From Hysterangium stoloniferum (taxonomy: Eukaryota; Basidiomycota; Agaricomycetes; Hysterangiales; Hysterangiaceae): 64,000 nt of DNA. The position numbers and the translations under genes were made by a program. The notes under the pieces are model-generated. The model was not told the DNA's origin and ran no database searches. It worked only from the letters and a program-made list of their open reading frames with translations. The stretch lies in NCBI GenBank assembly GCA_015178975.1, contig WHVD01000004.1, positions 1,612,001 to 1,676,000 of the forward strand. Reading direction: 5' to 3'. Shown here in pieces: positions 1-64,000 of the stretch. Each line of letters begins with the position of its first letter. The stretch's first letter is position 1.

Positions 1-1430
1 ATTATATCGTTTTCACAGGACCAACAAGGGTTTCCGTCCAATTTGATGTGATTGAAAGCTGGACCCTGGGCTGAAATAGAGGTAAGGATGCATTGGACGG
101 CAAAGAGAGACAGCAAATAGAACATACCTGTAAGCCTGGTGGTTTACGACATACCGATTACGTTATCATAAAAACGCATAGTACGTTTTTTAAGTAATCG
201 TTTTTACTTACCGTCATCATCGTATATCGTACTCGCCGTTCTCGAGGAATATAGTTTGGTCCTATCAACGTCTGGACCGATGCCAAAGTAAGGCTGCATT
301 AGACAGCAGCCTTTCAATACCCAGTCAGAAGGTTATCAAATATCACTCAAGCATACATTTTCTTTTCCGCGTTGTACAAGTCTTTTGATGATTTTTCATA
401 TAATCAACACGTGAAAAGGAAGTGCCACTGTTGAATAATTCAACGATTAGATTCAATCACATCAAACGTGAGCAAATACCATTTCAAACATTCAACAGGG
501 TTATTAAAGCACTTCACGTGTCGTGTAGCATTTTTCCTATCCGTAAATCCTATATTACTGAAAGGTGGTACGATCAGATCGGGTTCTCCAAGACAAGAAA
601 TTCAAAGTATATACCATTCAACGCAACGGAACCGTTTTGCGGTCTGAATGGTACCAGGACGGACTTTGATACCTAGGTGGCATGAGCATGACATGTAGCC
701 GAACACTCCGGATATTAAGAGGTTATGCTATTCGGGCGTAGGACAGAGACCATCAATAGCTTGTATTGTATGGGGCCGTGTTTCAGAGTCATGGAGTTGG
801 ACGACTCCATCAGATATGTTTCCATAACCGCAGTCCCGGTCCCCAGTGACGGAATGAATGTTCCCTTGACGTCAACAGCGTTACATAATAGGACGATATT
901 ACTACTGTAAAAAAGATATGCACCTCCACCCCATTGGCGAACCTCCTCTGGCTGGATGTGATCGCTGGCGGACTGGTCGTAGTGAGTCATTCTCCAAGTA
1001 GACGTCGGCTCATTGATTACGTCCGTTGAGATACTCAGTGTGCATTCCGTGAGTTGTCAAAAATTGTGGAGCTGCCCATATGGATCCACATAATTAAGCC
1101 TTGCACAAGGTTTTTGATCCCAGGTAACTAGAAGAGTCCACCAACAGGACCTGGTTCTTTCAAGTGAGGATTGATGATGTCTTTGATGCCCGGTGAATAT
1201 AGAGACTTTGGCAATGCCGATTCCGCAATGTTAAATCAACGCATTTTAGATCAAAATTGCTTGTAGAACTTTAAGGTTTTCCCAGACATCCTGTCCGCAT
1301 ACATCTCCGTTACATTTGATCATGTTACCGAACCGAATCCCTTCTGTGACGCAACCAACTTGTAACGTTATGCATGATGACGGCGACCTATACGGCAAGA
1401 CCCTGGCAACGTGGCCTCCCTGTCTTAGCA
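1..1430. other. Unassigned, CpG-retaining region with short ORFs
   Basis: No family is recognised here. The longest open stretches are 715-990 minus (91 codons) and 422-676 plus (84 codons). Neither has a motif I can name and neither joins convincingly to a neighbour by splice sites I could see. The sequence is not obviously repetitive and keeps CpG dinucleotides, unlike the eroded element debris to its right, so it may be part of a host gene or a young element entering from the left edge. I do not call a gene. Confidence 0.3.
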
Positions 1431-1440
1431 TGCACTCTCA

Positions 1441-1691
1441 CTTGCCCTCCACTGACATAAGTGACTCATGACGCCGGGACATATCTCCTGGCGGTTATTC
1501 GGTGCATGTTAATTGGAAGATAATCTCCCTGAGCGGTCCAATCTTACATTATACTCCAATCCCAGATCTTGCCCTCCACTATACATGACTCATGATGCCG
1601 GGACATATCTCCTGGCGATGATTCAGTACATGTTAATTGGAAGGTAATTTAGCTGAGCGGTCCATTCTTACATTACACTCCGACCCCAGAC
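1441..1691. repeat. Tandem duplication, about 127 bp x 2
   Basis: Two adjacent copies (1441-1567 and 1568-1691) begin CTTGCCCTCCACT and share the blocks GACTCATGA(C/T)GCCGGGACAT, ATGTTAATTGGAAG and TGAGCGGTCCA. They differ by scattered substitutions, several of them C/T at CpG sites, so the duplication is not brand new. From 1692 to about 2030 I see nothing further that I can name. Confidence 0.8.
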
Positions 1692-2034
1692 ATCTTGGTA
1701 AGGTGTCCTCACAATGACAGTACTTGGAGGAAGAAGCATCAGGCTCAGTGCCAAAACCCTGCACGTGGTGATTGTTTAGGCGAGCACCGCTGATGTAACA
1801 TAAGTTCCACAACGTTCATTATCTTTCCTTTTTCCTTTACTCTATCCGGAACTATCGAAATATCTGGCCCGAGGTAGCCGCGAACACTGCACGTTTTATT
1901 TCTTGAATTCCACGAATGAAAATTTCCTTCAATCGGAGTAGACCATTGGGGGACGTCAAGTCGTTAAATGGTCATAACAGTCATGAAGTCAAACAAAGCA
2001 AAAAATTGGTTAAAGGCCAGGACTCACCTTGTAC

Positions 2035-2880
2035 CTTAAGAAAGTACTCAACAGCAGAGAGGGAATATACCAATTGAGTAATGAGAGGTACATAGATGGA
2101 GAGGGATTGAAGCAAAAGAAACTAAAATAGCCCAAGAAAGCATAAAAAAGAGATTAAATATTTTATAGCAATGTAAAGAGATCACAAACACACCTGAAGA
2201 CAGTATATGTATATCCTTCAAAGAGTGTATTCCCAAATTTAGAGTGAGAGAAAAGGGTGGAAAGAGGCCAATTTTGGTTGCATATATATTATTTAACTAT
2301 TAAAAAATTAATTAAAGCCCAGGACTCACCTTATCTTATACCTGCAGAAAATACTCACAAAAAACACCAAAATAGCCCAAGAAAGCATACAAAAATAGAC
2401 TAGATATTTTATAGCAATGTAAAGATGTATATCCTTCAGAGAGTGTATTCCCAAATTTAGAGTCAGAGAAAAGTGTGGAGAGATGCCAATTCTGGCTGCA
2501 TAGACATCATTTAATTAGTAAAAGGAGAAAATTAAAATTAAATAAATCCAGGACTCCCCACATGGCTTTAATGAGGGCCTAATACCTCACAGAATAATTC
2601 CAGGATGGCTCCCCAACAATACAGGGGTGGGGAAGGCAGAGGGGATAGGGGGTAAGAGTGGCAGCCTTGAGTCATGTAATAAACTTCCAATGCTCTGGTA
2701 CAAACTTAAAACACTCATGCAGGTGACAATGCTCCCACACATGTATAAAATACTTCCATGCAGGTGACAATGCTCCCACACATGTATAAAATACTTCTAT
2801 GCAGGTGACAATGCTCCCATGCAAACTTAAAATACTTCTGCACAGGCAAAAATGCTCCCATGCACCATAAATGGTTCCCA
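2035..2880 (-). repeat. Decayed Helitron 5'-region fragment
   Basis: This block follows the non-coding region found 5' of the Rep/helicase gene of the Helitron at 15430-16500. Shared features, in the same order, are the 'aggactcacctt' leader, an A-rich stretch before a 'ggactcc-ccacatgg' segment, a GGGGAAGGCAGAGGGGATAG-like purine run, a 'ggcagcctt-a' segment and a short minisatellite (2690-2880; AATGCTCCCACACATG, AAATACTTC). The minisatellite corresponds to the TCCCGCG-type repeats of intact units with CpG changed to TpG/CpA. No coding part remains. Confidence 0.6.
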
Positions 2881-2889
2881 TGGGCATAC

Positions 2890-3300
2890 AATTTGCTTCC
2901 ACAAGTGCAAAATTGCTTGACTTTGAAATTGGTGACCATGTTTTTGTTAAAGCTCAATTCTTCCAGACTACCCATCCATCTAAGAAACTCGCTGAAAAAT
3001 ACTTAGGTCTGTTTGAAATTTTAGCACAAGCTGGCTCTGTATCATGGACTTGCAGCTCCCAGATTGTATGCACATAGTACACCTTTTCATGTTTCTATGT
3101 TAAAAACCATGTACTGCTAACACTATCCCAGACCATGTGCAACCTCTGCCCCCTCCAGTCATTATACATAGATGGAAAACCTGAGTTTGATATCTGATAA
3201 ATTTTAGACTCAAAAATAGATAATCATTGATGCACTTGTAAACTGTTTTGCTTGGTCAAGTGGGCAGGTCATGAGGGCACAAATGAAGAAACATCTTGGA
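2890..3300 (+). pseudogene. Chromovirus pol relic: integrase C-terminus and chromodomain
   Basis: Translated fragments match the end of pol of the chromovirus at 28250-28660: a 'FEIGDHVFVKAQFFQTTHPSKKLAEKYL' type integrase C-terminal block (2910-3010), a 'HVSML' equivalent near 3090 and a chromodomain core reading as YLVKWAG-like sequence near 3250. Frameshifts and stops interrupt it. It ends abruptly at about 3300, where an inverted LTR fragment begins. Confidence 0.75.
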
Positions 3301-3304
3301 TTTT

Positions 3305-3420
3305 TGTTAAGGGTCATGTAGGCTCACAGTGGGTTTCTGGAGAAACCTGTGGATAATCCAGTAGGACTTGCCTTCAGCTTATAGGCTACACCCTCATGAG
3401 ATTGTGGTGTCAAATTCTGC
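3305..3420 (-). repeat. Inverted 3' end of a chromovirus LTR
   Basis: Read on the minus strand this contains AGGGTG...CCTATAAGCTGAAG(G)CAAGTCCTAC, then GGATTATCC and GGTTTCTCCAGAAACCC. This is the last ~100 bp of the LTR seen at 23290-23380 and 30300-30393. It is a fragment in the wrong orientation for the flanking plus-strand pol relic, so a rearrangement has occurred. Confidence 0.7.
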
Positions 3421-3479
3421 TATTTTGTGCTAATGGGAGACTGTCAGTAAGACCTCTGAAAAAATAAATGTGTACTTAC

Positions 3480-3720
3480 TTTACCTGTGGCAATCACAGA
3501 TGCCTTGGTGTGTTCTATGGCAACTTGGGCTGCCTCCTATTCTTCCCTTTTTCTCCTTCTCCTCCCATCATCACTCCTGCTCCTGACACTGCACAACTAT
3601 TTGAGCAGCTGTGAGTAGAGCCCATTATGTGGCCCCCATGGAAGGCCTGGCAGTGGTATTGGGTTTGCATGGCATGGGATTTGGTCCCATTTCTTGACAT
3701 TGATAGGATACAAAAGAAGA
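3480..3720 (-). pseudogene. Relic of the antisense chromovirus gene
   Basis: This is a decayed relative of the spliced antisense gene at 28942-29276. On the minus strand, going left from about 3700, the same ATGGGACCAAA start region appears, then a Glu/Lys/Arg-rich stretch including EAAQVA (EEAAQVA in the intact copy), then a GTAAGT donor-like site at about 3490. The reading frame is broken by a stop and shifts. It is followed on the plus strand by the same 3' untranslated block, polypurine tract and LTR start as in the intact element, which confirms the equivalence of position. Confidence 0.6.
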
Positions 3721-3855
3721 AGAAATTTTATTATTTTCAATTTTTATATAGGCTCCTCATGTTTGAACTTTCCCTTCCAGATCACCTGATGTCCTGACAC
3801 ATACATGTAACCAACAAACCTTAACAAGTTCTAGGGCCTCTTTGGGACATTGGCC

Positions 3856-3946
3856 TTAAAGGGAGGGTACTGTTAGGACTGGGAAACCCACCAGGACCCA
3901 GAACCCATCCTATAGGTACTCAACTCTTTATATCATACAAACCACT
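3856..3946 (+). repeat. Polypurine tract and start of a chromovirus 3' LTR (truncated)
   Basis: AAAGGGAGGGTAC at 3858-3870 is identical to the polypurine tract before the intact LTR at 29598. The LTR start TGTTAGGACTGGGAAACCCA follows at 3871. Similarity stops at about 3945, just before a perfect palindrome. Confidence 0.75.
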
Positions 3947-3947
3947 T

Positions 3948-3989
3948 GTTGGAAACCACTAAGCCAACGTTGGCTTAGTGGTTTCCAAC
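3948..3989. repeat. Perfect 42-nt palindrome
   Basis: Two 21-nt halves meet at 3968/3969 with no spacer. Each reads GTTGG...CCAAC or its exact reverse complement. It sits at the point where an LTR fragment is broken off. Confidence 0.9.
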
Positions 3990-4626
3990 ATAGATTGTCT
4001 TGTTATTGTACTACAAATTAGGATCATAATAAGACCGAAATGGAATACAATAAGATGGACTAGGGGAAAATATTCCAAAATGGAAATACAATAAGTAAAC
4101 AAGTGAATACTTGTCAACTGACAAGTTACCATTTGTGGAACAAGGATAAAATCTGGAAGTATGGGAACTGTGAATGTTCCATAGTCAGAAGTTGGGGTCG
4201 GATGCTGAGATGGATGTCATATCAGAGACTTGGGGTGAATGTCAGAATGTTTCGGATAATATCAGATATTGATGATATTCGGGAATGGATTGTAACAGTA
4301 ACTCTCTAGTAACTTGCCCCTGTATATTCTCAGAACCTGTGGGTTTCCCCCAGAGCCCCACCACATAAGCCCTGCACTTAACAATATGTAATTATTGAAA
4401 ATTTGACTTTAATTGATGTTTAATTTTTTTTGTTTGCAATTGAGTTTTTTTTGCTAAGTTGAAGAAATGTTGAAATATAACTTGGAATGATTTTTTATGG
4501 TTTTGGAAGTTTTGGATATTCTTATTTAAGTTCTTACATAAGGTCATCAGGATGTTTGAGATCTTCAGAGCCTAACCAAAAGGTTTCTTCATCTGTCTCT
4601 TAATAACCTAACCAACCAACTAAATA
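3990..4626. other. AT-rich unassigned stretch with a dispersed-repeat fragment
   Basis: 4010-4130 resembles 34980-35140 and 52800-52990 (blocks such as AAACAAGTGAATACTTGTCAA and GACAAGTTACC, with 'cataataag' nearby). It is probably an eroded piece of the same LTR-derived repeat. The rest, to 4626, is A/T-rich without recognisable content. Confidence 0.4.
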
Positions 4627-5081
4627 TCATAAAGAGTCTTTATATCTTTTCTTGAATTTCATATTCAGGTTCTTCTTCAATATAACTTGGCAGTATACTG
4701 GTGGTTGTTTTGAGTTTGAAAAGGTGTTGGGATGGAATGGCTCTAACATTGAAATGTGAAATACAGGATGGATTCCTTTGGGATGATTGGGGAGTTTTAA
4801 TGTATACAAATGAGTTCCTGGTTGAGCAATAACTTTGAAAGGCTCTAATAATCTTTCTAATAATTTTTTCAATGGTTGAGTCATTCAAATAAAGTTGGAT
4901 CACACATATGCTTGAGAATGAATTGGAAAGTCAATTGATTCCTTTTGATGTACATATGTATGTCCACATATTTTTGATAATGTGTTTGAGCTCTCTGGAT
5001 ATTTGATTTGAGATGTTTATGGTGAGTGGACCCCCAGTGGAAGTGAATCTGGGTGGTCCATTTCATGCATATATATGACAT
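4627..5081 (-). pseudogene. Gypsy integrase C-terminal relic
   Basis: An open stretch on the minus strand (4884-4627) contains the C-terminal block of Ty3/gypsy integrase: LEPFKVIAQPGTHLYTLKLP followed by HPVFHISMLEP, the conserved segment before the chromodomain. Upstream on the same strand (to about 5081) the sequence is degraded and I recognise only weak continuity. No chromodomain survives on the left. Confidence 0.7.
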
Positions 5082-6086
5082 TGGAATGGATCTGTCAATC
5101 TGAACAGATTTCTACTTGATTCAACATACCTGGAATATATAGGTGGCTTCACTTAATAAAGAAAGTCATGGGATAAAAAATCTCCAATGACATCTCACAT
5201 ATTTTACTGGGAAATAACTACAGTTTAGCTCTTAAAAAACAAATTACTAACAAAAGTATTAGCAAGTATGTACATAACTTGGAAAACTATATACAATAGG
5301 TTCTATTAATTGACTCTGAATTGTTTAGGATGTAACATGGAGAATTATTTCTCAAGGTTGGTGGATGACAATATAATAGTCTCAGAACATATACCACTAT
5401 TTAAAGATGAAGCTTTGTAGCAATATTGCTTTTATTAGTAAACATTTGATATTATAATGATTATGGACAACCTTCTCACCCAATCAAATTTCTTGTTAAG
5501 GTATCTTAAAAGTCCATGTGTGGTGTAACCACCCAATTTGGGTGAAGTGATGGCATCCATTCACATCACATCACCCTGTGGCAACCAGGCACATGGTCTG
5601 AAACTCTGACTTAGCTATTGTTTCCATTGTCCAAGCCATTTATTTGTAAGATTATGACTGGAGAAGATAACCCAACTCTATAAACTACAGTATATTAATG
5701 ATAAGAGATCATGTGGTGTTATAAATTACATATATTCCCCTTGTATCCATTGAATTTTCACAATTTGACTAGCACATTCACTAGCTCTTTTAGGAAATTT
5801 GGGGTGTTACTTGGTTGAGACATGACAAGATAAGCCACAAGATCACAACAACATCAAGCTCATTGTTATACCTGAGAGCTCTGTCTGGGACTCTAGTTAG
5901 TGTATTAGTCTTCAGTGAATAATACAATGCATGTTATCCTCCAATTATGTGTGAGAAACAGGGCTCTCCTTTTTCCTGAAGCCGAAATGATCTCTTTACA
6001 TACCTGTGTTGCATTGGTAAGCAACCTTTTATCAATGATTTTTGGAGACTATAAAGACTCGGAGTATTTTAACCACCCACACCATA
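5082..6086. other. Unassigned AT-rich region
   Basis: Apart from a 90-codon open stretch (5915-6187 plus) that runs into the arm of the next element and is probably fortuitous, I see no recognisable coding sequence, tandem repeat or RNA gene. Confidence 0.4.
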
Positions 6087-6414
6087 CAGTGACTCAAAAA
6101 ACCCTTCCAATGTTTGATACTTCAGATGTATGTATATCCTTGATAACTCAGAGGATAAAATTGCAAAAATATCAAGAATATTTGTGAATATGCTCTATCA
6201 TATCTAGATTGTTGAAATACAATGCCATTACATAAACTCAAGACATGGAAATACTACAAATATATATATACAGGAGACTCATTGGAAGGGTTTTTTGGCT
6301 GACAACTCTGACCCACAAAACTACTTATATTCAGTACTTAGTATAGCCACCCATTGGCTTAAACACAGCTACAACCTAGGCATACTCTCAATCAAATTCT
6401 GATACACCTCTGCA

Positions 6415-7486
6415 TCAATCTTGTTCCACTCCTCCTCCACCCTCTCCCACAACTCCAGTATCCCTTAGGCTCCTCTTTTTATGATCCCACAAATGTTCAA
6501 TGGGGTTGAGGTCTGGAGACTGTGCTGGCTGGCCATAGGAGGACATTGAAATCATTATCTTGAAACCAAGTCTGGGCCTTCTTGCAGGTGTGTCCAGGGT
6601 GATGATCTTGCTGAAAGATGACATTACCCACATATTTTCCATAACAGCTGAGGCTGGCTTGAAGGTCCTCCTCCATAATCTTGAGATAAAGGTCCCCATC
6701 CATGATCTCATCTATCTTGAAAGAATACCCAGGTGGTTCCCACAGCATGTAGCCCTATAAAATCACAAATACTTCTCCAAACCTCACAAATAATCCTTTC
6801 CAATGAGTCTCCTATATATACATATTTGTAGTATTTCCATATTTGGATTTTATGCAATGGCACTGTATTTCCATAATATAGGTATGGTAGAGCATATTCA
6901 CAAATATCTTTGATATTTCTTTGATATTTTTGCATTTTTATTCTCTGAGTTATCAGGGATGTAAATCTGAAGTTCCAAACATTAGAAGGGTTATTGAGGC
7001 ACTCCCAACCATATTAAGACTATTGTGTACAGTTTGGGTATAGATGGACTGGTTCGTGACATCCCTAAGAGCTTTGGCCATATCAACAGCAGTGTCAGCC
7101 TTCCCAGAGCTGATGAGATGCTGTGCATAATGAATATTGGTAGGGGAAAGCTTGGAGGGATGAGCACCAATGAACTTTGAGAGATGACAATGATGATTGG
7201 AGTGAAGTCTAGAGACTGTACCAATGCCATGGCCAGTAGAAGCTGTAATGTGGCTAGCTGTATGGCAAGCATCAAGCAGTGAGAAAATATGATTCTGGAT
7301 AACAAGAGACAAAGTTTGCATTTTGGGAATTGGGGCATTGCTAGTTGCTAAAGGCCATATATTTATACTCCAGCACAATGTGGTCATGTGACATGATGTG
7401 ATTTTGTTGATAGGACCCAGTTGGAAGTGAATGATCAACAAGATGACATGACTATAAGCATTTATAGTCATCAAGCTGTCAGCCAA
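6415..7486 (-). pseudogene. Tc1-like transposase, interrupted
   Basis: A DDE transposase that would cut and paste the surrounding element at TA sites. The N-terminal part (minus, about 7400-7004) has the paired helix-turn-helix region with HPSKLSPTNIHYAQHLISSG and a second helix ending SIYTQTVHNSLNMVG, typical of fungal Tc1 proteins. The C-terminal part (minus, 6757-6415) has the second catalytic Asp in VIFQQDHHPGHT and the block AQSPDLNPIEHLWDHKKR containing the last acidic residue. Between them, 6757-7003 is foreign sequence, and there are frameshifts. It is inactive as it stands. Confidence 0.85.
6757..7003. repeat. Copy of a foldback arm inserted in the Tc1 transposase
   Basis: This block reads like the right end of the surrounding nest: a Tc1 end (CCAATGAGTCTCCT), then TATATATACATATTTGTAGTA and the inverse of the foldback arm, through GTAGAGCATATTCACAAATA to AGAAGGGTTATTGAGGCACT. 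It is more diverged than the outer arms. It shows that the Tc1 end and the arm occur joined elsewhere, so the two may have moved as one unit at some time. Confidence 0.7.
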
Positions 7487-7724
7487 AAAACCCTTCTAAT
7501 GAGTCTCCTGTATATAAATATTTGTAGTATTTCCATATTTGGAGCTTATGTAATGGCATTGTATTTCAACAGTCTAGACAAGCTTAGGAACCCTTGCTAC
7601 GCTGCGGGGCGGTCGCTTTGCGACCGGCCCCACAACTTTGCTGTGGGCTCCAGCTTGTTGGGGGGCGAAGCCCCCCAAACCCCCCCGCGTCAACAACTTT
7701 TAAGTATTTCTGAGACAGGAGGTC

Positions 7725-8700
7725 AATCAGAGGACAAAGAGAGAAGGAAACAGCACAGGCACCCTGGAAGAAAGAGAGATGGGGCTGATCAGAGCAGGAT
7801 GGAGGAAGAAGGAAATGGTACATGCACCACCTGGAGGCAAGAGAGGCCAATCAGAGCAGGATGGAGAGAGAAAGAAATGGTACACACACCATCTGGAGGA
7901 AAGAGAGAGGGGCCCATTCAGAGCAGGACGGAGAGTGAAGGAAATGGTACACACACTGGCTGGAGGAAAGAGAAGAGGACAATCAGAGGAGGATGAAGAG
8001 AGAAGGAAACTGTACACCCACCGCCTGGAGGAAAGAGAGGAGGACAAAGGGAGAAAGACAGGCTACATCCAACTCCTGGAGGAAAGAGAGAGGAGGACGA
8101 TCAGAAGAAGACAAAGAGAGAAAGACAGGGTACACGCACCTCCTGGAGAAAAAAGGGAGAGGGGAAGGGTACACACTCACTGGAGGAAAGGGAGAGGAGG
8201 ACAATTAGAGGAGGGCAAAGAGAGAAGGAAAGGGTACACACACTCGCTGGAGGAAAGGGAGAGGAGGACGATCAGAGGAGGGCAAAGAGAGAAGGAAAGG
8301 GTACACGCACTCGCTGGAGGAAAGGGAGAGGAGGACGATCAGAGGAGGGCAAAGAGAGGAGGAAAGGGGACACGCACTTGCTGGAGGAAAGAGAGGAGGC
8401 CATCAGAGGAGGACGAAGAGAGAAGGAAAGGGTACATGCACTTCCTGGAGGAAAGAGAGGAGGCCCATGAGTGGAGGACGAAGAGAGAAAGAAAGGGTAC
8501 ACACACATCCTGGAGGAAAGAGAGAGGAGGCAATCAGAGGAGGACGAAGAGAGAAGAAAAGGGGACACGCACCAACTGGAGGAAAGACAGACAGACAAAG
8601 AGAGAAGGAAAGGGGACACACATCCTGGAGGAAAGAGGTGAGGACGATCAGAGGAGGATGAAGAGAGAAGGAAAGGGGACACGCACCAACTGGAGGGGCC
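7725..8700. repeat. Purine-rich minisatellite, about 57-67 bp period
   Basis: Around 15 variable copies of a unit containing GGAGGAAAGAGAG, GATCAGAGGAGG, GAAGAGAGAAGGAAA and GGTACACGCAC. Copies vary in length and carry many CpG variants. It lies within Helitron unit 1. Confidence 0.9.
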
Positions 8701-8819
8701 GATCAGAGCAGGGTGCACGCCCAATTGGGCACAAATGGGCACAGCGCGTTGCGAACAGGCGTGGCGCGTGCGCGCGTTGGCAAACGGAACGCGCTTTGCC
8801 GGTTTGTGCCCGAGTGGGC

Positions 8820-9330
8820 GGGCAGGCATGTGCCCATGGATGGGAGTGTGTGCGCCGTGGATGGGAGTGGGTGCGTCATGGATGGGTACGCGGTGGATGG
8901 GTGCGCGGCGGATGGGTGCGCGGTGGATGGGTGTGCGGTGGATGGGTGCGCGGTGGATGGGTGCGCAGTGGATGGGAGTGGGTGCGTCGTGGATGGGTGC
9001 GTCATGGATGGGCGCGTCGTGGATGGGCGCGCGGTGGATAGGTGCGTGGATGTGCGCAGCGGATGGGTGCAGGTGCGCGATGGATGGGTGCGCGGTGGAT
9101 GGGCGCGCGGTGGATGCGTGGACGGGTGCGCGGTGGATGGGTGCGCGGTGGATGGGAGTGGGTGCGTCGTGGATGGGCGCGTCGTGGATGGGCGCGTCGT
9201 GGATGGGCGCGTCGTGGATGGGCGCGTCGTGGATGGGCGCGCGGTGGGTGCGTGGATGGGTGCGTCGTGGACGGGCGCGCGGTGGGTGCGTGGATGGGTG
9301 CGTCGTGGGATGGGTGCGCCGTGGGATGGG
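8820..9330. repeat. GC-rich minisatellite, 15-bp period
   Basis: About 30 copies of GGATGGGTGCGCGGT with variants (GGGCGCGTCGT, GGGAGTGGGTGCGTC). It is directly followed by the 5' terminal block of Helitron unit 1. Confidence 0.9.
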
Positions 9331-9344
9331 TACGCTGACTAAGG

Positions 9345-9600
9345 AGGTGACTAAGCTGATGGTACCTTTTACCTGCCTTTTATGGAGGGAGTTCGGGCGC
9401 TCCGCGCCCTCACAGCGCCTAAAAGCGCCCACGGACCCACCATGCTCCTTTCACTTATTTGACAAGCCTGGGAACCCTTGCTACGCTGCGGGGCGGTCGC
9501 TTCGCGACCTGCCCCCCAACTTCGCTGCGGGCTCCGGCTTGTTGGGGGGCTTCGCCCCCCAAACCCCCCCGCGTCCATGACTCTTAAGTATTTCTCAGCA
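9345..9600. repeat. Junction block of Helitron units 1 and 2
   Basis: It contains the 5' end block of unit 1 (hairpin GGGCGCTCCGCGCCC at about 9396, GCGCCTAAAAGCGCCC, ending CACTTATTTGA at 9462) fused directly to the 3' end block of unit 2 (CAAGCCTGGGAACCC from 9463, GGTCGC-TTC-GCGACC hairpin, GGGGGG-CTTCG-CCCCCC hairpin). Blocks of the same make-up recur at 16690-16910, 18540-18790 and, in part, 20225-20396. Confidence 0.85.
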
Positions 9601-9678
9601 CTTCTAAGTATTTACATATCACAATCACTGTTAGAAGTTAGAAAAGTTAGAAACAATCAATCAAAATACATTAAAACT

Positions 9679-12600
9679 TCAATCTAATAATACATCTTTG
9701 TACACTATATTTGCTGTTCTCTTTGTCTCCTTTAATAATATTTTTATCCTATTCCAACTTCTTCCCCTTGAAAGTCCCACATACAATTGCCCATGTCCAA
9801 ACACTGCCATTCTCAAATCTATTCCCACCACTTTCAAAGACTGTCCCTGTGACTTGTTAATTGTCATTGCAAATGCCAACCGCACTGGAAACTGAATACG
9901 ATGCAGTTTAAATGGCAGTTGATCATCATTTGTAATTATTTTGATCCGTGAAAGAAATGCCATTTTTCCAGTACATGGTCCAGTTAGAATCCGCACTTGA
10001 AGCAAATGATTTTCCATTTTCACCAGTCGCAATCGTGTCCCATTGAAAAGCCCCCTCTGTGGATCTATGTTCCGTAACAGCATCAATGGCACTCCTGGCT
10101 TCACCTCAAGTCGACTTGGTGGGATTCCACCAAAATTCAGGCCATTCAAATACTCTACAGGATACATCTCTGTCTCACTGTCTCCCTCTGCAGTATCAGC
10201 ACTGTGATACATACGACTCTCTCCAGGGAATTTATTCAGAAGTTCTGAATTAATCTCATCTACTTCTGAATTCCTTGGACACAGAATTGCCCGGTCTAAG
10301 AAGACTTCATCTTGCCAATCCCTTTGGTCTCTATCCACATGGATGTCTGGATATATCTCAGCAATTAAATCAGACATTTCTGGACCACAGATCATATGAG
10401 GAGGGATATCCATTGTATGATCCAAAGGTAAATCCTTTCCATGGCCTATATCCAATAGCCACTGAGCAAACTGTTCACTGTCTGGATCATCCTGGTCCAC
10501 CCGCATATTCTTTTTCAAGAAGAGTACCTTGATATGCTTCCAGAGTTCTGATTTCTGGATACATTGTCCAATGATCTGTTCTTTTGAACCCTTTGGTACA
10601 ACAGGCAAAGTCTGCTGGAAGTCACCTCCCCAGGCCACAGGGATCCCTCCAAAGGGAAGATCCTCCTTGTCTAATAAATCCCTCAGGGTTCTGTCAACTG
10701 CCTCACATGTGAAACGTGACTGCATGGGAACTTCATCCCAGATAATCAGTCGGACCTTCTTCATGAGCTCTGCTTTTTCTGAACCCTTTTTGATATGACA
10801 TAGAGCATCCTTCTCACAGGGAACAGGGATTGAAAATGTGCTGTGAGAGGTGCGACCACCCTTGAGAATCATTGATGCAATTCCAGAAGATGCCACACAA
10901 AGTACAATGTAGCCCTTGGCCCTACATGCATGTGCCAGAGTATTCCATACAAAGGACTTGCCAGTACCACCTGGACCATTCACAAAAAACAATTTGCCCT
11001 GCTGCTCATCCACTGCTTTCATTATAGTCTCAAAGGCAGCTCGTTGTTCAGGATTACACTTTTCAAGATTGGCTTGGGCACTGGCATGCTCAATATCAAC
11101 ATCATAATCTGACTGCTCCCTAATGAGACGGTTGCCAACAATGCCATCCCAAACATCAGTGCAGTTTGGCATGGTTGGATAGTGTGAAAGGGACTTTCCA
11201 GAATAGCGGAGGATCTTATCAATCTCATAGAGACCAAAGTCATAAATCCTGTCTGGTGATGGATTGACAATGCCATGTTTTTGCTGAAGTATGAACTTCA
11301 AATCATCACAAAGAAATGCTTTGAAGTCATTCCAGAGTTCATGGGGTTGTGCAGGGGAGGACATGGTCAAAATGATGGCAAACAACCTACGAAGTTGAAA
11401 CCCAGACTCTATGCGACTGGCTTCTGTGAGGCACATGTGCCACTGGCGGTCATCTTCAAGCAAACCACGTGCAACACAGGCTTGCTGAAATGTGGGATAA
11501 GTCTCACCCTGAAAAGTCCTGAGCTGTTCAAATGAGGTGGCACCTTTGACAACAGTGAGCAAAGTACGGAGGTGGAATCTTTCCCCACTGGCAATATTGA
11601 CAAAATGAATGCGCCCTATGGAAAAACCACTTTGACGTGGCTTCCATGATTTCTTCTTGGGGACATATGTGAAATACTCAGGAAAGTCCATATAAAATGT
11701 GTCCTGGGCACGCTGTCCATTATAACCAATGAGACCCTTGGCATTAGCTTCAAAATAAGCCATGAGAGTTGTCCCTGAGCGCTCTGCCCTTTGTAAAGCC
11801 TCAGCAGGACCTTGATCAGCATCAAAAAGTACAGTGTTTTCCCCAGGAAGATGGACACCAAGTGCCATTACTGCAGGAACCTGGGTGTGGAGTTCATTAC
11901 GCATTAACCGCCAGACAGATTCATGTGCACTGACATAACGTGCATCAATGTACTGTTGAATTTCATCTGGTGTCTTTCCAAATTCCATAGTTGTACGATC
12001 ATGGCCCTTGTAACAGTATTTATGCATGTACTTCATTGACCTATTGGTAAAGGTCAACTCTACATTGATGTGACATTCAAAGGTGAGAATCAAAATGGGG
12101 GAGTAAGGGACAACATGTCTGTTGTCATATGTAAACTTGGGAGTTTGATAAACCCTTCCATTGTTGGGGCGACGGCATGTTGGATAGCCTTCCTCATTGA
12201 CAATAGTGGCTTCACACCAATCCTTTGGATAGTGTTTACTGCATTCCTTATCTACCATACAGGCAGCATTTGGATGATCAGTTCCACAGGGACCATGGGT
12301 CATGAGCTGACCTACTAAATTAAACAGTCTGGGATGTGTTTCAGGATCTGGAAAACAGGCAGAAACCATGGAGTCAACATCTTCTGGTGTCCTTGGCTTA
12401 TTCTGGTCATCAAACCATATAAGGCAGTGCATGTGTGGAAGACCCCGCTTTTGGAATTCAATGACATGGATGTGGGCTACTGTTCTACCAAAGATGTGGT
12501 CCTCTGTGATCATCTTGAGCAACTTAGCCTTCTTGGCAGCAAAGACCCTGGAGACTAAATCAGGACGATCAGCTGGAGTCTGGCCAGGAAGCAATTCATC

Positions 12601-15363
12601 AGTAACCTCCTTCCACTTGGGATTGGCTGTCATGGTGATGAAGCAGCTGGCATTGCCATACTTTCGTGCAATTGCAAATGAATTTTGCAAACTTTGTCTC
12701 ATATCCCTTGAACTGCCAGTAAATGTAGAAGGAAGTATGACCCTCTGACCAATACTATTGGCATCTGTGTTGACATCCTCACGTGTAAAGGCATCGACCA
12801 CCTGGTTGTAGAGTTCTGCACGTAACCTTGGTTGATTATCTCTGAGAAACCTCAATCTGCGCTGCTCCGTTACTGCCCAGGCATTGACAATATACTGTTG
12901 GAATAGCTTTTGTGCATAAAAAAGGGTCATGGCTTCGTATGCTCTGGGAAATAGGCGATAGGCATAATATTCACATTGGGTCACCTTCCGACTTTTATCT
13001 TCATCTTCACCTTCTTCATCCTGCTGTCCAGGCTGGGGCTGCCAATTTTGATTGGCATAGGGAATGTCCCATGACCAACCACGCTCACCCCTGGGAAAGA
13101 GCATGACATAATGAAGGGGTGTATAAATGGCTTGTGCATCATGGACATGATGGAACTGGCCCCCTCTCCTCTGAACAATAATATCCCTTGGGTCACCACG
13201 ACCTGTATCACCATCTCCAGGGAGAATGACTGCAAGTTCATCACCGGTTGGAAGATTGTACCGTCTGGGATCATTAAAAGCTTTGTAGCTCAGCCTGACA
13301 TGTAACCTTGGAGTCTCTGCCTGTGTCCTCAATCGCTCATGTGCCTGGCGATAGAGTTGTATAAAGGGATTATATTGCTCCATCATATCCTGCAAGTCAG
13401 AAAAGGTTTGGTTATTTAGGTTTCTATTTGCCCTGTGATTCTGCCTCTGCTGCAATGCCTGCCTCAGTCCATCCTCCTGTGCCAATGCAGGATCATGGAT
13501 GTAAAGCTGAGCATAACTACGTGATACACCTTCTGTGTAAGGAATCAAGGCACCATGCTGGTGATACAATTCACCATGGATTTTGAAGACATATGGGCCA
13601 CCACCGCCTTGCAAGACAGACTCATCCAAATTGACACCGAGTGATGTAAATGCAAATGCATTATTATAGGCACGAATATTCTTGAGAAATTCTCTGCTAT
13701 TGTCTGTGTTATTCTCCAGGAGAGACCTTAAAGTGTGAGGGACTGGCTCAAGTATTGGGAGGGCCACCTTTCCTCGCTTGCAACACTTGCCAAATTTTGG
13801 ATGTGTCTTAGAGCTATTTGAGATACGCTCATCCATCCAGTGCAAAGCTCCACAGTCTGAACACTGTATGTCCATACGTCCCAAGTCATGTCTTTGAAAC
13901 CGGTCCTCCACAACTGGTTGCCGTCCAATAGGTAATTGTGGAATGGGAGGTGGAGGCATAGCTGCAGGCTGTAAAATGGCTGGAGGTGGGGGAATAACTG
14001 GAGGTGGGGGAATAACTGGAAGTGGGGCTAACTGTAGTTGCTGTTGCTGTTGTGGAGCTGGATTTTCAGGTAGATGGTGAAGCTGTGGTGGTGCCCACTG
14101 CAAAATAGGTGCTTGTTGTTGTTGTGGAGCTGGATTTCCAGGTGGATGATGCTGCTGTGGTGGTGGTAACTGCAAAATAGGTACCTGTGCCTGGAGTTGT
14201 GGAATGGCAGGAGGTAGTACTAACTGTAGCTGTTGTTGCTGTTGTGGAGCTGGATTTCCAGGTGGATGGTGAAGCTGTGGTGGTGCCCACTGCAATATAG
14301 GTTGTTGTTGTTGTTGTGGAGCTGGATGTCCAGGTGGATGGAAATGCTGTGGTGGTTGCCACTGCAAAATAGGTGGTTGTTGTTGCTGTGGATGGTAATG
14401 CTGTGGTGGTTCCCACTGTAAAATAGGTGGTTGTTGCTGCTGTGGATGGTGATACTGTAGTGGTGCAGCTACATTTCCTGGTTGATGACCATGCTGTGGA
14501 TGTGGTGCTGACTGTAAAATTTGTGGCTGCAGTTGAGCAGGTTGGTCTAACCGTGGTAAAGCAGCATACTGAGCATACAGAGCAGCTACTCCAGCAGAGC
14601 CAACTGCAGGCTGGACAGCTTCACCTGCAGGTGCACCCTGTTGTATATAAAGTGGTTGCTGAAGTTGAGCAGCTACATTGCCTCGTACATGACCTGGTGC
14701 CTGTGGCTGAACAGGTGCATTTGCTGGTTGATGACCTTGCTGGATATGTGGTGCTAACTGCAAAATTGGTTGCTGCAATTGAGCAGCTACATTGCCTCGT
14801 ACATGACCTGGTGCATTTGCTGGTTGATGACCCTGCTGGATATGTGGTGCTAACTGCAAAATTGGTTGCTGCAATTGAGCAGCTGGATTTCTCCGTCCAC
14901 GACCCTGCCTAAGAGGTTGTAATGGTGGCAAATTTTCATACTGCCTACGCAAAAGAGCCACTGCATCAGAGCCAACTATAGCAGAGCCACCTGCAGCAGA
15001 GCCACCTGCAGCAGAGCCACTTGCAGCAGAGCCACTTGCAGCAGAGCCACTTGCAGCAGAGCCACTTGCAGCAGAGCCACTTGCAGCAGAGCCACTTGCA
15101 GCAGAGCCACTTGCAGCAGAGCCACTTGCAGCAGAGCCACCTGTAGCAGAGCCACCTGCAGTAGAGCCACCTGGCTGAGCAACCAAAAATGGATTATCAG
15201 GTTGACCTCTACCAACAGGGAGATCTCCAAATGGTCGAGGAGGGAGTAATATATTAGAATTCACAGCTAAACGTCGATGACGATCAGATGGAGATGTCAT
15301 TTGCAATTGTGCCCTACGCTGCCTTCGCTCCTCCTCCCGATTACGCTCAGGTGTTCGATCCAT
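9679..15363 (-). CDS. Helitron Rep/helicase protein
   Basis: Rolling-circle transposase-helicase of about 1894 residues, fully open; the frame extends 16 codons upstream but I take the Met at 15363 (MDRTPERNREEERRQ) as start because the preceding residues look untranslated. Order: Gly/Ala/Ser repeats (about 65-130); Gln/Pro-rich low complexity (to about 480); a Cys-rich finger with CSDCG and KCCK (about 498-535); Helitron-like N domain; Rep HUH motif LPHMH (about 975); Rep tyrosine motif KYMHKYCYKGH (about 1110); PIF1-type helicase with Walker A GPGGTGKS (about 1464), Walker B IIWDEVP (about 1540), GGDFQQTLPVV and a C-terminal TINKSQGQS...YVGLSRG. All expected catalytic residues are present, so the protein may be functional. 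It would nick, unwind and strand-transfer the element in the nucleus. Confidence 0.93.
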   Translation of the reverse strand: MDRTPERNREEERRQRRAQLQMTSPSDRHRRLAVNSNILLPPRPFGDLPVGRGQPDNPFLVAQPGGSTAGGSATGGSAASGSAASGSAASGSAASGSAASGSAASGSAASGSAASGSAAGGSAAGGSAIVGSDAVALLRRQYENLPPLQPLRQGRGRRNPAAQLQQPILQLAPHIQQGHQPANAPGHVRGNVAAQLQQPILQLAPHIQQGHQPANAPVQPQAPGHVRGNVAAQLQQPLYIQQGAPAGEAVQPAVGSAGVAALYAQYAALPRLDQPAQLQPQILQSAPHPQHGHQPGNVAAPLQYHHPQQQQPPILQWEPPQHYHPQQQQPPILQWQPPQHFHPPGHPAPQQQQQPILQWAPPQLHHPPGNPAPQQQQQLQLVLPPAIPQLQAQVPILQLPPPQQHHPPGNPAPQQQQAPILQWAPPQLHHLPENPAPQQQQQLQLAPLPVIPPPPVIPPPPAILQPAAMPPPPIPQLPIGRQPVVEDRFQRHDLGRMDIQCSDCGALHWMDERISNSSKTHPKFGKCCKRGKVALPILEPVPHTLRSLLENNTDNSREFLKNIRAYNNAFAFTSLGVNLDESVLQGGGGPYVFKIHGELYHQHGALIPYTEGVSRSYAQLYIHDPALAQEDGLRQALQQRQNHRANRNLNNQTFSDLQDMMEQYNPFIQLYRQAHERLRTQAETPRLHVRLSYKAFNDPRRYNLPTGDELAVILPGDGDTGRGDPRDIIVQRRGGQFHHVHDAQAIYTPLHYVMLFPRGERGWSWDIPYANQNWQPQPGQQDEEGEDEDKSRKVTQCEYYAYRLFPRAYEAMTLFYAQKLFQQYIVNAWAVTEQRRLRFLRDNQPRLRAELYNQVVDAFTREDVNTDANSIGQRVILPSTFTGSSRDMRQSLQNSFAIARKYGNASCFITMTANPKWKEVTDELLPGQTPADRPDLVSRVFAAKKAKLLKMITEDHIFGRTVAHIHVIEFQKRGLPHMHCLIWFDDQNKPRTPEDVDSMVSACFPDPETHPRLFNLVGQLMTHGPCGTDHPNAACMVDKECSKHYPKDWCEATIVNEEGYPTCRRPNNGRVYQTPKFTYDNRHVVPYSPILILTFECHINVELTFTNRSMKYMHKYCYKGHDRTTMEFGKTPDEIQQYIDARYVSAHESVWRLMRNELHTQVPAVMALGVHLPGENTVLFDADQGPAEALQRAERSGTTLMAYFEANAKGLIGYNGQRAQDTFYMDFPEYFTYVPKKKSWKPRQSGFSIGRIHFVNIASGERFHLRTLLTVVKGATSFEQLRTFQGETYPTFQQACVARGLLEDDRQWHMCLTEASRIESGFQLRRLFAIILTMSSPAQPHELWNDFKAFLCDDLKFILQQKHGIVNPSPDRIYDFGLYEIDKILRYSGKSLSHYPTMPNCTDVWDGIVGNRLIREQSDYDVDIEHASAQANLEKCNPEQRAAFETIMKAVDEQQGKLFFVNGPGGTGKSFVWNTLAHACRAKGYIVLCVASSGIASMILKGGRTSHSTFSIPVPCEKDALCHIKKGSEKAELMKKVRLIIWDEVPMQSRFTCEAVDRTLRDLLDKEDLPFGGIPVAWGGDFQQTLPVVPKGSKEQIIGQCIQKSELWKHIKVLFLKKNMRVDQDDPDSEQFAQWLLDIGHGKDLPLDHTMDIPPHMICGPEMSDLIAEIYPDIHVDRDQRDWQDEVFLDRAILCPRNSEVDEINSELLNKFPGESRMYHSADTAEGDSETEMYPVEYLNGLNFGGIPPSRLEVKPGVPLMLLRNIDPQRGLFNGTRLRLVKMENHLLQVRILTGPCTGKMAFLSRIKIITNDDQLPFKLHRIQFPVRLAFAMTINKSQGQSLKVVGIDLRMAVFGHGQLYVGLSRGRSWNRIKILLKETKRTANIVYKDVLLD
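14976..15170 (-). repeat. 15-bp in-frame repeat in the Helitron gene
   Basis: About 12 copies of a 15-bp unit (plus strand GCAGAGCCACTTGCA) encode SAASG repeats. A second, longer in-frame repeat family (13940-14900) encodes Gln/Pro-rich blocks such as QQQQQPILQWAPPQ. Confidence 0.9.
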
Positions 15364-15411
15364 ACTAATATAGCAATCACAGCAGTAGTAGCAGAGAGAG
15401 AAACCCTGCAA

Positions 15412-16530
15412 GAGAGGGGGAAGAGAGGAGGGGCAGAAAGTTGTGGTGAATTAGACTAAAATAAGCCAAAGAAAATTACAGGGAAAGGACTCACTTTCAA
15501 TACTCCACTTATACTTATATGGAGTGGTCACAAACACAGTAGAGAGTGGCAGAAAAGAAATGCAGACAAATGGCTCTAAAATAGCCTAAAAACATGAACA
15601 ATAATGTATAAATATCTTTTAATAGCATGAGGGAAGGTACCAATACAAACTGGGAGATATGTTATATCTTCCAGTAACAATAGAAACAGCAATCAAGGCA
15701 AAACGGCCCAGAATAGACGGTCAATTTCACTGTAAGAACAATATTTGAGCAAAAAAAGGTAAGATTAATTACAGGGACAGGAATCACCTTCAATACTCGA
15801 CTTATAATCACAGAGAAGACTCAAAAAGCAGTGGAGAGTCCTATGGAAAGGAAATTCAGACAAATAGATCTAAAATAACCCAAAAATGGGTAAAATAATG
15901 CATAAATATATTACAACAGCATGAGAAAGCCCAAAACATACCTGATATTATAGGATAGTCTTCAGACTGTGTATTTCAAAATTATGAATGAGAAGAACAC
16001 CCGGGAAAGGGTAATCTGACTGCCAATAAATTATTTAATCATTAAAAAAAGCGAAAATTAAATAATAATTGGTAGAAGCTCACCACACCTTTTATATTGC
16101 CTGAGGAGTTGAAGAAGGGTTCAGAGATGATAAATGCTCAATATGGGGGGTCCAGGGCCAGTGGATGGCCAGACTCTAACTGCAGAATAATATATTTAAT
16201 TATTAAAAAAGCGAAATTTAATAGGATTAAATAGAGCCCTCAACACACCTTGATATGGGCCCAGATACCTTGAGAAATATTCCAGAGAGGATCCCCTCAC
16301 AATTTAAAGAGGACAAAGCTGGGGGAGGGAGAGGGGAAGGGAGAAAGTATGGCAGCCTCAAGGCTTTACAGCGGGCTTCCGGGCTTCCCGCGGCTATGGC
16401 CTAAAATGTTCCCACGCGTCGCAAAATAGTTCCGGGTATGTCACAAATGTCACGGAAAAGCTCCCGCGCCGTGAGAAAAGCTCCCGCGGCGTCATTAAAT
16501 ACTCCCGCGTGTGCAAAAATGCCCCCGCGC
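15412..16530 (-). promoter_or_regulatory. Non-coding 5' region of the autonomous Helitron
   Basis: No gene. Read on the minus strand, it runs from the 5' end block into the Rep/helicase start. It has three loosely related ~250-300-bp sections, each with a 'caggact-cac-ctt' motif followed by 'aatact' and A/T-rich sequence (about 15475, 15775, 16075), so it is internally repeated, then a purine run (16316-16350) and CCCGCG-type repeats (16385-16520). The promoter presumably lies here, but I cannot point to its core elements. Confidence 0.5.
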
Positions 16531-16600
16531 TGACTAATAAGAGACTTCGGGCGCTAGCGCGCCCTCAGCTTAGTCACACACTCACACGCACCCTCATCGG
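16530..16600. repeat. GC hairpin flanked by GACTAA/TTAGTC
   Basis: GACTAATAAGAGACTTC, then the GGGCGCTAGCGCGCCC palindrome, then TCAGCTTAGTC. The inner palindrome is nested in outer GACTAA/TTAGTC arms. Equivalent structures are at about 18500-18545 and 20220-20265 in units 3 and 4 (with GCTAACGC), and a decayed one at about 21520-21570. Confidence 0.85.
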
Positions 16601-16942
16601 GATTTTTCGACCCTGATGGGGAAGAAGCTCGGGCGCTCCGCGCCCTCACGGATTGGGGCGCCTTCGGCGCCTACAAAGCGCCCACCACCCACCGTACAAC
16701 TTTACTTTATATGATGGAGGGAGTTCGGGCGCTCCGCGCCCTCACAGCGCCTAAAAGCGCCCACGGACCCACCATGCTCCTTTCACTTATTTGATGACAA
16801 GCTTAGGAACCCTTGCTACGCTGCGGGGCGGTCGCTTCGCGACCGGCCCCACAACTTCGCTGCGGGCTCCAGCTTGTTGGGGGGCTTCGCCCCCCAAACC
16901 CCCCCGCATTGACAACTTTTAAGTATTTCTGAGACTCATCGT

Positions 16943-17360
16943 TTGAACGGAAAGTGCTCAGAGAACGGAAAGTGCTCAGAGAACGGAAAGTGCTCAGAGA
17001 ACGGAAAGTGCTCAGAGAACGGAAAGTGCTCAGAGAACGGAAAGTGCTCAGAGAACGGAAAGTGCTCAGAGAACGGAAAGTGCTCAGAGAACGGAAAGTG
17101 CTCAGAGAACGGAAAGTGCTCAGAGAACGGAAAGTGCTCAGAGAACGGAAAGTGCTCAGAGAACGGAAAGTGCTCAGAGAACGGAAAGTGCTCAGAGAAC
17201 GGAAAGTGCTCAGAGAACGGAAAGTGCTCAGAGAACGGAAAGTGCTCAGAGAACGGAAAGTGCTCAGAGAACGGAAAGTGCTCAGAGAACGGAAAGTGCT
17301 CAGAGAACGGAAAGTGTTCAGAGAACGGAAAGTGTTCTTAGAACGGAAAGTGTTCTTAGA
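16943..17360. repeat. 18-bp minisatellite, about 23 copies
   Basis: Almost identical copies of GAACGGAAAGTGCTCAGA, with the last three degrading to GTTCTTA variants. Homogeneity suggests recent expansion. The ENGKCS-type open frame through it is a repeat translation. Confidence 0.95.
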
Positions 17361-17394
17361 ACAGTTACAAAGGAGTCAAAAGTTACAAAAGGAG

Positions 17395-17755
17395 TCAAAG
17401 GTTACAAATGGAATCAACGGTTACAAACGGAATCAACGGTTACAAACGGAATCAACGGTTACAAACGGAATCAACGGTTACAAACGGAATCAACGGTTAC
17501 AAACGGAATCAACGGTTACAAATGGAATCAACGGTTACAAATGGAATCAACGGTTACAAAGGAATCAACGGTTACAAACGGAATCAACGGTTACAAATGG
17601 AATCAACGGTGACAAATGGAAATGACAGCTACAAAAGGTGCAACAGTGACAAAAGGTGCAACAGTGATAAAAGATGCAATAGTGACAAAAGGTGCAATAG
17701 TGACAAAAGGTGCAATAGTTTCAAAAGCAGCAATGGTTTCAATCAAACATTGAGT
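17395..17755. repeat. 19-bp and 18-bp minisatellites
   Basis: About 11 copies of ACGGAATCAACGGTTACAA (17400-17615), then about 6 copies of GTGACAAAAGGTGCAATA variants (17630-17740). Confidence 0.92.
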
Positions 17756-17759
17756 TGAT

Positions 17760-18045
17760 CTTACTGTCATGTATTGTAGTTTATTTTACTTTATGTAATT
17801 TAGTTTTTATTACATTTTACTTTGGTTTATTCTATTTTATTATATTTTTAAACATTTTATTTTGATTTATTGTATTTGATTTTGATTTATTGTATTCTAT
17901 TTTGATTTATTACATTTTGCTTTAGTTTAATTCAATTTTTAAGCATTTTACTTTTATTTTTTGTATTTATTTCGATTTTTCCTATTTTATTTATATTTTA
18001 TCCTATGTTATTTTGATTTATTGTATTTTATTCTAATTAACCCGG
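17760..18045. repeat. A/T-rich low-complexity stretch
   Basis: Repeats on the theme TTTTATTTTGATTTATTGTA. The same kind of stretch occurs at 19520-19800 in unit 4, so it is a shared module of the non-autonomous units. Confidence 0.85.
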
Positions 18046-18049
18046 AAAA

Positions 18050-18490
18050 CCATGTAGACCTCCTCCGGGGATTACCATCCTTCTCCGGGGAAATGGCTTT
18101 ACAGGGGCGTGGGAAATAGTTCCACAAAATGTGTGGAAAATGCCTGAGGGGCGCGGGAAATAGTTCCGCGAAGGTATGGAAAATCACTGTGTGAAGGGCG
18201 CGGGAAATTCCCCCGGAAATGACGTGGGAAATGCTTACATGAAGGGCGCGGGAAATGTTCCTTGGCGAGTCGTGCGTGGGAAATGTCTTCATTAGGCTGT
18301 GAAATGGTTCCGCACATGTGACAAATACTCCCGCGGCATTACAAAATACTCCCGCGTGTGTAACAATACTTCCGTGCACGTGACAAAACACTCCAGCGCC
18401 TGTAACAATACTCCCGTGGCGCCATAAATGCTCCCAGGCCGTGAGAAAAGCTCCCGCGGCGTCATTAAATACTCCCGCGTGTGCAAAAAT
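18050..18490. repeat. CGCGGGAAA / CTCCCGCG repeats of unit 3
   Basis: First half: loose 24-30-bp repeats with GGGCGCGGGAAATG. Second half: repeats with AATACTCCCGCG. The two halves are complementary in base make-up, so the transcript could fold back. The same module precedes the 5' end block in units 2 (part) and 4. Confidence 0.8.
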
Positions 18491-18676
18491 GCCCCCGCGC
18501 TGACTAATAAGAGACTTCGGGCGCTAACGCGCCCTCAGCTTAGTCAGACAGTGAGGTTCGGGCGCTGCGCGCCCTCACAAATTGGGGAAAAAGCTCGGGC
18601 GCTCCGCGCCCTCACAAATAGGGCCTGCGGCGCCCAAAAACGCCCACCACCCACCATGCTCCTTTCACTTATTTGA

Positions 18677-20396
18677 CAAGCCTGGGAACCCTTGCTACGC
18701 TGCGGGGCAGTCACTTCGTGACCTGCCCCACAACTTCGCTGCGGGCTCCGGCTTGTTGGGGGGCGAAGCCCCCCAAACCCCCCCGCATCGACAACTCTTA
18801 AGTATTTCTGAGGCCCATTGTTCTAAAAGGGAAGCTGTTTGAATGAAAGTCACCTTAGAATGGAAAGTCACCTTAGAATGGAAAGTTACCTTAGAACGGA
18901 AAGTCACCTTAGAACAGAAAGTCACCTTAAAACAGAAAGTCACCTCAGAGCAGAAAGTGTTCAGGGGATGGAAAGTGTTACAAAGGAAACAATGGTTACA
19001 ACACGAAATGAAAGGAAACAATTGTGATAAAGAGAAACAAAAGGAAACAAACATTACAAAGGAAACACCCTTTACAATGGTCACAAAAGAAAAGAATGGT
19101 CACAAAAGAAAACAACAGTGACAAAAGAAAACAACAGTGACAAAAGAAAACAACAGTGACAAAAGAAAACAACAGTGACAAAAGAAAACAACAGTGACAA
19201 AAGAAAACAACAGTGACAAAAGTGTAAGAATGGAAACTGTTTAAAGAACAGAAACCATTACAAAAGGTATTACAAAAGACAGAAAGAAATATTACAAATG
19301 GAACAATAGTTTCAAAAGGAACAATGGGTACAAAAGGAGCAACAGTTTCAAAAGGAGCAATGGTTGCAAAAGGAGTAATGGTTTCAAAAAAGCAGTGGTT
19401 TCAGATGGAGTAACTGAATAGAGATTGAGTTGATTCAACTGAAATTGATGTACAATTGAGACAGCATTGATATGATATAGCATTGATTGAGAATTGATAA
19501 GCATTGAAGAAACATTAATAGAGCATGGATAGAGCATTGATATATTTTATTGTATTTCAATAAAATGGAAAAAAGATATATTGTATTGTATATTTTATTG
19601 TATTTCAATTTATTCCATTTTATTTTGATTTATTTTGTTCTATTTTTAAACATTTTATTTTGATTTATTGTATTTTATTCTGATTTTTCCGATTTTATGT
19701 AATTTTGAAGCATTTTATTTTCATTTACTGTATTTTATTTCGATTTATTCTATTTTACTTTATTTCTAAACATTTTATTTTCATTTATTGTATTTTATCG
19801 AATGCTTCCGTGAGGGCGCGGGAAAGACTCCCAAAAGGGGGCGGGCAATTCTCCCGGAAAGGTCGTGGGAATGTGTTCTTGAGGGGCGCGGGAAATGGTC
19901 CGGTGAAGGGCGTGGGAAAAACTGCGCGGGAAATGCTTACTGAACGGCGCGGGAAATGCTGACATGAAGGGCGCGGGAAATTCTACTGGAGGTTCGTGGG
20001 AAATGTGTCCGGTGTATGAAATGGTTCCGCGCATGACAATGCTCTCGCGGCATCTGAAAATACCTCCGCGCAAATACTCCCGCGCGTGGACAAATACTTC
20101 CGCGCGTCACAAAATACCTCCACACGTTAGGAAATACTTCCGCGCCTGTCACAGAATACTCCCGCGGCGCCACAAATGCTCCCGCGAATGCCAAAAAGCG
20201 TGCGGATTTGCTCCCGCGCTGACTAATAAGAGACTTCGGGCGCTAACGCGCCCTCAGCTTAGTCACACAGTGCGTTTCGGGCGCTGCGCGCCCTCACAAA
20301 TTGGGGAAAAAGCTCGGGCGCTCCGCGCCCTCACAAATAGGGCCTGCGGCGCCTAAAAACGCCCACCACCCACCAAGCAACTTTACTATATATTGA
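18677..20396 (-). mobile_element. Helitron unit 4 (non-autonomous, 5'-most)
   Basis: 1720 bp. The 3' end CAAGCCTGGGAACCC at 18677 matches unit 2. The 5' end at 20396 reads TCAATATATAGTAAAGTTGC on the minus strand, directly next to host A. The interior has the same module order as unit 3: minisatellites (18840-18960, 18-bp GAAAGTCACCTTAGAACG type; 19085-19215, 19-bp ACAAAAGAAAACAACAGTG; 19310-19400), A/T-rich stretch (19520-19800), CG-rich repeats (19800-20215) and GC-hairpin end block. Confidence 0.8.
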
Positions 20397-20510
20397 TATG
20401 ATAGAGCATATTCACAAATATTCTTGAAATTTTTGAAATTTTATCCTCTGAGCTATCAAGGTTATACATCTGAAGTATCAAACATTGGAAGGGTTTTTTG
20501 AGTCACTGTA

Positions 20511-21297
20511 ACCCACACCTTCTCACCACCTCAGGAATATTTTGATCATTTATCCTTCACCAGTACATCTCAGACACTCAGTTCAAGTTGTTGGATATCC
20601 TGACTGACATTTCCATGTCACTTGGCTACCATCCCCAGGTTTCAATAGTTGGTTTTAGTCTTTTCATGGGTGCTGTCACATGGTTCAAGTAGTCTTAAAC
20701 CTTGGGTTGAACCTGCAGCAGGCTATCAGATCATTTAGTTGGCTTCCCATGAGTGATATGAGGTGATCTTTGTATTCAGTTTGTTACTGATTGTATTCTC
20801 ACTAGATTGCATCCATTCTCAAAAGGAAACTTTGTGACAATACTCTGAAGAAGTGACTCAAAGACAAACCCAGGCATGTTGTGTACCTGCCACACATTCT
20901 GTAGTTACACAAAGAAGAAATGATATGTCTTGAGCTCAAGCAATGGTGAGTTTTGTATGCAGTGACATATAGTGAGATGCTTGACAATCCTTGGACATAC
21001 TTTTGTCACAAATGTACAAGCTCAAATTCTGATAATATTCAACTTGATATTCCTTTGACATTCCTTTGACTGCCAACTTGATTTCCAACTCAACTATCCC
21101 CCAACATTATTTGACTCAACATTTGACTAACCTTCAACTTGTTTTAGTTTGATATCATATTATCATCATAGGTAAATGATAAATAGCATAAAAGGGCAAT
21201 GATAGGAGCAAGGGAAGTCAGTCAGAAAACCTGTATTATAATTTTATTCTTATTTTCTGTGTCCTAATCAAGTCACACACTGTCTATATACTGTATA
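20511..21297. other. Unassigned; 3' half shared with 49490-50023
   Basis: No gene recognised. 21050-21297 (for example ACATTTGACTAACCTTCAAC, AAATGATAAATA) is related to 49500-49760, in both cases shortly before a foldback element starting CAGTGGCTC. The two foldback copies therefore lie within the same larger repeat. Confidence 0.45.
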
Positions 21298-21407
21298 CAG
21301 TGGCTCAAAAAATCGTTCCAATGTTTTGTTGTTTTGGAAAGATTGATTCACAATACAAATACTAGATATCAGAAAGTTCTTAAAATATTACCCCATATAG
21401 TATAGCA
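21298..21407. mobile_element. Left arm of a Tc1 foldback element (truncated)
   Basis: It begins CAGTGGCTCAAAAAATCG after TA and is about 95% identical to 50024-50130. It stops at AGCA, exactly where a Helitron end begins. The matching element C shows the uninterrupted sequence AGCATATTAG there. Confidence 0.88.
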
Positions 21408-22578
21408 TCATATAAAGTAAAGTTGTACAGTGGGTGGTGGGCATTTTTAGGTGCTGAAGGTGCCCTAATGCGTGTGCACACCCAAACTTTCCCGATGAGG
21501 GTGCATGTGAGTGTGTGACTAGGCTGAGGGCGTGTTAGTGCCCGAAGTCTCTTATTAGTCGGCATGGGAGCAAATCCAGAGGCTTTTTGGCATTTCCGGG
21601 AGTATTTTTGATGCTGTGGGAATATTGTGTGATGGGTGTGGAAGTATTTTGTGACGGGCAGGAGTATTTTGTCACTTGCGCGGAGGCATTTCATGATGCG
21701 TGGGAATATTGTTACTGTGTGGGAGTATTTTGTCACATGCACGGAGGTATTTTCCAATGCCATGGGAGTATTGTTACATGTGAGGGAGTATTTTGTCACA
21801 TGCACAGAAGTATTGTTATACACCCGGGAGCATTTTTGAACCGTGTGGGAGTATTTTGTCAGGTTGTGGGAGTATTTTGTCAGGTTGTGGGAGTATTTTG
21901 TCAGGTTGTGGAAGTATTTTGTCAGGTTGTGGGAGTATTTTGTCAGGTTGTGGGAGTATTTTGTCAGGTTGTGGGAGTATTTTGTCAGGTTGTGGGAGTA
22001 TTTGTCACATGCACAGAACCATGTCACACACCCTAATGAATTTCCTGCACCCTTCAAATCAGCATTTTCCGTGCCATTCACGTAAGCATTTTCCGTGCCA
22101 TTCACGTAAGCATTTTCCGTGCCATTCACGTAAGCATTTTCCGTGCCATTCACGTAAGCATTTTCCGTGCCATTCACGTAAGCATTTTCCGTGCCATTCA
22201 CGTAAGCATTTTCCGTGCCATTCACGTAAGCATTTTCCGTGCCATTCACGTAAGCATTTTCCGTGCCATTCACGTAAGCATTTTCCGTGCCATTCACGTA
22301 AGCATTTTCCGTGCCATTCACGTAAGCATTTTCCGTGCCATTCACGTAAGCATTTTCCGTGCCATTCACGTAAGCATTTTCCGTGCCATTCACGTAAGCA
22401 TTTTCCGTGCCATTCACGTAAGCATTTTCCGTGCCATTCACGTAAGCATTTTCCGTGCCATTCACGTAAGCATTTTCCGTGCCATTCACGTAAGCATTTT
22501 CCGTGCCATTCACGTAAGCATTTTCCGTGCCATTCACGTAAGCATTTTCCGTGCCATTCACGTAAGCATTTTCCGTGC
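21408..22578 (+). mobile_element. Decayed Helitron unit 5, opposite orientation, 3' end lost
   Basis: Starts TCATATAAAGTAAAGTTGTA right after host A (21407). The end block (21408-21570) aligns with the reverse complement of 16540-16714, but nearly every CpG is TpG or CpA (for example GGGCGTGTTAGTGCCC for GGGCGCGCTAGCGCCC). Repeats follow: loose GGGAGTATTTTG units (21590-21840), 21-bp x 8 (21845-22005) and 24-bp x 21 (22077-22578). The 3' hairpin end is missing; the unit breaks off at a chromovirus LTR. Confidence 0.78.
21845..22005. repeat. 21-bp minisatellite, 8 copies
   Basis: Copies of GTTGTGGGAGTATTTTGTCAG, nearly identical. It corresponds to the CTCCCGCG-type repeats of intact units read in the other direction. 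Confidence 0.93.
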
Positions 22579-22580
22579 CA
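22060..22580. repeat. 24-bp minisatellite, about 21 copies
   Basis: Essentially identical copies of a unit containing CGTAAGCATTTTCCGTGCCA. Its reverse complement resembles the CGGGAAATGCTTACATGAA repeats at 18220-18260, so it is a local expansion of a repeat already present in the Helitron module. The long open frames on both strands are repeat translations. Confidence 0.95.
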
Positions 22581-23380
22581 CCGGACTCCAGGCATTAACT
22601 TATACACACCCGTGCCCTATACGCACCCATTATCAGTTTACTGGAATTCCTGCCGGACTCCATACATCAGACTTGTCTACATTTGACTTCGTTACGTTGT
22701 GTTTCAATCACCAGAAAACCCACCGGACTCGGTCCCTGTCCATGTCCGACCTCGTCCCACACATCAGTCACTGGACCCTGCTCAGAATACCTGTCTTCCC
22801 TCTAACAGAGCCCTGTTCCTGTTTTAGTCAAATGACCTGTCACGATTCAGACTCCGCTCCTGCTCTGTTTCCTGTTATGGTTTATGATTTGTCACTATTT
22901 GGACTCCGCTCCATTCCATCCTGTTCCTAACACCAAACTTGGTGTTTACTATTCCCGTTTTATGTTTTGCTTGTTTCGTTTCATCATTACTGAATTTGGT
23001 ATGTCATTCACTCCACGGTCTATTTAAACTGGCAGATGTTGTACTTACAATCCAGTCAGAAAATCGGCTTAGATTCCCCCCAGTAATCTAATACATTTTC
23101 CACTCTAAACTCCTACTTGAATTACACTGCTCACGCTAGTCAGAGCCCACGGGCTCCGGCGCATCTATCTCACCTATCTCGACTCACAACCTCATGACCC
23201 ACGACCTCTGACCTACGACCTCCTGACCCACAACCCCCGGCCAGACTCCCCGGGATTCCCGTCCGCCTGTCTGAAATTGGATGACACGATCTAGTGAGGG
23301 TGCAGCCTATAAGCTGAAGCCAAGTCCTACTGGATATTCCATGGGTTTCTCTGGAGACCCACCATGTACGTACCCTAACA
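22579..23380 (+). repeat. 5' LTR of chromovirus 1 (first ~20 bp missing)
   Basis: Aligns along its length with the 3' LTR at 29598-30393: shared TGACCTGTCACGATT, CACCAAACTTGGTG, a TATTTAAACTGGCAGATG TATA-like region (23030-23047) and the end ATAAGCTGAAGCCAAGTCCT...CCTAACA at 23380. The TGTTACGACC start is missing and replaced by minisatellite. Confidence 0.88.
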
Positions 23381-23416
23381 GTATTTTCTGACTAAGACTC
23401 ACAGATTGTTTTCATT

Positions 23417-24700
23417 ATGCCACCAAGAAGAAAAGCACACGCATAGGCATCATTACCTGGACCGTCGACTCTTCATTCCCCATTAACTTTGTATACCAGC
23501 CAGACGCTTGTGAACCAGTCGGAACCCATGGAAGAAGCCCGTATTGAAGAAGTCCTGGAAAACCAGGACAAATCCGAGCATGAGGACAAATCCATGGCCC
23601 CCGACAAGGGCAAAGGTGTCAAAAATCCTCTGTCTATCAAACAACTGCACTTGGGGGATCCTACTTCTGAATTTTTAGCAGGTACTATAGATACATTCAT
23701 GATGCACCTGCTCGAAGAACGAAAGAAAAAGGAACAAGAACCTCCACGGTCAAAGTCAATGGTCCGGAACCCTTCACGGGTTCCAACCCAAACAAACTCT
23801 CTACTTTCCTCATGCAATGTCACTTCAATTTCCACAATCAATCCGCCGCATTTCCCACAGGCTCCCAAAAAGTCAACTATGCACTTTCATACTTGTCAGG
23901 ATCTGTGCTGAAATAGTTCAAACTGGCTTTTAGCAGACTTTCCAAGGAAGAGCCGCTTTGGCTCGAAGATTGGGATGCTTTTGTTATGGAGCTTGAAACC
24001 AACTTTGGCCCATATGACCTGACAGGAGAAGCCGAGAACAGTCTCACAAATCTTTGTATGAAGGACATGCAGCGCATTACAGACTATATCATCCAATTCA
24101 ATACTCTTGCAGCTCATTGTCAGTGGGGCGATCCCACTCTCCACCACCAATTCTATGCCGGTCTGCCATCCCACCTTAAAGATGAAGTGTCGAAAGGAGA
24201 AGATGGCAAGCCAAAAAACCCTCTCCCATATGCACCTCAAAACACGGATGCATGTTATTGAGAACATTGTGCGGAAGTTGCCCACGAGACCTCCACGGAC
24301 AAAGTAAACAAGTCCACGGCCAATAAAAACAACAACAACAACTCATCAACTAGCAACCAAAACTCCATGCAATCCGATAAGAAGAACCATAAAAAGTCTT
24401 CAAACAACAACAACAAGGACAATAACAAGGGTCAACAGTCTGGCAAGCAAACCAGAAAACCTGACCTCTCAGGCAAACTCGGACCTGATGGCAAATTGAC
24501 CCCACAGGAAAGACAACGTCGCATGCACAATAACCTCTGTCTCTTGTGCAGAAAACCCGGTCATCGAGTCCCGGAATGTCCGCTGGCAAAAGCAAACTCT
24601 TCAAAGGGTCAAACAGCCAAGGCCTCCACGGAAACCCTGTCAAAGGACAAACTGGCTTCCGACTCAAAAAAAGAGTAAGCAACCCTACAGACTCCGCACA
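23417..24700 (+). pseudogene. Chromovirus 1 gag relic
   Basis: Structural protein of a Ty3/gypsy element. ATG at 23417 gives MPPRRK, the usual start in Agaricomycete relatives, but a stop follows after nine codons. Further fragments in shifting frames are recognisable: 23489-23911 (acidic N-terminal region, then a broken capsid start), 23890-24261 (capsid with SLTNLCMKDMQRITDYIIQF and YAGLPSHLKDE) and 24367-24678 (basic Asn/Lys-rich linker, then the CCHC zinc knuckle CLLCRKPGHRVPEC near 24537-24580). Several frameshifts and stops make it non-functional. Confidence 0.85.
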
Positions 24701-25610
24701 GGTTGGGGCTTGCGTTGCCTCTCCGTGCATTCAAGAGTTTACTCATCTCAACACATCCACCCTTTCGCATTCTGATTCATTTTCCATTAAACTTATGTCT
24801 AATATGATCCCGAAATTCTTTTTTTCAGCTCTTATAGATTCCGGCTCGACTCATTGTTTTTTAGATACAAAATTCACACAAAAGAATTTGTTGTCAACTT
24901 ATCCGATAAATCCTGTCAGCCTCTGCCTCTTCGATGGCACAAGTAATTCAGTTGTTACCCAAGCTTGTGATTTATCCATCTGTTTCCCATGTAGAACATC
25001 TCAATTGGTCACTTTCTATGTGACCCAGTTAGACTCAAGTTGCTCAGTGGTCCTTGGACATAACTGGCTTACCCGCTACAATCCGTTGATTGACTGGATA
25101 GCTAACAGTATAACATTCTGGACTCCCGCGGCAGCCAAGGAAACTGCGCCCGTCACGGCCTCCGTGGCACCCATGGCCTTCCCGGCACCTGCAGTCTCAA
25201 GGATTCCTGTGATCCCTACAGCACCCATGGCTTCCCCGGAACCCACGGCACCTCCGTCTATTTCTCTGATTAATGCTGCAGCTTGTATTAGGGCTACAAA
25301 AATGGACAGGTCCCAGGCGTTCACTATCAACTTAAAAATTGATGAAGCAATTGGACATTTTTCAACCCCGGTATCCAAATCTGAGCAAGCCGCTGACCTA
25401 GAAGGTGTCTCGGAGAAATATCATGAATTCATAGATGTTTTTAGCAAGCGGAAAGCTGACCGGCTCCCACCCCACAGAGAATACGACTTGAAAATCGATC
25501 TCAAAGATGGTGCCCAGCCACCCCTAGGACATATCTATCCGCTCTCATCCACAGAACTTTCTGCAATCTGCAATTTCCTGGATGAACATTTGTCCATAGG
25601 TTTTATCTGA
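24546..25610 (+). pseudogene. Chromovirus 1 protease and linker to RT
   Basis: Open for 354 codons, continuing from the zinc knuckle in another frame. The retroviral-type aspartic protease has ALIDSGSTHCFLD (catalytic DSG at about 24838-24846) and ends with VVLGHNWLTRYNPLIDW, the conserved block before RT. A Pro/Ala-rich linker follows, then FSKRKADRLPPHREYDLKID, the start of RT. It ends in a stop at 25608. Confidence 0.88.
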
Positions 25611-26755
25611 CCCTCAAAGTCTCCTTTTGGAGCACCTGTTCTGTTTGTCAGAAAAAAGGATGAATCCCTTAGACTATGTGTTGATTTTAGAGGCCTCAAT
25701 GCTGTCACCAAAAAGGATAAGTAGCCACTTCCACTCATATCTGATCTGCTTGATGCTCCACGGAATGCCCGGATTTACACCAAAATAGATCTCAAACACG
25801 CCTATCACTTGGTCTGGATTGCCACGGGCAACAAATGGAAACCACTTTTAGAACCCGCTATGGGGCCTTCGAGTGGTTGGTGATGCCCTTTGGACTCACC
25901 AATGCCCTGCCTGTTTTTCAGCATTTTATCAACAACATTTTCTCCAACATGCTCAATGTATGCGTTATTGTTTACTTGGATGACATTCTTATCTACTCTG
26001 AGAATCCCATGGAACATGACAAACAAGTCCATGAAGTTCTCTGGAGGCTCAGACAACATGGTTTATTCGTGAATGGTAAAAAATGTACTTTTGACATGGA
26101 CTCTGTGGAATACCTGGGTTTCATCATGGGACCCAACAGACTCCACATGGATGAAACTAAAGTGCAAGTCATCAAAGATTGGCCCAAACCCCGAAAAGTC
26201 AAAGATATACAATCCTTTCTCGGCTTTGCCAATTTTTACCGATGGTTTATCCATGGATATTCTGACATCACGGTACCCCTTACCCGTCTTACGCGTAAGG
26301 ATACTCCGTGGAATTTTAACGATAAATGTCAAAAAGCTTTCAATCTTTTAAAAAATTCTTTTTCCTCAGCTCCTATTCTGTCGCATTGGAAACTGGACTT
26401 CCCGCTCATTGTCAAAACAGACGCCTCGGATTATGCGCTTGGAGCCATTCTGTCTATCCAGGACTCCAATGGAGAAGTCCACCCCATGGTGTTTCTGTCC
26501 TGGACTTTTACCGGAGCAGAGCTCAACTATGACATTCATGATAAGGAACTCCTGGCAATCTTTTCAGCTTTCAAAGCGTGGCGACACTATTTGGAAGGCT
26601 CAGGAACTCCGATTGACATTGTAACAGATCACAAAAACCTGGAATACCTTTCTACCACAAAACCTTTGACCTGTCAGCAGGCCCACTGGTCTCAATATCT
26701 ATCTGCTTTCAATATGATTATCTGCTTTCAATATGATTATCTGCTTTCAATATGA
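25611..26755 (+). pseudogene. Chromovirus 1 reverse transcriptase and RNase H
   Basis: RT blocks in order: [14 protein letters not shown] (25620), [14 protein letters not shown] (25678, followed by a stop), then an open stretch from 25835 with MPFGLTNALPVFQHFIN and the active-site YLDD (25975-25986), then the thumb with FLGFANFYRWFI. RNase H has IVKTDASDYALGAILS, the acidic ELNYDIHDKELLAIF and VTDHKNLEYL. The gene is then broken by the 19-bp minisatellite from 26699. Confidence 0.9.
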
Positions 26756-27075
26756 TTATCTGCTTTCAATATGATTATCTGCTTTCAATATGATTATCTG
26801 CTTTCAATATGATTATCTGCTTTCAATATGATTATCTGCTTTCAATATGATTATCTGCTTTCAATTTGATTATCTGCTTTCAATATGATTATCTGCTTTC
26901 AATTTGATTATCTGCTTTCAATATGATTATCTGCTTTCAATATGATTATCTGCTTTCAATATGATTATCTCCTTTCAATATGATTATCTGCTTTCAATAT
27001 GATTATCTGCTTTCAATATGATTATCTGCTTTCAATATGATTATCTGCTTTCAATATGATTATCCACTTTCAACC
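26699..27075. repeat. 19-bp minisatellite inside the chromovirus pol gene
   Basis: About 19-20 nearly identical copies of TCTGCTTTCAATATGATTA. The unit arose from the coding sequence for the SAFNMII segment that precedes the conserved RFRPGHLGGKSD block (remnant at 27066-27095). A 19-bp unit changes the frame at each copy, so it destroys the reading frame. Confidence 0.95.
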
Positions 27076-28740
27076 TGGCCATCTCGGTGGCAAATCCGAC
27101 ACTTTAACTAGATGATGGGACATCTATCCTAAAGAGGGGAGCAACGACTATGCAATGGTAAATGTGCACAACCTGAAACCTATTTTCACAAATCAACAAC
27201 TTACCACATCGGTCCGCACAACTTTCCTCATCAATCCCATTGTCCGTGGAATTATCATTATGTGTATTGAGAAGTTACATCAAGATATTCTATCAGCAAT
27301 TCCACTAGACCTGATTACTAAAGCTCACCTTGACAATCCCGTAGACCCCAATCAACCCTGGTGGTCTCTTGATCAGCATGGTTTCATTAGACTTGACGAT
27401 AGGATCTATGTACCAGACTCTGACGGCCTCTGCCTCAGGTCCTTCAATACAAACATGATCATCCACTCTCAGGACATTTCGGGTACAACAAAACTCTATC
27501 ATTAATACGAAGAGAATACACTTGGCACGGACTCCGTGGATTCATTAAGCACTATTGTAAATCTTGCACTACTTGTCCCCGCTCGAAATCTCAGCGACAC
27601 AAGCCATATGGCCTTTTGAAACAACTCCCAGTACCGGAACATCCATGGAATTCTATCTCTATGGATTTCATTGAACACCTACTGGATTCCAAAGGCTTTT
27701 CCACCATTCTAGTCGTTGTTGATAGATTCTCAAAACAAGGCATATTCATCCCTACATATGACACAATTACGTCCGTGCAGTTAGCAGAACTTTTTATTAT
27801 CCACGTATTTTCCAAGCACAGAGTTCCATCCCACATAACTTCTGACCCAGGATCAGAGTTCGTACCTCATTTCTTTAGATCCCTCAGGAAATCCTTGGAC
27901 ATGAAATTACACTTCACATCTGGACATCACCCAGAAGGTGATGGACAAACTGAACACATCAACCAGACATTGGAACAATATCTCCACACATATTGCAATT
28001 ACCAACAGGACAATTGGAAATCTTTGTTACCACTTGCAGAATTTGCTTACAACTGCACCTTCAGCCACTACTGGCATTTCCTCATTCTTTGCAAATAAAG
28101 GATATAATCCAAATATTACAGTACATCCAGAATGAAATCTCGCCTCTGCTCACACTCAAGAGTTCACCACAGACCTCCATGAGCTCCACAAGGAACTCCA
28201 GACTGCAATTAAGTCTGCCCAAGAGCAATACCAACTTTCAGCGGACAGACACCAGATCCCACCACCCAACTTCAAGATTGGTGACCGTGTTTTTGTCAAA
28301 GCTCAATTTTTCCAGACTACCCATCCATCAAAAAAGCTTGCTGAAAAATATTTAGGTCCTTTTGAAATTATCGCACAAGTAGGTTCAGTCTCTTGGACTC
28401 TACGGCTTCCGGATAGCATGCACGCGGTACACCCGGAATTTCATGTTTCTATGTTAGAACCTTGTACTGCTAACACTATCCCGGATCACATGCAATCTCC
28501 ACCTCCTCCTGTCATCATTGACGGAGAACCCTAGTTTGAAATCTCACAGATTTTAGATTCAAAAATTGACAAGTGTCGACGCACTTGTAAACTGCTTTAC
28601 TTGGTCAAGTGGGCGGGTTACGAGGGCACCGATGAAGAGACCTCATTGATTTTGGCCACGGAACTCGGTAATGCCATGGAAATTGTTACTGACTTTCATA
28701 CAGCTTACCCACTCAAACCTGGACCATTATTGTCTCTCTG
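27076..28740 (+). pseudogene. Chromovirus 1 integrase and chromodomain
   Basis: Linker (27155-27505), then an H2C2 finger remnant with HYCKSCTTCPRSKSQ (27546-27600), the core with DFIEHL, SDPGSEFVPHFF and PEGDGQTEHINQTLEQYL (the D, D and E blocks, 27660-27980), the C-terminal region with IGDRVFVKAQFF and HPEFHVSMLEP (28280-28460), and a chromodomain FEISQILDSKI...LYLVKWAGYEGTDEE (28540-28650) that would direct integration to marked chromatin. Stops at 27503, 28096, 28132 and 28534 make it inactive. Confidence 0.88.
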
Positions 28741-28941
28741 ACCACACTCCGCGGACCCCGTGTTACGTTTGGACTCATTTTCATTATTCCCTGTCGCCCT
28801 ATGTCTCTCTTTGCTTTTACAGGTTCTGACATCTCTTGTCAAGTCTTTAAGCGGACTCTCCGTGGACTTTGGCTTTGACTTTTATTTTTTATGTTTTTCA
28901 CGCTTTACTTTTATGTTTCAAATTATTATTAAGTTTATTTT

Positions 28942-29276
28942 CTATTCATCTACATTGATGGGGCTTTCTGGCTCCCCCTTGGACTCCAATTCAACTTCAG
29001 CTGCCTTGCACCGAAAACGCCAAGTCAAAAAAAAATGACAAGTTGAATCATGGGACTTACTTTTCCTGCAACTACAGCGGCTCTATCCGCGGCCACCTGG
29101 GCTTTCTCTGCCGCCACCCTGGCCTTCTCCGTGGCCACCTGTGCAGCCTCCTCCTCCTCCCTCTGCTTCTGCCTCGCAGCCTCTTCCTCCACGGCCACAG
29201 CCACCTGGTGTTCCCTATTCAGGGCCGCCTCGACCTCCCTCTCGCTCCGCCTCTTCTCGCTGTCATCGTTGCTCAT
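28942..29276 (-). CDS. Antisense two-exon gene in the chromovirus 3' region
   Basis: Small acidic, coiled-coil-like protein of 92 residues encoded opposite to gag-pol. Exon 1 is 29276-29061 (72 codons, Glu/Ala/Lys/Arg-rich, with EEEAAQVATEKARVAAEKAQ). The intron is 29060-29005 (56 nt, GTAAGT...TGCAAG, phase 0). Exon 2 is 29004-28942 (20 codons ending in INVDE, then TAG). Splicing is predicted from the consensus sites and because the frame continues cleanly; without it the ORF reads through poly-T. The frame is open upstream of 29276, and an ATGGGACCAAAGCCC at about 29381 could be the start of an additional 5' exon. Its role is unknown. A relic exists at 3480-3720. Confidence 0.6.
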
Positions 29277-29585
29277 CCCGCTGCGCCAAGATTTGGGCAG
29301 CAGAGAGCAGCACCCAGGACTGAATGCCTGTGGAGGGCCTGGCAGTTGGCATGGGCTTGCGCAGCGTGGGCTTTGGTCCCATAGTATTGATGATGGGGGT
29401 AATAAAGAAGAAGAAATTTCTATTTTTTCAAATTTATCTATAGGCTCATCGTGTTTGAACCTTACCTTCCAGATCACATGACTCTTTGACACATACAGTA
29501 CGTGTAACCAACATGACTTTTGACACATGCGTGTAGCCGACAAGAACCTTATCTAGGTCTAGAGCCTCTTTGGGACTTCGGCATA

Positions 29586-29597
29586 AAGGGAGGGTAC
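29586..29597 (+). promoter_or_regulatory. Polypurine tract of chromovirus 1
   Basis: AAAGGGAGGGTAC directly before the 3' LTR, the expected priming site for plus-strand DNA. Confidence 0.85.
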
Positions 29598-30393
29598 TGT
29601 TACGACCGGAAAATCCCGCCAGACTCTGGGCACTAACCCGTACGCCCCCATGCGCTACAAGCACCAATTGTCTGTTTATAGGATTTCCCGCCCGGACTCC
29701 GTTACGTCAAGACTCGTTACGTTCGACCTCATTACGACACATATCAGTCACCGGACTTCCCCCGGACTCCGTCTCTGTCTATGACCATCTTCGTCCCACG
29801 CATCAGTCACTGGATCCCACCTAGAATCCCATCACCACTCTAATTGAGCCCCGTTCCTGTTTTAGTCAAATGACCTGTCACGATTTAGGACTCCGCTCCC
29901 GCTCCGTTTCCCATTATGGGTTATGCTTTGTCACGATTCAGACTCCGCTCCGTTCCATCCCGTTCCTAACACCAAACTTGGTGGTTACTATTCCCATTTT
30001 ATGTTTTGTTAGTTTCGTTTCATCATTACTGGATTTGGTATGTCATGCACTCCACGGTCTATATAAACTGGCAGATGTTGTACATACAATCCAGTCAGAA
30101 AATTAGCTTAGATTCCCCCCAGTAATCTAATAACATTTTCCGCTCTAAAACCTTGCTTGATTCACATCGCTCTCACTAGTTGGAGCCCACGGGCTCCGGC
30201 ACATCTATCTCTCACAACCCATGACTTACAACTTACGACCCACAAACCCACCCGGACTCCCCGAGATTCCTGTCCGTCTGTTTGAAATTGGACAATACAA
30301 TCCAGCGAGGGTGCAGTCTATAAGCTGAAGCCAAGTCCTACCAGATATCCCACGGGTTTCTCCAGAGACCCAGCCTGTGTGTGTATCCTAACA
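29598..30393 (+). repeat. 3' LTR of chromovirus 1 (796 bp)
   Basis: Starts TGTTACGACCGG and ends TATCCTAACA. Contains TATATAAACTGGCAGATG (30060-30077), a likely TATA box, and ATAAGCTGAAGCCAAGTCCT near the end. It retains more CpG than the 5' LTR, which has several CpG to TpG/CpA changes. Confidence 0.92.
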
Positions 30394-30824
30394 ATTGAGT
30401 CAATAATGGTCTCATAAAATAATTAAATGGTTAATTATTTAGTTATCAAAATGTATATAAGGAGGGCCAAAATTCTGCAATAAAATAACTTATCACACAT
30501 ATATTTCACAGCACAGCTCAGAAGCTTATCTCATCATCCTAAGGACAATAATAGCTTTAGTCTGATATACTAACTGCGAGCACCTACACTTGCAGAATCT
30601 AGAACTCTTTGTCAGCATTCATGAACTTAGCTAATCATCTAAGTTCCCCAGCCTCACAGCTACCCCTTTGTTAGAATTGGAAATACAATATCTATTAGAA
30701 TGTTCAAGCTGTTATAAGTCCTAAGTAGGCATCAGTCCAGATGTGACTGTATGAGTCCCAGTGTTGCATCAGAAGAATCTATAGAATATGTATATATAGT
30801 CCATTATATCACACTAGACCAATA
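30394..30824. other. AT-rich, possibly a solo LTR fragment
   Basis: TATATAAGGAGGGCC at 30452 followed within 100 bp by CACAGCTCAGAAGCTTATCTCATCA resembles the promoter and start region of fungal Ty1/copia LTRs. No matching partner is in the window, so this is tentative. Nothing else is seen. Confidence 0.3.
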
Positions 30825-30898
30825 GGTCCAGTAGCTCAGTGGTTGAGAGTACTGCTTATATAAAGCCAGAGGTCCTTGGTTCAATCCCAGGCTGGGTC
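30825..30898 (+). tRNA. tRNA-like gene, anticodon unclear
   Basis: Acceptor stem GGTCCAG/CTGGGTC pairs fully (two G-U). The A box reads TAGCTCAGTGGTT and the B box GGTTCAATCC, with a perfect T arm (CTTGG/CCAGG) and a TTCTTTTC run behind. The anticodon arm is poor: CTGCT-TATATAA-AGCCAG needs a bulge, and the base before the putative anticodon (position 33) is A, not U. It could be a tRNA relic or a SINE head. By position the anticodon would be UAU (Ile). Confidence 0.5.
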
Positions 30899-31465
30899 AA
30901 TTCTTTTCTATACCTTTAACACCCTTATGCTGATTAAATACATAATAAACCTAATAAATATCCTTACTGAAATCCCTGCCAACACTTAGATTATTCAAGG
31001 CCCATACCTAAGTTTATTGAATTAATCAAGTACAAGCACTCACTTAAGATACAAATTATTGTCTCTGTTAATAAATTATTTAACACCTTGGTAAATATCT
31101 ATTAATAGTTACAAATAAGCATACAAGAAATGAAGCTTTATATCAAGTCTCTGCCAAGTTACTACACATATATTCAGCTTCTAGCTCCTATTCTCAAGGA
31201 ATAGCTGTTTATTTGCTAAAAGAGTCATACACAGTTCTATTGAACCTTTCAATAATCAAAATAAGCATTGAGTTTAGTTGTTTAAGCTTAATACTGCAAC
31301 AAATTAATCTATCAGTATTTAAATTACTGGACCTTTGCTTGTTTTATTGTTGAAGCTCTGTGACACTATAGCATTTATTGAGCTATCTGAGAGAAACCCC
31401 TAAATACATTACAGTGGGGGTGGTTTCCATTCCAGGAGATGTGTACTATTGAGGTCTGCTTCCTT
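30899..31465. repeat. AT-rich region; 31205-31400 is a dispersed repeat
   Basis: 31205-31400 matches the reverse complement of 63795-64000 at roughly 90% (shared CTTTGCTTGTTTTATTGTTG and GAGCTATCT(A/G)AGAGAAACCCC). The copy at the window edge starts inside an integrase relic, so this repeat is mobile or part of a mobile element. 30899-31204 has nothing I recognise. Confidence 0.65.
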
Positions 31466-32090
31466 TTATATCTGTCTGTCCCACCATCTGATCTGCTTGT
31501 TCACTCTTTCATGGTCATCATTGGGACAATCTGAATGATGGGGTATCCTTAACCCTTCTTCTGCCTGGTGAAACTCTTGAGCTGCTTCAAATGGCCTAAC
31601 AGTCTTGATAAGTGGCTTCAACAAATTTTTGTCAGGCTCTAACCCTTTATCAAACCATTTCTCCTTAAGGTAGTCATACAACCCATCCCACATAATCTGC
31701 TTAAGCTGGCACTGTTAGATATCAGGGAACTGAGTCATGTGATGATCAACATCTTGTGCAAAACCCCAAAGACACTCCCACCTTGCCTGGAGGAGGTCAA
31801 TCACTTCTGCAACTGCAACTTGTAATCAGCAGGAAAACAATAGTCAAAAAGGCCATAACATACTGTCTTTAATGTCCATTCCTGCTTGCCTAAGGCCACA
31901 TGTTTCATATAGACTGAACTTGCTTTTCCATCCTGGGAGTAAATAATTAATTTTTCCACCCATTTGTGATCTAACTCATTGATCTCTGCCCAGAGATCAT
32001 AGGCATAGACAAATTCTTCAAGAATGCCAATATCTGCAGTGCCTGTGTATATCACAGCTTGTTTTCTCTTGACCCAGCAAACAGTTTTTG
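31466..32090 (-). pseudogene. Unrecognised ORF pair, gag-like
   Basis: Two open stretches on the minus strand (32055-31801, 84 codons; 31693-31466, 75 codons) are linked by a broken region. They read AEINELDHKWVEKLIIYSQD... then WDGLYDYLKEKWFDKGLEPD...PFEAAQEFHQAEEGLRIP. The composition (Trp/Leu/Glu-rich helices, 'MWDGL...LKEKW' then 'A..FHQAEEG') is reminiscent of retrotransposon capsid regions, but I do not recognise the family. There is no zinc knuckle. Confidence 0.4.
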
Positions 32091-33150
32091 TTCACTTCAC
32101 ATCTGTCTTGGATCTTGGACTGTTTGCATTTTGCATGTCTTATGCATTGAGAACTAGGTGAGTTTTTCTTTTGACACTTCTTCCTCTCAGTATCAACACC
32201 CTCTGATCCTGACCCAGATTCAGGTGAGTCAGTGCTTGTGAAGAGTCATAGAAATTCTAACCATTCAATATATGAGGAATATTGACCCTCTAGGTACAAT
32301 ATAACTGTATTGACTACCTGTAAAGAGTCGTGTATTCGGACTGCTCTGTATACAAAGAATATCAACTATTGCAGTGCAATATTAGAGAGAGTGAGAGAGC
32401 TAGATGACGGGTCCAAAGCCTGAGATGTTAGTTAGCTCAGATATTTCAGATAATGCTACTTATGTAGTAGCTGGCATGTTACCTTAATCACCGCTCGTAG
32501 TAGACCTAGTTTAGTGTCTTACGAGTGGTGTTTCTGGGTAAAAAGGTGTGTTCCTCTATTTGGTGCTGAGTGCACCCACAAGTATACACAGCACTTCGAA
32601 CTAATGAAATGGTGCAATATTCGAAGAATGTAAAGAATAGGAAAATATGAGTGAAATATGTAAAATATAAGTAAAATAAAAGGAGTATTTTACTATAATA
32701 AAACCATGGCCAGGGCATATCCCTCACACTACCATATGTAATTGTGAGGTAACTAGAGGCAACTAAGACAGGAAATAGAATTGACCTTTATGGTACAATT
32801 CTGAATGGGATAGGTCCAATGAAGTGGGATGAAGAAAAGAATGGTTTGCAGAAAAGGATAGAAAGGTGCAAGGAGATACTGGAAGTGATGAGCATGTTCA
32901 AGTAATAAGGGTTGAACTTCGACTGCAAGTACAAAGCTAAGAGTGAAGAGTGAAGTCTTAACTGGTAGCTATTTGAGATGGCTGAGACAATACCCCAGTC
33001 ATTGTTGGAATGTATACACCACGAACAATGGATTCGACGATCGGCATCTATTTTTAGAACACGCGATCAAAGATACACGAAAGGACACGTCACCCCTTTG
33101 TTCCACATATTCATTGCACGGTATTTAAACTATATGGCAACGCCATTTAC
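32091..33150. other. Unassigned region
   Basis: No recognisable gene. There are two small overlapping open stretches (32943-33172 plus) of about 60 codons without family resemblance. Confidence 0.35.
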
Positions 33151-33152
33151 AC

Positions 33153-33290
33153 CTCAGTCCGTTATACCCTAATACGAGACTGAGGTGAGTTTGCTTTAGA
33201 TAATATTCCTTATTGTCGTATTGACAGTCTGTATTAGACAATATTAGGTATATATACTGAGTCCGTTATACCCTAATACGAGACTGAGAC
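33153..33290. repeat. Two direct copies of a 30-nt inverted-repeat motif
   Basis: CTCAGTCCGTTATACCCTAA...GACTGAG occurs at 33152-33183 and, without its first bases, at 33259-33288, about 105 bp apart. Each copy can form a stem with CTCAGTC/GACTGAG. The element between is A/T-rich with repeated AATATTAGRYA-like strings. Confidence 0.7.
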
Positions 33291-33827
33291 AATATTAGTT
33301 GCAATTTTTAACAGTCATGCCTTGCCAGACACTTCAAAAGGGTGTTTCGGTCAAGTCATTACAGGGCAAAAGTGTGAGTTCTGGGTTATGCCCACTAGTG
33401 TACACAAGACTATGGCATGTATGTACATGCCCATAAGAGTCTATGTACCCACAGGCATACATAGATATTCAAACTAACACAAATGAATATAAAAGAAGAA
33501 CACTTTAGTTAGAAAATAGTAGAAAATAAGAGAAAAATCTAAGAAATATAATATGTATGATGAAATGGTTATATTTTTCAGAGAAGGGTACCCCTCACAG
33601 TGCTTCTTTGGCTGGCTGATGAGTCAGCTAGATGACTCATCCACTCCATCACTAGGAGAGGAACTGCTCAAATTATATGCCAGTCTAAATTTCCCATCTC
33701 CTCCTACTGCAAAATACCCAAGCAGATATTTGTCAGGGCAATATATATAATATATATTTTTTTGCCATTTATTTTTTATTTTAGTTTATTTTAACTAAAT
33801 CTACATGTAGCAATACAAGCATGGTAC
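33291..33827. other. Unassigned AT-rich region
   Basis: Short open frames only (for example 33553-33750 plus). No recognisable features. Confidence 0.35.
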
Positions 33828-34110
33828 GAGAGCGATTACGTAATCGCGTTGCCGCCCGCACGAAAAGCAGCGCGGTGCAGTAACACGGCGACGGCGTCGA
33901 CATAAGGTCGACGCTGCCACCCAAGACCCGATGGTCATACAGAGGCGGCCGCACAGCAACACAGCGATGCGGCGCAATAGCACCACGATGCGACGTAATG
34001 GCGGCACGGCGTAAACGACGGCGCCGACATAACGCCGACGGCGCCGCCTACGCCCCAACAGACACACAGTGCTTCACTGTGTGTCCATGGAGGCGTCCTT
34101 GTGCACCGTC
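33828..34110. other. CpG-rich patch with multiple hairpins
   Basis: About 280 bp with dense CpG in A/T-rich surroundings. It contains the perfect 16-nt palindrome GCGATTACGTAATCGC (33832-33847), the hairpin GCGTCGAC-ATAAG-GTCGACGC (about 33894-33914), a GGCGCCGAC...GTCGGCGCC-like pair near 34020-34050 and ACACACAGTG-CTT-CACTGTGTGT (about 34063-34085). There is no convincing protein. Confidence 0.75.
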
Positions 34111-34266
34111 ACTGCAACAACAGTCGGAGCCTACGCAAACGCTGAAATGCCGCGCGGACCTACACAGCGCTGCACGGGATTACATAAGCACCAAAGCGCA
34201 GCTATGCAATGTAAGGTGCATACATGACGTTTTTAGTATTCTTTGTTAAAAGTGTAGATAATGAAT

Positions 34267-34337
34267 GGCCAGACTGGGGATTGAACCCAGGGCTTCTGCA
34301 TATATAGCAGGGGTGTTAACCATTACACCACCTGACC
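34267..34337 (-). tRNA. tRNA-like gene, anticodon unclear (UAU by position)
   Basis: 71 nt, 5' end at 34337. Acceptor GGTCAGG/TCTGGCC pairs fully. The D arm GTGT/ACAC, T arm CTGGG/CCCAG, A box and B box (GGTTCAATCCC) are good. The anticodon arm CCTGC-TATATAT-GCAGA has one mismatch and A at position 33, where functional tRNAs have U. A TTTT run follows about 15 nt downstream. Either an Ile(UAU)-like relic or a tRNA-derived gene with a changed loop. Confidence 0.6.
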
Positions 34338-34970
34338 CTGGGAAGCACTGCTAGCATTACTCAAACTAACATTCTTCTTAGATTTTTCATCAATAAAAAA
34401 TATTAAATAAATAGTATAAATAGGGGCATGTACATAGTTGATCTTTAGTTTCAATCTCTTAGGAATCCCACTAAAACAAGTGTGATCTCCCCTGTCATTG
34501 AGCTGTCTCCTCTTCATTTCATATCTCTGTGTTTTATCTTGTGTTTGGTAGCCTTGTTAGTGTTGCCTAACAGAAGATTGAAACTCTTTAAACAACTCTA
34601 CCATCTATCTCTCTATCTCTCTCAAATCTATTCTCCTTTTCCTCCCCCTATAACTCTACATCCAATTCCCCATTCCTCCATCTATCAACCTCTCAGGCTC
34701 TGTGCACTTTCAACAAATCTCCCTTATAGTGTGTTGTGACCTTTTTACTTAGGAACACCAACTGTTGGGGCTGGTTCTCATTTTGAGACAGCTTTTAGTT
34801 CTCCAGAAAATATCCAGGTAGTCAATCCTGTGATTCTGGGATCAGGCTGACAACATAAAATGGGAATGAAACACTGAAATGATTGGAAAATCATAGTACC
34901 CCTTATCTTCTAAGACACTGGTGGTGGCCCACCTGGTGTCGAGTCCACCACCAGGTCTGCTCCTGTTACA
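34338..34970. other. Unassigned; one strong hairpin
   Basis: No gene recognised. CTGGTGGTGG at 34918 and CCACCACCAG at 34945-34954 form a 10-bp stem. Confidence 0.35.
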
Positions 34971-34974
34971 CAGA

Positions 34975-35093
34975 AAGAAAAGAGGAATAGGCTAACTAAG
35001 TCAATATCAGATCTAACATGTGAGTACAATGCATGGAAACTAATATAGACTTTCTGGTAATTGTACTACATATTGAGATCACAATAAGTTGGA
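34975..35093. repeat. Dispersed LTR-derived fragment
   Basis: Shares GGCTAACTAAGTCAAT-TCAGATCTA and GGGAACATAATAAGCAAATGAATGA with 52800-52970 and parts with 4010-4130. At 52640-53000 the same sequence follows an inverted end of the solo-LTR family, so these are probably eroded LTR pieces. Confidence 0.55.
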
Positions 35094-35640
35094 TTAGGAT
35101 AGGGGTTTTGAATTGGGAACATAATAAGCAAATGAATGACACTGCAAGCATCCCAAGAGTTTTGGAGTTGGAAAACCTGCAGAAAATCTTGCTATTTGGT
35201 CAAATTTTCTAAGCATTCTTTGAACTGAAAAACTGTGGAAAATCTTGATCTTGGCCTTTTTTGAGGTATGTTTGGGATCATTATCCTGTTGAAAAATCAC
35301 CTCCTCTCCGGAAATTCCACTCACCTCTAAGCTAGGCAGCATGTAGTCCTCCAAAATAGACACATACTGGTCAGCATTAGCAGTCTTGCCAGTGGTAATT
35401 TGTGTAAGGATAACTCTCTGGACTATGGCAGAAAGCTTGGAAGGATGGCCAGCAGAAGGGGTCTGGTGCTTGGGAAGAGGTTTTGAAGTGTCCTAGAGAC
35501 AGTAGAGTTGCCAATACCAAGTTTGGAGGCAATATGATGAGTGGAGATACTATTAGAGGCCAGAGAAAGAATATTTTCTTTCTGAGCAGAGGAGATGGGG
35601 TGTAGTGGAAATTATGAAGTTCTTAAATGATTAGCCTTGA
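35094..35640 (-). pseudogene. Tc1-like transposase relic
   Basis: Minus strand. N-terminal helix-turn-helix (about 35610-35520) with SISTHHIASKLGIGNSTVSR, then a decayed linker, and the middle of the catalytic domain (35363-35280) with MSILEDYMLPSL and VIFQQDNDPKHTSKKAKI, which contains the second catalytic Asp. After that the frame is lost and the C-terminal acidic block is not found. Inactive. Confidence 0.82.
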
Positions 35641-35766
35641 TTATATAGCTTGAATTCAAGTACTCATTAAGGTTCCATACCTTAATCAAACTATTTATTA
35701 AGGTTTAATTAATGTTTGATAGCAATAGAATTGATGAAACATCAGATTCTGACATTTTCTGATAGA

Positions 35767-35983
35767 AGTCACAAAATTGTCCCAAATAAGCTATTATATT
35801 AAATTACATATATCTCAATGAATATTGAGGGGAGTTACATAATTCTTTTTTTGTGATATAGCCATGATTGAACACTATGTATATTTGATACACTGACACT
35901 TTGTTTATATCTGTTGATGTTCTCAAGTTATTCATCAAACAATCAAAAAGTGTAAAACATTGGGACAATTTTGTGAGTCACTG
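35767..35983. mobile_element. Inverted-repeat (MITE-like) element
   Basis: AGTCACAAAATTGTCCCA at 35767 is inverted at 35961-35978, continuing to GTGAGTCACTG before TA. It may be the right end of the Tc1 relic to its left or a short non-autonomous relative. It ends with the same GAGTCACTG-TA as the foldback element at 20508. Confidence 0.6.
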
Positions 35984-35999
35984 TAGATTTGCATGGACA

Positions 36000-36095
36000 G
36001 ATTCACATAGATTGGCATAGATTTACATAGATTGGCATAGATTCACATAGATTGGCATAGATTCACATAGATTGGCATAGATTCACATATGTAGA
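36000..36095. repeat. 20-bp minisatellite, about 5 copies
   Basis: Copies of ATAGATTCACATAGATTGGC. Confidence 0.9.
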
Positions 36096-36239
36096 TTGGC
36101 ATAAGATCTTCACACATCCAACATGTCTTTGATATATTTTGTGCATCAAATCTTGGATTTCTGGAGAGAGAGATGGAGGCAAATATATTGGGGAGTTGGA
36201 CAGAGGGATTAGGTGGGGGATTGAGTTGGATTATTCCTC

Positions 36240-36750
36240 AACTCACTCAACTCCCTCAACTCACTCAACTCCCTCAACTCTCCCAAATCTCCCAAATCCT
36301 CCCAATCCTTCCCGTCCCCCCAATCCTTCCCATCCCCCCAATCCTTCCCATCCCCCCAATCCTTCCCATCCCCCCAATCCTTCCCATCCCCCCAATCCTT
36401 CCCATCCCCCCAATCCTTCCCATCCCCCAATCCTTCCCATCCCCCCAATCCTTCCCATCCCCCCAATCCTTCCCATCCCCCCAATCCTTCCCATCCCCCC
36501 AATCCTTCCCATCCCCCAATCCTTCCCATCCCCCCAATCCTTCCCATCCCCCCAATCCTTCCCATCCCCCCAATCCTTCCCATCCCCCCAATCCTTCCCA
36601 TCCCCCCAATCCCACCAATTCCCCCCAATCACTGCCAATATATGTGAACCTATGCTAATCTATACTAATCTATGTGGATCTGGGCCAATCTATGCCAATC
36701 TGTACCAATCTATGTGGATCTGGGCCAATCTATGCCAATCTATACCAATC
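36240..36750. repeat. Simple-repeat tract, 17-bp period plus flanks
   Basis: CAACTCACTCAACTCCCT units (36238-36285), then about 19 copies of CCCCCAATCCTTCCCAT (36300-36615; several copies one C shorter), then CCAATCTATGCCAATCTAT-type repeats (36640-36750) that resume after the inserted LTR at 37508. Open frames through it in five or more frames are repeat translations. Confidence 0.93.
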
Positions 36751-37507
36751 TGTTAAGAACTGAAAACTGACTAATGTCGGTGGACCGATGGGGACCGATC
36801 AGAAGGACTTGGCTTCAGCTTATGTGCTGCAGACTTCCAGTCAGACCCTCGCAGTTATCCATCGGGTGTCCTTAAATTTCGGGCGGGTGAAGACTAGTCC
36901 TAACGAATACCTCTCAGTGAAAATACTGATTGGAATCAAGGGATAAGTCGAGTGTCAGGCCAAGGGGTTGGGGACCGAGAGGGGGCAAGCACATGCAAAG
37001 GTGGAAAGTGGAATACTTAGTATGAGATTTCTATAGTCGTAAGAGGGTATTCTGAGTCGATATTCTGATTGCCTAGTAACTACAACTACAGCGGGTTCAT
37101 ATACAAATATCAGGCGTCTAGAAAACACTAACTAGGAGAAGAGCGGAAAGCAGTATTGACAAATAAGCTTGACTAGGAATGGGAAGGTTACGATTAGTTC
37201 AGAGGCCATACATTAACTGAGAGCGGGATTACGAGAAAAGGAAAGAGTCCGAGAGTTACAAGTATTTTTAGACATGTGTGAAACATAGAGTAGAACGGAT
37301 CAACATAATGGAAAGGGATGTATCAGAGTTTAACCAGATAGTATGAGTATATTTTGACAGGGGTGTAAACAGAGTTTGATCACCGCAAAAGCATACATCA
37401 GCATCGGGAAACCGATGGTTTCCGTTGCAAGGACTTGAGTGATGATTTGAATCGTTGATAGGTGGCGATAACCTCGGGGACCATCGGGTTGCGACACGGT
37501 CGTAACA
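36751..37507 (-). mobile_element. Solo LTR (family 2), minus orientation
   Basis: 757 bp. On the minus strand it begins TGTTACGACCGTGTCGCAAC and ends AGTTCTTAACA. A perfect 5-bp target duplication CAATC lies at 36746-36750 and 37508-37512. Inserted in the CCAATCTAT repeat. No internal region. Confidence 0.93.
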
Positions 37508-37549
37508 CAATCTATGCCAATCTATATGAATCTATGTGAATCTATGCCA

Positions 37550-40500
37550 ATTTGGTTGACATGTTCTATTTGTCAATCACCTTCTGGGTGATATCCAGAA
37601 GTGAAGTGTAACTTCATGTCAAGAACTTGTCCAAGGGACTTGAAGAAGTGGGAAATGAACTCAGAACCTCAATTGGAAGTGACATGGGCTGGAACACCAT
37701 GTTTGGAAAATACATGAATACTGAACAATTCCACTAGTTGCAATGACATAATAGTATCATGAGTAGGTATTAAAATTCCTTGTTTTGAAAACCAGTTTAC
37801 AATAACAAGGATGGATGCAAAGCTTTGGAAGATGGGAGTTGTTCAATAAAATCCATGGAAATGGAATTCCAGGGTTTTTCTGGTATTAGAAGTTGTTTGA
37901 GAAGACCATATGGCTTATGTCACTGTGATTTAGAGTGTAATCAAGTGGTGCATGATTTACAGTACTGAGTGATGAAATCTCAATATTTTTGTCAGCTGTC
38001 AGTTTAATCCAAGAGCCTTGCTAGTGCTGAAATGTCTGGAGACTGGATGATCATGTTTGTACTGAAGTATGTGGAGTTGGAGATCACCAGGATCTGGGAT
38101 GTAGATACATTAATCAAGTCAGATAAAACTTGGAGAGTCTTGAGACCACTTGGGATCTTCAGGAACATGCAGATGTGGTTTCAGAATAGGATTGGAAGAG
38201 AGTGCGCATACATAGGATATCTTGATGTAGTTATTCAATGTCCATGCTAATAATGATGTGGAAGATAGGATGAATGAGGTGGGTAGCTCAGATAGATGCA
38301 GAAAGTTGCTGAGTCAAGAAAACTGGTTTAAAATTGTGTGAGTTTACAACAGCATAGTTGCTTTCCCCCTCTTTAGGATAGATGTCCCATTGTTGAGTTA
38401 TAGCATATGGTTTTCCACCAAGGTGTCTGGGTCAGAATCAGATAATAATATTGAAAGCAGAGGGAAATTTGGACCATCAGAGTTGCCAACAGGTCAGAAG
38501 TTTAGTGGTAAAAAAATATTCCAAATTCTTATGGTTGGTAACAACATTGATTGGAAGTCTGCAACCTTCAAGGTAGTGCTGCCAATGCTTGAAAGCCTCA
38601 AAATTTGCCAGAAGTTCTGTGTTGTGAACATTATAATTGAGTTTGGAAACTGACAGTGTCTGATAAAGAACTCTGACCAGGTGGATTTCCCCATTGGAAT
38701 CCAGAATGGAGAGAAAAGCAGTAATTGTATAGTTGGAAGCATCTGTTTCTATAATGATTGGAACATCAGGGTTCCAATGAGACAGAATAGGAGCAGAAGT
38801 GAAGTCATCCTTCAAGATTTGAATAGCAGAACAGCATTTTTCATCAAAACCCCATGGGGTTGTCTTGTGAGTATGAGTCAGAGTTATTGTGAGATCCAAA
38901 TAGTTCTGAATGAATTATCAGTAGTATTTGCAAAACCTAGGAAAGATTGAATATCCTTACTTTCCAGGATTTGGGTCAATTACAGACAACTTGAACTTTG
39001 GCCTCATCCATGTGAAGGCCATTAGGCCTTGAAATAAAACCCAAGTATTCCATAGAATCCATAGTCAAGGAACATTTTTTCCTGTCAGCAAAAGACTATT
39101 TTGCAGAGTCTTTGGAAAACCTGATGGACGTGTTCATCATGAAGTGCAGGATTGTCAGAAAATACCAAAATGTCATCCAAATAAATAATAACATATACAT
39201 CAAGCATGTCAGAAATTATATTGTGAACAAAATGTTGAACAGCAGCTGGGTATTGGTAAGGCCAAATGGCAGAGCCAACCGTTTGAAAGATCCATAGTGG
39301 GTATGAAGGCAATCTTCCACTCATCACCTTCAGCAATTCAGACCAAGTGATAGGTATCTTTAAGGTCTATTTTGGCATACATTCAGGCTTTTCATGGGGC
39401 ATCAAGTAATTCTGTGATGAGCAGGAGAAGATATTTGTCTTCCCATATCATGGAATTTAGGCCTCAGAAATCAACACATGTGAAGGGATCCACCCTTCTT
39501 TTTGATGAAAAGGACAGGTGCTCCAAAAGGAGACTTAGAGGGTTGGATAAAACCTATCTACAAATGTTTGTCCAGAAACTTTTCAATAGAAGAAAGTTCT
39601 AATTGGGACAAAGGGTCTAAGGAAAGGTTTGAACCAGGCTCAATATCAATTTTTAAGTCAGAAGGCCTATGCAGTGCAAGCCAGTCAGCTTTTTGCTTAC
39701 TGAAAACATCTGCAATTTTTTTTTCGGGTACTCCTTCCAGATTGGCATTTAGCTTAGATAATTTTGGAGTTGTGAAACATCCAGATGCTTCATCAGCTTG
39801 GAAGCTGATCAAAAAATACTGAGAACTATCCAATTTACTGGCCCCTAACAAATGCAGCAGCATTGATAAAGGAAATCTTTGCAGGCTCAGTCAGAGGCTT
39901 TTGGAGAAGCTGTAATTGTGTTACGACCGTGTCGCAACCCTATCGGTCCCGAGGTTATCGCCACTTGTCAATGTTTCAAGTCACCCTCTCGGAAACCATC
40001 GGCCCCGAAGCTGACGAATGTTTTCGCGAAGATCAAACTCCATTTACGCCCACGTCAAAATAACTCGTATTGTCTGGTCAAACTTTGATACGTCCCCTTT
40101 ATTATGTTGATCCGTCCAATCTTATGTTTCACATATGTCTAGCTATATTTGTAGTCCTTGAACTATTTCCTTTTATCGTAATCCCGCTCTCGGTTATCAT
40201 CGGCCTCCGAACTAATCATAAACTTCCCATTCCTAGTCAAGCTTATTGTTAATACCGTGTTCCGCCCTTCTCCCCATTAGTATTTTCCAGACGCCTGTTA
40301 CTTGTACATGAACCCGCTGTAGTTGTAGTCACTAGGCAATCAGAATATCGACTCAGAATACCCTCATACACCTGTATCAGTCTCATACTAAGAATCCCCC
40401 CATCCGCCTTCGCGTGCGCTCGCCCACTCCCAGCCCCGACCCCTTGGCCCGACGCTCGACTTGTCCTTCGATTCCGATCGGTATCATGCCGAAAGGTACT

Positions 40501-40915
40501 CACTAGGATTAGTCTTCACCCGCCCGAAATTTAAGGACATCCTACGGATATTTGCGAGGGCGCAGCACATAAGCTGAAGCCAAGTCCTTCCGATCGGTCC
40601 CTGTCGGCCACCGACATTAGTCAGTTTTCAGTTCTTAACAAATTGCCATTGAGACTGAAGAGGCTCTGGCCAGAATAGATGGTGCAGGAGGAATGGAAGT
40701 GTCAGTAATCCAGAAGTTAATACTGCCCAATACCCAGTCAATCAATGGATTGTGTCAGGTGAGCCAGTTGTAGCCTAGAATGACTGAACAACTAGAGTCC
40801 AAGTGTGTTATGAAAAATGTAACTGTCTGAGATGTTCCACACAGGAACTGGATAGGCATGTCACAAGCTTGAGTAATAGCTGTATTGTTGGTGCATTTAA
40901 TTAGCATCACAGAGA
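37550..40915 (-). pseudogene. Antisense gypsy pol relic (gypsy 2), split by a solo LTR
   Basis: On the minus strand, from right to left: protease end (40830-40660, before the inserted LTR at 39919-40640), linker and RT start (39863-39558, FSKQKADWLALHRPSDLKID), RT with YLDDILVFSD (39336-39085), RNase H (38899-38477, IIIETDASNYTITAFLS, ELLANFEAFKHWQHYLEG, TNHKNLEYF) and integrase traces (38000-37550). Frames shift throughout. LTRs of its own are not found; the integrase end merges into simple repeats. Confidence 0.82.
39919..40640 (+). mobile_element. Solo LTR (family 2), plus orientation
   Basis: 722 bp, starts TGTTACGACCGTGTCGCAAC and ends AGTTCTTAACA. Perfect 5-bp duplication AATTG at 39914-39918 and 40641-40645. 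CpG-rich (for example CCTTCGCGTGCGCTCGCCC), so young. Inserted in the gypsy 2 relic. Confidence 0.95.
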
Positions 40916-41690
40916 TATAGTTTTGTATATACTTTTTATAATATATATGTATATCAATCTGTCCACTGGGGCTTTGCTAATTTCCTTTAGAACTGAGTTT
41001 TACAGCTATTTGCATTATGTAAGACAAAGCATCTAAATCACAGATAAGAAATTGTCCGAATTTGTGCAGACAATATCTTGCTCAATCTTAGGTGTATCAT
41101 GCTAAAATTTTGTATATATAATATTATGATATGTAGCAAGCTTACATGGCTGTAATATATATATAAATTTATCTATTTTAACTTCCCCCATTGATCACCC
41201 CATCTGAAGACTGTGTGCAATGTAGGATGCCATATACTTCATGCAATGTCCTGAAGACTTGTGAAGGGAGAGCCATGGTATATATGTAGCACATAACAGT
41301 GTTGCATTGCCCTCTCTAGCAGAATCATGTGCTTGAGAAGTATATCAGGGCTGAGAGAGCTTGCTGGCCATGCACAAGATTATGACCTGTAGAATGATAA
41401 AAACTAGTGTTAGTGAGTGTGATCCTGCAAAAAAAAGGCTAGTAAGCTTATGCACCATGTCATGTGTGATTACAACCACTTACAAATCTCCTGCAGGCTC
41501 CATACTCTATCCTGACTGAGTGAAAATGAGGACCTCATCATTCTGTCCATTTATGCTATGTCATGTCATTATCACTCTCTATATATATAATATGTAAAAT
41601 ACTTCAATTTACTGGATACACTCACTATGAAGGTAGCAGGATACACAAAATAAACCAAAGTCCAACTAATGCCATTATCAGAAGCTGCAT
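40916..41690. other. Unassigned AT-rich region
   Basis: Several TATATA strings (40930-40950, 41150-41170, 41580-41600) and no recognisable coding or repeat content. Confidence 0.35.
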
Positions 41691-41829
41691 TTTCAGTTGC
41701 TCTATAGAATTAGATGAATTTTACTGTAAATCTAAAGAAGAAAAAATCAAATTACTGACCATGTCATACCCTGAATCAAAAGTACCATTGAAGGTTGACC
41801 CCAATCTGCATACCAGGTAACAGCATGAG

Positions 41830-42410
41830 TGAACATAAATAGTCACATGAAGCACCCAGAACAGTTTGACTTACAATGTTATCTAGGCCAGGTATGGCCT
41901 CTCAAATGAAGAGCAGCCTATGACTCATCACCACTATTCTAAAGATCTCAAGGACCATGTTATCTATCAATGTACCATCCAATGGGCACAAGTGCAGAGT
42001 TACTTTCAATGTGGTGACAGGTCTGCTGCATTAGCCATGTTATGAATGTTATCCTGATGTTGAGTTTTCAGACATTCAGTCCTATCAGCTCTGACAATGG
42101 ATGGCATCATTTATCTGACTATAACAAAAGAATATCTCACCAGCCTTCTTCACATAATCCTTATCCTAAAAAAATAGTGTTTTGGTAATGGATAATTATA
42201 CTATACATCATGTTGAAGCTGTGGCAGAGATGTGTACAGAACAGTGAATTTTCTTTTGTCTGCTTGGATATTAACACTCAGAATTTCTATTCAGTGGCAT
42301 CAAGCTCCTCTATTTACCTCCCTATTCACCTGATTTCATCCCAATAGAGGAGTGTATCTTCCATATGAAAAGTATTCTTCAATGACATGGTGACGCATTC
42401 CACTTTGTAA
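41830..42410 (+). pseudogene. Tc1/IS630-type DDE transposase relic
   Basis: The N-terminal part reads YSKDLKDHVIYQ (about 41928-41970), the usual start of the helix-turn-helix. The catalytic C-terminal part is clear: VLVMDNYTIHHVEAVAEM (42180-42235), with the second catalytic Asp, and LLYLPPYSPDFIPIEECIF (42307-42363), with the third acidic residue. Frameshifts and stops separate the parts. It differs from the Tc1 relics at 6415-7486 and 50383-50763. Confidence 0.82.
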
Positions 42411-42732
42411 TTTCCACTCACAATGAAGTTGCAATTACAGCTTTTTTGACAGATACACTAGCCACATGCAATGGGGTGGTTTCACCATTATAATTATTTA
42501 TGATGGTTGATTGTATGTGTGTTTTGATGTATTCAAGCCCATTAAAATAAAATTTCCAATTATGAAGGTTATACATAGATTGAGGCAGTCCTGAGGCAAC
42601 TATTGTATGAAAGTATAAAATAGTTGTGAGTCCACAGTACTTGAGGTAACCAATGTGAGATGGTGCCAGGACTGGAAAGGCTCTCAATCTATCAAGCCCA
42701 GATCAATGTGTCGCACACATTCCTGTTTATTG

Positions 42733-44010
42733 GAACAGACTAATTCCATTAGTACATGTTCTTTGTAATGGGAATGTTTCCCCTTTTAAGCTCCACCATT
42801 GTGCAGTCAGCTCCTGCCACATTTTGTCTCTTGCCACCATCATCTGAGTGGCTGGTCCTCAATGATTGCTCAGCCTTTCCTTGAGTAATTTCCTTTTCCT
42901 TGGAATCTCCACCTGGACACTGCTCTAGTTTTGGCATTGCCAATAGAGTGGTCCATTCATCCTTCCCAGCAGGGGTGTAATCCTGGTGCCCCCAGTCTTA
43001 CGCACGGACCCTTTAGTTTTACGTGATTACATAATCACCATGTTGCACAGTATAAGTAGCCGGGAAGTTTTCAGGACCTTAGATCTTACCATATGCTGCA
43101 CTTGCCTGTATCTTGTTCTGCTCTGGACAATACACCGTGGTCCTGTCAACTTGTGTGACCACCAGTGATCCCAATTGACGACAGGATTACAAGGGGGTTC
43201 GGAAAATGGGTGGCTCAGATATCCTTCACCCTTTTTGAAGTCCATCCTGCCTTTCTGAAAACCACTCTGGATCTTTGAACCATAATAGCTTATACTATGA
43301 CTTCATCAACCCATTGCTGCCATGTTCCTACAATTGAACCATAATGGCTATCCTACACTATGCCAACTGTGTCAGCCCTTTGCTGCCTATGTTCCTATGA
43401 TAATCCAGTGGCTGTTTGAAGACACAGCTGTTCTGTCTTCCCTCTCCTCATCCTGGCAGGTTCCTTCAACTGCATTCTTTTGGAAACATTTGTGATATGT
43501 TCCCTCCCAGCCCTCCATGCCTCCACTCCATGCTTCTTATGGGCTTGCTCATGTCCCCATCAGCATGTTTTGCACAATGGAGCCTGAACCCCCTGGATTC
43601 ACTTCCACTGGGGGTCTGCTCACCCAAACATGGATAGAGACAAAGATAGAACAGACTAATCTCATTAGTCCATACTCTTTGTAATGGGAGTGTTTCCCCT
43701 TTTAAGCTCTGCCGCTATGCAGTCAGCTCCCGCCACCTTTTGTCTCTTGCCACCATTGTGTGGCCAGCCCTCAAGGATTGCTCAGCCTTTCCTTAAGTCT
43801 TTTTCTTTTTCCCGCCATCCCACCCTTTCCTGGTCCTTTATTGCCCTAAAATTTGTAGTTTAGATAGATTTCTCATGTATTTACTATTAGTTTGACATGC
43901 TGCTGGGGCTCGCTCATGTCCCCATCAGCATGTTTTGCGCAATGGACCCTGCGCCTGGATTCGCTTCCACCGGGGGTCCGCTCACCCAAACCTGGACAGA
44001 GACAAAGAAC
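42733..44010. repeat. Tandem duplication of a ~360-900-bp segment
   Basis: 42738-42915 is repeated at 43655-43800 (TTTGTAATGGGA(A/G)TGTTTCC, CAGTCAGCTCC, GATTGCTCAGCCTTTCCTT). 43543-43650 is repeated at 43906-44010 (GTCCCCATCAGCATGTTTTG, CACCCAAAC-TGGA-AGAGACA). The order is a1-c1-a2-c2; copy 1 has about 560 bp more between the blocks. The second copy keeps CpGs that are TpG/CpA in the first. No coding sequence recognised. Confidence 0.75.
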
Positions 44011-45040
44011 AACCCTTTCGACTTTAAATCCGCGCTTTATCACCATTTGTAATTGTAGGATGAAAACCACTTTTATCCACCAAGCGTGACTGTGGAGTAT
44101 CGACGATATCCCACTGTGTTGTCTCGGTCCTACGGATAAGCGGTGTTAGATGTGTAATTTAGGAACTGCGATCAAGTGATCGTGGCATCTTGATTCCTCT
44201 TAGTTTTCGGGAAACCCCAGTACGAGTCACACCGGTCTCCAAAGTACCCTTTATAAAATATTGATGTCAAGAAACCTTGATGATTTGTTTCTTTTTCAAG
44301 TGGGATCCCATGGAAAAGAGGGGCTCCAGGTTCAGGTAAAGCTCTGTTTCTTTATTTGTCTTATTTACATTGTGCTCCACTCATTTTCCTTCATGCCCAG
44401 ATTTAACAACAATTAAAAGTTTTATTTTCGGTGTCATAATGAATGATATCTCCCTATTTTCCTTATTGCATGCTTCGCTTTTTCTTCCTTTTCACATTGA
44501 TACTAGTGCCATGGAGAGGTACTCATGTGGGTATTTATGGTCAACTCAGCATAGATTTCTCAATGGGTATAACTTCTACCTGTCGTAGCTCTCAACTCGA
44601 AATATCAAAAATATATATTAGTTTCAAAAATGTGTATATAATATTATTAATAAAAACCCCTTCCAAATCATCTGTTTTCGATTATTAGATAAATCTTGTG
44701 TGATCTACAATGCTTATTGTTCGCAATTTGTACTTCCTAGCATCATTTGGTAATATTGGACCGCCTGCTACTGTGATGCATATGTCCATATTCAGTCTTA
44801 ATGTTACTTTCACCGGGAAAAGCCCTTGTTCCAAAAATGTTAGGATCCTCAAAAGATCCCTAACCGATTTTAACTCATAAGGATTCAATGGATAATTGTT
44901 GGAGTTTATATAAAATAAGACTCTACTAAGGATCCTAAAATCTTTTGGAGAGTGGGGTTATCCCGGTGTTTGACATTGTAAACACTCTCTTCTCTAAACA
45001 TTTTTATTGTGAGGGAGTGTAACTCCTTATACTGCAATAT
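44011..45040. other. Unassigned region
   Basis: Moderately CpG-retaining up to about 44270, then A/T-rich. No recognisable gene. Open stretches do not exceed about 80 codons. Confidence 0.35.
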
Positions 45041-45155
45041 TTGTCCCATTGTTCTCACATCCTATTGTTCTCACATCCTATTGCTCTCACATCCTATTGT
45101 TCTCACATCCTATTGTTCTCACATCCTATTGTTCTCACATCCCATTGTTCTCCAC
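45041..45155. repeat. 15-16-bp minisatellite, 7 copies
   Basis: Copies of CCTATTGTTCTCACAT, with one GCTC variant. Confidence 0.9.
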
Positions 45156-48129
45156 CATTATATATTATGTATATGTGTATTTTGAAAAAGTGGCGGTTTG
45201 GTCTCCCCACCACTCATTCTAGTATTTGCCTGCATCTGTAGCAGATATAGTCTTACATATAAAATGTAGACAACAATGGGACCAAATATTACCAAACCAT
45301 TGTGTAGAGAGTTTACACTCCATTACACTACCTCCTATGTGGAACCATTGGGAAATATGCAACAAAAATGCATGTTGTGCACTATCATTTATTTGGGGTA
45401 GTAAAACCTATAACAGGAATGTTTCCACTGTCTGCATCAAAGGACAAGTGTATTCCAAAAAATGTAATTGAGGCTACTGGGGTCAATGTAAAATGTGAAT
45501 GTCATGCTAAAGAGACCAGTTTGGTATAGCACGGGGAATCAAGAGACAAACAGGAAACTAGGGAAATATTTTAGGATGATTGAGATACATATGACTCTTA
45601 GCCGGTATTTAGTGACCTTGTATTTGACCCTGCAGGAGCGCCACTGCCTTGGAAACACCAGGATAGAGGCGGAAGGGATAGAGTGTATGTATGTGAACGG
45701 TGGGAAGGGGTGCTCATACAAGCCCCCAGGCCTCTTGAGACAAGCTGACAAGTTTGAGACATCAAGAACATGTGAAGGCAAGGTGACTGGTGGGGAGATA
45801 AATGGTTTAATGGCTCCTTTGTTAGGTTCTGGAAACGTTAATGTATCTCACCTATATTCTTCCTCACGAACGGGAGAATCAGAAGTACATTTATCCTCGG
45901 AGGACTTTTCGGGGATACTTCCACGTTGCATGTGTAACGACAGTCGTAAATCGTGCACCTTGTTGAACCTCCAACCGCGGTGGTGTCCCTGCATTCCAGG
46001 AAGTCAGTACCATACTCACCCCCCGTTGAAAATAATCACCTACGCGTGAGTGGGATGGGTCGGGGAATTAATTGTTTGCCCAGGCTACGAGTATGGCGCG
46101 GAAATCCGTAATCCATGAATTTATCCTTGCTCTTGATAGTATACTCGCTTCCTTCGCTAGTCCCAGAATCGGGACTGGTTTCGTTGTCCTCATCTTTATC
46201 ACGTTCGACATCCTCTGTCTCGCCGGTTTCAGATTTCACACGACTGTCCGGGATACTTTCGTCCACGTCGCCATAGTGATCAAACACGCCACTCCTATAT
46301 GCAAAAGTTGGCGGGGACGGCCTGGATGGATACAATATCCGTTGCACACGGTGGATCAAACCTTGCATTTTGGCGGTTTCGTGGCGTGGATAATCTTGCA
46401 GGGGAAAACCATTCACCTTCATTTTGTGACATATGATCCATAGATCATCCTAATAAGTAAATATAATTGCATGTGATCGCAAAAAAGAGGTGTGAATGAT
46501 CCTACTACAACAGAAGTGGCCTTTTCCAACCAGGTTACTATAACATCATGCTCATCTCCGTCGTTGGGGGGGTTTCTGAAAAGCTTAACAAAAGTATGAA
46601 CAGATAGACGATATTCTGTAATTACTGGGTGTAAGGTAGTGGAAGGTTCAGTGGCGCTCAGCGACATGGTTGTCGCTGAACAACTTTCGGGAGATTTTAT
46701 TTAGACTCCGGAGTCCGCGCTTGTCAACCTTGCCACTGGATTACAAAGGGGCCTTAACCATTAATCCATTAATACATGAACATGAAATGTATTCCCTCCC
46801 GCGAGAAATACCCTTTATCATATGTTTGATTGCGAGTAATGAAAGAGTCTCTAACACTGTAGGAAGAAACCGCACTTCATCTCAGTGTATAATGCACTAG
46901 CACCGAATCGCAGTGTGTACACTCACTGAACGTAAGTTTTCATGCTTAGATAAGATTTCCAGCGTAATACACTTCGTTTCAGTCTATTTTTTCACTTCCT
47001 TACAATGTCATTTCTGCTGTACCCTCTACAATTTGCACCATTTCCAAGTCGCAATGTTATCGTCATTCACAATAAAGCTCGTAAAAATATATATTTGAGA
47101 GCAGGGGATTCGACAAATAATAGTGAAATGAAAACAACAAAAGACAAACTCATGGAGGATAGTAGTCGTACCAAGCTACCTAACCCATCACCTAATCACC
47201 TCCTTCCAGCCTAGCGACCCTCTTCTCATGAAACACATCCGGCTCGAGATGAAGCTTCTCAAGCACTAAAAAAGGGGCATTAACCAGCGATATGACCAAG
47301 AGGATGAGACCACGGAATAAACTTAGTCAAAATCGCCGACTTTGTAAACAAAGGAAACGCGAATAAGATTACCAGATTTCTCCTGGTATCTTGATGTCTT
47401 TCAAGCAGTGAGAATGAAATAGTTGAAGGTCTTCGAGGCGTCTCAGCTGATGAATGGAGGCCGTTCCCGCTGCCATGCCGATAGTTAGTAACGTAGATTA
47501 AGCATAATGCCCCTTTCAGCCTGAGTCTCTTTTGTTTTTCGTTGTGAATCTTCCTGGCTTCTCGTGACTTCTCGAAGTCACGTTGGTGCCGTTAAAGTGC
47601 CTGAGCCCCTCTGACTATTCTGGTTTTCAGAGCCTCACGTCTCTACTTCCGCTGGTAGGTCTTCAAAGGGATTCTCTAAGTCTCGGGACCTACAATTATT
47701 CTCTGCGTCAGTACGGCTAGTGGCCGTATTAAATCCGAGACTGCGACCAGACGCACAAGTTGTAAAGGCTTCAGGATTTAACTGTACAGTAACAGTGCAC
47801 ATACATCAATATTAAAGTCTTACTACGCGACCTATATGAATAACAACCAGTGCGTACCTTCTGACTCGCCACCTGTATGGTGGTAGGGCGGGAGCCGGCT
47901 GCAGCTATTGTATTTTAACGCATTCGCGATCTCGATTGGGCTGGGTATGTTTGGGAGAAGATGACAACGTGGCTATTGTGGTGGTGGCGATGGTGGTGGT
48001 TCAAGATAGGGATCGTCACACCTGGAATGTCAGTGCTTATACCGACTATTAGAGATGAAAACCACATTAAATAATCAACTTACTAAACAATGGAACAATA
48101 AGAATGAATCCGGGTCCAATCAGTCATCC
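45156..48129. other. Unassigned, CpG-retaining; possible exons on the minus strand
   Basis: The minus-strand open stretches 46667-46419 (82 codons) and 46422-46036 (128 codons, acidic: SETGETEDVERDKDEDNE) abut and could be exons of one gene. The plus-strand frame 45495-46049 (184 codons) overlaps the second. I recognise none of them. The base composition is like the KDZ/CACTA-type gene to the right, so they may belong to the same element, lying 3' of it. Confidence 0.35.
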
Positions 48130-49276
48130 CCCATTCATGGCATGTCTTGATTCGTCCAACCACACAGCCTATAGCTTGTCGATGAAAATGGTGGTCGACA
48201 TCTGCGTATATGTTGTGAGTTCCTGTGTAGCGTCTTTGCCGAGCGTGAGCCGGGGTTCCACAAAGGCTAATAGATGACGTTGATCATTGGGAATGTTAGG
48301 TTCTTCATTTCGAGGAATTGTTACTTCAATGATGTGATGTAACTGCCCGGAAAAGGTTTGGATAACTTCAAGAGGCTGGCCGGGACGACGGTGTGGATTC
48401 TCGACTAGAACTGTATACTTTTTGCCCATAGACGTCAACTGACAGAACTCCTGTAAATAATAAGAGAACACAGACCCGCACAAAAGACGCATCATGAGCA
48501 GTCAATCCCTGTAAAGTACTGACTGCACCACTGGATCGAATTTTATCGTCCCCACCAGCAATTCTCACTTTCCCCCATTTCACCATCATCTCAGGAATAA
48601 CTGGCTCGAATCAGGCCCCAGAAAATGATAAATGGTTGTAAGGTATTGCGCCATTTGCGGAGTACGTCTGGTGTAAGAATATTGCGATGATTTCGAGGGG
48701 ATCTTAGAATAGAATAGAATGAGGATCTATTGGGTAAGTGTAACCAATAATATCTTCTGGGTAATAGGGAATCTCACATTCGAGATATACAGTTTCTCTT
48801 TCCGATGACATGTTGTCCGTTGGGTGATTGTCTAAATAATAAGATATGTGAGAATAACGTGCTTTTAATTGTGAAACTTGGGTCGAGGGTTTGACGTAAT
48901 TCAATAGAGTACCAAAGGGATGAAGTCGAGATGTGATTCGACTTCTTAACTTACCACAAAAATGTTCCCTGGGGAACGCGTAAGCAGTCCACCCCGGGCC
49001 ACATCGACGGATGTAATGAACAATGTGAAGCAATAAAGTCTTTTTGATAATTTTGACAAGATCGTAAAAATGGTGGTAGTACTTGTGATTAAGAAAGCGT
49101 CTCCGAAGAAGTATCGACCCGAGCCGCACCATCCAGAAAGACCAGAATTCTGTCTTGTATTTCAATTTGGTAATATCGGGCATTGCTCCCACAAACTCGT
49201 ATGCCTCAGCTGCTTCACATACAATCTCCTCCCATATATGTGACACCAATTGATACCCAGGGTCCTCATGAGACAT
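48130..49276 (-). pseudogene. KDZ/CACTA-type transposon-associated protein, partial
   Basis: Resembles the protein region that accompanies the large CACTA/KDZ-like transposons of Agaricomycetes. Exon-like part 1 (49276-48704): FWSFWMVRLGSILLRRRF, then LLHIVHYIRRCGPGWTAYAF, PREHFCGKL and the Arg/Leu tail LHPFGTLLNYV. Part 2 (48680-48485): WGKVRIAGGDDKIRSSGAV and DASFVR, then a GTGCGGGT...TTACAG candidate intron. Part 3 (48450-48130): TFSGQLHHIIEVTIP and a decayed C-terminus. A TCTATTCTATTC slip at about 48710 and a frame change near 48615 argue for inactivation. The catalytic transposase part is not in the window. Confidence 0.6.
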
Positions 49277-50023
49277 GCATCAGGGATTTGGGAATGTCTA
49301 TGTGCCTAGGAATCATCCAAATCCATCCAGAAATGGCTGAGATATGATCAGAACAAGGTGCAAGGTGTTTGTGGGGTGGATGGAGTGTAGTAAAGTGTGT
49401 AGAGAGGCGGATATGGGTGTTGTGGTGTCTGTAGGGTTGAAAAAAATGTCACAAAGTTGTCACAAAAACATAGAAGACTCTCCGACAATACTTCGACTCG
49501 ACTTCGACATTACAACTCAGCTATCTTTCAACATTATTCAACTCAATATTCAACTAACCTTCAATTTTTCTCAGTTTGACATCATTAATGATTTCATTCT
49601 TATATCATATCATCATCATATTAAATGATAAATAACATAAAGGGCAATGAAAGAAGTGAGGGGGAGCAGTAAGAAAATCTCCACCTAAAATCTGTATAGT
49701 AGTTCTCTGTATTATTAATCAGGTCTCATTCTTTTCTTACATAATGTCATAATTATTTGACACACTATTTGTGTCTTACTATTGCCTCATGCTTTATCAT
49801 CAGGATGAATTAATACTTCATCAAATGAAGCATTCTGTACTCAGGATAGTTGAAGATCTTCAATTATTATTTTAACTATTATCAAGAGAAATTTGATCTG
49901 TGTTACAACCTGTGCTCAGAAGTCCATACGACTTCTGAACCACCTGACATTGCCCCTCATCCTCGGATCCCCATCAGATACCAGATTCCCTTTTTAGGCT
50001 GTTTCCTTATGTCCCGATTAGTA
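49277..50023. repeat. AT-rich; 49490-49760 shared with 21050-21297
   Basis: No gene. Shared strings include TTCAACTCAATATTCAACTAACC (ACTCAACATTTGACTAACC in the other copy) and AAATGATAAATAACATAAAG (AAATGATAAATAGCATAAAA). Confidence 0.5.
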
Positions 50024-50382
50024 CAGTGGCTCAAAAGATTGTTCCAATGTTTTGTTGTTTTGGAAAGATTGATTCACAATACAAATACCAGATATCAGAA
50101 AGTTCTTAAAATATTACCCCATATAGTATAGCATATTAGCTTGAAATGGATGCTTAGCTTATGTAATATGAAGCCAAAATGGTGGAATAATAAATGAAAC
50201 AAAATAATCACTCATTGGAATGATTTTTTGACCCTATATTATTTTAACAGAAAAGCCACTATTTCAGTAAAAATATAAGTCTAAACCAATTGTAATAATA
50301 ATGAACATGTCATGTGACTTTGTTTCCATCTGTTTGACATGTTGACAGTTGGTTCAACCACTTCTTAGCTTTTACCATCACT

Positions 50383-50763
50383 ATGAAAGCTATTTCTGCT
50401 ACTCAGCACATTAATATTATCTCTCTTCTTCCAGAGGGGTGTTCCTATCCTAAAATCCAGACTAACACTGGTTCAGGAAGGGATACAATAAGTGTGATCA
50501 AAGCTGAAGTACTTTTGGATAAAGAAAACACCCCCCTAGCTGGCCATCCTTCCAAGGTTATTACTCATGACAAACAGTCAATTGTCCATCAAATTAGCTC
50601 TAGAAATCTTGACAATGCTGTTCAAGCTACACAATTCATTAATTCTACTATCCCCAAATCTGTCACTCCCAAAACAGTCAGGAATGTACTCAAGAACAAT
50701 GGTTTTTACTCTGCAACAAAGAAGAAAGCACCCATGTTGAAGAAGGCTCAGTATCAGAAGTGA
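50383..50763 (+). CDS. Tc1-like transposase, N-terminal fragment
   Basis: 126 open codons, encoding only the DNA-binding half of a Tc1/mariner transposase: two helix-turn-helix regions (about residues 5-60 and 65-115; SVTPKTVRNVLKNNGFYSAT is the second recognition helix) and a basic end KKKAPMLKKAQYQK, the point where the DDE domain normally begins. It stops there. A mirror copy lies in the right arm (minus, about 51410-50920). A DNA-binding fragment without catalytic domain could at most occupy related ends. Confidence 0.7.
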   Translation: MKAISATQHINIISLLPEGCSYPKIQTNTGSGRDTISVIKAEVLLDKENTPLAGHPSKVITHDKQSIVHQISSRNLDNAVQATQFINSTIPKSVTPKTVRNVLKNNGFYSATKKKAPMLKKAQYQK

Positions 50764-51087
50764 CTTGAGTTTTCTTAGTACCATAAAATTTGGATTGTAG
50801 GGGACTCCAAAAGAGTGTTGTGGATAGATAAGACCAACATTAACAAAATTGCATCTGGTGGAAAGGTGTCATAGTCCAGTTTTCATAGTACTGAGCAAAC
50901 TCAAGTGACTTCTGATAATGAGTCTTCAACATGGGTACTTTCTTCTTTGTTGCAGTGTAAAAACCATTGTTCTTGAGTACATTCCTGACTGTTTGGGGCG
51001 TGACAGAGTTGGGGACAGTAGAATTAATGAATTGGGTAGCTTGAACAGCATTGTCAAGATTTCCAGAGCTAATTTGATGGACAATTG

Positions 51088-51335
51088 TGTTATGACCAGA
51101 AATCCCACCAGACTCCGGGCACTAACTTATATGCACCTGCTCCCTACACACACCAATTATCAGTTTACTGGAATACCCACTGGACTCTGGATGTCAGACC
51201 TGTCCATGCTCGACCTTCATTACTTCAGTATCAGTCACCGGAATACCTGCCAGACTCCACTCCTGTCTATCTCCAACCCTGTCCTATGCACCAGTCACCA
51301 GACCCCACTTGGAAAATGGAAAACCTGACATGAGT
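51088..51335 (+). repeat. Chromovirus LTR 5' fragment in the foldback arm
   Basis: Starts TGTTATGACCAGAAATCCCA and follows the first ~250 bp of the LTR at 29598 with CpG to TpG/CpA changes. The right end is broken. Confidence 0.75.
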
Positions 51336-51849
51336 CAGTGTTAGTCTGGATTTGAGGATAGGAATACCCCTCTGGAAGAAGAGAGATAATATTAATGTGC
51401 TGAGTAGCAGAAATAGCTTTCATAGTGATGGTAAAAGCTAAGAAGTGGTTGAACCAACTGTCAACATGTCAAACAGATGGAAACAAGTCACATGACATAT
51501 TTATTATTATTACAATTGGTTTAGACTTATATTTTTACTGAAATAGTGGCTTTTCTGTTAAAATAATATAGGGTCAAAAAATCATTCCAATGAGTGATTA
51601 TTTTGTTTCATTTATTATTCCACCATTTTGCTTCAAATTACATAAGCTAAGCATCCATTTCAAACTAATATGCTATACTATGTGGGGTAATATTTTAAGA
51701 ATGTTCTGATGTCTGGTATGTGTATTGTGAATCAATCTTTCCAAAGACAAAAAAACATTGGAACGATTTTTTGAGCCACTGTATGTCTGAATACATTAAT
51801 GTCTTTCATCCTAGTTTGTATTCTCTGAATATTGGAAACCCATACCTGT

Positions 51850-52214
51850 TGTATTCCTGATTAGTTATGCTCTTCTTCTACTTTCCTTGTCTCCTCATTA
51901 GTACTGTGAGATGCTGGAAATCTGTATATATACCAAACTGTAAAGTAGTTACAGGACAATCAGAATGTCAACTAAGTTACTCTACTAGCTCTTCACTACT
52001 CTCTTGGAAACTCCAAACTCCTCTCTCCCTGCCCTCGATTGACCCAGGAGTCCGACAGTTCATCCACTGTTCAGATTCCTCATAGATAAATTCTCATATC
52101 TTTGAAATTTAAGGACAACTGACAGTAACTTTGCAAGGGCACAGCACACAAGCTGAAGCCATCTCCTTCCATTCAGACTCTGTCAGACTTCTGACCTCAT
52201 GACATGCAACTTAA
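51850..52214 (+). repeat. Eroded family 2 LTR, 3' part
   Basis: Contains GTAGTTACAGGACAATCAGAATGTC, GAAATTTAAGGACA, GCACAGCACACAAGCTGAAGCC and ends CAACTTAACA, matching 40310-40640 with CpG loss. Confidence 0.7.
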
Positions 52215-52640
52215 CAATCTGTGTCAGTATTTTCTCACTACTACTGTTGATAAGGCCCAGGACAAGTCTGAGACTATCAAAGAGTTGAGTACTATGGCAC
52301 TTCAATCTGTGGCCCCTATTTCTACACCCAGAGCCATTAGGCCATCAAGAATTCCAGTATCACCACTAACCAAAACACAAAAAGCTATGATGCCAACTAC
52401 TCTGCAAGTGATATCACTAATTTGTGATTCAGAAGAAGTTCAAGAAAGCATATAAAATCTCTGACATTGCCAATGGTGACTTTGTACTTTGGTAAAACCA
52501 CTCAAGAATGGTGGCAACCTTATCTATTGAGTCCTCCAATTCCACCTCTATCTTTTCTTGTGGATTATCTCAATTTCTTAGATGAATTATATGCTCAATT
52601 TGGAGAGATATTAAGTTTCATGTGAGGACTTATTCCAGAA
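52215..52640 (+). pseudogene. Gag relic behind the family 2 LTR
   Basis: Fragments in two frames (52204-52455 and about 52470-52610). The second reads LRMPMVTLYFGKTTQEWWQP-like sequence with 'LSFLVDYLNFLDELYAQFG', typical of a gypsy capsid (the 'F...WW..' and 'F...L...FG' helices). It gives the internal region of the family whose solo LTRs occur at 36751, 39919 and 60158, if the neighbouring LTR is its own. Confidence 0.5.
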
Positions 52641-53040
52641 CTACTGAGAAATAACTGGGAATTCAGATACATCCAGCTAGGGTTAGGACTTGGCTTCAGC
52701 TTATATGCTGAGCCACTGTGCCAACACTTGGATGTCCTTAATTTCAGAACACTGATAAGTGTTGGAGAGTGTCTGGATATTGAGCATACAGAAAGAGCAG
52801 AGGAATAAGCTAACTAAGTCGATCTCAGATCTATGGTGTAAGTGCACATGTGCAAAAACTAATATACATATGTAGGTTCTCTGGCTATTGTGCTATGGAT
52901 TCAGAGCACAATAAGGATGGATTAAAAAGAAGTTCCAAATCAGGAACATAATAAACAAATGAATGAATACTTGTCAATGGACAAGTTACCAAATACAGAA
53001 CCAGGGTGAGTTCAGTATGTCTGGAGATTAGTTAGTTTCT
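52641..53040 (-). repeat. Eroded family 2 LTR, minus orientation
   Basis: GGACTTGGCTTCAGCTTATATG at 52686 and GGATGTCCTTAATTTC are the inverted LTR end. The following ACTAAGTCGATCTCAGATC...CATAATAAACAAATGAATGA recurs at 34975-35140. Confidence 0.6.
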
Positions 53041-53289
53041 GGAGATGGAGAATAGATATATCAGAATATTGGAATATCTGATATATGTGGAGAAAAGGTT
53101 ATTCAGCAAGGAATTGTCCAAAATGACAATCTTGACCAGTAGCCAAAGGAAGAATTGTTGAATGTCAAGACATGACAACTCAATCCAATAAAAATTCAAC
53201 TTCAAATCTTCAATTGAATGAAGATACTCTTCAGACATGTGTGGGGTATCAAAGAAAATTCAATCATATCAAAAAAAATTCAAGTTTAA

Positions 53290-53965
53290 TATTATGACTG
53301 GTAACAATTTCTTATTCATTAACTAATGAGCTTAAATCAGAGAAAATTTCGAAAATAAAAGGATTAATTGATTCAGGGTGTAGTCACATACTTCCTGACA
53401 AAATATTTGCTCAAAGAAGAATCTATCCTACTATTGACTCAATAATTCATTATCTCTAAAAATAATCAATGGATCTATTCCAACATCTGGAAAAATTACG
53501 ACTACATTACAAGTCTACCTCCATCTGGAGAAACTCAAGAATTACAGTTCTCTTCACCAATTGTGACTCATCTTCTCATGTAGTATTTGGACTCAACTGG
53601 CTGAAGCAATACAAACATGTGATTGACTGGTGATCTTGCCATATATCATTTGAACCTACTTCAACACCTTTGCCAAATCTGACTTCGATTCAATTGTCAA
53701 TAGAGACTTTATTGAAAAAGAAGGATGCTTCAACCTCAGTGAGTCATTCATTTACTTCTGGACAATCCATGAAAAATCAAGACTTGAGACTATTAATCCA
53801 TGTAGCAAGACTTGTAAGGCCTCTGGTGCTGGCAACTTCTACTTCTACTTCATTTGACATACCAAATGTTCTGACAGAATATTTCAACTTTTCAGCTGTC
53901 TTCAACAACAAAAGAGCTGAAGCCTACCTCAACATTGAAGCTATGACCATGCTATCCCATTAGAA
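53290..53965 (+). pseudogene. Gypsy protease and pre-RT relic
   Basis: SKIKGLIDSGCSHILPDKIF (about 53348-53407) contains the DSG active site of an aspartic protease. VFGLNWLKQYKHVIDW (53585-53630) is the block just before RT. After it only a degraded linker ends near 53960 with EYFNFSAVFNNKRAEAY, matching the 'FSKRKA' segment of the RT start. Frameshifts present. Confidence 0.78.
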
Positions 53966-54221
53966 GAAGGAACAACTCCACCTATGGGACTAGGCAACAG
54001 CATGGGTATGGCCAACCCACATAGGTCACAGGTAGGTATGGGCCACAGGTACACAGACCCCAACCCACACCTATCATTGGGGTTTTATTACAAAACAGAA
54101 CTGTACAATGTCAAACTTGAACCTTATCCTAGACTACAATACACAGGCTGTGAAATACAGTGCACTCCAAATCTCATCCATCATGCAGCTAAATATCTTC
54201 TCCAACACTGAAAAATGAGTC
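53966..54221. other. Short unassigned stretch
   Basis: Contains short repeats of CCACATAGGTCACAGGTA type and no recognised gene. Confidence 0.4.
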
Positions 54222-55427
54222 ATGAAGTTGACAGACAAGGCAAAGGCTGCAGTGGATGAATGTGGAGGTAAATCTCGACCAGTGAAAAGGAAGAACAACA
54301 GAAATAGGAGTACACTGGCAATAAATTCAAAAAAGGCTCAGGTGGCCCAAGCAACTGGTGACAATGACAAAGATAGCACAATGCCATCATTGCCATCATT
54401 GCCATCATCATTGACTCTGGTAGAGCACACCACACCAACACAACCAGTGTGACCCAATGCAGGAGTAAAGGATTGGTGGCATGCAATGTCCAAAATGGAA
54501 GAGGAACAGGAGGTGTGTGGAGATAAACCATCATAAGAATCAAGTCCACAGCCTGAAAGTGCAGATGACAAGTTGGGTATGTCTACATCCAATGTAACAT
54601 CATTGAAATCAGTTAATTGACCTGTTCTAGAACACTTATTAAATATTGGGTGTCACCTGTTTATGCCTTCTTTGATCCGACAACCAAAAGTATTGACACT
54701 GATGGTTGTCTGGCACATGAGTTCAAGTGTAGTGCTCAAGGCTGCAAGGTCACAGTTTGGAGATATCTGGAGAAGAAGGATGTGAGATCAACCAGTAACA
54801 TGCACAAGAATGTCAAAGATGCTGGGGTGATGAAGTATTGAATGCTGTGGATGATGCAAAGGATGCTGATGAGGTTCCTTTGAAATGGATCAATCACTGC
54901 AACATTTGAGCATAAGGGGAAAGGTAAAGTTACTTACTCACACAGGCAACATACTCAAGCAGAAACAAAGTGAGGTCTTCACATAGTACCTGATCTGCAC
55001 ATCATCTGACCTGCAATATTGCAGGGCCAAACGTGTGTGCTGGGTATCTGAAAGCCTATTACCATTTGAGATTGTGAAGGATCAGGCATTCCAGCATTTA
55101 ATGAAGGCTGGAAGACTGGAATACTACTTACCACATCCCACAACTATCTCACATGACATGAGACCTTTGCATGAAAATGTCAATGCATTGCTAAAATGTT
55201 AAGGGTTAGTCACATCTACCTATCTGCTACCATGGACTCATTATCACATACCAGGGATATGAAGGAAAGATTAGTTTTACCACCAATGCTTGGATGTCCC
55301 CAAACCATAAAGTGTTGTGGTGCTCTTGGTGCATTTGGAACACAATAGTTGCCACTTCACATGCCATTAGAAATAATTGAGGTTGTGAGGGTGAGGGATT
55401 ACATATGATGATGACAAGATGACAGTC

Positions 55428-56122
55428 ACAGCTGTTTCGGGTACATAGTGTGGTGTTTGAAAATCAATAAAAAAATTCTGCTTTGGTCCCAAAAATAAAT
55501 TGCGGTGTAACTCCATAACAGGGAGGAAGTAAGATATAATACTTTGTATTCACCATATATATATATGGGGAAGCTATTTATATACTCAGAATCTCTTATT
55601 TCCTGTTATTTAACATTTGGACCTCTGTCAAAGAATCAACTCCCCCGCCACAATTACAACTTTTTCAGTTTGAAACTTGGGGAGAATAATATTATATATT
55701 ATATATATAAAAGCATAAACAAGGGTGGATGCCTATACAGCATGGAATGTAGGGAAAGGCTAGACCTATATTAATGCAGCATACAAGTGTCGCCATTCAC
55801 TACATTCTGTACTGTATAAGCATTCATTATTATTTAGACTTTTATATATAATATATCATATTATTCTCCCTGGGTTTCAACCCAAACAAGTCTGCAATTG
55901 TGGCGGGGGAGCTGATTCTTTCACAGAGGTCCAAATGTTAAATGACAGGAAATAAGAAGTTCTGAGTATAGTAATAGCTTGCTCCATATATATATATGGT
56001 GAATACAAAGTATTATATCTTACTTCCTCCCTGTTATGGAGTTACATGGCAATTTATTTTTGACCAAAGCGGAATTGTTTTATTGATTTTCAAACACCAC
56101 ACTATGTACCCGAAACAGCTGT
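55428..56122. mobile_element. Long-inverted-repeat MITE in the hAT gene
   Basis: The ends ACAGCTGTTTCGGGTACATA and its inverse are followed by arms of about 300 bp (TGTGGTGTTTGAAAATCAATAA, ACTCCATAACAGGGAGGAAG, CCATATATATATATGG and so on) that meet near 55760-55790. It separates two halves of the conserved hAT catalytic domain. A target duplication is not clear. It contains no gene. Confidence 0.85.
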
Positions 56123-56982
56123 AATGATGGTTTAGTTACATACAGGACTGGAACTCGCCACAGTCTTTGCAAAGATGCTAGAGGATTTTAAGCTCGTAGA
56201 TAAGGTGTGGTGGATGATGAAATGACTTACTCCATGCTGAAAACTGCTGTAGGTCTTGAGCGTAACCTGCAATAATACATCTAAGAATTATGCCATAGAG
56301 AGCTTGAGGACATTGTCCCATCCTTCGGTGGCTCTACAAGTCATACTTGCTGCTTCCTGCACATCATCAACATTGTAGCTAAATAACTGATCTGACAATT
56401 TGATGTGAAAAAGAAAGACACCAATGGTGTGATCAATGGAGGGGCTGGCAGCACAGTCAATGAGGATTTGATTGTGCAACTGCCTGAGTTGGATGTTTAG
56501 TGCTGGAATGGCGGGCAATGATGCCACAATAGTTGTGGGTGGTGAGGAGCTAGCAGACAATGATGAGGGTTGGGTTGATGAAGTGGAGTCACTGAATGAG
56601 GAAGAATCCCTCGAACTTGAAACAACCATACTTCCTTTGAAGTTAGTACTTGTAAAGGTTCATTATGGGACCAGTTGAATACCACTGAACTGATGGCAGA
56701 CCACTGCATTAGCTGCAGAACCTTGCTTACAAGATAATCCACTTGACAACTATTGTCCTTCCAGCTTGGCAAGGTATCTCCAAATAGTTGAAGATGTCTA
56801 TCAGCCTCATGCTTCACAACATGTCAACTCACTGGAACTCAAGATTTGATATGCTTGAATATGCACTGAAGCATTGGAAGGCAGTAGATGCAGTGACCCA
56901 ATGAAGAGACCTGGGACTGAGAAAATTTGAGCTTGGGGACCATGAGTGGGTTATCATTGAGCAGCTACACAATGTACTGAAG

Positions 56983-57062
56983 GTCAGTAATACATACCCT
57001 TTTTGCATTGTCTTTGTGCTGATTAGTAAATAAATAACAATTATTCGGTATTGTTATTATAG
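56983..57062 (+). other. Intron 1 of the hAT gene
   Basis: 80 nt, AAG/GTCAGT...TTATTATAG/ATT. Removing it joins ...VLK to ILKDATLYFS with the correct frame, the expected family sequence. Confidence 0.8.
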
Positions 57063-57280
57063 ATTCTCAAAGATGCCACACTGTATTTCTCACACTCCAC
57101 TCCCAACCTTGCCACAGTCATCCCTGTCATGGACCATATTGACAAGCATCTCACAACCCTTGGACATGACAAGAAGTATGTATATGGTTGCCATTCATGC
57201 AGCAGTGGAGCTGGAAAAGAAGACCCTCAACCACTACTCCAGTTTAACAGACAACTCTGAAGTATACAGGATTGCAATGA

Positions 57281-57338
57281 GTAAGTCCTCCATTCCCATT
57301 TGATTTGTGACATTGTCCAACTAACATTAATATTACAG
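57281..57338 (+). other. Intron 2 of the hAT gene
   Basis: 58 nt, ATGA/GTAAGT...CTAAC (57320)...TTACAG/TC. Joining gives RIAMILYPQHKLVYF, as expected for the family. Confidence 0.85.
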
Positions 57339-57620
57339 TCTTATATCCACAACATAAGCTGGTGTACTTCAAGGCAGCATGCTGGCAGGACAATTGGATT
57401 GAGACTGCAAAAAAGCTGGGCCATGATGAGTGTGGACAATCATACACAACAAATGATGACCTTGATGTTAAGATGATTGAGACAGGGCTGACCCCAATGC
57501 AGGGAGACATCACAAGGTGTGTACATCCTCTCACTACCCACAAAATCCATACTGACAGATTTGGTCACCTGCCACTCCTAGCTCACCAACATCTTCAATG
57601 ACTTACCAGCACTTGCACCA

Positions 57621-57878
57621 CCTAAAGAAACTGACCTTGGCTCCGAAATCGACTGCTACCTCAGTGCAATGGACTCCCTGTGCTAAAAAGAAAGATGTGC
57701 CACCAATATTAAATGAATGTCTGAAGGCTGTTCCCCATCCCCATGTGTGAAGAATGAAGTTTACTCATGCAAGTGCTGCTTTTTTGACCATTGGTCTTAT
57801 CTCACCTCTGTTGTCTAGCTAGCAAAACAGCAGACCATCAGGTCCAGCTGGAACAACTTTCAATAAATTGATCAGTGT
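57621..57878. other. Spacer between hAT and recombinase relics
   Basis: No clear coding sequence. The hAT dimerisation domain, expected here, is only hinted at. Confidence 0.35.
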
Positions 57879-59800
57879 TTATATTGGGTAGGTCCCTTGT
57901 TGATCTGTTAGGTATACTGCTTGGGTTTCACCAGCTTTGGCAGTTTTGGCCAAAGGTAAGTCCAAACATGCATACCTCTTGCCATCATTGTCTCGACTAA
58001 TTAGGACATCCTTCTGCTTTAAATGTTCCTTGGTATCAAACTTTGATCTGGATGCATTAAATCCCAAAAGGCACAAGTTGATATGGCCCAAACACAGGCA
58101 TTGAAGGCACTGTTCAAATCCAATGACATCTTCAATGTGAATAGCATCTTCAATTTTATTGGTGGATGTGGTGGTCACTTTCATGTATTACCTTGTAGCC
58201 CCTTAGTGACCATTCAATTTGTATCTGTTCATCACTGACAATGGTGGTGGCCAACCTTGAGCTATGTGCTATTCTCTAACTGCCACTACATATTTCCAAG
58301 TGATGCTAACTGAAACAGTTTTGAACACCACCCCAGCAGTCAGTTCCTCACTGAGCAATGATGAGTCCACCACTGCCCAAAGTGCAAATAAATGTAAAAT
58401 TGGGAAGGATGCCAGTAGTCTGTCCACTTCTGCTACAGAGAAAATATCACAAAATACATGGAACTTGCAAAGACCTGATCCATAGCTATTTGTATCTTGC
58501 ACTGTGGATGGTGGTGTGTTGATCCCTTTCCACATGAACAGCCTCTCCCCACCTTTACATGGCAGCCTCAGTACTGACAGAATGAGGTGTAATTGTCCAG
58601 TTGGGAGTGTCTGAAATGTTGAGGCTAATGGTGCTGATGCCCTTGCAGATGCAATAGTGATTGGAACTGATGTAACAAGTGGCTGGGGATAACTACTGTG
58701 GCTTGGGATTGGACTTTCAGCAAGCCCTTGAGGACATTGGTGATGTGGGCTTGGGAGAGGGCATCCACAATTTCTTCCATCAATGGTATGAATTCGGTTC
58801 TTAGCTGTATTCAATTGGTGGCTAACAGTTTGTAACTTTCTTTTAGAATCTTGTGGTTATAAATTTGGTGTCCACTAAGAAAGATATGTGGTTTTCGAAA
58901 AATGGCTGTATGTGATATATGTGCTCTTTCAGTCCAATGTCAAATCCATTATCCAAACCTGCTATAATATTCTGCCAGTCCTGCAATATACCATATTTAC
59001 TCAATATACATACATGCTGTGCCGACAGGGTCAAGCAGCATTATGACCCACCTCGGGTCAGGGTTTTCTGCAGGTTCCTGCTCTGTGGTTATCCTTGAAG
59101 AAGATGCTACATGCATGAGTGTTGATACAGCTGTTACCCCATCTGCACTGTGACTCGAGTGCCCAGCCAAAGAAAAATTGTTTGCCATTGGGGGCAGTGA
59201 GAGCATGTTTATTTTTGGCTCCTTGTGCAATTGAGGCAGGGTTCTTTCCTGCCATTGTACACTTTGACTTGCAGTCAGCAGGCAGATGACCTTGGACTCT
59301 GCATCAAAAACAATGCAAGGAGTCCTTGTTGGTGCATGGTCTCTTTCGTGGTGATCCAGCTGGGGGGGGGGGGGGGGGGGCTGCAGCCATGAGCACTTGG
59401 GTGGTGTGACTGAGGTGTGGATCACCTCCACTGACTGTAGTGCTGTTTGGATTGATATAATCGTCAGCACCTCAGCATCTAAGCAGCCCAAGTTGTGATA
59501 TAAGTTGTGGGCAGCTGCCTCATGCTGTTGGATGTCGCAGTCCATGGCGACTTCCCAGTCATGTGACTTAGCAATTGACATCACAATAGCAATGGTGAGC
59601 TGCTAATACTGTACATTGGGTCTCTAGATGCCATCATGTGCTCTAGTGCAGTCAACTGCTGCATCTGTGGCTGATAGCCTTTCTCGGAAAAACAGTGGAT
59701 GAGTGACATTTGACTGCCTGCCATGTACACTCTGTTTGTTTCTAGTATCTTTGCCACCCAATGTGTCCTTCTTTCCATTTCAACCCAGTGATCCATTTTT
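57879..59800 (-). pseudogene. Tyrosine recombinase element relic (Crypton/DIRS-like)
   Basis: Minus strand. The N-terminal region (59796-58997) has a degraded Cys/His part near 59200-59060 with FFFGWALESQCRWGNSCINTHACS and a poly-Pro run from the G tract at 59362. The core-binding domain of a phage-integrase-type recombinase (58814-58269) has STVQDTNSYGSGLCKFHVFCD and RLLASFPILHLFALW. The start of the catalytic domain (58184-57879) has FEQCLQCLCLGHINLCLLGF, RSKFDTKEHL and DGKRYACLDLPLAKTAKAGE. The R-H-R-Y active-site tail is not found; it would lie left of 57879. Such proteins move circular DNA of Crypton or DIRS elements. Inactive. Confidence 0.65.
59362..59380. repeat. G19 homopolymer
   Basis: Nineteen consecutive G. 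On the minus strand it encodes a poly-Pro run in the recombinase relic. Its length is uncertain in any sequence read. Confidence 0.9.
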
Positions 59801-60157
59801 CATTGTATGAAATTAACCTAGAAACCTTCCACCAGTAAATCTCAAGGAGGAATTGAGATTTTCACTCTTAGATAGAAGGGTACCAGGCTACTATAAAGAA
59901 CTATGTACATAAGTGAGGAATAATCTGTAGACCCACAGTCATTATGCAGAGAATTACACCTACTTAACCCTTGGGGAGTAACACAGGGCCAGGACTAACC
60001 CACAGGTGTCATCATGGTGAGGTTACTACCAGTAAACCAAAATTCAACAAGGCCATTGTGGAAAGGTAGAAGTCATATCATAGAACAGATTCGAGTACAT
60101 TACCTTCCATATTCGGCCAGGTTTGTTGGAGTTATATCGCGCAGCAAAGGATGACTT
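59801..60157. other. Unassigned stretch
   Basis: No recognised content. Confidence 0.4.
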
Positions 60158-60896
60158 TGTTATGACCATGTTGCAGCTGTTCAGCCCCGAGGTTATCGCC
60201 ACCTATTGACAATTCAAGTTATCACTCAAGTCACCACATCGGAAACCATCGCCCCTGATGCTGACGTATAATTTCGTGGTAATCAAACTCCATTTACGCC
60301 CACGTCAAAATATACTCGTACTATCTGGTTAAACTTTTGATACGTCCCTTTTATTATGATGATCCATTCTATCCTATGTTTCACATATGTCTATATATAG
60401 TTGTAACCCTCGAACTATTTCCTTTTGCCGTAATTCCACTCTCGGTTATCATCGGCCTCCGAACTAATCATAAACTTCCCGTTCCTAGTCAAGCTTATTG
60501 TTAATATCATTTTCTGCCCTTCTCCCCATTAGTATTTTCTAGATGCCTGATACTTGTATATGAACCTGCTGTAGTTGTAGTTACTAGGCAATCAGAATAT
60601 CGACTCAGAATACCCTCTTATGCCTCCATAAGTCTCATACTAAGAATTCCATCTTCCGCCTTCGTGTGCACTCGCCCCCCTTTGGTCCCTGACCCCTCGG
60701 CCCGACACTTGACTCATCCCTCGATTCCGATCGGTAGTTGTCACTGAGAGGTATTTGCTGGGACTAGTCTTCGCCCACCTGAAATTTAAGGACACTTGAC
60801 GGACAACTGCAAGGGCGCAGCACATAAGCTGAAGCCAAGTCCTTCCGATCGGTCCCCGTCGGTCCACCGACGTTAGTCAGTTTCTAGTTCTTAACA
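60158..60896 (+). mobile_element. Solo LTR (family 2), plus orientation
   Basis: 739 bp, starts TGTTATGACC and ends TAGTTCTTAACA. Perfect 5-bp duplication GACTT at 60153-60157 and 60897-60901. Slightly more diverged than 39919-40640. Confidence 0.94.
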
Positions 60897-61249
60897 GACT
60901 TTTACTTTGTCATAGCTTTACTATTAGATATATTTATATCTATCTAATGATAACTATAGGTAGAATAACTAAGATACAACATAGATTCATAGAAATCCTT
61001 TGAATATCAACAAGGTCCAGTAAGAGTGGAAAAATAGACAATTTGCATCCTCACTTGAAGATCTTTGCCCTGAGCATGCTTGACATGTAGTTTATTATTC
61101 CCCTGCATTTGTCCCTATTCCAGCTTGGCCTTATTCTTAGTATGGTCAACTGTGCCTTGTTTCTTGTTCATTCATTTTGCCTTCTTATGTCATTGGATTA
61201 GTAGTACAATAAGTTTTAGTTCCATGTAGTCTACCAAATGTTTCTACTT
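60897..61249. other. Unassigned AT-rich stretch
   Basis: No recognised content. Confidence 0.4.
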
Positions 61250-61625
61250 ACAACCTGACCCGAAAATTAACTTAGCACCCACCTAGTATTCTATCTACTT
61301 GTCCTAGTAACTTACAACAGCATATTCCTGGAACCTCTGGGCCTCTGACTGAGACATAGCATATGCTCATGGCCCTGGGTCTCGGCCCACCCTCCCATCT
61401 CACCTCTTTGTGTATTCCTAGACTCTATGGAGTCTACCATGTCCTCCCCTCTGAAATTGGACAGGACAATTGTGTGAGGGTGCAGTACATAAGCTGAAGC
61501 CAAGTCCTACCTGTACCAGAAGCTCTGCAGGCTTTCCTGAGATATGTACCTACCTGTAAGCCACTAGCATAACAGTGTTTTCTGATCCAATATTGCAGAT
61601 TGTTTTCAGTCATGCCCCCAAGAAA
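61250..61625 (+). repeat. Chromovirus LTR end and gag start (gypsy 3)
   Basis: CTGAAATTGGACAGGACAAT, GAGGGTGCAGTACATAAGCTGAAGCCAAGTCCTAC-like sequence and the LTR end TAACA at 61574, then the leader TTTTCTGATCCAATATTGCAGATTGTTTTCA and the gag ATG at 61612 (MPPR equivalent reads ATGCCCCCAAGAAA). It is interrupted there by the element 61626-62862 and resumes at 62863. Confidence 0.8.
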
Positions 61626-61825
61626 TGTTAGATTTTCGGGTAAAGCAAGCAGCCAGAGTCGTATAGTGACCGGGGGCACTAATTCTCACATTAATTAGCG
61701 CTCTTGTTATTAGTATATACAGTAACCCCCGTAGTTACGCATGCGTTTTTAACCAACAATATTACTCAGACAGTATTGTGCTCATCCTCTATAGGTCTGG
61801 TCATATTTTCATTGAAAAGTTAACA
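61626..61825 (+). repeat. Left LTR of the small LTR element
   Basis: TGTTAGATTTTCGGGTAAAG ... GAAAAGTTAACA. Differs from the right copy by substitutions and a small length change near 61720-61745 (the right copy has an extra CATGAACCCCC-type insertion and lacks ACAGTA). Confidence 0.92.
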
Positions 61826-61984
61826 TAAATGCATAACCTAGCTTGAGGGGCATCATCAAGCAACGCTGAGTGGGGCTGAAACCACTGCACTTGCACAGCT
61901 TTGACTAGCCGCTTGCTTTATCGTCACGGACATCGTACACCAATCCATTACAACACTAGTGCTACGAAGTCGAACCCGAATTGA

Positions 61985-62260
61985 AACTGTGGACACCTCA
62001 TTGAAAAGCATCACATGCTGACCCCGAATCGGAACTGTGGATGCCTTGTTGAAAAGCATCACACACCGAACCTGAACCCAAACCCATGGATGCCTTGTTG
62101 AAAAGCGTCGCACACTGAACCTGAACCCGAACTGTGGACACCTCGTTGAAAAGTGTTGCACACTGAACCCGAACCCGAACCATGGATGCCTCATTGAAAA
62201 GCATCGCACATCGAACCGAACCGTCAGCCACGCCTCATTGAACAGCGTGCATTGAACCCA
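61985..62260. repeat. ~54-bp minisatellite, about 5-6 copies
   Basis: Copies contain GAACTGTGGA(C/T)(A/G)CCT, (C/T)TTGAAAAGC(A/G)T and CACACTGAACCTGAACCCGAA. Located inside the small LTR element. Confidence 0.85.
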
Positions 62261-62655
62261 ACCCGAACCATCAGCCACGCCTTGTTGAACAGCATGCACC
62301 TAACCCAAACTGAAGCCTGAATTGAAGCACACCGGAACATCCCAGAAGATTACTCCACCCTCATTGTCACCCTTGACTCGATTTCCCCCCTTTGACCAAC
62401 TGACTCTTGATAGTGTCATCACCCATCTCACGAATGAGGAGGTGTACCAAAGGTCATCCACCGGAATTCGTCCTGACCCAGAGACCGTGCTTGTCATTCA
62501 CAGCAATGGTAAACGGCCTGTGTCCAAGATCATATGTTCCTCCTGCAGCAATAGATGACATTATGCTCGACAGATGAAGATAGGGAGTACAGTACCCAAG
62601 AGTATACCTTTTAGCAGGATAGAAATGCCGCACGACTCCTTCGCTCGAGGAGGTG

Positions 62656-62862
62656 TGTTAGATTTTTGGGTAAAGCGAGCAGCCAGAGTCATATAGTGAC
62701 TGGGGGCACTAATTCTCACATTAATTAGCGCTCTTGTTATTAGTATATAACCCCCATAGTTACACATGAACCCCCCCATGTGTTTTTAACCAACAATATT
62801 ACTCAGACAGTATTGTGCTCGTCCTCTATAGGTCTGGTCATATTTTCGCTGAAAAGTTAACA
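62656..62862 (+). repeat. Right LTR of the small LTR element
   Basis: TGTTAGATTTTTGGGTAAAG ... GAAAAGTTAACA. Preceded by CGAGGAGGTG, a short purine-rich tract. Confidence 0.92.
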
Positions 62863-63080
62863 AGAAATTCCTTGAACAGCCAAACCAACTGGATCCTCTA
62901 CCTCCAATCTCCACTTGTTTTGTATACCACCCAGACACTGAGACACCAGCCCAGTCCCATAGTACCCACATGTATCCATATTGCAGTCATCCTTATCCAT
63001 GACTTTGGTTCTGTCCACCATGAGATCAATTTGGGTCTGAACTTGAGTATGACTGGTAATCCATTTGTCCACTAGGGTCA
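62863..63080 (+). pseudogene. Gypsy 3 gag, continuation after the insertion
   Basis: AGAAATTCCTTGAACAGCC resumes the gag start. The segment CTTGTTTTGTATACCACCCAGACACTGAGACACCAG matches 23484-23520 of chromovirus 1. It decays after about 63080. Confidence 0.75.
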
Positions 63081-63360
63081 CTAGTTTGTGTCCTGATCAC
63101 CTTCCATTTTATCTTTCTAACAAAATGGAGATGAGCCCATGGGTACTGTAAGAGTTCCACTATGAAGAAGTAGTGTAATCCCTCAGAGAGCTCTTGCAAA
63201 AGGGAATGAAATGAGTAGGACCAGGTTCCTATCTGAAAGAGACTATCCTAACCATACAAGGGATCTACCTATTTATGATAATAGCATATGATAATAGCAG
63301 TAGGACCCCTTGCAACAAGTAAAAACCCATGAAACAAACTAATTGGAAAATTCTAGTAGT
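63081..63360. other. Unassigned stretch
   Basis: No recognised content. Confidence 0.4.
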
Positions 63361-63790
63361 CTAAGACACCAAATGCCAAGTCTGCCCTAATGTTTGAGCT
63401 TTGACAAAAACGTGATCACCAATTTTGAAGTTGGGTAGCAGAATCTGGTTTTTGTCCACTGAATGCTGGTATTGCTCTTGGGTGGACATTATTGCAGTCC
63501 AGAGTTTCTCATGGAGCTCGTGGAGGTCTGTGACAAACTCTTGAGCACAGGCAGAGGCGAGATTTCGTTCTGGGTGTAGTGTAATATTTGGATTGTACCC
63601 TTTATTTGCAAAGAATGGGGAAATGCCAGTAGTGGCTGGGGGTGCATTGTTGTAAGCAAATTCTGCAAGTGGTAACAGGGATTTCCAATTGTCCTGTTGA
63701 TAGTTGCAATATACATGGAGGTATTGTTCCAATGTCTGATTGATGCACTCGGTTTGTCTGTCACCTTTTCCCGGTGATATCTGGATGTGA
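63361..63790 (-). pseudogene. Chromovirus integrase relic, minus strand
   Basis: From the right: HPEGDGQT-like region with a frameshift (63780-63735), then LEQYLHVYCNYQQDNWKSLLP-like sequence and AEFAYNNAPPATTGISPFFA, GYNPNITLHPERNLAS and NFKIGDHVFVKAQ (63732-63390). Equivalent to 27940-28310 of chromovirus 1. Cut at about 63380 on the left and at 63790 on the right. Confidence 0.85.
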
Positions 63791-63794
63791 AGTT

Positions 63795-64000
63795 GTAATG
63801 TATTCAGGGGTTTCTCTTAGATAGCTCAATATATGCTATAGTGTCACAGAGTTTCAACAATAAAACAAGCAAAGGTCCAGTAATTTAAATACTGATAGAT
63901 TAATGAGCTGCACTATTAAGCTTAAACAACTCAAATCAATGCTTATTTTGATTATTGAAAGGTTCAATAGAACAATATATGACTCTTTTAGCAAATAAAA
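63795..64000 (-). repeat. Dispersed repeat, also at 31205-31400
   Basis: Reverse complement of 31205-31400 with about 90% identity, running off the window edge. It begins exactly where the integrase relic stops. Confidence 0.8.

What the first reader, a model, noticed from the sequence alone, without database searches (positions are those of the whole stretch)
7579..20396. Four Helitron units in a direct head-to-tail array inside one A/T target
Each unit runs from a TC start to a CTTG end on the minus strand with its own GC-hairpin 3' block, and the units join without filler at 9462/9463 and 18676/18677 and with three bases at 16794/16798. One unit has the Rep/helicase gene and three do not. 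Helitron tandem arrays are known in animals and plants, but a mixed autonomous/non-autonomous array with this architecture in a fungus looks unusual. Two explanations fit: rolling-circle read-through past the terminator, or repeated insertion at the A/TC junction, which re-creates an A/T target each time.
Basis: partly seen in the sequence, partly recalled or inferred. Interest (0 to 1): 0.85.

Follow-up and report, generated by a model that had tools for sequence, protein, structure and literature searches.

The report
Helitrons stacked by serial 5'-end insertion
In this probably fungal genome a family of rolling-circle jumping genes mostly lands, in the same direction, on the front end of copies already present, so it builds head-to-tail stacks; the four-copy stack in this window is a clear example of that habit.

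Summary
Four Helitron units lie head to tail on the minus strand (7579-9462, 9463-16794, 16798-18676, 18677-20396); only the second encodes Rep/helicase. In 12 of 12 paralogues read, the surrounding repeat runs unbroken through the joined flanks, so the array sits in one exact A|T target.

The array is typical of its genome. Of 100 exact 3' ends read, 78 join the 5' end of another unit in the same direction, 2 lie inside another Helitron and 20 in other DNA; chance predicts about 0.002. Searches covering six of the 5'-end types found no inverted 5'-to-5' junction.

Neighbours differ in kind and length. Some joins lack exactly the first 3-4 bases of the older 5' end; in two loci read in full those bases lie on the far side of the inserted unit.

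Adjacent Helitrons, serial insertion and composite 5' ends are published for maize and Fusarium. The scale, the direction bias and the footprints look like a new variant. That Rep cleavage at resident 5' ends makes them preferred targets is my inference, untested.

The parts
7301..7578 (.). Left part of the repeat that holds the array; A at 7578 is the target A on the plus strand
   Evidence: Joined with 20397+ it matches uninterrupted paralogues, 12 of 12 read
7579..9462 (-). Unit 1, non-autonomous, 1884 bp; 3' end of CTTA type, B-type 5' end (TCAAATAAG); internal repeats
9463..16794 (-). Unit 2, autonomous; 3' end of CCTG type, composite 5' end
   Evidence: its 3' part has a 99.3% copy (2036 bp) beside a unit-1-like copy at L002
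9682..15411 (-). Rep/helicase open frame, 1910 aa, no stop
   Evidence: Helitron_like_N 1.1e-57, PIF1 9.5e-74, Pif1_2B 1.6e-13; HMH at residue 993, YMHKY at 1128, Walker A at 1479
16688..16714 (-). Inner A-type 5' end of unit 2 (TCATATAAAG), preceded by A
16715..16794 (-). 80 bases identical to the 5' end of unit 1, in front of the inner 5' end
   Evidence: 80 of 80 identical to 9383-9462; in unit 1 the sequence goes on with the A|T that is cut here
16795..16797 (-). Filler TCA between units 2 and 3
   Evidence: the same B-end plus TCA join is at C68 (L059)
16798..18676 (-). Unit 3, non-autonomous, 1879 bp; CTTA-type 3' end, B-type 5' end, 18 bp repeat array
18677..20396 (-). Unit 4, non-autonomous, 1720 bp; CCTG-type 3' end, A2-type 5' end (TCAATATATAG); predicted youngest
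7579..7656 (-). 3' hairpin block of unit 1
   Evidence: z -4.77
9463..9540 (-). 3' hairpin block of unit 2
   Evidence: z -4.13
16798..16875 (-). 3' hairpin block of unit 3
   Evidence: z -4.44
18677..18754 (-). 3' hairpin block of unit 4
   Evidence: z -4.69
20397..20510 (.). Right part of the interrupted repeat; T at 20397 is the target T on the plus strand

Best explanation
The array grew by successive insertions of separate Helitrons into the A|T at, or within a few bases of, the 5' end of the outermost resident unit, in the direct orientation. Each insertion at A|TC leaves host A, new TC...CTTG, old TC, so an A|TC target is offered again and the array grows at its 5' side (unit 1 oldest, unit 4 youngest). 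Shown: direct joins, T after every sampled 3' end, footprints inside the resident 5' end, unlike neighbours, one outer A|T target. Inferred: resident 5' ends are preferred because the Rep protein recognises and nicks them at A|TC, as it must to start transposition, and the CTTG end of the incoming strand is joined to the freed TC. Also inferred: unit 2 got its double 5' end when an A-type element inserted 80 bases into a unit-1-like copy and the pair was later moved from the outer TC; and the order of insertion.
For: In 100 sampled exact 3' ends (the first 100 listed, of 409 with up to 2 mismatches) 100 of 100 are followed by T. 78 join another unit's 5' end in the direct orientation (64 exactly at TC, 11 with a short filler, 3 with the first bases changed or missing), 2 lie inside another Helitron (L092, L122) and 20 in other DNA (one search scored 77 automatically, then I moved L122 out and L017 and L077 in by eye). 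Random A|T insertion predicts about 0.002 of 100. Genome-wide, 204 of 350 exact 3' ends follow [AT][AT][TG]GA, which misses most filler and shifted joins. Inverted junctions found: 0. Footprints: at C28 one unit lies between TCAA and TATATAGTAAAG (L164); at C68 one unit of 2412 bases lies between TCA and TATAAGGTAATTCGC (L207 with L059); each pair of sides adds up to a known kind of 5' end. A third, at C90 (TCCA and TATATAGTAAAG; L209, L189), is read only at its ends. Neighbours differ in length. Neighbouring pairs diverge unequally: L002 99.3% for the unit-2 part, 94.4% for the unit-1-like part; L007 97.9% and 87.6%.
Against: Of 6 clear shifted joins (L077, L115, L184, L188, L189, L198) I read the far side of 5; 3 fit and 2 do not (C124, L165; C31, L208). 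In 10 of 11 filler joins the filler begins like the unit's own 5' end, so slippage could make it; only L133 is clearly from another type. In the 64 A2-type ends followed by GAT none is followed by GATC, so a ban on G two bases before the joint could by itself explain the missing inverted joins. Not all 78 need be independent: 91 of 100 neighbour strings are distinct. Unit 2 has a TCA filler on one side but a complete 5' end on the other. Unit-1-like neighbours are repeat-rich, so their lower identity may not mean age. There are no protein or transposition data.
Confidence: 0.66

Rival explanations
1. Rolling-circle read-through: replication runs past the CTTG terminator and one event lays down a multimer, which then diverges.
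For: The C51 locus has nine identical 44-base copies of a Helitron 5' end, bounded exactly by TC and a CTAG that is part of this copy's sequence; that looks like multimer formation. Published for bat and silkworm arrays (passage in PMC4067079).
Against: In this array and in the runs looked at the neighbours are unlike (1 of 23 adjacent length pairs within 3%) and carry different 5' and 3' types. Multimers do not give joins that begin inside the 5' end.
Confidence: 0.1
2. Double-stranded Helitron circles, which carry a CTTG|TC joint, integrate by homologous recombination into the shared 3' block of a resident copy. This also gives exact, direct joins.
For: Circles with joined ends are reported for Helraiser (PMC5876387) and suggested by PCR for a Fusarium Helitron (PMC5148889), passages only. 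The 3' blocks share 80-93% over 164 bases here. It would explain many of the 64 exact joins and the missing inverted ones.
Against: It does not predict joins that begin inside the resident 5' end or the matching bases on the far side.
Confidence: 0.14
3. Insertion is random over A|T sites; arrays are survivors because insertion into Helitrons is harmless, and later duplication spread a few original junctions.
For: Some neighbour strings repeat (91 of 100 distinct); L080 and L088 have the same flank.
Against: Only 2 of 100 sampled 3' ends lie in the kilobases of other Helitron bodies, while 78 lie at the first few bases of a 5' end. Selection on harm cannot single out those bases or one direction.
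Confidence: 0.05
4. Assembly artefact.
For: Tandem repeats are hard to assemble and no reads were seen.
Against: The same kind of joint recurs at many places on many contigs with differing neighbours.
Confidence: 0.03

Closest known systems
Adjacent head-to-tail Helitrons of the maize r1 region (PMC2267711; passages read)
   Same: Two unlike Helitrons joined CTAG|TC with a G/T joint; the authors give consecutive insertion, including insertion at the A|T made by host A and the resident T, as one of their models.
   Different: One pair, order of insertion not settled. Here 78 of 100 sampled 3' ends are so joined, with footprints at A|T inside the resident 5' end.
Fusarium FoHeli elements and the Metarhizium acridum triple (PMC5148889; passages read)
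   Same: Self-insertion near a 5' end, composite elements with several 5' termini and one 3' terminus, one three-copy tandem in a fungus; both models named.
   Different: Helitron2-like ends and other targets; single cases. Here the ends are TC...CTTG in A|T and arrays are the rule.
Pleurotus HELPO1/HELPO2 (PMC4289320; passages read)
   Same: Basidiomycete Helitrons with A|T insertion, hairpin, Rep and helicase; HELPO2 ends in CTTG.
   Different: The words tandem and array do not occur in the text searched; nested occurs once.
Tandem Helitrons of bat and silkworm, and Helraiser circles (PMC4067079, PMC5876387; passages read)
   Same: Head-to-tail joints and circular intermediates.
   Different: There attributed to a bypassed terminator or rolling-circle replication; here unlike neighbours and footprints point to serial insertion.
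Maize Helitrons that insert near one another and have multiple termini (PMC3288121; passages read)
   Same: Preference for insertion near other Helitrons; composite ends from nesting.
   Different: Near, not at the first bases of the 5' end in one direction.

Membership tests
Canonical Helitron | 5' TC terminus | tested here: met
   4 of 4 units
Canonical Helitron | CT-type 3' tetranucleotide: CTRR in most, CTTG accepted in basidiomycete HELPO2 (PMC4289320) | tested here: met
   CTTG in 4 of 4 units; it does not fit CTRR in the strict sense
Canonical Helitron | Hairpin shortly before the 3' end | tested here: met
   4 of 4 units, z -4.13 to -4.77; it lies further from the end than the 10-15 bases usually quoted
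Canonical Helitron | Insertion between A and T without target duplication | tested here: met
   Empty site in 12 of 12 paralogues read; T after 100 of 100 3' ends
Canonical Helitron | One protein with HUH Rep and PIF1-like helicase | tested here: met
   Unit 2
Canonical Helitron | Rolling-circle transposition through a circle | not testable with these tools
   No reads, no living material
Helentron / Helitron2 | Insertion between T and T, endonuclease domain, subterminal inverted repeats | tested here: not met
   A|T insertion; no endonuclease among the 8 Pfam families matched; inverted repeats were not examined in detail
Read-through multimer | Neighbouring units alike | tested here: not met
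   1 of 23 adjacent length pairs within 3%; differing end types
Serial insertion at A|TC of a resident | Resident 5' end split at an A|T, its two parts on either side of the inserted unit | tested here: met
   Two loci read in full, a third by its ends; 2 of 5 tested did not show it; not shown for the array in this window

The most novel reading that the evidence does not exclude
This Helitron family homes on its own 5' ends: the Rep protein uses the transposition start site of resident copies as its main, direction-locked landing site, so that dispersed elements turn into growing arrays, and a 5' end followed by any early CTTG or CTAG is enough to define a new unit without the 3' hairpin (a 44-base TC...CTAG unit repeated nine times, and 22- and 23-base TC...CTTG units).
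Probability: 0.45. Interest if true: 0.75.

Novelty: new variant of a known kind. Interest (0 to 1): 0.58.

Why it matters
How tandem Helitron arrays arise, by bypassed termination or by serial insertion, has been argued from single cases. Here one genome holds hundreds of 3' ends of one family, most of them joined to resident 5' ends, with footprints that separate the models and a clear prediction (growth at the 5' side). If resident 5' ends are true homing sites, the family limits its own spread into genes and makes composite elements with new 5' ends, which would explain why one 3' block is shared by at least seven kinds of 5' end.

Tried and rejected
Read-through multimers: rejected as the main source because neighbours are unlike and some joins begin inside the 5' end. 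Inverted junctions: searched with five patterns. (A/A3 types): 3 palindromic places with 3 mismatches against 6 in the control; the arms of all 3 read, none is a Helitron end. (core of A, A3, B, C types): 13 palindromic places with 1 mismatch against 7 in the control; all 13 read, 1 (L169) has one Helitron arm, none has two. (B, B2 ends followed by TC): 0. (A2 ends followed by TC): 0 exact, 64 with T followed by A, G or T. D-type ends and inverted joins with filler were not searched. My first idea that the direction bias proves Rep nicking was weakened: none of those 64 ends has G two bases before the joint, where the window's make-up predicts 19%; at least five of the 64 carry filler, so not all are host bases. 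Slippage was considered for the fillers and cannot be excluded for 10 of 11. The difference between 3' types (CCTG 54 of 64 joined, CTTA 22 of 35; Fisher p 0.024, automatic classes) was not pursued. An age ranking of the four units was not attempted: they belong to different subfamilies.

The host was not identified. 120 of 1941 protein relatives are listed; named ones include Coprinopsis, Phanerochaete, Antrodiella, Amanita, Psilocybe and Panaeolus (45-48%), but also Rhododendron records (44-47%) and an arachnid record (35%). That the genome is a basidiomycete's is inference.

Print: searches; passages read in eight papers, no paper read whole. I found no report there of a family with most 3' ends joined to resident 5' ends; subscription journals are not in that library, and the maize work by Yang and Bennetzen and the bat work by Pritham and Feschotte were seen only as cited by others.
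Full report
Observation. On the minus strand they read TC...CTTG at 7579-9462, 9463-16794, 16798-18676 and 18677-20396, with TCA (16795-16797) between units 2 and 3. The 3' blocks are 80-93% alike over 164 bases and fold into hairpins. Unit 2 has an uninterrupted 1910-aa frame with Helitron_like_N and PIF1 domains, an HUH motif and Walker A. Units 1, 3 and 4 consist largely of short tandem repeats.

Target. The two outer flanks, joined, match a dispersed repeat straight through the joint. In 12 of 12 loci read, the best-scoring of 40 scored among 776 candidates, the alignment crosses the A|T without gap at the joint. The 12.8 kb array therefore sits in one A|T target, without duplication.

Unit 2 is composite. 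Its outer 80 bases are identical to the 5' end of unit 1 (80 of 80) and stop at CTCCCTCCA|T, where an A-type 5' end (TCATATAAAG) begins. Unit 1 still has that A|T. The simplest reading is that an A-type autonomous element inserted there in a unit-1-like copy and the pair was later moved from the outer TC. The same explanation of composite 5' ends was given for Fusarium (PMC5148889, passages).

Genome-wide. The 3' end occurs 409 times with up to 2 mismatches over 24 bases and 350 times exactly over 19. I read the upstream side of the first 100 listed exact places (30 loci, 70 fetched). In the element's direction, 100 of 100 are followed by T. [quoted passage not shown] Two lie inside another Helitron, in the same direction. 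Twenty lie in other DNA (the automatic score was 77, corrected by eye at L122, L017 and L077). The sample runs in contig order and is not random; 91 of the 100 neighbour strings are distinct. A random choice among A|T sites would give about 0.002 (using the window's AT density). An independent count: 204 of 350 exact 3' ends follow [AT][AT][TG]GA. Seen from the other side, 13 of 22 B-type 5' ends run into a 3' end and 9 are free. On contig C28, eight successive 3' ends between 35251 and 55012 lie in one direction, and each is preceded by a 5' end.

Direction. An A|T target allows both directions, so insertion next to a resident 5' end could also give a head-to-head joint reading GA|TC. None was found for the A, A3, B, B2, C and A2 types. 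The D types were not searched. A caution: in 64 A2 ends followed by GAT none is followed by C, so the family may simply avoid GA|T targets, against 19% expected from the window. That would give the direction bias but not the enrichment.

Footprints. In six clear cases the 3' end joins a 5' end that lacks exactly its first 3 or 4 bases, cut at an A|T: L077, L115, L184, L188, L189, L198. I read the far side of five. At C28 the inserted unit has TCAA in front and TATATAGTAAAG behind (L164). At C68 a 2412-base unit has TCA in front and TATAAGGTAATTCGC behind. At C90 the ends read TCCA and TATATAGTAAAG, which together give a 5' end seen whole at L018, but the interior was not read. At C124 and C31 there is no matching filler; a later insertion at the filler could account for that but was not shown. 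Filler joins are weaker evidence, as 10 of 11 begin like the unit's own end; L133 (TCCAA before an A-type end) does not.

Neighbours. In ten runs that I chose, 1 of 23 adjacent spacings agree within 3%, and neighbouring ends are of different types. At L002 and L007 copies of unit 2 are closer to the window (99.3%, 97.9%) than their unit-1-like neighbours (94.4%, 87.6%), as expected if young units joined older, different copies; repeats in unit 1 may exaggerate this.

Mini-units. At C51 a unit-1-like element has its first 44 bases nine times in identical copies, bounded by TC and CTAG, with A before and GCGC after. At C124 a 23-base TC...CTTG piece of an A2 5' end lies between host A and T, and at C399 a 22-base one follows repeats of TCATA. 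A pattern for such 22-23-base units occurs twice in the genome. I read these as transposition from the 5' end that stopped at an early CTTG or CTAG, without the hairpin. For C51 rolling-circle multimers are a fair alternative to repeated insertion.

Mechanism. Shown: exact, direct joins; A|T use; splitting of resident 5' ends; unlike neighbours; one outer target. Inferred: Rep nicks the resident 5' end at or near A|TC and the CTTG end of the incoming strand is joined to it. The model predicts growth at the 5' side, no insertion at the G|T of internal joints, and no head-to-head joints. Confidence 0.66 for serial insertion as the main route; lower (0.45) for true homing.

Known or new. Adjacent unlike Helitrons in maize with the same two models (PMC2267711), tandem Helitrons in bat and silkworm put down to a bypassed terminator (PMC4067079), preference for the neighbourhood of other Helitrons in maize (PMC3288121), composite 5' ends and a fungal triple (PMC5148889), and CTTG ends in Pleurotus (PMC4289320) are in print; I saw passages of these. 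In some searches I found no family in which most 3' ends join resident 5' ends, nor such footprints. I rate it a new variant of a known kind.

Noticed in passing
window 21408-22600 (+): An A-type Helitron 5' end (TCATATAAAG) on the plus strand, about 1 kb from the array and in the opposite direction, followed by long arrays of a 24-base and other repeats; no matching 3' end was found in the window with up to 5 mismatches.
   Followed up: partly
L142 (C51:36300-37100): Nine identical 44-base copies of a Helitron 5' end bounded exactly by TC and CTAG: a satellite born at a transposon end.
   Followed up: partly
L067 (C124) and L206 (C399:179000-179160): 22-23-base TC...CTTG units made of a 5' end only, beside stacks of TCAA, TCA and TCATA.
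   Followed up: partly
window 7301-7578 with 20397-20510; L026, L107, L191, L192, L201, L203: The repeat that holds the array has taken insertions of this family at nearly the same point in six other copies by eye; the target reads TCATATCTA, like the start of A- and C-type 5' ends.
   Followed up: partly
A2-type 5' ends, genome-wide: None of 64 ends followed by GAT is followed by C, that is no G two bases before the joint; 19% expected from the window.
   Followed up: partly
window 16945-17330: Unit 3 holds about 20 near-identical copies of an 18-base repeat, which may vary in number between strains.
   Followed up: no
genome, at least seven 5'-end types: One 3' block is shared by at least seven kinds of 5' end (A, A2, A3, B, B2, C, D), as if 5' ends were exchanged often.
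   Followed up: no
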